The position numbers and the translations under genes are program-made. Source: Conchiformibius sp. (GTDB lineage: Bacteria; Pseudomonadota; Gammaproteobacteria; Burkholderiales; Neisseriaceae). Taken from it: DNA of 33,586 bases. The stretch is from assembly GCA_030537065.1 (NCBI GenBank), contig JAUNOT010000005.1, positions 1 to 33,586 on the forward strand. Reading direction: 5' to 3'. Shown piece after piece: positions 1 through 33,586 of this stretch; the stretch's first letter is position 1, and every line of letters starts with the position of its first letter. Below the pieces are notes generated by a model, which worked only from the letters and a program-made list of their open reading frames with translations, was not told the DNA's origin and made no database searches.

Positions 1-488
1 TTGTGTCGGTGATTTTTGCCCTGCATACCCGTTTTAGCGCCCAAATCCGTTACGGTGATGTCGGTGCGGTGTTGGCGGAAATCTGCGGCGGGCGGGAAAT
101 TACCGCACAAGACGTATCCGATGCCGTATGCCGCATCCGCCGCAGCAAGCTGCCCGACCCCGCGCATTTGGGCAATGTCGGCAGTTTTTATAAAAATCCG
201 ATTGTTTCTGCGGAACAGGCTGCCGGTCTGACCGAAGCCTATCCGACGATGCCGCACTATCCGCAAGCGGACGGCAGCGTCAAACTGGCGGCAGGCTGGC
301 TGATTGAGCAATGCGGATTAAAGGGCACACAGGTCGGACAAGCCGCCGTACATGACCGTCAGGCCTTGGTGCTGGTGAATAAGGGCGGCGCAACGGCGGC
401 GGACGTGCAGGCCTTATCCGAGCGGGTATGTGCAGCAGTTGCGGAAAAATTCGGCGTACAACTGCACAGCGAACCGGATTGGGTATAG
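1..488 (+). CDS. murB: UDP-N-acetylenolpyruvoylglucosamine reductase, C-terminal half (5' truncated by window edge)
   Basis: This is the C-terminal part of MurB, the FAD enzyme that reduces UDP-GlcNAc-enolpyruvate to UDP-MurNAc in cytoplasmic peptidoglycan precursor synthesis. The frame is open to the window edge; 161 codons are visible, about half of the usual 340 or so. The motif GSFYKNP matches the family GSF(F/Y)KNP segment that carries the catalytic serine general acid. It is followed by LIEQCGLKG and ends in SEPDWV, where the glutamate occupies the place of the conserved C-terminal catalytic Glu. The GTG at position 3 is an internal codon, not a start. purD begins 63 bases downstream on the same strand. 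The family call is secure; the start and FAD-binding half are outside the window. Confidence 0.93.
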   Translation, partial: VSVIFALHTRFSAQIRYGDVGAVLAEICGGREITAQDVSDAVCRIRRSKLPDPAHLGNVGSFYKNPIVSAEQAAGLTEAYPTMPHYPQADGSVKLAAGWLIEQCGLKGTQVGQAAVHDRQALVLVNKGGATAADVQALSERVCAAVAEKFGVQLHSEPDWV

Positions 489-551
489 CCGTATTCAAAC
501 CGTACACTTCGGTCTACAATGACCGTTTCGTCCCAATATAGGAACTTGCAA

Positions 552-1823
552 ATGAAACTGCTCGTTATCGGCGGCGGCGGCCGCGAACACGCCTTGGCGT
601 GGAAACTGGCGCAATCGCCTGCCGTACAAACCGTTTACCTTGCCCCCGGCAATGCCGGTACCGCCCGCGAAGCCAAGCTGCACAACATCGCCCTGACCGA
701 CCACGATGCGCTGATTGCCTTCTGCCGCGACAACGGCGTCGCCTTTACCGTGGTCGGACCCGAAGCCCCTTTGGCGGCGGGCATTGTGGACGATTTCCGT
801 GCCGCCGGACTGCCCATTTTCGGCCCCACCCGCGCAGCCGCCCAACTGGAAAGCTCCAAAGACTTTGCCAAAGACTTTATGATGCGGCACGGCATTCCCA
901 CCGCCGCCTACCAAACCTTCAGCGATGCCGAAGCCGCGCACGCCTACATCAACCAACGCGGTGCGCCGATTGTGATTAAGGCAGACGGACTGGCGGCAGG
1001 CAAGGGCGTGGTGGTGGCGATGACCGCCGACCAAGCCCACGCCGCCGTGGACGATATGCTGCTGGGCAATAAAATGGGGCAAGCCGGTGCGCGTGTGGTA
1101 ATTGAAGACTTTTTACACGGCGAAGAAGCCAGCTTTATCGTCATGGCCGACGGCGAACACGTTTTAGCGATGGCCGGCAGCCAAGACCACAAACGCCTGC
1201 TGGACAACGACCAAGGCCCCAACACCGGCGGCATGGGTGCGTACAGCCCCGCCCCCATGCTGACCGATGCCGTACACCGCCGCGTCATGGACGAAATCAT
1301 CCTGCCGACCGTGCGCGGCATGGCGGCGGACGGCATTCCGTTTACCGGTTTTCTGTATGCCGGCCTGATGATTGACGAAAACGGCGCACCCTACACGGTG
1401 GAATTTAACTGCCGCTTCGGCGACCCCGAAACCCAGCCGGTGTTAAGCCGTTTGGAAAGCGATTTTGCCAAGTTGATTCAGGCAGCCTTAAACGGCCGCC
1501 TGCACGAAACCGCCGCGCAATGGAATCCGCAAACCGCAGTGGGCGTGGTGTTGGCAGCAGAAGGCTACCCCGACAGTCCGCGCAAAGGCGACGTGATTGA
1601 CGGCTTGGACGAAGCCGCCGCCTACGGCAAAGTGTTCCACGCCGCCACCGTCGCCGACGAACAAGGCAGACTGCTGACCAACGGCGGCCGCGTACTGTGT
1701 GCAGTCGGCTTGGGCGACGATGCGGCATCCGCACAACGGCAGGCTTATGCCGCCGTCGGCAAAATCCGCTTTGACGGCATGCAGTACCGCCGCGATATTG
1801 CCGACAAAGCCGTCAAACGTTAA
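552..1823 (+). CDS. purD: Phosphoribosylamine-glycine ligase
   Basis: PurD (GARS) joins 5-phosphoribosylamine and glycine with ATP to give GAR, the second step of purine synthesis in the cytoplasm. The 423-residue product is close to the roughly 429 of E. coli. It starts [19 protein letters not shown], the typical N-terminal glycine loop, and shows ATP-grasp signatures [10 protein letters not shown] and [12 protein letters not shown], the latter carrying metal and nucleotide ligands. The ATG at 552 is chosen over an in-frame start at 519 because the family begins exactly here and an AGGAA ribosome-binding site lies about 8 bases upstream. A possible weak -10 (TACAAT, 515-520) sits in the gap after murB. 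The gene ends in a DUS inverted repeat. Its substrate glycine links it loosely to the glycine cleavage genes in this window. Confidence 0.97.
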
Positions 1824-1827
1824 AGTT

Positions 1828-1860
1828 AAGGCTGCCTGAAAGCGTTTTTCAGGCAGCCTT
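1828..1860 (+). terminator. DUS inverted-repeat terminator after purD
   Basis: Two DUS copies face each other with perfect 14-base arms (1828-1841 and 1847-1860) and a 5-base loop, starting 5 bases after the purD stop. There is no strong T-run on the plus strand, so termination strength is uncertain. Confidence 0.65.
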
Positions 1861-1866
1861 AAACAC

Positions 1867-1970
1867 ATAGCGGATTAAATTTGAATGGGGACAAGGCGGC
1901 GAGCCGCAGACAGTATGCATAATACGGCAAGGCGAGCCAACGCCGTCCCAATTTAAAGATAATTCGCTAT
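1867..1970. repeat. Correia-like (CREE/NEMIS-type) element, copy 1
   Basis: This 104 bp element has ends ATAGCGGATTAAATTT and, on the other strand, ATAGCGAATTATCTTT. The core (ACAAGGCGGCGAGCC, CAGACAGTATGCA, ACGGCAAGGCGAGCCAACGCC) resembles the short form of the neisserial Correia element. Inner arms TGGGGAC and GTCCCA also pair. It lies between purD and the protease-FHA gene and ends 20 bases before that gene's start, so it may supply promoter or mRNA-processing signals, as Correia elements are known to do. Copies 2 and 3 lie at 15655 and 33180. Confidence 0.8.
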
Positions 1971-1990
1971 AACCGCCAAAGGAAACCGCC

Positions 1991-3514
1991 ATGTTCAAAC
2001 CGCATTTAAGCGCAGTCGTACTGGCATTCGGGCTGCTGGCTGCGCCCGCCCTTGCCGACACCGACAACGCCGTCCTGACCGCCCGCAGCTCCGTTTACCG
2101 GCTGTGGATGGGATTGCCCATTCCGCCCGCCCTGCTGGCCGCGCAAATGGACGAAGACAGCCTGCAACAACTGGTACAACAGCTCAACAGCGACAAAATC
2201 GCCGTATTCGGCCCTCATGCCGAAGGCGTATTTTTCCTGCACGACGACCAAATCTACATGAAACTGGGGCACGGCACCGGCTATCTGGTTTCCAAACAAG
2301 GCCATCTGCTTACCAACCGCCACGTTTCCGTCCCCAGCATTGACGCAGACGAAAACAGCTTGGCCGGGGCGCTGGTGGCCGCCGGTTTGCAGCCGAAAGT
2401 GTTTGTGGTGCGTACCACCGGCAAACGGCTGACCCTGCAACCGGCCAAAATTCTGGCCGCCGAACAAAACCCCGATTTGTCGCTGATTCAGGCGCAGGGT
2501 TTAAACGGCGAACCCTTGGTTTTGGCCGATTCCCAATACAGCCAGCCCACCTTAAAAGTATTTTCCATCGGTTTTCCGGGCGCGTCGGACGACATTTCCG
2601 AACTGGGCGGCATGGCGCACCCGAAAGAATTTACCACCGCCGTGGTGTCCGAAGGCTCGCTCAAACGCCCGTTCCACCGCGACGGCGCGGCCTTGCTGGA
2701 ACACCACGCCCCGATTAGCGGCGGCAACAGCGGCGGCCCGCTGGTTAATCTGTGCGGACAAGTGGTCGGCACCAATGTGGCGGTACACTACACCCAGCAA
2801 GGCACCGCCATCGCCATTGACAGCAGCGAATCCAAAGCCCTGTTGGAACAACATGGTATCCCGTTCCAAACCAGCGAAGCCGCCTGCGAAGACCCTGCCG
2901 TCGCCAAGCAAAAACAAAATGAAGCGGCACAGGCCGCGCAAAACGCCGAACAGCAAAAACATCTGGCACGGCAAAATCAGGAAATGGAAGCCCAACACCG
3001 CCGTTTGGACGAACAAAACCGCCTGATTGCCGAACAAAACAGCAAAATGATGCAATGGCTGTACGGCGGTGCGGCGGCGGTAGGCGTGGTGTTGCTGCTG
3101 ATTGGGCTGTATTTGTGGCGTTTGCGCCGCCGTTTGGCAGGCGGCACGGCAGCGGTTCAGGCAGCCGCACCCGTCGTCAGCGCACCACCGACGATGATGA
3201 ATCCCACACCGGCCGCCGCACCTGCCTATGTGTTAAAACCCTTGGGCGCAGGGCTGCCTGAAACGGTTTTATACGAAGGCGCAAGCTACAGCTTCGGCCG
3301 CGCCGCCGGTAATGATATTGTGCTGCCGCATATGCAGGTGTCCGGCCAACATTGCCGCCTGTCGGTACGCGCAGGCGAAGTGTGGGTGGAAGACTACCAG
3401 TCCACCAACGGCACGTTTATTGACGGCCAACGCATCGGCAACAGCCGCTTGCAGCCGCAGCAGGTGCTGTGTTTGGCAACGGAAGAAGTCCGTTTTGTTT
3501 TGCAGGCAGCCTGA
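1991..3514 (+). CDS. Membrane-anchored trypsin-like serine protease with C-terminal FHA domain
   Basis: The 507-residue protein has four parts. Residues 1-22 form a signal peptide ending APALA-D. Residues about 90-290 form a trypsin/HtrA-like domain with the complete triad: His111 (TNRHVS), Asp162 (NPDLSLI) and Ser247 (GGNSGGP). Residues about 303-352 are a Gln/Glu/Ala-rich coiled coil. A transmembrane helix (357-376, followed by RLRRR) leads through an Ala/Pro linker to a FHA domain (about 425-505) with GR436-437, SGQH 451-454 and STNG 471-474. The arrangement predicts a periplasmic protease and a cytoplasmic phosphothreonine-binding domain joined across the inner membrane. ATG 1991 has AAAGGAAA upstream. 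The stop codon TGA belongs to a DUS copy, giving the C-terminus LQAA. The substrate is unknown; domain calls are from motifs. Confidence 0.88.
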   Translation: MFKPHLSAVVLAFGLLAAPALADTDNAVLTARSSVYRLWMGLPIPPALLAAQMDEDSLQQLVQQLNSDKIAVFGPHAEGVFFLHDDQIYMKLGHGTGYLVSKQGHLLTNRHVSVPSIDADENSLAGALVAAGLQPKVFVVRTTGKRLTLQPAKILAAEQNPDLSLIQAQGLNGEPLVLADSQYSQPTLKVFSIGFPGASDDISELGGMAHPKEFTTAVVSEGSLKRPFHRDGAALLEHHAPISGGNSGGPLVNLCGQVVGTNVAVHYTQQGTAIAIDSSESKALLEQHGIPFQTSEAACEDPAVAKQKQNEAAQAAQNAEQQKHLARQNQEMEAQHRRLDEQNRLIAEQNSKMMQWLYGGAAAVGVVLLLIGLYLWRLRRRLAGGTAAVQAAAPVVSAPPTMMNPTPAAAPAYVLKPLGAGLPETVLYEGASYSFGRAAGNDIVLPHMQVSGQHCRLSVRAGEVWVEDYQSTNGTFIDGQRIGNSRLQPQQVLCLATEEVRFVLQAA

Positions 3515-3655
3515 AACACCAAGTACAAGGTTAAAATACTGCCCAATCCGATAGAAATCAATAAATTGATTTATCTTCAACCCCATAAAAGCATAACCGC
3601 CATGATAAAAAAACACCACAGTTTTTATCCAGATTGATTGAAGCGGCCAGCCGTG

Positions 3656-3907
3656 ATGAAAAAATTTCCCCTTTCCCCCAAACATCCCGACCGCATTTGC
3701 TGGGGATGCGATAAATACTGTCCCGCTACCGATTTACAGTGCGGCAACGGCAGCGAACGCATTCAGCACCCCATCGAAACAGACGGCCCCGAATGGTATG
3801 CCAACGGCGACTGGTCGGATTTGCTGTCGCCGCAACAAATGCAGCAGGCCGGTATCGCACCGCAACGGCCAAGCAAACCGCATATTGTCCTGCAACGCAA
3901 AAAATAG
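3656..3907 (+). CDS. DUF3079 family small protein
   Basis: This 83-residue protein starts MKKFPLSPKHPDRICWGCDKYC and continues PATDLQCGNGSERIQHPIE, which I recognise as the DUF3079 family, a short conserved protein of beta- and gammaproteobacteria with no established function. Three cysteines (two in CWGCDKYC form, plus LQCGNG) could bind a metal, which is inference. The ATG at 3656 is preferred over a TTG at 3638 because the family begins MKKFPL; the ribosome-binding site is weak. There is no signal peptide or membrane segment. The gene stands alone between the protease-FHA gene and lpxA and ends beside a DUS pair. Confidence 0.8.
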   Translation: MKKFPLSPKHPDRICWGCDKYCPATDLQCGNGSERIQHPIETDGPEWYANGDWSDLLSPQQMQQAGIAPQRPSKPHIVLQRKK

Positions 3908-3908
3908 C

Positions 3909-3938
3909 GGCAGCCTGCTAGAACCGTTTCAGGCTGCC
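3909..3938 (+). repeat. DUS inverted pair after the DUF3079 gene
   Basis: Arms GGCAGCCTG (3909-3917) and CAGGCTGCC (3930-3938) face each other just after the stop codon and could form a 9 bp hairpin. The left copy is a partial DUS, the right copy a full one. No T-run follows, so this may be a weak terminator or simply an uptake site. Confidence 0.6.
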
Positions 3939-4017
3939 TGAAAAATTTACTTTTCAGCAAACGGGCGTGCCGTTATGATAGCCGTTCTTTGTTTCAGGCA
4001 GCCTGCAAGGAATCCCT

Positions 4018-4794
4018 ATGACCCTTATCCACCCCACCGCCCAAGTCCACCCCAAAGCCGAACTGGACGGCAGCGTGCGCGTGGGCGCATACAGCATTAT
4101 CGGCGAACACGTCCGCATCGGCGCGCACACCGAAATCGGCCCGCATGCCGTGATTGAAGGACACACCACCATCGGCGAACACAATAAAATCTTCCAGTTT
4201 GCCAGCTTGGGGGCGGTGCCGCAGGACAAAAAATACCGTGGCGAACCCACGCGCCTGATTATCGGCAACGGCAACACCATCCGCGAATTCACCACCTTCA
4301 ACCTCGGCACGGTAACCGGCATCGGCGAAACGCGCATCGGCGACGACAACTGGATTATGGCCTATGTGCATCTGGCACACGACTGCGTGGTCGGCAGCCA
4401 CACCATTTTTGCCAACAACGCTTCGCTGGCCGGACACGTTACCGTAGGCGACTGGGCGATATTGGGCGGCTATTCGCTGGTACACCAGTTCTGCATTATC
4501 GGCCCGCACGCCATGACCGCCTTTGCCGCCGGCGTACACAAAGACGTGCCGCCGTATGTGATGGCGGCAGGCTACCGCGCCGAACCGGCAGGGCTAAACA
4601 GCGAAGGCATGAAACGGCGCGGCTTCAGCCCCGAACAGATTGCCAATGTGAAAAACATTTACAAAATCCTTTACCGCCAAGGCTTGGGCTACGAAGAAGC
4701 CAAACAACGCGTGCTGGAGCTGGCACCCACCGCCTCCGAACTCAATGTTTTCGCCGACTTTTTCGCCGTTTCCGAACGCGGCATTATCCGTTAA
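4018..4794 (+). CDS. lpxA: Acyl-ACP:UDP-N-acetylglucosamine O-acyltransferase
   Basis: LpxA adds the first 3-hydroxyacyl chain to UDP-GlcNAc, the first step of lipid A synthesis. The 258 residues consist of a left-handed beta helix of hexapeptide repeats ([26 protein letters not shown] and so on) and a C-terminal helical part. His121 in VHLAHDC corresponds to the catalytic histidine (His125 in E. coli), with His118 beside it. ATG 4018 has AAGGAA 6 bases upstream, immediately after a partial DUS. Unlike the usual lpxD-fabZ-lpxA order, none of those partners is adjacent; lpxC is in this window, 25 kb away. A 40 bp palindromic terminator begins inside its stop codon. Confidence 0.97.
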
Positions 4795-4832
4795 ACAACC
4801 GTCCGTACAAATATTTGTACGGACGGTTGTTT
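4793..4832. terminator. 40 bp perfect palindrome, bidirectional terminator between lpxA and cpdB
   Basis: The arms 4793-4812 and 4813-4832 are exactly complementary over 20 bases (core CCGTCCGTACAAAT / ATTTGTACGGACGG). Ends are A-rich on the left and T-rich on the right, so transcripts from either side finish in a U-rich stretch. It starts in the last two bases of the lpxA stop codon and separates two convergent genes. Confidence 0.88.
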
Positions 4833-4834
4833 GG

Positions 4835-4851
4835 TTTCAGGCTGCCTGAAA
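4835..4851. repeat. DUS palindrome
   Basis: TTTCAGGCTGCCTGAAA, an extended DUS palindrome, lies between the lpxA terminator and the 3' end of cpdB. Confidence 0.9.
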
Positions 4852-4855
4852 AACC

Positions 4856-6820
4856 TTATTGCGGCGGCACACTCAAATCCATGCCGTAAATGGCAAAACC
4901 GATGTTATCGTTACGCAAAAAACGGTAGGGACGCACACCGTGTTGCGCAATAAAGTTTTTCGCACGCTCTGAAGGCGAAGTTTCAAAATAGGCCACAACC
5001 GGATGCGCACTCGGAATCGGTGCAAAAGTCCAGTTATGGTCGGCTGCCGGCTGAATATTGCCCTTAGCCGAAATATAATCGGTCACAATTTGACGGTTGG
5101 TATCCGGAGCGGCATAAACCACATGGTCGCTGCCCGTACCGGGAAAATCGCCGCTGGTTGCACGGTAGCTGTTGGTCGCAACCAAAAACTCATCTTTTTC
5201 CTGAACAGGATTACCTTTATAAGACAGCCATTTAATACGGTTTGCTTGCGGATTGACCAATTTGCAATTATGGTCGTAACGAGCCGGTTGGGTTAAGTCA
5301 ACCTGATAATTCACCCCGTCAATCACATCAAAATTGAAAGTATGGAAGCCGTCCCAGTTCAACAAAGGCTGAGGCTCGGATTTGGTCGGGTCAATTTGAT
5401 TAAACATCCCCGCCGAACATTCCAGCCAGTTGCGCAATTCCAGACCGTTTACTTTAACGGCATGCAAAGTATTTTGATACAGGTACAAATCGGCGGCATT
5501 ACGTACGGTCAGCCTGCCTTTCGGTACTTCCGTAAACGAAGCGGGGTCATTCTTACGTCCACCCGCTTTAAACGGTGCGGCCGCACTTAAAATCGGCAGC
5601 TTGGGCAGCTCGGGCATATCGCGTACAGCACGTTCCAAATAATCTTTCTGTGCCATGTTTACAATTTGCACGGTCGGGTCATCTTGCACCAAAGCCAGAT
5701 AACTATATAAATCAACGGCAGACTCACCGATTTCACTGCCAACAAAACGGCGGGCGGCATCATGATAGGGCTTCAGCAGCTTAACCAATTCCTCATCGTT
5801 TTCCACCAATGGTTTTTTGGTAGCGGTATCGTAAATCGGACGCAGATGGGCTGTACCGCGTACAACTTTCCATTTTCCTGAAGAATTATCCAAAACCAAA
5901 TCCATCACGCCGATATGACTGCCAAACTGACCGGGCATAACGGCCGGTACACCGTTGATGGTGCCGCGCTCCAAATCCACACCGGGTTTTCCGGCATATT
6001 TTTTACTGGGAAATTCGCCGTGCTCATGACCGAAAGCAATGGCATCAATCCCTTCCACTTTACTTAATTCGGCTGTGGTGTTTTCCTGCCCCTGTTCGTA
6101 AGGATGGTGATGGTCATCAAACGCACCGGTACCGCTATGGTTTAATGCAATAATGACATCAGCCCCTTTTTGCTTTAAAACAGGCACATAATGACGTGCA
6201 GTTTGTACAATATCGGCTACTTTAACTTTGCCGTCCAAATGTTTCTTATCCCAACCCATAATCTGTGGGGTAACCAAACCGATAAAACCGACTTTGACGG
6301 TATGTTTCTTACCGCTTGTGTCAGACATAATCATATTTTGAATAATATACGGTGTAAAACGCGGTTTGCCGGTGTGTGCATCGGTAATATTGGCGGCCAA
6401 TTGGGGTATAGAAGTACCCGAAATGGCATTGTCCAGAAACTCAAGGCCGTAATTAAACTCATGGTTACCGATCGAACCGGCACTGGCACCCAAATATTCC
6501 AAAGCGATATAAGCGGGATGTTTTTCTTTATGGCGCAAACCTTTAGCTGCCATATAGTCGCCGATGGCCGAACCTTGCAGCAGGTCGCCGTTATCTACAA
6601 AAATGCTGTTTACCGCTTCTGCCCGAGTTTTTTTAATCAGGGTCGCGGTGCGGGTAATGCCGTATTTGGGGTCGGCCTGGTCTTTATAATAGTCAAAATC
6701 GGTCAGATGGGTATGAATATCGCTGGTTTCTACAATACGCAAGGGAATTTCTGCCGCACGGATAATAGGGCTGAATAAGCAGGCTACCAGCAGGGTTGTA
6801 TGAAAAGCGGTTTTCAACAT
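4856..6820 (-). CDS. cpdB: 2',3'-cyclic-nucleotide 2'-phosphodiesterase / 3'-nucleotidase
   Basis: This is a periplasmic bifunctional metallophosphatase that converts 2',3'-cyclic nucleotides to 3'-nucleotides and on to nucleosides for salvage. The 654 residues (E. coli 647) begin with a signal peptide, MLKTAFHTTLLVACLFSPIIRA-AE. Metal-site motifs are ETSDIHTHL (Asp34, His36), VDNGDLLQGS (Asp76 region), GNHEFNYG (Asn119, His120) and FGHEHGEFP. The C-terminal nucleotide-binding domain carries TNSYRATSGDFPGTG. ATG 6820 is chosen over an upstream in-frame ATG at 6925 because the signal peptide starts here and AAGGA lies upstream. It is convergent with lpxA. A -10 box and a small palindrome lie about 120 bases upstream. 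Base composition is slightly lower in GC than the neighbours. Confidence 0.95.
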   Translation of the reverse strand: MLKTAFHTTLLVACLFSPIIRAAEIPLRIVETSDIHTHLTDFDYYKDQADPKYGITRTATLIKKTRAEAVNSIFVDNGDLLQGSAIGDYMAAKGLRHKEKHPAYIALEYLGASAGSIGNHEFNYGLEFLDNAISGTSIPQLAANITDAHTGKPRFTPYIIQNMIMSDTSGKKHTVKVGFIGLVTPQIMGWDKKHLDGKVKVADIVQTARHYVPVLKQKGADVIIALNHSGTGAFDDHHHPYEQGQENTTAELSKVEGIDAIAFGHEHGEFPSKKYAGKPGVDLERGTINGVPAVMPGQFGSHIGVMDLVLDNSSGKWKVVRGTAHLRPIYDTATKKPLVENDEELVKLLKPYHDAARRFVGSEIGESAVDLYSYLALVQDDPTVQIVNMAQKDYLERAVRDMPELPKLPILSAAAPFKAGGRKNDPASFTEVPKGRLTVRNAADLYLYQNTLHAVKVNGLELRNWLECSAGMFNQIDPTKSEPQPLLNWDGFHTFNFDVIDGVNYQVDLTQPARYDHNCKLVNPQANRIKWLSYKGNPVQEKDEFLVATNSYRATSGDFPGTGSDHVVYAAPDTNRQIVTDYISAKGNIQPAADHNWTFAPIPSAHPVVAYFETSPSERAKNFIAQHGVRPYRFLRNDNIGFAIYGMDLSVPPQ

Positions 6821-6932
6821 GAAGTTCGTCCTTAAATCGAACAGCCAATAAGGCAGCATATGAATAAACAACAGGCGGTTGCAACCGAATACGGGAAACC
6901 GCCTGAATACTGCCCTCAACGGCAATTAGAAT

Positions 6933-6976
6933 GATAAAATTTATCACATTATAACAATATTTTGCTTGAACAGTAA
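6933..6976 (-). promoter_or_regulatory. Candidate cpdB promoter with overlapping operator-like palindrome
   Basis: On the minus strand a perfect TATAAT (6949-6954) sits 16 bases after a poor -35 (TTACTG, 6971-6976). The expected start site falls in the palindrome TGATAAAATTTATCA (6933-6947), 7 bp arms around one base, which looks like a repressor operator. The regulator is not identifiable from the sequence. Confidence 0.45.
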
Positions 6977-7070
6977 GAATCAACAGCCATATTTGTGCCC
7001 AAATTTCATCTTTTTATTTTCAAATCAAATGATTATAAATCAATCATTTTGTAAAGACATAAATAAACCG

Positions 7071-7089
7071 TTTTCAGGCTGCCTGAAAA
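7071..7089. repeat. DUS palindrome
   Basis: TTTTCAGGCTGCCTGAAAA lies downstream of the mutM stop codon. Confidence 0.9.
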
Positions 7090-7116
7090 ATACCGCAGCG
7101 TGTGATGCGGTTAAGA

Positions 7117-7935
7117 TTATTGCTGGCACACGCGACAAAAAAACGTGCCGCGTTGTCCGATAATGGTTTTTTCTATCGGTGCGCCGCATTGCAGACAGCT
7201 TTCGCCGCTGCGGCCGTATACTTTGTATTCTTGTTGGAAATAACCGCTTTTGCCTTCGCTATCGACAAAATCGCGCAGGGTGCTGCCGCCTGTTGCAATG
7301 GCGCGTGCCAAGATGGTTTTCACGGCGGCGGTCAGGCGTGTGCATTCGTCCAAACTCAAGGATTTGGCAGGGCGGTCGGGTAACACGGCTGCCTGAAACA
7401 GGCTTTCGTTGGCGTAAATATTGCCGACGCCGACCACCAGCGCATTATCCATCAGCGCGGTTTTAATCGGACGCGACTGTTTTTGCAGGGCATGAAACAG
7501 ATATTCCGCCGTAAAGTTATCTTCTAAAGGCTCAACGCCCAGCTTCGCCAGCAGGGGATGGTGTTCGGGTGCACCGGCAAACCACAGCACCGCCCCAAAA
7601 CGGCGCGGGTCGTGATAGCGCAGCAGCGTGCCATCGGTAAACACAATATCCACATGGTCGTGTTTGCCCGCATCGGGCGCGGTATCGCGGAAAACGCGCA
7701 GGCTGCCTGACATACCCAAATGGATAATCAGCAGCCCGCTGTCAAATTGAATCAGCAGATATTTGGCGCGGCGGCGGCATTGGCGCACGGTTTGCCCTTG
7801 CAGCGTGTCCGACAAATCATCCGGTACCGGCCAGCGCAGGCGCGGTTGGCGAATAAGGACACGGGCAACGGTTTGATTGCTAATGTGTGGGGAAATACCG
7901 CGCAGGGTGGTTTCTACTTCGGGGAGTTCGGGCAT
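7117..7935 (-). CDS. mutM: Bifunctional DNA-formamidopyrimidine glycosylase / AP lyase
   Basis: MutM (Fpg) removes 8-oxoguanine and formamidopyrimidines and cuts the abasic site. The 272-residue protein starts [14 protein letters not shown], where the N-terminal proline (after Met removal) is the catalytic nucleophile and the adjacent Glu is essential. RRAKYLL carries the conserved lysine, HLGMSGSL follows, and VGNIYANE is the helix-two-turn-helix segment. A C-terminal zinc finger CLQC-(16)-CRVC ends the protein. The start is fixed by the obligatory MPELPE. The ribosome-binding site is weak. Two DUS-derived stretches are encoded in frame (SGSLR and FQAAV). The gene lies on the minus strand between cpdB and the AT-rich island but is not part of the island by composition. 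Confidence 0.97.
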
Positions 7936-7984
7936 GATGATTTTGTTCAGAAAAATGAGAAAAGAGGATTTTAACAGAATGTAC

Positions 7985-8018
7985 AGGCAGCCTGAAATGT
8001 GTGGGTTTCAGGCTGCCT
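7985..8018. repeat. Inverted DUS pair upstream of mutM
   Basis: AGGCAGCCTGAAA (7985-7997) and TTTCAGGCTGCCT (8006-8018) form 13 bp arms around an 8-base loop. It lies between divergent mutM and the small ORF, so a terminator role is unlikely; two uptake sites are the simpler reading. Confidence 0.75.
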
Positions 8019-8060
8019 TGTTTGAGTTAATCTTTAAGCCAATATCATTTTGCAGATAAG

Positions 8061-8189
8061 GTGGGTTTGGCACAGCTTTCTATAGGCAAGCATATCCTCT
8101 ATTCGTTTTTCTGGATTTGGGCTTTATCATTGCTGATTTTGGCAAGCAGTATTATGGTGGGGGTAGTACCTTTGCATCCTGCGCCGTAA
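8061..8189 (+). CDS. Possible 42-residue single-span membrane protein
   Basis: A short frame from GTG 8061 encodes a strongly hydrophobic segment (ILYSFFWIWALSLLILASSIMVGVV, in two halves across residues 12-36) flanked by a short polar N-terminus with Lys10-His11 and a C-terminal PLHPAP. It would make a single transmembrane helix. Support comes from composition typical of membrane proteins and from a good intrinsic terminator 18 bases after the stop. Against it, the start codon is GTG with only a weak GATAAG upstream, and I do not recognise the family. It could be a remnant of a longer gene. Confidence 0.35.
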   Translation: MGLAQLSIGKHILYSFFWIWALSLLILASSIMVGVVPLHPAP

Positions 8190-8206
8190 TGGATTGAGTT
8201 AGAAAT

Positions 8207-8247
8207 ATCTGCCCTGTGACAATGATGATCATTACGGGGCAGATTTT
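8207..8247 (+). terminator. Intrinsic terminator after the 42-codon ORF
   Basis: Outer arms ATCTGCCC (8207-8214) and GGGCAGAT (8237-8244) enclose a second perfect inverted repeat AATGAT-G-ATCATT, and the structure is followed by TTTT. It implies a plus-strand transcript ending here. Confidence 0.7.
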
Positions 8248-8360
8248 ATACTGATGAATTGATTGAAAAAATAATCAATAACTCTTTATTTTCCATATAA
8301 CATTAATTCAACTCAACATATACTACAATACACCATTTTCTCCAGATTTACACATATGAA

Positions 8361-8999
8361 TTAGATACTTCCAAAGTCACAGTTATACTCATCATTACTA
8401 CTTAAATTAGATATACGCTGTCCTTTTATCAATTTGGCTTGTAAGTCATGTGGTAAATCTACTACCTCATCTAACCATAACTGTTTTAAATATCTTCTAG
8501 ATTTTTCCTCTTTAGACAATTCCTTGTTTTCACCAATTAGCAATTTATTAAAAATCATTGGATCTTGATCATCACGCAATTCTGTAACTTTATCTTCTTT
8601 ATATGCAATATAAGCCTTTACATTTACAGGATCAGTAAGTTTTAAAATAGATAAAATAGCCAATGACGACAAATACATTCCTTTAAATTGCTCCAATACC
8701 GATTTCCAATCTTGTAGTCTCAAATTACTTTTCATTTCCAATAAAGATAGTTCTATTTTACCATCTCGTTGAATTAAAAATGCAGCTTCAGAACATTTTT
8801 TATTTTTTAATGCCCAAACAATAGGAGCTTGATCTTTAGCCCTTATAATTAAAACATCAGTATCAGAAGTAAAAAATGACTTACCCTTACCTAGAGGCTT
8901 TTTTTCCTCAATATAAAACTGAACTTTAGTCTCTCCGTCTTTTATTTCTTCAATATAAATGTAGTCTTGATTTAATAATTCATCAATTAAGTGCCTCAT
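8361..8999 (-). CDS. Island protein with possible PD-(D/E)XK nuclease core, partner of the ATPase
   Basis: I do not recognise this 212-residue protein as a named family. A predicted beta hairpin, AAFLIQRDGKIELSLLEMKSN (in two parts, residues 72-92), ends in Glu88-Met-Lys90, an E-x-K signature. Glu71 lies just before the first strand, and a helix follows with WKSVLEQFKGMY (Gln104, Tyr109). That order resembles the PD-(D/E)XK nuclease fold, but the usual first Asp is not obvious, so nuclease activity is inference. There is no signal peptide or membrane segment. The start is 2 bases after the ATPase stop, with AAGGAG inside the end of that gene, so the two are translationally linked. Composition is AT-rich and Lys/Asn/Ile-biased, unlike the flanking genes, indicating transfer. 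Confidence 0.7.
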   Translation of the reverse strand: MRHLIDELLNQDYIYIEEIKDGETKVQFYIEEKKPLGKGKSFFTSDTDVLIIRAKDQAPIVWALKNKKCSEAAFLIQRDGKIELSLLEMKSNLRLQDWKSVLEQFKGMYLSSLAILSILKLTDPVNVKAYIAYKEDKVTELRDDQDPMIFNKLLIGENKELSKEEKSRRYLKQLWLDEVVDLPHDLQAKLIKGQRISNLSSNDEYNCDFGSI

Positions 9000-9001
9000 C
9001 T

Positions 9002-10528
9002 TTATATTTCTCCTTCTTGAGCTAAATTGATCTGCTCCAAGATAGAACTAGTTTCATCAGATATTTTAATTAGAACTTTATTCAAGGACTCAACAACAAA
9101 ACCATATTTTAGGAAAGGAACATTAACGACCTTAGTTCTACCATCATCACATTGGAAATCATAAATCGCTACTTTATCTTTAGAAATAGTTTCTTTTTTT
9201 GGATCAATATCTAGTTCTCTTAATAAATCTTTTTTATCTTTTAAATCATTCAACAAAACTAAATTATTAACTTGTTGTAAAAATGTAGCACTATGAGTCG
9301 TAATTACCATACGATATCCTTGATTAATCATTTTAGTAATAACTTTTGCAATTTCTTTTTGAGCAGATAAATGCAAATGTGCTTCAGGCTCTTCGAAAAA
9401 AATTAATGGCAATTTATCTGCATCAGTTGAATCAAAAAACAATGACAATGCAGATAACTCGGTTACTAAAGAAGATGTTACTGACAATGGGATTGATTTA
9501 TTAGTTTTATTTGGATAAAACTCAAATCCCTTTTTATCTTTTTTATGAACAACGATTCCATCTAGAATATTTTTGATATCTTTAACAATTTCCCCAGTAC
9601 GTTTATTAACTCTATTTTTTCTACTTGTATTTGAGAAAATTTTATAGATAAATTCATTTAATGGTAGAGGCATCCCAGAGTTGATAGTCGCAAAATTCTG
9701 ATTATTATTGTTTTCCATATTATTCATGCTGAGTTTAAAACTTTCACCTAATATACTATTCAAACCAAACATTAAACCTGTTCTTGCTGCAGGAATATAA
9801 TGTAAATTCTTTACATTATAATCAAAACCACTCTTTCCAAAATAAGAAAACAAAAAGAGATAATAAAATATATTTTCTTTTAATTTTTTTTGTTGATCTT
9901 GATTAAGACGATCTTTTAAGCCAAAGAAAAAATATTTACTGTCAAATATCACCTTATTTGAAAAAGAAACTTTTATCGAAAAATCAGAAATATAAACACC
10001 ATTTTGATGTTCTACACCTACAATACTTTGTAATTTTTCCAACAATGGAAATGCTTCGTCTGGCAATGTATTTGCTATCATCACAATCTTAAAATCTGAT
10101 AATTCAATATTATGAAAATCCAATTTGGGATTTTCAAACAAATCACAATTAAATACTTTTCCAAGAATTAATGATGTATTAGATTTTAGATAGTCATTAA
10201 TTTGCTCATGTATATTAATAATTTCTTCTTTAGAAATTATTAAAGACTGCTCTTTATTGGGAGTATTCAAACACTCATTTATAAGTCTATCAAATTTATT
10301 TTCCCAAATATCCTTTATATTTTTTATTATATTTTTTTCTTGAGGTGCTAAATCTTTCTGTTCAGAGCTACTTTTATTTGCTAAATTATTAATGTAATTC
10401 AAGACACCCCATAATGCAGTTGCAGTATATGTTTTCCCGCTCCCATTTTGCCCAATAAAAATAGTCAATGGTTTGAGTTCAATTTCGGCAAATTCAATTT
10501 TTCCAATATTTTCAATTTGAAATTTCAT
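9002..10528 (-). CDS. SMC/OLD-like AAA ATPase of the AT-rich island
   Basis: The 508-residue protein has an ABC/SMC-type ATPase domain split by a long insert. Walker A GQNGSGKT is at 26-33. YIPAARTGLMFG (245-255) is typical of AAA_15/AAA_21 ATPases. A degenerate signature region lies near SLVTELSALS (353-362). Walker B is PLIFFEEPEAHLH (374-386), and the H-switch is TTHS (410-413). The C-terminal 90 residues lack a TOPRIM domain, so it is not a canonical OLD nuclease. It opens the two-gene AT-rich unit 47 bases after the hrpA stop on the same strand, with TTAGGA upstream of ATG 10528. Such ATPases commonly work with a nuclease partner in phage-defence modules, but that role is inferred. Confidence 0.85.
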   Translation of the reverse strand: MKFQIENIGKIEFAEIELKPLTIFIGQNGSGKTYTATALWGVLNYINNLANKSSSEQKDLAPQEKNIIKNIKDIWENKFDRLINECLNTPNKEQSLIISKEEIINIHEQINDYLKSNTSLILGKVFNCDLFENPKLDFHNIELSDFKIVMIANTLPDEAFPLLEKLQSIVGVEHQNGVYISDFSIKVSFSNKVIFDSKYFFFGLKDRLNQDQQKKLKENIFYYLFLFSYFGKSGFDYNVKNLHYIPAARTGLMFGLNSILGESFKLSMNNMENNNNQNFATINSGMPLPLNEFIYKIFSNTSRKNRVNKRTGEIVKDIKNILDGIVVHKKDKKGFEFYPNKTNKSIPLSVTSSLVTELSALSLFFDSTDADKLPLIFFEEPEAHLHLSAQKEIAKVITKMINQGYRMVITTHSATFLQQVNNLVLLNDLKDKKDLLRELDIDPKKETISKDKVAIYDFQCDDGRTKVVNVPFLKYGFVVESLNKVLIKISDETSSILEQINLAQEGEI

Positions 10529-10561
10529 ATTTTCACAATCCTAAATTTAAATTCATAATTT

Positions 10562-10589
10562 AAATATTTAATTTCTCAATTAAATATTT
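10562..10589 (-). terminator. AT-only hairpin overlapping the hrpA stop codon
   Basis: AAATATTTAATT (10562-10573) and AATTAAATATTT (10578-10589) are perfect 12 bp arms around TCTC, and the right arm runs into the hrpA stop codon (10576-10578). It may end hrpA transcription, though no U-run follows. It also marks the right border of the AT-rich island. Confidence 0.5.
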
Positions 10590-13500
10590 CATTTTTTAAT
10601 AAACGCTTAACCGAAACTGAATAGGGCGTCTTCAATTCCTGCGCAAATAAAGAAACGCGTAATTCCTCCAACTGCCAAGCAAACGCCACCAATTCATCAG
10701 GCACAGGCTGATTTTGTCGTGTTAGCGATTGTAACTTGTCGTTTAGCATCTGTTCAAGCTGGTTAATATCTGCTTCCCTTGCTTGGTCGCGGGCAGGATT
10801 GGCGCTGTATTTTTCCATCCGCAGGGTCATGGCTTTTAGGTACACGGGCAGCCGTTGCCATTGCGCCCATGGGGTGCGCATGGCAAATCCCGCCGAAAGC
10901 AAGTGTTCCACGCGGCGGCGCAGCAATGGCGTTAGCGGATGTTTGCCCAGTTTGCCGTTTAATTCGGTATAGGCAGCGGCGGTTTCCTGCAAATAGCGGC
11001 TCAGGGCTTCTTTTACCGCAGGCAAACGGCTGCGGGCGCGTTTAATTTGTTCTTTAAAGGCTTTTTCGCTGCGCGGCAGTTCATCTTCGCCGATAAAGGC
11101 GCGGTCGCACACGGCTTGGGTCAAATCATCGTGCAGGGTGTCGGCAGGAATATGTTTCAGCAACATCGCTGCTTGAGTAAAACCTTGAATACCTTTGTTT
11201 AAATCTTTCATGTGGTCTTTAAGCTGAAGCTGCATCAGCGCAATCACGCCTGTACGGTGGGTGTGCGCGGCGGCTTCGGGCGTATCAAACAGACGTAAGG
11301 CGATGTTGCCGTTTTTTTCTTTTTGTAGGGCAAGGTAGCCTGTGAGCTGCTGTTTACCACGCGCAAATTTAATGCTTTCAGGCAGCGTGCCGATATTCCA
11401 ATCGGTCAAGTTATCCCGTTCAAATTCTTGGGTATTATCGCGGAAAGTCATGGCGGCGGCGTTGCCAAGCTGCTGTTGCAGTTGCGCCAAATCGCGCCCC
11501 GTTGCCAATTCCTGTCCGCCATCGTCCACCACGCGGATATTGGCGTAACAATGTTCGGGTAAACGCTGTGCCGCCCAATCGTCCAAATTAATCTGTTCCA
11601 ACAAGCGCATATCGCCTGCGTGTTTGGCAACGGCATGAGCAAGCTGCGGCAAAATCGGCTGGCTGTGGTCGGGTTCGGCGGCGAGAAAACGGGTAATAAA
11701 ATCAGGCACAGGCACGCACACGCGGCGGATTTGTTTGGGTAACGCCTTAATCAGCAACTGTAATTTTTCGCGTATCATGCCCGGAACGAGCCATTCCAAT
11801 TCGGCGGCGTTGATGCGGTTTAATACGGTTAGCGGTACGGTCAGCGTAACGCCGTCAAGCGGGTGATGCGGTTCAAAACGGTAATTCAGCTTAAATTTTC
11901 CGTCCTGATTGCGCCAAAATTTGGGGAACTGCTCTTCGGTAATGTGCGCGGCGGCGTGCTGCATCAAATCTTCGCGCGATAAAAATAGTTGTTTTTCATC
12001 AACCGTTTTTAGCCATGCTTCAAAGGTGCGGATATCCGCCAGCGCAACCGTTTTGTTTTCCGATACTTGATAATTTTCAGGCAGCCTGTCGTGGTAAAAC
12101 GCAAACAGGGCTTCTTCGTCCACCAACACATCTTGCTTGCGCGATTTATGCTCTAATTCGCTGATTTCACGAATCAGTTTTTTATTATGGATAAAAAACG
12201 CTGCTTTTAAATCGCATTCCTGCGCCACCAATGCGCTGCGGATAAAAATTTCCCGTGCTTCTTCGGGCGCAACCTTGCCATAAGCAATCGGACGGCGCGG
12301 CAAAACCGTTAAACCATAAAGGGTTACGCGCTCACTCGCCACCACTTCGCCGCGTTTTTGTTCCCAATGCGGCTCAAAATAATGATAGCGCACTAAATGC
12401 GGTGCTTCTGCTTCAATCCATTCGGGCTTGATTTCCGCCACATCACGGGCATAAAGTTTTGTGGTTTCAGTCAGTTCCGCCGCCATCACCCATTTGGGTT
12501 TGGCTTTAAACAAAGACGACGTGGGGAACAAATAAAAATGGCTGCCGCGCGCGCCCGTATAATAATTCTGTGTTCTTTTTGCATTGGTGTTAGTATTTTC
12601 GCTTCGCAAGTCAGCTTGCGTGAGTTGAAACATGCCTACGTTGGCGATTAAGCCCGTTAATAAAGCGCGGTGGATTTGTTCGTAGCCTGCGGCTTTTTTG
12701 GCACGGATTTGGGCGCGGTGCTGTTTTTTATCCAGTTGTTTTTGTTTTAATTTGGCGGATAAATCTTGGTCTTGTGCCGTTTCACTGGCTTGCAGTTGCG
12801 CCACTTTTTCAGGCTGCCTGAACGCGCGTTCTTTTTCCACCAAACCCATTTCCACCGCAATATCAGCCAGTTGCTTATGCAATTCGCGCCACTCGCGCAT
12901 ACGCAAATGTGATAAAAAATACTGATGACACCATTGCACCAACTGCTTATTGGTCAAGCCCTTATCGCGCTCGCGCTGGAAAGAGTCCCAAATATTCAAA
13001 TAACTTAAAAAATCCGACTGCTTATCGGCAAACCGCTCGTGCGCCTTATTCGCCGCTTCACGCGCTTCCAAAGGTCGCTCGCGCGGGTCTTGAATCGACA
13101 AGGCAGACACAATTACCAGCATTTCCGCCACGCAATCATGCTTTTGCGCCGCCAACAGCATACGCGAGATTTTCGGGTCTATCGGCAGGCGCGACATCTG
13201 CTCGCCTGTTTTGCTTAATTGATTTTTGTCGTTTACCGCGCCAAGTTCTTGTAAAACTTGAAATCCATCGTTGATATAACGCTGGTCGGGGGCTTCCAAA
13301 AACGGAAACGCCGCCACATTGCCCAATTTCAGCGCCGCCATGCGCAAAATTACCGCCGCTAAATTGCTGCGGATAATTTCGGGGTCGGTAAACGGCGGGC
13401 GTTGTTCAAAATCTTCTTGCGAATACAAACGGATGCACACGCCAGCCGATACGCGCCCGCAACGCCCCGAGCGTTGCCTCGCCGCTGCCTGCGAGATTTT

Positions 13501-14616
13501 TTCAACGTGCAACTGCTCCACTTTTGCCCGCGCCGAATAGCGTTTCACCCGCGCCAAACCCGTATCAATCACATAGCGGATTCGCGGCACGGTTAGCGAG
13601 GTTTCGGCGACGTTGGTGGCAAGAATAATGCGGCGCGTGTCGCCCTGCGGATGGAAAATTTTATGCTGCTCTTGTGCGGAAAGTCGCGCAAACAACGGTA
13701 AAATATCATCATTTTTACGCAAGGGCGATTTGCGTAAGGCTTCAGCGGTTTCGCGGATTTCGCGCTCACCCGGTAGAAAAACCAAAATATCGCCTGCGCC
13801 AAAACGCGCCAGTTCGTCCGCCGCATCCACAATGGCATCGGCGGTTTCTATTTCTGCTTCGTCTTCATCATCGGCCTGCAGGGGACGATACAGCACGTCC
13901 ACAGGATAGGTGCGCCCGCTCACTTCAATCACGGGTGCGCCGTTAAAATGTTGGGAAAAACGCTCGGCATCAATGGTCGCCGATGTAATAATCAATTTTA
14001 AATCAGGTCGCTGCGGCAGAATTTGCTTCAGATAACCGAGTAGGAAATCAATATTCAGGCTGCGCTCGTGCGCTTCGTCAATAATAATGGTGTCGTAAGC
14101 GGTAAGAAAATGGTCGGTCTGGGTTTCCGCCAGCAAAATGCCATCCGTCATCAGTTTGATGCTGGCATCGCGTGCGGTGTGGTCAGTAAAACGCACTTTA
14201 TAACCAACGGCTTGCCCGATGCTTTGCCCTAATTCTTCGGCAATGCGTTCCGCCACAGAACGCGCCGCCAAACGGCGCGGTTGGGTATGCCCGATTAAAC
14301 CCGCCGCGCCGCGCCCCAATTCTAAGCAGATTTTCGGCAGCTGCGTGGTTTTGCCCGAACCCGTTTCGCCGCAAATAATGGTCACTTGATGAGCGGCAAT
14401 GGCTTCGCGGATTTCGGTGCGTTTTTCATGCACGGGCAGGCTGTCGTCAAACTGCGGTTTGGGTAGGTTTTGTAGGCGTTTTTGGTAAATTTGTTGTGAT
14501 TTGGCGTATTTTTCGCGTACTTTGTTCAAGCCGCCGTATTTCTCAGGCTGCCTGAAAGCGCGTTGTAGAAAGTAGCGGTCTTTGGCGAGAACTTGGGATA
14601 AATCGGGTTGGTGCAT
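10576..14616 (-). CDS. hrpA: ATP-dependent DEAH-box RNA helicase HrpA
   Basis: This is a 1346-residue DEAH helicase (E. coli HrpA about 1300), linked in the family to mRNA processing and rescue of stalled ribosomes. Motif I GETGSGKT is at 83-90, Ia TQPRRLAARS near 111, II DEAH at 180-183 and III SAT at 212-214. Motif VI QRSGRCGR and the long HrpA-specific C-terminal domain follow. ATG 14616 opens MHQPDLSQVL; the ribosome-binding site is weak. Two in-frame DUS copies encode the same peptide AFRQPEK, at residues 20-26 and near 600, and a third encodes RLPENYQ. The last codons (LLKNEIFN) are unusually AT-rich, suggesting that island insertion replaced the original 3' end. A -10 TATAAT is present at 14649-14654. 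Confidence 0.96.
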   Translation of the reverse strand: MHQPDLSQVLAKDRYFLQRAFRQPEKYGGLNKVREKYAKSQQIYQKRLQNLPKPQFDDSLPVHEKRTEIREAIAAHQVTIICGETGSGKTTQLPKICLELGRGAAGLIGHTQPRRLAARSVAERIAEELGQSIGQAVGYKVRFTDHTARDASIKLMTDGILLAETQTDHFLTAYDTIIIDEAHERSLNIDFLLGYLKQILPQRPDLKLIITSATIDAERFSQHFNGAPVIEVSGRTYPVDVLYRPLQADDEDEAEIETADAIVDAADELARFGAGDILVFLPGEREIRETAEALRKSPLRKNDDILPLFARLSAQEQHKIFHPQGDTRRIILATNVAETSLTVPRIRYVIDTGLARVKRYSARAKVEQLHVEKISQAAARQRSGRCGRVSAGVCIRLYSQEDFEQRPPFTDPEIIRSNLAAVILRMAALKLGNVAAFPFLEAPDQRYINDGFQVLQELGAVNDKNQLSKTGEQMSRLPIDPKISRMLLAAQKHDCVAEMLVIVSALSIQDPRERPLEAREAANKAHERFADKQSDFLSYLNIWDSFQRERDKGLTNKQLVQWCHQYFLSHLRMREWRELHKQLADIAVEMGLVEKERAFRQPEKVAQLQASETAQDQDLSAKLKQKQLDKKQHRAQIRAKKAAGYEQIHRALLTGLIANVGMFQLTQADLRSENTNTNAKRTQNYYTGARGSHFYLFPTSSLFKAKPKWVMAAELTETTKLYARDVAEIKPEWIEAEAPHLVRYHYFEPHWEQKRGEVVASERVTLYGLTVLPRRPIAYGKVAPEEAREIFIRSALVAQECDLKAAFFIHNKKLIREISELEHKSRKQDVLVDEEALFAFYHDRLPENYQVSENKTVALADIRTFEAWLKTVDEKQLFLSREDLMQHAAAHITEEQFPKFWRNQDGKFKLNYRFEPHHPLDGVTLTVPLTVLNRINAAELEWLVPGMIREKLQLLIKALPKQIRRVCVPVPDFITRFLAAEPDHSQPILPQLAHAVAKHAGDMRLLEQINLDDWAAQRLPEHCYANIRVVDDGGQELATGRDLAQLQQQLGNAAAMTFRDNTQEFERDNLTDWNIGTLPESIKFARGKQQLTGYLALQKEKNGNIALRLFDTPEAAAHTHRTGVIALMQLQLKDHMKDLNKGIQGFTQAAMLLKHIPADTLHDDLTQAVCDRAFIGEDELPRSEKAFKEQIKRARSRLPAVKEALSRYLQETAAAYTELNGKLGKHPLTPLLRRRVEHLLSAGFAMRTPWAQWQRLPVYLKAMTLRMEKYSANPARDQAREADINQLEQMLNDKLQSLTRQNQPVPDELVAFAWQLEELRVSLFAQELKTPYSVSVKRLLKNEIFN

Positions 14617-14648
14617 GGCCGTGTGTGGTATGGAGATAATGGAATGAG

Positions 14649-14678
14649 ATTATAGCAAAACGGAAAAACTGTTTTCAG
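14649..14678 (-). promoter_or_regulatory. Candidate hrpA promoter
   Basis: On the minus strand TATAAT (14649-14654) lies 18 bases from CTGAAA (14673-14678), a 4/6 match to -35 that is part of a truncated DUS. The distance to the hrpA ATG gives a leader of about 25 bases. Confidence 0.35.
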
Positions 14679-14738
14679 GCAGCCGCATTTTTCCGATATG
14701 ATGAAATGGGTTGTGATTATTTCAATCAGGAGGGCATG

Positions 14739-15572
14739 ATGAAAGATTTGGATGAGATGTATGAAAGAAGGCTCTATGAAAATATGAACATTGATATGGA
14801 ACAGGAAGCGCTGCGCTTTTACTCCGAACGCCTGCGTTTTAGAGCAGCATCACGCCCTTTGGGAAATGCGGTCTTATGGCTGGGCAGCGCTTGGACGTTG
14901 TTCCGCGAATATTGGTGGAACTGGCTGCTGATGGGCGTAACGGTGGCAGCCATACAGATATTGATATTTTGGGGCTTATTGTTCACCGTAGGCCCAAGAG
15001 GGGGTGCGTTTTTTGTTTTGATACTGGTGATATCGCAATACAGTTTGTTTTATACGGTGTGGATGCAGGTTCACCGGCAACAGCCGCCAAGCCTGCGTTA
15101 TCTGCGGGCGGCTCATCAGGAAATGTGGGACAGTGATAATGGCGGCGCGCTCGGTTTAGTGTGCTGTCTGCCGGTTTTATTATTGATTGGCTGGATTATT
15201 TGGACGGGTTGCAGTGACACAATCATGAGGTGTGAAGGCGAACATATGACCGGTTGGTGGCTGCTGCTGGCGGTAAGTTTTACGATGCTTTGGTTTGTGC
15301 CGGTATTTATCTTTGTACAAGGCGAGGGAATATTACGCAGCATTTTATTCAGCGTGGAAACAGTGGTGTTCAACTTCCTGCCAATGCTATTGTTCTTTAT
15401 GGGTTATATGGCGGTTGCCGCTTTGATTGTTTTCCCGATGGCGCATATCCCGACAGGCTCGGGCATAGTGCTGCTGTCGCTGGTATTAACACTGATAGGC
15501 GGCTTGTTGCAAGTATGGACGGTGCTGTGCAGCTATGCGGCTTATCAGGATATTTGGTTCGACGAAGCGTAA
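14739..15572 (+). CDS. Polytopic inner-membrane protein of unknown function
   Basis: I do not recognise this 277-residue protein with certainty. A charged N-terminus of about 45 residues (MKDLDEMYERRLYEN...) precedes roughly six hydrophobic segments. The opening of the membrane part, LGSAWTLFREYWWNWLLMG, faintly recalls BPSS1780/DUF-type membrane proteins that have a WxLF.....W motif, but that is only a suggestion. ATG 14739 is chosen over 14736 and 14706 because a perfect AGGAGG (14728-14733) lies 5 bases upstream, one of the best ribosome-binding sites in the window. It is divergent from hrpA and ends with a DUS and a strong terminator. Confidence 0.75.
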   Translation: MKDLDEMYERRLYENMNIDMEQEALRFYSERLRFRAASRPLGNAVLWLGSAWTLFREYWWNWLLMGVTVAAIQILIFWGLLFTVGPRGGAFFVLILVISQYSLFYTVWMQVHRQQPPSLRYLRAAHQEMWDSDNGGALGLVCCLPVLLLIGWIIWTGCSDTIMRCEGEHMTGWWLLLAVSFTMLWFVPVFIFVQGEGILRSILFSVETVVFNFLPMLLFFMGYMAVAALIVFPMAHIPTGSGIVLLSLVLTLIGGLLQVWTVLCSYAAYQDIWFDEA

Positions 15573-15574
15573 GC

Positions 15575-15586
15575 AGGCAGCCTGAA
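15575..15586 (+). repeat. DUS
   Basis: AGGCAGCCTGAA lies 2 bases after the stop of the membrane protein gene. Confidence 0.85.
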
Positions 15587-15592
15587 ACGCTA

Positions 15593-15630
15593 AAAACCGT
15601 GCCGCAAATCCTGCGGCACGGTTTTCTTTT
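15593..15630 (+). terminator. Intrinsic terminator of the membrane protein gene
   Basis: Perfect 14 bp arms AAAACCGTGCCGCA / TGCGGCACGGTTTT around AATCC are followed by CTTTT. This is a strong rho-independent terminator that is not built from a DUS. Confidence 0.9.
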
Positions 15631-15654
15631 ACCGTTTAATCAAGCATTAAACAT

Positions 15655-15758
15655 TTAGCGATTCAATTTGAAACCGTTACAAGGCGGCGAGCCGTAGACA
15701 GTACAAAAGTACGGCAAGACGAGCCAACGCGGTAAGGGTTTCAAAGTGGATTAGCTAT
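15655..15758. repeat. Correia-like element, copy 2, overlapping the gcvP 3' end
   Basis: The ends TTAGCGATTCAATTTGAAA and, on the opposite strand, ATAGCTAATCCACTTTGAAA are imperfect inverted repeats. The core ACAAGGCGGCGAGCCG...ACGGCAAGACGAGCCAACGC matches copies 1 and 3. It also contains AGTACAAAAGTAC, close to the classic Correia AGTACAAATAGTAC. Its right end supplies the last two codons and the stop of gcvP. Confidence 0.78.
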
Positions 15759-18600
15759 AATCTTCCATCGGCGGGCAGCTGCACACCAAATTCCGATCAC
15801 CATACACATCATCCACCCGTTTTACGGACGGGAAGAATTTATTGTCGCGCACATACGCCAGCGGATACACCGCTTCTTCACGCGAATACGGGTGCGTCCA
15901 TTCGGTGGCGGCCAGCTCGGCGGCGGTGTGCGGCGCATTGGCAAGCGGATTGTCGTCTTTCGGCCAAACGCCGTTCTGCACGTTCAAGGCTTCCTGCTTA
16001 ATCTGCTTCATGGCAGCGATAAAACGGTCCAACTCGGCTTTGCTTTCGCTTTCGGTCGGCTCAATCATCAGCGTACCGGCGACGGGGAAAGACATGGTCG
16101 GAGCGTGGAAACCGTAGTCCATCAAGCGTTTGGCAATATCCACTTCGGTTACGCCGCTTTCGGCTTTCAGCGGACGCAGGTCAATAATGCACTCGTGCGC
16201 CACACGGCCGTTTTTGCCGGTGTACAGCACGGGGTAATCGTCCGAAAGCTGTTTGGCGACATAGTTGGCGTTTAACAGCGCGGCTTCGGTGGCCTGACGC
16301 AGGCCGCGTTTGCCCATCAGGGTGATGTACATCCAAGTAATCGGCAGAATACCGGCCGAACCGTAAGGAGCAGCGGAAACTGCGCTCATACCGGCCGATG
16401 CGCCGTCCACAGGGGCGACGCTGTGGCTGGGGGCAAACGGGGCAAGGTGGGCTTTCAGGCCGATGGGGCCCATACCGGGGCCGCCGCCGCCGTGCGGAAT
16501 GCAGAAGGTTTTGTGCAGGTTCATGTGCAGCACGTCTGCGCCCACTTCGGCAGGCTGCATCAGTCCGACTTGGGCGTTCATATTGGCGCCGTCCATATAC
16601 ACTTGGCCGCCGTTGTCGTGAATGATGCGGCAGATGTCGCGGATGCCTTCTTCATATACGCCGTGGGTGGACGGGTAGGTAATCATCAGCGCACCCAGTT
16701 GTTCGCGGTACTGTTCGGCTTTGGCTTGCAGGTCGGCGATATTGACGTTGCCCTGTTCGTCGGTGTCCACCGCTACCACTTTCATGCCCAGCATTTGCGC
16801 GGTGGCAGGGTTGGTGCCGTGCGCGGAACGGGGAATCAGGCAAATGTTGCGTTCTGCTTGGCCGTTGGCTTCGTGGAAGCGGCGGATGGACAGCAGGCCG
16901 GTGTATTCGCCTTGTGCGCCGGAGTTGGGCTGGATGCAGATTTCGTCAAAACCGGTAATGGCTTTCAGTTGGTTTTGCAGGCCGCCAATCATGTCCAAAT
17001 AGCCTTGCACCTGTTCGCGCGGGGCAAACGGGTGGATATGGGCAAACTCCGCCCAAGTAACGGGCAGCATTTGTGCGGTGGCGTTCAGCTTCATGGTGCA
17101 GCTGCCCAGCGAAATCATGCTGCGGTTCATCGCCAAATCGCGTTCTTCCAGTTTTTTCAGGTAGCGCAGCATTTCGTGTTCGGTGTGATAGCGGTTGAAC
17201 ACGGGGTGTTGCAGGATTTGGTCTTGGCGCAGCAGCGTTTCAGGCAGCCTGAACGCGGGCGCAGACGGCAGTTCGGCGGCTTTACCGGTAAACAGCCGCA
17301 CCAAATCGGCAAAGTCTTGTGCGGAACTTTCTTCGTGGAAAGCGGCCGCCAACACGCTGTCGCCGATGCGGCGCAGGTTGTAGCCTTCGTTCAGGGCGTT
17401 TTGGTAAATGCTGTCGGCCTGCTGTGCGCTGCCGCAATCCACCGCTACGGTGTCAAAAAAGGTGTCGTGTACCACTTTCAGGCTGCCTGAAACGGCATCG
17501 GCAAAGGCGGAAGCCAAAGCGTGAATGCGTGTGGCAATGCGTTTTACGCCTTCGGGGCCGTGGTAAACGGCATACATGCCGGCCAAATTCGCCAGCAAAA
17601 CCTGCGAGGTACAGATATTGGAGTTGGCTTTTTCGCGGCGGATATGCTGTTCGCGCGTTTGCAAGGCCATACGCAATGCCGGTTTGCCGGCCGCGTCCTG
17701 CGACACGCCGATAATACGGCCGGGGGCGGAGCGTTTGTCTTTGTCTTGGAAAGTAAAAAACGCCGCGTGCGGGCCGCCGAAGCCCATCGGTACGCCGAAA
17801 CGCTGGGTATTGCCCAAGGCAATGTCCGCGCCCAATTCGGCAGGCGATTTCAGCAGCACCAAACTCATCACGTCGGCCGCCACCGCCACCACTGCGCCTT
17901 CGGCTTTGACGGCGGCAATCACGTCGCGCAAATCGGCCACATCGCCATCTTTACCGACATATTGGAACAATGCGCCGAAAAAGCCGCCCTGTTTGGTGGT
18001 GTCGAAACCGCCCACCACCAGTTCAAAACCGAAATATTTGGCACGGGTACGCATCACGTCCAAGGTTTGCGGCAACACGCGCTCGTCCACAAAAAAGCGT
18101 TCGCTTTTGACTTTGCTGACGCGTTTGGCCATCGCCATCGCTTCGGCGGCGGCGGTGGCTTCGTCCAACAGCGACGCGCCCGCCAGTTCGTGGCCGCTCA
18201 AGTCGATACACATCTGTTGGAAATTAAGCAGGGCTTCCAAACGTCCTTGCGCGATTTCGGCCTGATAGGGGGTGTAGGCGGTGTACCAGCCGGGGTTTTC
18301 CAAGACATTGCGCAAAATCACATTGGGCAGACGGGTGGGGTAGTAGCCCAAACCGATATAGCTTTTGCGGATTTGGTTTTTGGCGGCCAGATTTTTCAGG
18401 CGCGACAGGGCGTCGGCTTCGCTGATGCCGTCGGGCAAATCCAGCTCGGCTTGCGGCATGCGCACGCTTTGCGGCACGGTGTTGGCGATAAAGCTATCCA
18501 TATCGCTTTCGCCCAAAGCGGCCAACAGGGCGGCTTGGTCGGCAAAGCTGATGTGGCGTCCGGCAAATTCGGCGGAGTGGAACAGGTCGTTGAAGGTCAT
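15751..18600 (-). CDS. gcvP: Glycine dehydrogenase (decarboxylating), P protein
   Basis: GcvP is the PLP-dependent P protein that decarboxylates glycine and passes the aminomethyl group to lipoyl-GcvH. The 949 residues (E. coli 957) form a single-chain P protein. The PLP lysine is Lys697 in [16 protein letters not shown], followed by the glycine-rich loop. The ending CPPMEDYS is typical except for the final Ser; the last Tyr-Ser and stop lie in the Correia-like repeat. ATG 18600 has AAGGAAG 6 bases upstream. DUS-coded stretches include FRLPETLL and VSGSLKV. gcvH and gcvT are on the same strand 2-6 kb away but not contiguous, and the putative origin lies directly upstream. No riboswitch precedes it. 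Confidence 0.97.
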
Positions 18601-18630
18601 GGGGGGCTTCCTTTGTGAACAGAAATCGGG

Positions 18631-18649
18631 GTTTCAGGCAGCCTGAAAC
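18631..18649. repeat. DUS palindrome
   Basis: GTTTCAGGCAGCCTGAAAC lies 31 bases upstream of the gcvP start. Confidence 0.9.
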
Positions 18650-18694
18650 GGTGCGGATTGTACCGCAGATTGTGCGGGGGAAACACCGAAAACC

Positions 18695-18920
18695 TGTGGA
18701 TAACTTTGTGGATAAGTTGTGGATAAAATCCCGCTTATCCACAGTACAAATTTTATCCACAAAGTTATCCCATCTTATCCACAAACAATCCACAGGTTTT
18801 CCACAGCCTTATCCACAATACAAAATATTGATAAGATAAAATAAAAAACACTTATCCACAGATTTTTCAATCCCTCATCATCAAAATCAATTTATATAAT
18901 GTTTAATTTTTGTTTTTAGT
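18695..18920. other. oriC: Putative chromosomal replication origin (oriC): DnaA-box cluster plus AT-rich tract
   Basis: Eight exact copies of the 9-mer TTATCCACA occur in 166 bases. Three are on the minus strand (18695-18703, 18707-18715, 18718-18726). Five are on the plus strand (18735-18743, 18753-18761, 18775-18783, 18809-18817, 18852-18860). TTTTCCACA at 18797-18805 fits the DnaA consensus TTWTNCACA, and two weaker matches lie at 18765 and 18786. The first three point against the rest. An AT-rich tract (about 18818-18920) overlaps the last box and could be the unwinding element. Flanking genes mostly point away from this site (gcvP, hrpA and others leftward, gnd rightward). dnaA is not in the window. 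Such density is characteristic of oriC and is not expected by chance. Confidence 0.85.
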
Positions 18921-19047
18921 GTAGGCAACTAAAGCATTTGTCCAAAACGGCAACAAGGTTTAAAGTAGCGGCCTTTGCTTCACAATCTACGGGGCTGCAT
19001 ACAAAGTACATCCGTACACAGCAGTTTCTATACTGAAAAGGAATTTT

Positions 19048-20496
19048 ATGAAAGGCGATATCGGCGTAATCGGTTTGGCCGTAATGGGTCAAAACCTGAT
19101 TCTGAACATGAACGACAAGGGATTCAAAGTGGTGGCGTTTAACCGCACCGTGTCCAAAGTGGACGAATTCCTAAACGGCGCAGCCAAAGGCACAGACATT
19201 ACCGGTGCCTATTCCCTGCAAGAACTGGTCGGCAGCCTGAAACGGCCGCGTAAAATTATGCTGATGGTACGCGCAGGCAGCGTGGTGGACGACTTTATCA
19301 CCCAACTGCTGCCGCTGCTGGAAGCAGGCGACATCATTATTGACGGCGGCAACGCCAACTATCCCGACACCAACCGCCGCGTGGCCGCCTTGCGCGAACG
19401 CGGCATCTGTTTTATCGGCGCAGGCGTTTCCGGCGGCGAAGAAGGGGCGCGTAACGGGCCGTCCATTATGCCGGGCGGCAACCGTGACGGCTGGGAAGCG
19501 GTTAAACCCATCTTACAGGCCATTGCCGCCAAAACCCCTGACGGCGAACCCTGTTGCGACTGGGTGGGCGACGACGGTGCCGGCCACTTTGTCAAAATGG
19601 TGCACAACGGCATTGAATACGGTGATATGCAGCTGATTTGCGAAGCCTACCAGTTTATGAAAGACGGCTTGGGCATGAGCCACGCCGAAATGCACGACAC
19701 CTTTGCCGCTTGGCAGCAAACCGAACTCAATTCCTACCTAATCGGCATTACCGCCGATATTCTCGCCTACCCGGATACAGACGGTACGCCCTTGGTGGAA
19801 AACATTCTGGACACCGCCGGACAAAAAGGCACGGGCAAATGGACGGGCATCAACGCCTTGGATATGGGCATTCCGTTAACCCTGATTTCCGAAGCCGTAT
19901 TTGCCCGTTGCGTGTCGGCTCTAAAAGAACAACGTGTTCAGGCAGCCACGCTGTTTCCGCACGGTGTAACCCGTGTGGAAGGCGACCGCGAACAATGGCT
20001 GGAAGCCCTGCGCCTATCGCTGTTGGCGTCCAAAATTATTTCTTATGCACAGGGCTTTATGCTGATGCGCGAAGCCAGCAATACCTTCAACTGGCATTTA
20101 AACTACGGCAACACCGCCTTGCTGTGGCGCGAAGGCTGCATTATCCGCAGCGTCTTTTTGGGCAATATCCGCGATGCTTTTGCCGCCGACCCCGATTTGC
20201 CGTTTTTGGGCTTTGACCCCTATTTCCGTCAAATCCTGCAAAACGCCCTGCCTGCATGGCGCAAAGTGGCGGCCAAATCCTTGGAAAACGGCATTCCCAT
20301 GCCCTGTACCGCCGCCGCATTGAGCTTTTTGGACGGTTACAGCAGCGCACGCCTGCCCGCCAACCTGTTGCAGGCACAGCGCGACTATTTCGGCGCACAC
20401 ACCTATGAACGCACTGACCGTCCACGCGGTGAGTTTTTCCACACCAACTGGACCGGCAGCGGCGGCGATACCGCTTCCGGCAATTATCACGTTTAA
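19048..20496 (+). CDS. gnd: 6-phosphogluconate dehydrogenase (decarboxylating)
   Basis: Gnd oxidises 6-phosphogluconate to ribulose 5-phosphate and CO2 with NADP in the pentose phosphate pathway. The 482-residue chain is the long homodimeric form. The N-terminal Rossmann loop is GVIGLAVMGQN and NRT follows strand two. GVSGGEEGARNGPS contacts substrate, and Lys183 and Glu190 in GHFVKMVHNGIEYGDMQ match the catalytic pair. ATG 19048 has AAAGGAA 6 bases upstream. An in-frame DUS fragment encodes VGSLKRP. It is transcribed away from the putative origin, and a 16 bp DUS hairpin terminator separates it from convergent gcvH. Confidence 0.97.
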   Translation: MKGDIGVIGLAVMGQNLILNMNDKGFKVVAFNRTVSKVDEFLNGAAKGTDITGAYSLQELVGSLKRPRKIMLMVRAGSVVDDFITQLLPLLEAGDIIIDGGNANYPDTNRRVAALRERGICFIGAGVSGGEEGARNGPSIMPGGNRDGWEAVKPILQAIAAKTPDGEPCCDWVGDDGAGHFVKMVHNGIEYGDMQLICEAYQFMKDGLGMSHAEMHDTFAAWQQTELNSYLIGITADILAYPDTDGTPLVENILDTAGQKGTGKWTGINALDMGIPLTLISEAVFARCVSALKEQRVQAATLFPHGVTRVEGDREQWLEALRLSLLASKIISYAQGFMLMREASNTFNWHLNYGNTALLWREGCIIRSVFLGNIRDAFAADPDLPFLGFDPYFRQILQNALPAWRKVAAKSLENGIPMPCTAAALSFLDGYSSARLPANLLQAQRDYFGAHTYERTDRPRGEFFHTNWTGSGGDTASGNYHV

Positions 20497-20501
20497 AACG
20501 C

Positions 20502-20539
20502 AGGCAGCCTGAAAACGCAATCACGTTTTCAGGCTGCCT
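20502..20539. terminator. DUS hairpin between convergent gnd and gcvH
   Basis: AGGCAGCCTGAAAACG (20502-20517) and CGTTTTCAGGCTGCCT (20524-20539) form perfect 16 bp arms around 6 bases. Placed between two convergent genes it is a plausible bidirectional terminator made of two DUS copies. Confidence 0.75.
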
Positions 20540-20559
20540 AGTTGTGGATAACTTGCAGA

Positions 20560-20943
20560 TTAGCCGATTTCGACGGCGTATTGTTCCGCACTTAACAGGC
20601 CGTCTAAAGCGGCGGCATCGGCCGGTTTGATTTTAAAGAACCAGCCTGCGCCGTAGGGGTCGCTGTTGACGGTGTCGGGTGCGTCCACCAAGGCTTCGTT
20701 TACCGCCACCACTTCGCCGGCAATGGGCGCGTACACATCGGATGCGGCTTTAACCGACTCCACCGCACCGGCGTTGTCTTCGGCGGCAAACACTGCGCCC
20801 ACTTCGGGCAGCTCGACAAAAACGATGTCGCCCAGCAGCTCTTGCGCGTGTTCGGTAATGCCGACGGTTACGCTGCCGTCCGCTTCGGCACGCAGCCATT
20901 CGTGACTGGCAACGTATTTCAAATCAGCAGGAATATTGCTCAT
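20560..20943 (-). CDS. gcvH: Glycine cleavage system H protein
   Basis: GcvH is the lipoyl carrier that shuttles the aminomethyl group between the P, T and L proteins. The 127 residues match the usual length. The lipoylation site is Lys65 in [15 protein letters not shown], preceded by [21 protein letters not shown], and the C-terminal GWFFKI segment is standard. ATG 20943 has GGAGAAC 7 bases upstream. It is the last gene of a minus-strand run that starts with riboswitch-controlled gcvT, but 72 bases including a DUS palindrome separate it from the preceding small ORF, so co-transcription is possible but not shown. Confidence 0.97.
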
Positions 20944-20983
20944 GGTTTGTTCTCCGTAAGTGGGAAAAGTTGGGGAAAAACGG

Positions 20984-21000
20984 TTTCAGGCAGCCTGAAA
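20984..21000. repeat. DUS palindrome
   Basis: TTTCAGGCAGCCTGAAA lies between gcvH and the 59-codon ORF. Confidence 0.9.
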
Positions 21001-21015
21001 ACCCTTAATTTTAGC

Positions 21016-21195
21016 CTAAATCAGGCGCAATAGGCGCAACAGCATCAAGATGATGCCGACGGCTGCCGCAAACAAAAATATTTTTCTGAGCGGCCAATCC
21101 GTTTCAAAGCGCAAATCCGCATTCAGGCACACGCCCAACACGATAAAAAACACATACAAAAACAGATAGGCCGCTGGAATTTTGTCAAATTCCAT
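21016..21195 (-). CDS. Small two-span membrane protein (59 aa)
   Basis: This frame begins MEFDKIPAAYLFLYVFFIVLG and ends with a second hydrophobic segment (KIFLFAAAVGIILMLLRLLRLI, split across residues 38-59). It gives two predicted transmembrane helices joined by a short polar stretch with NADLRFETDWPLR. The start lies 4 bases past the aldA stop codon on the same strand, so it is almost certainly expressed by coupling to aldA; its own ribosome-binding site is poor. I do not recognise the family. Coding is supported by the conserved operon-like spacing, the clean membrane-protein composition, and a stop just before a DUS. Function is unknown. Confidence 0.7.
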   Translation of the reverse strand: MEFDKIPAAYLFLYVFFIVLGVCLNADLRFETDWPLRKIFLFAAAVGIILMLLRLLRLI

Positions 21196-21198
21196 TGA

Positions 21199-22638
21199 TT
21201 AAATAGCAGTTTCCAAATACACCACCTGCGTTTGCAAAAACTCTTCCAAACCGTGTTTGCCGTCGGCACCGCCCAAGCCCGATTGCTTCCAACCGGCATG
21301 GAAGCCCTGCATGGCTTCAAAGTTTTCGCGGTTGACATAGGTTTCGCCGAACTGCAGGCGGCGGATAACGTAAAACGCCTCGTTCAGATTATTGGTGTAC
21401 ACCGAGCTGGTCAGGCCGAAGGCGCAATCATTGGCCAGTTCGACCGCTTCGTCCAATTCGTCAAACACCGCCACCGGCAGCACCGGCCCGAAGGTTTCTT
21501 CGCGCATAATGTCCATGCCGTTGTGTACGTCCGTCAGCAGGGTCGGCTCAAAGAAATAGCCTTTTCCTGTGGCACGTTTACCGCCGCACACCAGCGTTGC
21601 GCCCTGCTCCACCGCACGGGCGACTTTGGCGGCCACCGATTCGGCGGCACGCGCTTCAATCAGCGGGCCCATTTCCAACGCGCCTGCTTCGGCTTCGGCA
21701 GGGTTGCCGTAACGCACCGACTGCATGGCGGCGGTCATTTTTTCTACAAACGCATCTTTCAGGCTGCGGTGTACATACACGCGCTCGGCGCAGTTGCAAA
21801 TCTGGCCGGTATTGCCCACCCTCGAAGCCAAAATCGCTTGCACCGCCAAATCCAAGTCGGCATCTTTCAACACCAGCGCAGGGGCTTTGCCGCCCAATTC
21901 CAGCGAAACTTTAGTAATGTTGGGCGCGGCGGCGGCCATCACTTTGCGCCCTGCTTCCACCGAACCGGTCAGGCTGACCATATCAATCTGCGGACTTTCC
22001 GCTACCGCCGCACCGGCTTCGTCGCCGCCCATCACCACGTTAAACACGCCTTCAGGCAGCCCGACCGCATCGGCAATTTCGCAGAAAATCTGGCAGTTAA
22101 TCGGCGTGATATTGCTGGGCTTAATCACAATGGTGTTGCCCGTTACCAAAGCAGGGCCCATTTTCCGCGCAATCAGGAAAAACGGGAAATTCCACGGCAA
22201 AATGCCGCCAATCACGCCCAATGGGCGTTTGAACAGCAGGATATTTTCACGCGGACGGTCGCTTTGGATAATTTCGCCTTCGTAGCGGCGCGCCCATTCG
22301 GCCTGATAATCCAAATAATCGGCGGTAAACAGCACTTCAATCCGCGCCAAATCACGGGTTTTGCCGCCTTCGGCCACAATGGTGTCGGTCAGTTCGTCGG
22401 CGCGTTCGCGGATACCGGCGGCAATACGGCGCAGATACGCACCGCGTTCCACCGCAGGCAGACGCTCCCAAGCAGGCTGTGCGGCACGGGCGGCGGCCAC
22501 GGCACGTGCCACGTCTTCGCGGCTGCCGTCGGGCGCACGCGCAATCACGGCTTCGGTGGCGGGATTCAGCACATCGGTATAGCTGCCGTTAAAGGCGGTT
22601 TCAAATGTGCCGTTGATATAGTGGGATAAGGTTTTCAC
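21199..22638 (-). CDS. aldA: Lactaldehyde/glycolaldehyde dehydrogenase (AldA-type)
   Basis: The 479-residue protein matches E. coli AldA closely and has the same length. AldA oxidises lactaldehyde or glycolaldehyde to lactate or glycolate with NAD. Shared segments include VNPATEAVI-like VLNPATEAVI, AEWARRYEGEIIQSDRP, ILPWNFPFFLIARKM and NRENFEAMQGFHAGW. Catalytic residues are Glu247 (LELGG) and Cys281 (GQICNC). The start is GTG 22638, with AAGGAGC 7 bases upstream; no better ATG exists and the family begins here. It lies between an amino-acid-binding lipoprotein gene and the 59-codon membrane protein, downstream of gcvT. Substrate preference cannot be fixed by sequence. Confidence 0.92.
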   Translation of the reverse strand: MKTLSHYINGTFETAFNGSYTDVLNPATEAVIARAPDGSREDVARAVAAARAAQPAWERLPAVERGAYLRRIAAGIRERADELTDTIVAEGGKTRDLARIEVLFTADYLDYQAEWARRYEGEIIQSDRPRENILLFKRPLGVIGGILPWNFPFFLIARKMGPALVTGNTIVIKPSNITPINCQIFCEIADAVGLPEGVFNVVMGGDEAGAAVAESPQIDMVSLTGSVEAGRKVMAAAAPNITKVSLELGGKAPALVLKDADLDLAVQAILASRVGNTGQICNCAERVYVHRSLKDAFVEKMTAAMQSVRYGNPAEAEAGALEMGPLIEARAAESVAAKVARAVEQGATLVCGGKRATGKGYFFEPTLLTDVHNGMDIMREETFGPVLPVAVFDELDEAVELANDCAFGLTSSVYTNNLNEAFYVIRRLQFGETYVNRENFEAMQGFHAGWKQSGLGGADGKHGLEEFLQTQVVYLETAI

Positions 22639-22665
22639 GGTAAAGCTCCTTGTAGTTGGAAAGGT

Positions 22666-22684
22666 GTTTCAGGCAGCCTGAAAC
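22666..22684. repeat. DUS palindrome
   Basis: GTTTCAGGCAGCCTGAAAC lies between the lipoprotein gene and aldA. Confidence 0.9.
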
Positions 22685-22693
22685 GGGTGGCGG

Positions 22694-23503
22694 TTATTCT
22701 TCCTGCCGCCATTTTTGCAGGATGGTTTTGTATTTTCCGTTTTTCTTTAGGTTTTCCAAACCTTTGTTAATTTTTTCCAATAATTCGGTACGGTCTTTGC
22801 GTACCAGAAAAACCATATTGGTGGATTCGGCCGTATTATTAAGAAAAATCTCGCTGGCAAATTGATAGCCGTTGTTTTTAAAGGTGGGGCTGTTCATATA
22901 GTAGCGCATGACGGTGGAATCGCCTGCCGCCGCTTCCGCTTCGCCGCGCGCCACGGCGGTTAATGCCAGATACAGGGTGTCGGTTTGTTTCAGCTGTTTG
23001 CGCCCCAGCCCGTATTGTTCTTGGATGTATTCGCCGGTGTCGTCGTTGACGGGGACGGCAATCATTTTGTTTTTCCACAGCCGGTCACTCAAGATTTCGG
23101 GCTTGATGGCGGCAATGCGGTAGGGCGAGTCGTAATAAGGGCTGCTGATGCTGCCGTGTTCTACCGCTTCTTCAATGGTTAGTGCGGCGGCGGCAATATC
23201 GGCTTGGGAGGTTTGAAACACTTGGAAAAAGTCGTCCCAATTTTGGTGGCGGAAGGTTAAACGGAAGCCTTGGTCGGCGGCAATGGCATTGAGCAAGTCC
23301 ACATCCAAGCCGAGAATATCGCCGTGCTGGTCGTAAAACTCAAACGGCGGATAGGTGGCATCGGTCAGCACGGTGTATTCAGGCAGCGACGTATCCGCTT
23401 GGGCTTGTTTCGTTTCGCGCTTCGGCTGCGGCTCGGAACAGGACGACACCAGCACGGCAGCAATACAAAACAAGGCGGCGGTTAAACGGCGAAATAAGTT
23501 CAT
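22694..23503 (-). CDS. Amino-acid ABC transporter substrate-binding lipoprotein (family 3)
   Basis: The 269-residue protein has a lipoprotein signal with lipobox LVSS-Cys22 and then a polar linker. A family 3 solute-binding domain (SBP_bac_3) follows, with YPPFEFYDQHGDILGLDVDLLNAIA and ADIAAAALTI, where an Arg or acidic residue normally contacts the ligand's alpha-amino and carboxyl groups. The family binds polar or basic amino acids in the periplasm. No permease or ATPase gene adjoins. It lies in the minus-strand run between gcvT and aldA, so glycine or another amino acid is an attractive ligand, but that is inference. ATG 23503 has GGAGTAG upstream. A second member lies at 28518. Confidence 0.88.
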   Translation of the reverse strand: MNLFRRLTAALFCIAAVLVSSCSEPQPKRETKQAQADTSLPEYTVLTDATYPPFEFYDQHGDILGLDVDLLNAIAADQGFRLTFRHQNWDDFFQVFQTSQADIAAAALTIEEAVEHGSISSPYYDSPYRIAAIKPEILSDRLWKNKMIAVPVNDDTGEYIQEQYGLGRKQLKQTDTLYLALTAVARGEAEAAAGDSTVMRYYMNSPTFKNNGYQFASEIFLNNTAESTNMVFLVRKDRTELLEKINKGLENLKKNGKYKTILQKWRQEE

Positions 23504-23529
23504 TGCTTATCTACTCCAAGGTTATTGTT

Positions 23530-23546
23530 TTTCAGGCAGCCTGAAA
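23530..23546. repeat. DUS palindrome
   Basis: TTTCAGGCAGCCTGAAA lies 27 bases upstream of the lipoprotein start. Confidence 0.9.
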
Positions 23547-23597
23547 TCAGTATTTATATTGACTTGGATGAAGCATAGCCGTAACCCAAGCTACTGT

Positions 23598-23614
23598 TTT
23601 CAGGCTGCCTGAAA
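23598..23614. repeat. DUS palindrome
   Basis: TTTCAGGCTGCCTGAAA lies immediately after the gcvT stop codon. Confidence 0.9.
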
Positions 23615-23616
23615 CA

Positions 23617-24714
23617 TCAGTCAAACTGCTTTTTGCCGTTACGCACAAACGGCAGTTTCAACACGCGTACATCGGTCAGCGTACCGCGAATATCCACTTG
23701 TGCGGTATCGCCTGTTTCTTTTGGCACGCGGGCAATGGCGATGGACTGTTTCAGGCTGGGCGAAAACGTACCGCTGGTAATCACGCCTTTGCCATGCGCG
23801 GTCACAACTTCCATGCCTTCGCGCAAAACGCCGCGCGTTTCCAGCAGCAAACCAACCTGTTTGACATCCACACCTGCGTTTTTCAATGCCAGTAAAGCGG
23901 TTTTGCCGATAAAGTCGCGGTTTTCGTCTTTTAAATCCACTGTCCAGCCCATGCCTGCCAGCAACGGGCCGGTTTCTTCGTCCATATCGTGTCCGTACAA
24001 ATTCATGCCTGCTTCCATACGCAGGGTGTCGCGCGCGCCCAAGCCGCAGGGTTGTACGCCTGCTTCACGCAGGGCGGCAAAAAAGCCGTTGGCTTCGGTG
24101 GCGGGCAAAATCACTTCTACGCCTTCTTCGCCGGTGTAGCCGGTGCGGGCAACAAACCAGTCATTGCCTAAATCTGCGCCTTGGAACACAGCCAAGCCGT
24201 TTACGGTATCGGCCCATTCGGGTTTAACGGACAACAGTTTTTCTACGGCTTTCGGACCTTGCACGGCCAGCATCGCCAAATCATAACGCGGGGTGATTTC
24301 TACACCAAATGCTGCGCCGATTTGGTTAAACTGCGCCAAGTCTTTTTCGCGGGTGGCGGCGTTGGACACAATGCGGTATTGGGTTTCGGCTTCGTTGGCG
24401 CGGTAAACAATCAGGTCGTCCATCACGCCGCCTTGCTCGTTTAACATGGCGGAATACAGGGCTTTACCGATAAAAGACAGTTTGGCGACATCGTTTGCCA
24501 GCAGTTTGCGGAAAAAGTCGCGGGCGCGTTCGCCACGCACGTCCGACACCAGCATATGCGATACGTCAAACATGCCTGCATCGGTACGCACGGCTTCGTG
24601 TTCTTGGATTTGCGAACCGTAATTGACGGGCAATTCCCAGCCGGCAAAATCAACGAGTTTGCCGCCTGCGTCTTTGTGGGCTTGGTTAAAGGGGGTGGTT
24701 TTGGGGGCAGTCAT
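23617..24714 (-). CDS. gcvT: Aminomethyltransferase, glycine cleavage T protein
   Basis: GcvT releases ammonia from aminomethyl-GcvH and transfers the C1 unit to tetrahydrofolate. The 365 residues (E. coli 364) start [14 protein letters not shown] and include [13 protein letters not shown], the [17 protein letters not shown] segment, [10 protein letters not shown] and the [18 protein letters not shown] region that lines the folate site. ATG 24714 is chosen over an upstream ATG at 24825 because the family begins here, GGAGACC precedes it, and the upstream stretch is a structured riboswitch. A tandem glycine riboswitch ending in a terminator lies directly upstream, so expression is expected to rise with glycine. 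Confidence 0.97.
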
Positions 24715-24734
24715 AGCGGTCTCCGTGAATAGGC

Positions 24735-24755
24735 AAAAAGGCGCATGTGTGCGCC
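24735..24755 (-). terminator. Riboswitch expression-platform terminator
   Basis: On the minus strand GGCGCA-CACA-TGCGCC (24740-24755) is followed by TTTTT (24735-24739), just after aptamer 2 and about 20 bases before the gcvT start. It is the likely regulated terminator. The same hairpin sequence also occurs inside aptamer 2 at 24819-24834. Confidence 0.8.
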
Positions 24756-24756
24756 G

Positions 24757-24942
24757 CCCTATCTGTCCGTTTACCTGAGATTTTCGGCGGCCGTGCGGCT
24801 GCCTTCGCCCCTTCGGTGGGCGCATGTGTGCGCCGCTCTCCAGATGTTGTTGATGCTTGCAGTCCGTTTACCTGAGCGATTTAAGGGTATCTGCGCCTTC
24901 GGTGCCGCGTATTTCAGGCTGCCTGAAATGCGGTCTCTCCTG
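24757..24942 (-). ncRNA. Tandem glycine riboswitch controlling gcvT
   Basis: On the minus strand two glycine aptamers follow one another. Aptamer 1 starts GGAGAGACC (24932-24940) and contains CACCGAAGG and CTCAGGTAAACGGAC. Aptamer 2 starts GGAGAGCGGC near 24839 and contains CACCGAAGGGG and a second CTCAGGTAAACGGAC before GATAGGGC. These are the hallmark conserved blocks of the glycine (gcvT) riboswitch. Cooperative glycine binding normally favours read-through into gcv genes. A DUS palindrome (24911-24929) forms the first stem-loop of aptamer 1. Confidence 0.95.
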
Positions 24943-24954
24943 CAAAGTGGGCTG

Positions 24955-24983
24955 ATTATTACAGATGGTTTCTGTTCTGACAA
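24955..24983 (-). promoter_or_regulatory. Candidate promoter of the riboswitch-gcvT transcript
   Basis: On the minus strand TTGTCA (24978-24983) and AATAAT (24955-24960) are 17 bases apart, each 5/6 to the sigma-70 consensus. Transcription would start a few bases before aptamer 1. Confidence 0.65.
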
Positions 24984-25014
24984 GGTTGGGCATTTTCAGG
25001 CAGCCTGCAACGTT

Positions 25015-25095
25015 TTACACCTTGTTTCCCGTTCAGACACGGGGGCGGTGTAAGGATTGTATTTCAAGTGATGACTGCCGTTTGCCAAATACGGC
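25015..25095 (+). promoter_or_regulatory. Two stem-loops in the region upstream of metE
   Basis: TTACACC (25015-25021) pairs with GGTGTAA (25047-25053), with an inner CCCGT/ACGGG stem. A second hairpin GCCGT/ACGGC occupies 25077-25095. They may form a structured metE leader if transcription starts upstream. No known methionine, SAM or cobalamin riboswitch is recognisable. Confidence 0.35.
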
Positions 25096-25157
25096 GAAAC
25101 ATGCGAATATCGCCCCTTCTTTACGACAGCCTACTTTTCTTTGGAGTTTTTAACATA

Positions 25158-27431
25158 ATGAACACTTTTCACCTGTCCGGTTACCCGCGCATCGGCGCAA
25201 AACGCGAGCTGAAATTTGCCGTAGAAGCCTTTTGGAAAGGCGCGAAAAGCGAAGACGAACTGCAAGCCGTTGCCGCCGACATCCGCCGTCAAAACTGGGC
25301 GACCCAAAAAGCTGCCGGTGCCGATTTGCTGCCGGTTGGCGACTTTTCTTTCTACGACCATGTGTTAGACCTGCTGTGCACCTTGGGCGCGATTCCCAAA
25401 CGTTTCGGTTTTGACCCCGCCAAGCTGACCCTGCCCGAATATTTCCAACTGGCGCGCGGCAATGCCACCCAGTTTGCCATGGAAATGACCAAATGGTTTG
25501 ACACCAACTACCACTATATCGTTCCCGAATGGCACGCCGACACCGAGTTTTCGGTAAACGCACAAAACCTGATTGCCCAAATCAAAGAAGCCAAAGCACA
25601 AGGCCACGACATCAAGCCCACTCTGGTCGGCCCCGTTACCCTGCTGTGGTTGGGCAAAGCCAAAGACGACAACTTCAAACGCATCAGCCTGCTGCCCAAG
25701 CTGCTGCCCGCTTACGCACAACTGCTGCGCGAACTGGCCGCCGAAGGCGTAGATTGGATTCAGATCGACGAGCCGATTCTCTCTGCCGACGCCGATGCCA
25801 ACTGGATCAAAGCCGTTGAAACCGCTTACAAAGAATTTGCCAACACCGGCGTGCGCATCATCATCGGCACCTACTTCGCCTCTGCCGCCGAACACCTCAA
25901 CCTGCTCAAAGCCCTGCCCGTTCACGGCGTACACATCGACTGCGTGCGCGCACCCGAGCAACTCTCCGTGTTTGCCGACGCATGGCCGGAAAACAAAGTA
26001 TTGTCGGTCGGCCTGATCGACGGCCGCAACGTATGGCGCGCCAACTTGAGCAAAGTGATCGACACCCTGAAACCCGTTCAAGACAAACTGGGCAACAACC
26101 TGTGGATCGCACCGAGCTGCTCGCTGCTGCACAGCCCGCAAGACTTGGCCGTAGAAGAAAAACTCGATGCCGAAATCAAAAACTGGATGGCTTTCGCCGC
26201 CCAAAAACTGGTTGAACTGGGCGTAGTGAAACAAGCCTTGGCACACGGCAAAGACAGCGTAAAAGAAGCCATTGCCGCTTCCGATGCAGCCGCTGCCGAC
26301 CGCGCCACCAACAAAAAAATCCACAACGATGCCGTTAAAGCCCGTGTGGCCAATCTGCCCGAAGGTGCCGACCAACGCAAATCACCGTTTGCCGAGCGCA
26401 TCAAAGCGCAACAGGCTTGGATGAACCTGCCCGTATTGCCCACCACCACCATCGGCTCGTTCCCGCAAACCACCGAAATCCGCCAAGCGCGCGCCGCCTT
26501 CAAAAAAGGCGAGTTGTCCACTGCCGATTACGATGCGGCGATGAAAAAAGAAATCGCCTACTGCGTTGAAGTACAAGAAAAACTGGAGTTGGACGTGCCC
26601 GTTCACGGCGAAGCCGAGCGCAACGATATGGTGGAATACTTCGGCGAACAACTGGCAGGCTACTGCTTCAGCCAATTCGGTTGGGTACAAAGCTATGGCA
26701 GCCGCTGTGTGAAACCGCCGATTATTTTCGGTGACGTTTCCCGCCCCGAGCCGATGACTGTTTACTGGTCGCAATACGCGCAAACCCTGACCAAACGCCC
26801 GATGAAAGGCATGCTGACCGGCCCTGTTACCATGTTCAAATGGTCGTTTGTGCGCGATGATATTCCTTTGAGCGTGGTCGCCAAACAAATCGCTTTGGCC
26901 TTAAACGATGAAGTGCTGGATTTGGAAAAAGCCGGCATCAAAGTGATTCAGATTGACGAACCTGCCATCCGCGAAGCCATGCCGCTGAAAAAAGCGCAAT
27001 GGGACGAGTACTTGGCTTGGGCATGTGAAGCCTTCCGCTTGTCCAGCACCGGCGCGGAAGACAGCACGCAAATCCACACTCATATGTGTTATTCCGAGTT
27101 CAACGACATTCTGCCTGCGATTGCCAGCATGGATGCGGACGTGATTACCATTGAAACTTCGCGTTCCGATATGGAACTGCTGACCGCGTTTGGCGATTTC
27201 AAATACCCCAACGACATCGGTCCGGGCGTGTACGACATTCACAGCCCGCGCGTGCCGACTGCCGCCGAAATTGAACATCTGTTGCGTAAAGCGATGGAAG
27301 TTGTGCCGGTTGAGCGTTTGTGGGTGAACCCCGATTGCGGTTTGAAAACACGCGGTTGGAAAGAAACCACCGAGCAGTTGGAAGTGATGATGGAAGTAAC
27401 CAAAAAACTGCGTGCGGAATTGAATAAGTAA
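25158..27431 (+). CDS. metE: Cobalamin-independent methionine synthase
   Basis: MetE transfers a methyl group from 5-methyl-THF-triglutamate to homocysteine without B12. The 757 residues (E. coli 753) form the two-barrel enzyme. It starts [22 protein letters not shown]. Zinc ligands are His642 and Cys644 ([10 protein letters not shown]), with Cys727 in NPDCGLKTR and a Glu in the [11 protein letters not shown] region. [13 protein letters not shown] opens the C-terminal barrel. ATG 25158 is chosen over upstream starts because the family begins [14 protein letters not shown] lies 11 bases upstream. It is divergent from gcvT, both serving C1 and folate metabolism. A strong terminator follows. Confidence 0.97.
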
Positions 27432-27452
27432 TCGCCGTATTGCTTTAAGCAG

Positions 27453-27483
27453 CCGTCCGAACCTTGTGTTCGGACGGTTTTTT
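27453..27483 (+). terminator. Intrinsic terminator of metE
   Basis: CCGTCCGAAC / GTTCGGACGG with loop CTTGT is followed by six T. The CCGTCCG arm recalls the lpxA terminator. Confidence 0.93.
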
Positions 27484-27532
27484 ATGTTGCAAAAATAGGA
27501 TTGGCGTAAAGCAACAACGGTGAACAGGCAAA

Positions 27533-27547
27533 TGTTATACAATAGCG
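27533..27547 (+). promoter_or_regulatory. Zur-box-like site upstream of the ABC ATPase unit
   Basis: TGTTATACAATAGCG matches the meningococcal Zur consensus TGTTATDNHATAACA at 10 of 12 fixed bases plus the spacer constraints. It overlaps a possible -10 (TACAAT, 27538-27543). Its position before a zinc/manganese-type ABC gene supports zinc control, but the site is imperfect. Confidence 0.45.
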
Positions 27548-27555
27548 TTTTTCAG

Positions 27556-27574
27556 TTTTCAGGCAGCCTGAAAA
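27556..27574. repeat. DUS palindrome
   Basis: TTTTCAGGCAGCCTGAAAA ends at the ribosome-binding site of the 34-codon ORF. Confidence 0.9.
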
Positions 27575-27585
27575 GGAATTTGGTA

Positions 27586-27690
27586 ATGAAATTTTCCCTA
27601 TTGTTAAGCGGCTTGTGGCAGCGACTGCTGCTGGCGGCCGGTGTGATTGCCCTGTTGTGGGGCGTTTATTTTTGGGCGGCAGACGTATGA
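27586..27690 (+). CDS. 34-residue single-span membrane protein coupled to the ABC ATPase
   Basis: The frame MKFSLLLSGLWQRLLLAAG, continuing VIALLWGVYFWAADV, encodes a short positively charged N-terminus and one transmembrane helix. AAGGAA lies about 8 bases before the ATG. Its stop overlaps the ATPase start (ATGA at 27687-27690), the classic arrangement for translational coupling, so the peptide is very likely made. I do not recognise it. It could be a small membrane subunit or anchor for the ATPase, a leader that sets ATPase translation, or a remnant of a permease. Confidence 0.65.
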   Translation: MKFSLLLSGLWQRLLLAAGVIALLWGVYFWAADV

Positions 27691-28421
27691 CGCAGGCGGC
27701 GATTGTGGCGGACAACGTAACCGTCAGCTACCGCGGACGGGCGGCGGTGCATCATGTGGCAGCACGTTTTGACGCAGGCTGCATGTATGCCGTGTTCGGG
27801 CCTAACGGCGCGGGTAAGTCCACTCTGCTCAAAACCATAATGCGGCTGTTGCGCTGTCAGACCGGCACGGTGCATTGGCAGAACCTGTCACGTGCCGATA
27901 TTGCCTATTTGCCGCAGCAGTCGGATATTGACCGTAGCCAGCCGATGACCGTGTTTGAACTGGCGGCCTTGGGGCTGTGGTATGAAATCGGCTTTTTTGG
28001 GCGCGTGTCGGCGGCGCAGCGGCAACGGGTACACGCCGCCCTACAACGGGTGGGCATGGCCGGTTTTGCCGAACGCATGATTGGCGAGCTGTCCAACGGC
28101 CAGTTTCAGCGTGTGCTGCTGGCGCGGATGCTGGTGCAGGAAGCCAAGTTTTTGCTGCTGGATGAGCCGTTTAATGCGGTGGACGCGAAAACCACTTATG
28201 CCCTGCTGGACTTGCTGCGGCAGGAAAATCAGGCCGGACGGGCGGTGATTGCCGTGCTGCACGACTATGAACAAGTCCGCGCTTATTTTCCGCACACGCT
28301 GCTGCTGGCGCGTGAAAAAGTGGCGGACGGGCAGACCGAAGCGGTGCTGTGCGATGAATGGCTGTTGAAAGCCAATCAGTTGGCGCAGGCAGGCGAAGCG
28401 GAGGAATGGTGTACCACATAA
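27687..28421 (+). CDS. Metal (zinc/manganese-type) ABC transporter ATP-binding protein
   Basis: The 244-residue ATPase has Walker A GPNGAGKST, Q-loop in IAYLPQQSDIDRSQP, signature LSNGQFQRVLLARML, Walker B KFLLLDEPFNAVD and H-loop VLHDYEQVR. IAYLPQQ...PMTVFELAALG is typical of the ZnuC/MntB/AztA metal-uptake subfamily. ATG 27687 is chosen because it overlaps the upstream small ORF stop and matches the family start; an upstream in-frame codon would run through that ORF. No permease or metal-binding protein gene follows: a terminator and a minus-strand gene come next. The ATPase is therefore orphaned here and must pair with a membrane partner encoded elsewhere, unless the system is decayed. The metal is inferred. 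Confidence 0.85.
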   Translation: MTQAAIVADNVTVSYRGRAAVHHVAARFDAGCMYAVFGPNGAGKSTLLKTIMRLLRCQTGTVHWQNLSRADIAYLPQQSDIDRSQPMTVFELAALGLWYEIGFFGRVSAAQRQRVHAALQRVGMAGFAERMIGELSNGQFQRVLLARMLVQEAKFLLLDEPFNAVDAKTTYALLDLLRQENQAGRAVIAVLHDYEQVRAYFPHTLLLAREKVADGQTEAVLCDEWLLKANQLAQAGEAEEWCTT

Positions 28422-28470
28422 ACGTGATTCAAACGGCAATCTAGGGATGCCTTGTGCCGATAAATAAAGA

Positions 28471-28499
28471 AATGCCCGTGTTTTACCGACACGGGCATT
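28471..28499. terminator. Terminator between convergent ABC ATPase and lipoprotein genes
   Basis: AATGCCCGTG (28471-28480) and CACGGGCATT (28490-28499) form 10 bp arms. On the minus strand a T-rich stretch (TTTCTTTATTT) follows, so it suits the lipoprotein gene best and may serve both. Confidence 0.8.
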
Positions 28500-28517
28500 A
28501 ATGAGTTTTAGGCGGAC

Positions 28518-29357
28518 TTATTTCTCACCAAACCATTTTTCCATCAGTTTGGCATAAGTTCCGTCGGCTTTTACTTTATCCAAGCCATGGTTCAGTTTGG
28601 CGGTCAGGTCTTTACGTCCTTTTTTAGTTAAAAAGACCAGTTGTTTGGGCGGATCGCCCAGAGGAATGCTGCGGGTTTTAATTTCAGGATTGCGCAGTTT
28701 GTAGTAGGCCAAAACGCGGCTGTCGCTCAAGACGCCGTCGGCACGTTTCAGATACACTTCTTTTAAAGCCAGAAACAGGCTGGGCGAGGCAATGACATTT
28801 TTGGGCGACTCGGTCAGCTTGGTTGCCGCTTCCGTAGCGTATTTGCTGAATTTGCTGACCGAAATGGTTTTGCCTTTAAATGAGGCAGGGGTCAGCAAAG
28901 TACGGTTATTTTCTTCATTATCCAAAACATAAATCGTAAATTCAAAATCCAAAAACGGTTTGCTTAATTCGGCTTTGGCTTCGGTTTCGGGATTGATGGA
29001 GAATGCGGAGGCCCAAATGTCGCGTTCGCCGTTATTCAGCGTTTGATAAGAGGAATTGCGCGGTGTATTGATAATTTGGATATTGAATTTTTCTGCTTCG
29101 GCAATTTTTTGCAGCAGTTCCATTTCAAAACCGTCCACACCGCCCTGTGCGTCTTTGATAAATTGGAACGGGGGATAGCTCAATTCCGAACCGACGGTAT
29201 AGGTCGGCCAATCGGGATTGATTTTGCCGATACTGCTTGAGTTGGCAGATGCCGATGCAGTAGCCGGTGCGGCTGAGTCGGCATTCTGTTTTGAGGATTT
29301 GTCAGAACAGGCAACTAAAGCCAATGAGGAAATGAGCAGGGCTAAATATTTTTTCAT
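28518..29357 (-). CDS. Amino-acid ABC transporter substrate-binding lipoprotein (family 3), second member
   Basis: The 279-residue protein has a lipobox LVA-Cys17 after MKKYLALLISSLA, a Ser/Ala-rich linker to about residue 45, then a family 3 solute-binding domain. The domain shows YPPFQFIKDAQGGVDGFEMELLQKIA, SFKGKTISVSKFSKY and DGTYAKLMEKWFGE at the end. It should bind an amino acid in the periplasm for an ABC importer whose membrane genes are not in the window. ATG 29357 is chosen over an in-frame upstream start because it begins the signal peptide and AAGGAA lies 6 bases upstream. It shares fold and YPPF(E/Q)F motif with the protein at 22694 but is clearly divergent. Confidence 0.9.
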   Translation of the reverse strand: MKKYLALLISSLALVACSDKSSKQNADSAAPATASASANSSSIGKINPDWPTYTVGSELSYPPFQFIKDAQGGVDGFEMELLQKIAEAEKFNIQIINTPRNSSYQTLNNGERDIWASAFSINPETEAKAELSKPFLDFEFTIYVLDNEENNRTLLTPASFKGKTISVSKFSKYATEAATKLTESPKNVIASPSLFLALKEVYLKRADGVLSDSRVLAYYKLRNPEIKTRSIPLGDPPKQLVFLTKKGRKDLTAKLNHGLDKVKADGTYAKLMEKWFGEK

Positions 29358-29402
29358 TTTGCGTTCCTTCAATGAAATAAAGGTTGGGTTTGACGGCATC
29401 AG

Positions 29403-29431
29403 GATATACAAAAATTTGATAACCCTTACAA
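29403..29431 (-). promoter_or_regulatory. Candidate promoter of the second lipoprotein gene
   Basis: On the minus strand TTGTAA (29426-29431) and TATATC (29403-29408) are 17 bases apart, each 4/6 to consensus. Confidence 0.35.
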
Positions 29432-29472
29432 ACACTAACATTTTAGCATATTTGTTGCAACCGACCGCCCGT

Positions 29473-30000
29473 TTAACGGCTATAATGTCCGGCCAGTAAA
29501 ACATAATGGGCGGCCGAGTCGCGCAGGTTTTCCAGTTCGTCGCCGTTCAGGCGGCGTACTTGTACGGCAGGTGCGCCTTTATACAGCCAACCGCTTTCCA
29601 GACGTTTGCGCGGCGGTATCAGGCTGCCTGCGGCAATCATCACATCGTCTTCAATCACGGCATCATCCAAAACTACGCTGCCCGAACCGATTAATACGCG
29701 GTTGCCCACCGTGCAGCCGTGCAGAACGGCGCGGTGTCCGACCGTTACGTCATCGCCCACCGTCAGCGGTGAACCTTCGGGCTTGGCCTCGGTTTTGTGG
29801 GAAACGTGTAATACTGCGCCGTCTTGGATATTGCTGCGCTTGCCGATGCGCACGCTGTTTACGTCGCCGCGTATGACCGCGCACGGCCACACGGACGAGC
29901 GGCCGCCCACCACAACGTCACCGATAATGACGGCGGCTTCATCAATGTAGCAGCCGTCCGCAATTTGCGGGAAACTGTCTAAATAGGAGCGTAAAGACAT
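29473..30000 (-). CDS. Gamma-carbonic-anhydrase-like hexapeptide protein
   Basis: The 175-residue protein is a left-handed beta helix of the YrdA/gamma carbonic anhydrase family. Hexapeptide repeats run from VIIGDVVVGG to VMIAAGSLIPP. Candidate metal ligands are His65 or His68 (VLHVSHK), His89 and His94 (VGHRAVLHGC), and VIRGDVNSVRIG holds the conserved Arg-Asp pair. Whether it hydrates CO2 or has another role cannot be told; many family members lack measurable activity. AAAGGAAA precedes ATG 30000. It follows lpxC by 30 bases on the same strand and may be co-transcribed with it. Confidence 0.9.
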   Translation of the reverse strand: MSLRSYLDSFPQIADGCYIDEAAVIIGDVVVGGRSSVWPCAVIRGDVNSVRIGKRSNIQDGAVLHVSHKTEAKPEGSPLTVGDDVTVGHRAVLHGCTVGNRVLIGSGSVVLDDAVIEDDVMIAAGSLIPPRKRLESGWLYKGAPAVQVRRLNGDELENLRDSAAHYVLLAGHYSR

Positions 30001-30029
30001 GGTTTTTCCTTTAATTGTGTTTTAAATTA

Positions 30030-30044
30030 TTCAGGCAGCCTGAA
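30030..30044. repeat. DUS palindrome forming the lpxC stop
   Basis: TTCAGGCAGCCTGAA overlaps the last codons of lpxC; its complement supplies the TGA stop. Confidence 0.9.
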
Positions 30045-30954
30045 GTGTTTCCACGCCGCAAAAGGCTTCAGGCAGCCCGTCGCCTTCGGGAAAGCTGACC
30101 CATTCGTAGCTGCTTTCGTCCGCCAAAATGGCACGCAACAAGGCGTTATTAATCGCGTGGCCGGATTTATAGCCCTCAAACGCGCCGATAATCGGGTGAC
30201 CGACAATATACAAATCGCCGATGGCGTCCAAAATTTTGTGGCGCACAAACTCGTCGGGATAACGCAGGCCGTCCGGATTGAGCACATCGGTGTCGTCAAT
30301 CACAATCGCATTAGACAGATTGCCGCCCAAACCCAAGTTATTGGTCCGCATCATTTCCACTTCCTGCATAAAGCCGAAAGTACGGGCGCGGGCGATTTCT
30401 TCAATATAGTTTTGTCCGGCAAAATCAATTTCAAATACGGGGCTGCTGCGGTTAAACACCGGGTGGTCAAAATCAATGGTCAGACGCACTTTAAAGCCGT
30501 CATACGGGCTGAAACGCACCCATTTGTCGGGCTGGCGCACTTCCACCGGTTTCAGAATGCGTAAAAAACGCTTGTCGGCGTCCTGTTCGCGGATGCCTGC
30601 GTCCTGCAACAGAAAAATAAACGGCAGGCTGGAGCCGTCCATAATCGGGATTTCGGGTGCATTCAGCTCAATCAAAACATTGTCCACACCATAGGCGGCC
30701 AAAGCCGACATAATGTGTTCAATCGTGCCGACGCGGGTGCCATGTTCGGTTACCACGGTGGACGATAGGCGCGTGTCGTTAATCAGATAGGGGTTAAGGC
30801 GGATAATATCGCCCGCTTCGCCCGACAAATCGGTACGGCGGAAGGCGATGCCGTGATTATCGGGGGCGGGGTGCAGGGTCAGGGCAACCCGTTCGCCCGA
30901 GTGCAGGCCGACGCCGGTTACGCTGACGGGGCGGGATAAGGTACGCTGTTTCAT
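30031..30954 (-). CDS. lpxC: UDP-3-O-acyl-N-acetylglucosamine deacetylase
   Basis: LpxC is the zinc deacetylase that commits UDP-acyl-GlcNAc to lipid A. The 307 residues (E. coli 305) start MKQRTLSRPVSVTGVGLHSG. Zinc and catalytic elements are His80 (TIEHIMSAL), the HKILDAIGDLYIVGHPIIG segment and KSGHAINN. ATG 30954 is preferred over an upstream in-frame start because of this family N-terminus; the ribosome-binding site is weak. The protein ends VETLQAA, the last residues and TGA stop being encoded by a DUS, and GLPEAF nearby is a second DUS-derived stretch. It is divergent from gapA. The other lipid A gene here, lpxA, is 25 kb away. Confidence 0.97.
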   Translation of the reverse strand: MKQRTLSRPVSVTGVGLHSGERVALTLHPAPDNHGIAFRRTDLSGEAGDIIRLNPYLINDTRLSSTVVTEHGTRVGTIEHIMSALAAYGVDNVLIELNAPEIPIMDGSSLPFIFLLQDAGIREQDADKRFLRILKPVEVRQPDKWVRFSPYDGFKVRLTIDFDHPVFNRSSPVFEIDFAGQNYIEEIARARTFGFMQEVEMMRTNNLGLGGNLSNAIVIDDTDVLNPDGLRYPDEFVRHKILDAIGDLYIVGHPIIGAFEGYKSGHAINNALLRAILADESSYEWVSFPEGDGLPEAFCGVETLQAA

Positions 30955-30999
30955 GGATGATGCTTTCAAGCGGCACAAAGGAACGGCTATGATAAAACC

Positions 31000-31016
31000 T
31001 TTCAGGCTGCCTGAAA
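31000..31016. repeat. DUS palindrome
   Basis: TTTCAGGCTGCCTGAAA lies between divergent lpxC and gapA. Confidence 0.9.
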
Positions 31017-31109
31017 ACCGTTTGAAAAAATTCCCCCGCAAACCAAGCCAAGCCCTGCGTTTTGTGGGAAAATAACACCTTTCCGCAACCCGTTTTATGG
31101 AGTATCCCC

Positions 31110-32114
31110 ATGAGCGTAAAAGTCGCCATCAACGGCTTCGGCCGCATCGGACGCTTGGCCCTGCGCCAAATCATCAACACCGCCGACGTAGAAGTCGTGG
31201 CGGTAAACGACCTGACCCCCGCCGACATGCTCGCGCACCTGTTTAAATACGACACCACCCAAGGCCGTTTCCAAGGCACGGTCGAGCTGAAAGACGACAG
31301 CATCGTCGTAAACGGCAAGTCCATCAAAGTGTTTGCCAAACCCAATCCCGAAGAACTGCCTTGGGGCGAGTTGGGCGTAGACGTAGTATTGGAATGCACC
31401 GGCTTTTTTGCCAGCAAAGACAAAGCCGAAGCCCATATCCGTGCCGGCGCACGCAAAGTGGTGATTTCCGCTCCGGGCGGCAACGACGTTAAAACCGTTG
31501 TGTTTAACGTTAACCAAGACATCTTGGACGGCAGCGAAACCGTGATTTCCGCCGCTTCCTGCACCACCAACTGCTTGGCACCGATGGCTGCCGTGCTGCA
31601 AAAACAGTTCGGCATCGTGCAAGGCCTGATGACCACCATCCACGCCTACACCGGCGACCAAAACACTTTGGACGCACCCCACCGCAAAGGCGATAAACGC
31701 CGCGCCCGCGCTGCTGCCGCCAATATCGTACCCAACAGCACCGGCGCGGCCAAAGCTATCGGCTTGGTAATTCCCGAACTGAAAGGCAAACTGGACGGCG
31801 TGGCACAACGCGTACCCGTGGCCACCGGCTCGCTGACCGAATTGGTGTGCGTATTGGAAAAACCCGTCAGCAAAGAAGAAGTAAACGCTGCCATGAAAGC
31901 CGCCGCCAACGAATCGTTCGGCTACACCGAAGAAGAGCTGGTGTCTTCCGACATTGTCGGCATGGAATTTGGCTCGCTGTTTGATGCTACCCAAACCCGT
32001 GTATTGGACGTGGACGGCAAGCAACTGGTGAAAACCGTAGCTTGGTACGACAATGAAATGTCTTATGTAAATCAATTGATTCGCACTTTGCATTACTTTG
32101 CGGCCAAAATTTAA
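31110..32114 (+). CDS. gapA: Glyceraldehyde-3-phosphate dehydrogenase, type I
   Basis: This 334-residue enzyme oxidises glyceraldehyde 3-phosphate to 1,3-bisphosphoglycerate. It opens [19 protein letters not shown], the NAD-binding Rossmann loop. Cys151 in [13 protein letters not shown] and His178 in [10 protein letters not shown] are the catalytic pair. Asp34 in AVNDLT favours NAD over NADP, which is an inference. ATG 31110 has GGAG 7 bases upstream and matches the family start, so an earlier in-frame start at 31062 is rejected. A strong DUS hairpin terminator with T-run follows. Confidence 0.97.
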
Positions 32115-32136
32115 ACTGTTTTAATTTTCTGTACGC

Positions 32137-32176
32137 AGCAGGCTGCCTGAAAATTTTTTCAGGCAGCCTGCTTTTT
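32137..32176 (+). terminator. DUS hairpin terminator of gapA
   Basis: Arms 32137-32153 and 32156-32172 are 17 bp perfect complements built from two DUS copies (AGCAGGCTGCCTGAAAA and its complement). A T-run (32172-32176) follows. This is the clearest DUS-based intrinsic terminator in the window. Confidence 0.92.
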
Positions 32177-32237
32177 CCTTAAATATTTGTTTAAACTTAG
32201 TCTATTAAATATTATATTGGTTTTTATACCGGCTTTT

Positions 32238-32266
32238 TTCGCAGGATAAGGAAATTACTATATAAT
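32238..32266 (+). promoter_or_regulatory. Candidate promoter of the YoaK-family gene
   Basis: TTCGCA (32238-32243, 4/6) and a perfect TATAAT (32261-32266) are 17 bases apart. The expected start leaves a leader of about 30 bases before ATG 32305. Confidence 0.65.
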
Positions 32267-32304
32267 CGGGCGTCCCACTTTTTCCAAATTTGCCCCATCC
32301 TGTC

Positions 32305-33147
32305 ATGCCAGACGTTTTCCGTTCTAAGCCGCGTAAAACCCGTGCCGTTCACCACCCGTTTTGGCAGGCCGACAAGCCTTATTTGCATGACCAGAATATT
32401 TCCGATGTGCGCTTCCGTATGTTGGGTTATACGATGGCGTTTTTGGCGGGCGGCATCAATGCCGGTGGTTTTTTTGCGGTGGCAACTTATACTTCGCATG
32501 TGAGCGGGGCGGTATCGCTGGCGGCAGACAGTATTTGGATTGGGGAATGGCAAGCGGCGCTGACCGCGCTGTCGGGGGTGGTCTGTTTTATTTTGGGGGC
32601 GGCGCACGCCAACTGGACGATTTTGTGGGCTAAACGCAGTCGTTTCCGCAGCAGCTACGGGCTGTCTATGTGGTTAGAGGCCTTATACTTACTGTTGTTT
32701 GGTCTGTTGGGTGTGGCGCTGGCGCGTATCGGCTCGGCAATGGTGCCGCCGACATTATTGTTTTTGTGTTTTATTATGGGTATGCATAATACGGTTATGA
32801 CGGTGTTGTCGGGCGGTGCCATCCGTTCTACCCACTTAACCGGTACGGCCACCGATTTGGGTATTGAGTTATCCAAGATATTGTACTACCGCCGCAGCAC
32901 CAACCCGCGCCTGCCCGATGTGAAGGTCAATCGTCCGAAAATCCGTTTGTTTTCGGGTATGATGGTGGCCTTTTTAGTCGGCGGCATTGTCGGGGCGTGG
33001 GGCTACCAAACCCTCGGCTATCATTTTACCCTGCCGATGTCGGCGCTGCTGTTTGTGTTTGGTGCCGGCTCGGTGGGCTATGACGTACGCATCCGCAGCA
33101 AATGGCTGTTGCGCCGCAGAAAAAGACAAAATGCACAACGACCTTAA
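32305..33147 (+). CDS. YoaK (DUF1275) family membrane protein
   Basis: The 280-residue protein has a polar N-terminus of about 35 residues and then about six transmembrane segments. It carries the family features [22 protein letters not shown] near residue 50 and [28 protein letters not shown] in two parts near residue 175, which identify the YoaK/DUF1275 family of unknown function. ATG 32305 is chosen over an in-frame TTG at 32290. Neither has a visible ribosome-binding site, which is unusual in this window. The C-terminus is strongly basic ([14 protein letters not shown]), placing it in the cytoplasm. Confidence 0.85.
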
Positions 33148-33160
33148 AACTTTTTCCATG

Positions 33161-33177
33161 TTTCAGGCTGCCTGAAA
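33161..33177. repeat. DUS palindrome
   Basis: TTTCAGGCTGCCTGAAA lies next to Correia-like copy 3, 13 bases after the YoaK-family stop. Confidence 0.9.
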
Positions 33178-33179
33178 AA

Positions 33180-33284
33180 TACAGTGGATTAAATTTGAAC
33201 CGGAACAAGGCGGCAAGCTGCAAACAGTATGCATCATACGGCAAGGCGAGCCCACGCCGTTCCGGTTTAAAGATAATTCACTAT
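33180..33284. repeat. Correia-like element, copy 3
   Basis: Terminal arms TACAGTGGATTAAATTTG and, on the other strand, ATAGTGAATTATCTTTAAA flank the shared core (ACAAGGCGGCAAGC, CAAACAGTATGCATCATACGGCAAGGCG). Inner arms CCGGAAC and GTTCCGG pair perfectly. The left end ACAGTGGATTA is one base from the classic Correia ATAGTGGATTA. It lies just before the pentapeptide-repeat gene. Confidence 0.82.
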
Positions 33285-33314
33285 GTTTTGGCATGTTTGG
33301 GAGCAAACCTTAAT

Positions 33315-33586
33315 ATGACTCAGCAATTTAAAGAACAAACGCAATCCAATGTACCCAACACCGTAAACAGCAAAACCATGCGGGTGCTGTTGCAGGCACA
33401 CTATCTGTGGCTGATTACGGACGGCAAAGACGGCAAACGTGCCGATTTGTCCGGCCAAGTGTTGTCGGGTATGAATTTGGTGGCGGCCAATCTGGAAAAA
33501 GCCGTGTTGGAAGGCACGGTATTGGAAGGGGCGGATTTAAGCCGCAGCAACCTGCGTGGTGCCAACATGCAGGGTGCGGGTTTGCA
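33315..33586 (+). CDS. Pentapeptide-repeat protein, N-terminal part (cut by window edge)
   Basis: ATG 33315 opens [20 protein letters not shown]. After about 40 residues come A(D/N)LXX-type repeats ([20 protein letters not shown], then [15 protein letters not shown]). Pentapeptide proteins form a right-handed quadrilateral beta helix; roles vary and cannot be guessed here. The gene continues past the window. GGGAG lies about 11 bases upstream, and a Correia-like element ends 30 bases before the start, possibly providing its promoter. Confidence 0.85.

Follow-up and report, generated by a model that had tools for sequence, protein, structure and literature searches.

Bacillus subtilis and Helicobacter pylori have bipartite origins that flank dnaA. 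In E. coli oriC, the DnaA boxes of the left array, including R1, are co-oriented and those of the middle and right parts are opposed; the DNA is bent by IHF, and the single-stranded duplex-unwinding element (DUE) is recruited (PMC10380432). The basal unwinding system (BUS) combines DnaA boxes with DnaA-trios (PMC8287927).

Here we analysed a window of 33.6 kb that constitutes an entire contig (C165) of a draft genome of a Neisseriaceae species (1.93 Mb, 176 contigs, 90.7% complete; about 9% of the genome is absent from the draft). Judged by its sequence and by comparison with relatives, the region 18695-18925, between gcvP and gnd, is very probably the chromosomal oriC of this species, and the placement of a putative oriC in this interval by an initial annotation is the best-supported reading, by virtue of homologous cores located at the skew change in relatives. 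Comparison gives good support to its classification as an ordinary DnaA/IHF-type oriC uncoupled from dnaA; what was unexpected is the presence of twin cores in relatives and a change of place within the genus.

The box cluster and the predicted unwinding region

The motif scan of the window bore out the initial annotation in detail: eight exact copies of the DnaA box TTATCCACA and one variant, TTTTCCACA, lie within 166 bp (18695-18860), three reversed boxes being followed by six forward ones; AT-rich tracts at 18820-18850 and 18876-18920 are associated with the cluster; and the large flanking genes, gcvP on the left (15751..18600, minus strand) and gnd on the right (19048..20496, plus strand), point outward. 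The reversed trio (18695..18726, minus strand) consists of exact boxes at 18695, 18707 and 18718, 11-12 bp apart, and recurs with the same spacing in the sister species G001. The forward series (18735..18817, plus strand) comprises exact boxes at 18735, 18753, 18775 and 18809 and the variant at 18797, and contains a box pair conserved in the family. The terminal, R1-like box (18852..18860, plus strand, exact) faces the candidate unwinding block and occupies near-invariant columns in an alignment of 29 cores. Exact boxes are expected about 0.19 times per whole window and 0.0009 times per 166 bp, so that the Poisson probability of eight in the cluster is about 1e-29; boxes with at most one mismatch number 26 in the window, compared to 6.1 +/- 2.5 in shuffled sequences. 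A scan of the draft genome detected no second site with two exact, same-orientation boxes within 25 bp of each other. The locus thus contains an intergenic DnaA-box cluster, as is typical of bacterial chromosomal origins, in two oppositely oriented arrays, as in origins of the E. coli type.

The candidate DUE (18861..18925, no strand assigned) was delineated from sequence conservation in relatives and from the profile of duplex stability, where the 40-mer at 18880-18919 is one of the least stable in the window. The unwinding block of the relatives consists of a conserved TCATCATC followed by a TTTTTATTATTTAAA-like stretch. By sequence and duplex stability, a predicted AT-rich unwinding element adjoins the array, as expected of an oriC. 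Between the array and the DUE-facing box, where E. coli-type origins carry an IHF site, there is a predicted one, TATCAATATTTTG (18821..18833, minus strand), which matches WATCAANNNNTTR exactly and precedes the terminal box by 31 bp. Of 33 cores of relatives, 25 have an IHF-like site at -30/-31 if up to two mismatches are allowed, but AT-rich positions elsewhere in the cores reach counts of 18, so these sites are support rather than proof. Genes for IhfA, IhfB, HU and DnaA are present in the genome, as is one for another protein with a DnaA domain that has the size of Hda (Hda-like). In contrast to GATC-rich, SeqA-controlled origins, there is no GATC in 18650-19047, which counts against SeqA-type control. 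Inspection by eye revealed no clear DnaA-trio repeats in this species, where regular trios at their usual spacing from the box are not apparent, and weak A-type trios in some relatives; a DnaA-trio/BUS reading is thus less than clear. A phage origin was set aside, as no match was found in phage records.

Dense boxes combined with an IHF-like site could also mark a datA/DARS-like site for DnaA titration or reactivation, that is, boxes and IHF without unwinding, and some family members, such as G056, do carry further dense clusters. Such sites would not account for the conserved AT-rich unwinding block beside the terminal box or for the skew change that coincides with the core in relatives, and we give this interpretation very little credence. 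For the preferred reading as an oriC, protein binding, unwinding and helicase loading are inferred from the sequence: DnaA-ATP would fill the forward series ending at the 18852 box as well as the opposed trio at 18695-18726; at 18821-18833, flanked by the terminal box and the array, IHF would bend the DNA; the block of AT-rich sequence (about 18861-18925) would open, with a DnaA oligomer capturing one strand; and DnaB would be loaded, such that two forks start.

The window shows two further features of gene order and composition. The genes gcvP, gcvH and gcvT share one neighborhood (15751-24825) that is broken by the candidate origin and gnd, and again by aldehyde dehydrogenase and ABC binding-protein genes. 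At 8000-10600, an island of 27-36% GC, with open reading frames at 8361-8999 and 9002-10528 (both on the minus strand), interrupts a contig of 50-60% GC and is probably acquired DNA.

Core conservation, GC skew and the dnaA locus

Across Neisseriaceae, a core was recognized upstream of gnd that consists of a pair of forward boxes with a spacing of about 30 bp, an AT-rich spacer and a terminal forward box, followed after about 17 nt by an (A)TCATCATCTTTTTATTATTTAAA-like sequence. The core, 190 positions encompassing the box pair, the IHF-like site, the terminal box and the AT-rich unwinding block, was used to build a sequence-only model (R1) from 29 cores, among which were four second copies. 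The model matches 65 of the 72 family genomes, identifies the core of the species under study at 18733..18912 on the plus strand (E 1.1e-22), and recovers second copies that were not in the training set (for example, those of G020, G024, G025, G034 and G039) with E values of 1e-14 to 1e-16. This yields a sequence-defined candidate oriC for Neisseriaceae, Neisseria cores included, that is independent of dnaA and could help origin placement as well as ploidy and growth-rate estimates. A search of the openly accessible literature found no described Neisseria oriC; some of these loci are likely already predicted in DoriC.

The initial annotation had further proposed that the origin lies away from dnaA, and this is supported: both in the sister species and in the majority of tested relatives, the skew changes at the homologous core and not at dnaA. 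There is no dnaA in the window, the dnaA gene of this genome being split over contigs C75 and C78, and the cluster is not adjacent to dnaA, dnaN or rpmH, as a dnaA-linked oriC would be. Because the draft consists of 176 contigs, its own GC skew cannot decide on the origin. Against the preferred reading, the skew in the window barely changes at the boxes, being -0.006 on the left and -0.001 on the right, with strand-balanced third-position values of -0.058 and +0.017, a weak change if in the right direction; the local minimum of the cumulative skew at 13.6 kb is uninformative, being derived from a 33.6-kb contig only.

The skew of relatives was sampled in 20-kb stretches. In G001, the sole other sampled species of the genus, the core is located between lpxC and gapA, within a box cluster of the same layout: three reversed boxes (12/11-bp spacing) lead into a forward series, and the terminal box stands apart, with extra boxes compared to the species under study, one of them reversed. 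The skew of the adjacent samples is -0.044 on the left and +0.028 on the right of this core, the sole minus-to-plus change among 20 samples on the 2.1-Mb main contig; the opposite, plus-to-minus change lies near 1.41-1.53 Mb, and dnaA is 374 kb from the core. The skew also turns from negative to positive in the gnd/lpxC neighborhood of G071, G041, G031, G048 and G009, and changes sign at the core in G012, G032, G043, G005 and G006. In G008, which has a gnd-side core only, the change at the core is from -0.086 to +0.034, with three samples per side in agreement, and none is seen at dnaA. In G067, there is no skew change in the 10-kb flanks of the core. In G027, with the core at gnd, no clear change is seen at this single core; the sign change lies closer to gapA, at a distance of 40-60 kb from the core (2267-2327 kb, L308-L312), an offset that may reflect a rearrangement of recent date or a second core that was missed. 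Several of the sampled sequence records start at dnaA or within about 1.2 kb of it, a position at least about 185 kb away from the origin defined by skew.

An origin at dnaA-rpmH-rnpA, as in many bacteria, with the gnd cluster being an accessory DnaA-binding site, would fit the four exact boxes that contig C78 carries in the interval from the dnaA start to rnpA (387-543, L291) and the box pair found just upstream of dnaA in many Neisseria. However, the match of the dnaA-side boxes to the core model is partial (E about 1e-6), the unwinding block being absent, and the dnaA flanks show no such skew change in G041, G031, G009, G005 and G008, nor any sign change in G001 and G048, where sampling was sparser. 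We therefore regard a dnaA-side origin as quite unlikely; the boxes between dnaA and rnpA probably serve autoregulation of a predicted dnaA promoter. The copy upstream of gnd, the only full core recognized in this species, would be read as its active origin, a role that we infer from sequence comparison.

Twin cores around lpxC

Two full cores, one just upstream of gnd and one just upstream of gapA, were detected in 32 genomes, a second copy being usual among the relatives; lpxC sits between the twin cores in most neighborhoods mapped in detail, with rearrangements in G026 and G047. Full-length, outward-facing twin cores surround lpxC in G031, G041, G034, G039, G045, G024, G007, G017 and G019, among others (L207, L203, L280, L270, L272, L269, L274, L268 and L266). 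G009 was counted for both sides, since its gnd, at the end of a contig, is some 2 kb away from a core, and the neighborhood of G056 is split over contigs. Only the gnd-side core was found in the species under study, G008 and G027, and only the gapA-side core in the sister species (G001) and in G012, G032 and G043. The gap between lpxC and gapA in the window (30955..31109, no strand assigned), 12 kb from the cluster, is where relatives carry the second core and the sister species its only full one; it contains no DnaA boxes. The origin neighborhood thus differs within the genus.

Comparison of the gcvP-gnd interval with related genomes, as suggested by the initial annotation, held for the gnd side only: gnd is a conserved neighbor of the gnd-side core, and relatives carry a core upstream of gnd, gapA or both, whereas gcvP is not a neighbor in the mapped relatives and gcvP-gnd is not a shared location. 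Loss of the boxes in close relatives had been taken to speak against an origin; the gnd-side boxes are indeed gone in G001, yet module and skew minimum are found together at lpxC-gapA, so that this loss supports the origin rather than refuting it.

All 41 gnd-side cores are directed toward gnd and all 37 gapA-side cores toward gapA, 47-308 bp from the start codon, which is what a DnaA-controlled promoter region of these genes, with a coincidental replication signal, would look like. The same direction, away from the origin, is also expected from co-orientation with the fork. Moreover, the core persists in genera g3 and g10, in which neither gapA nor gnd was detected nearby; in the mapped members G005, G006 and G067 it sits next to lpxC, and G005 and G006 show the skew change. 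The change follows the core where the genes lie elsewhere, as in G005 and in G012, where gnd is 134 kb from the only core and the switch in skew, from -0.022 to +0.109, falls at the core and not across gnd (flanks -0.100 and -0.056). A promoter with no part in replication is hardly believable on this evidence, and the candidate origin may have a dual role, as promoter and origin.

Some genomes depart from the twin arrangement. In G047 (L267 7411-9455), near-identical cores in the same orientation lie on both sides of gnd, with a partial third near gapA; G005 (L265 9070-9546), as well as G004 and G006, carry tandem duplicate cores next to lpxC, separated by about 300 bp; and G056 contains extra, very dense arrays of perfect DnaA boxes (C18:22704-23141 and C27:5394-5458) away from its gnd-side core, which are possibly titration sites.

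As a tentative scenario, to which we assign somewhat less than an even chance, the ancestor of Neisseriaceae had a twin origin, with two complete, redundant oriC cores (boxes, IHF-like site and unwinding block) flanking lpxC, one directed at gnd and the other at gapA, either of which could be lost, and relocation within genera occurred by reciprocal loss. Because either core would be losable, the place of the origin would differ between species of one genus. In a tree of the cores, clustering by side exceeds that in shuffles, with weak support, and the cores of the species under study and its sister are near each other. Reciprocal retention is the simplest account of the sides in this genus, although the core tree leaves the sides unsorted; transposition within the genus or gene conversion may be alternatives. 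Twin cores, together with single copies that differ between species, provide a natural test of origin duplication, redundancy and relocation.

Comparison with known origins

Among the known systems, the bipartite origins resemble the twin modules of the relatives in having two box modules with a gene in between. The relatives' modules, however, flank lpxC rather than dnaA, and each has both a box array and an AT-rich block, unlike those of bipartite origins; the species under study has one full module and a reversed box trio. The BUS is similar in that a forward box is followed by an AT-rich block, and seems to differ in having regular trios.

The closest likeness is to E. coli oriC (located between mnmG and mioC), which is similarly uncoupled from dnaA and where a terminal, R1-type box likewise faces an AT-rich DUE. 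With the E. coli sequence oriented such that R1 reads in the forward direction, the start of its minus-strand IHF 13-mer precedes R1 by 31 bp, the same offset and strand as the exact WATCAANNNNTTR match in the predicted origin. The polarity of the boxes also agrees, the forward series corresponding to the left array and the reversed trio to the right one. The differences lie in the boxes themselves, nearly all of which match the consensus perfectly whereas the E. coli sites are mostly weak; in the lack of recognizable repeated 13-mers; in the lack of GATC, and hence of any sign of SeqA/Dam sequestration; and in the flanking genes.
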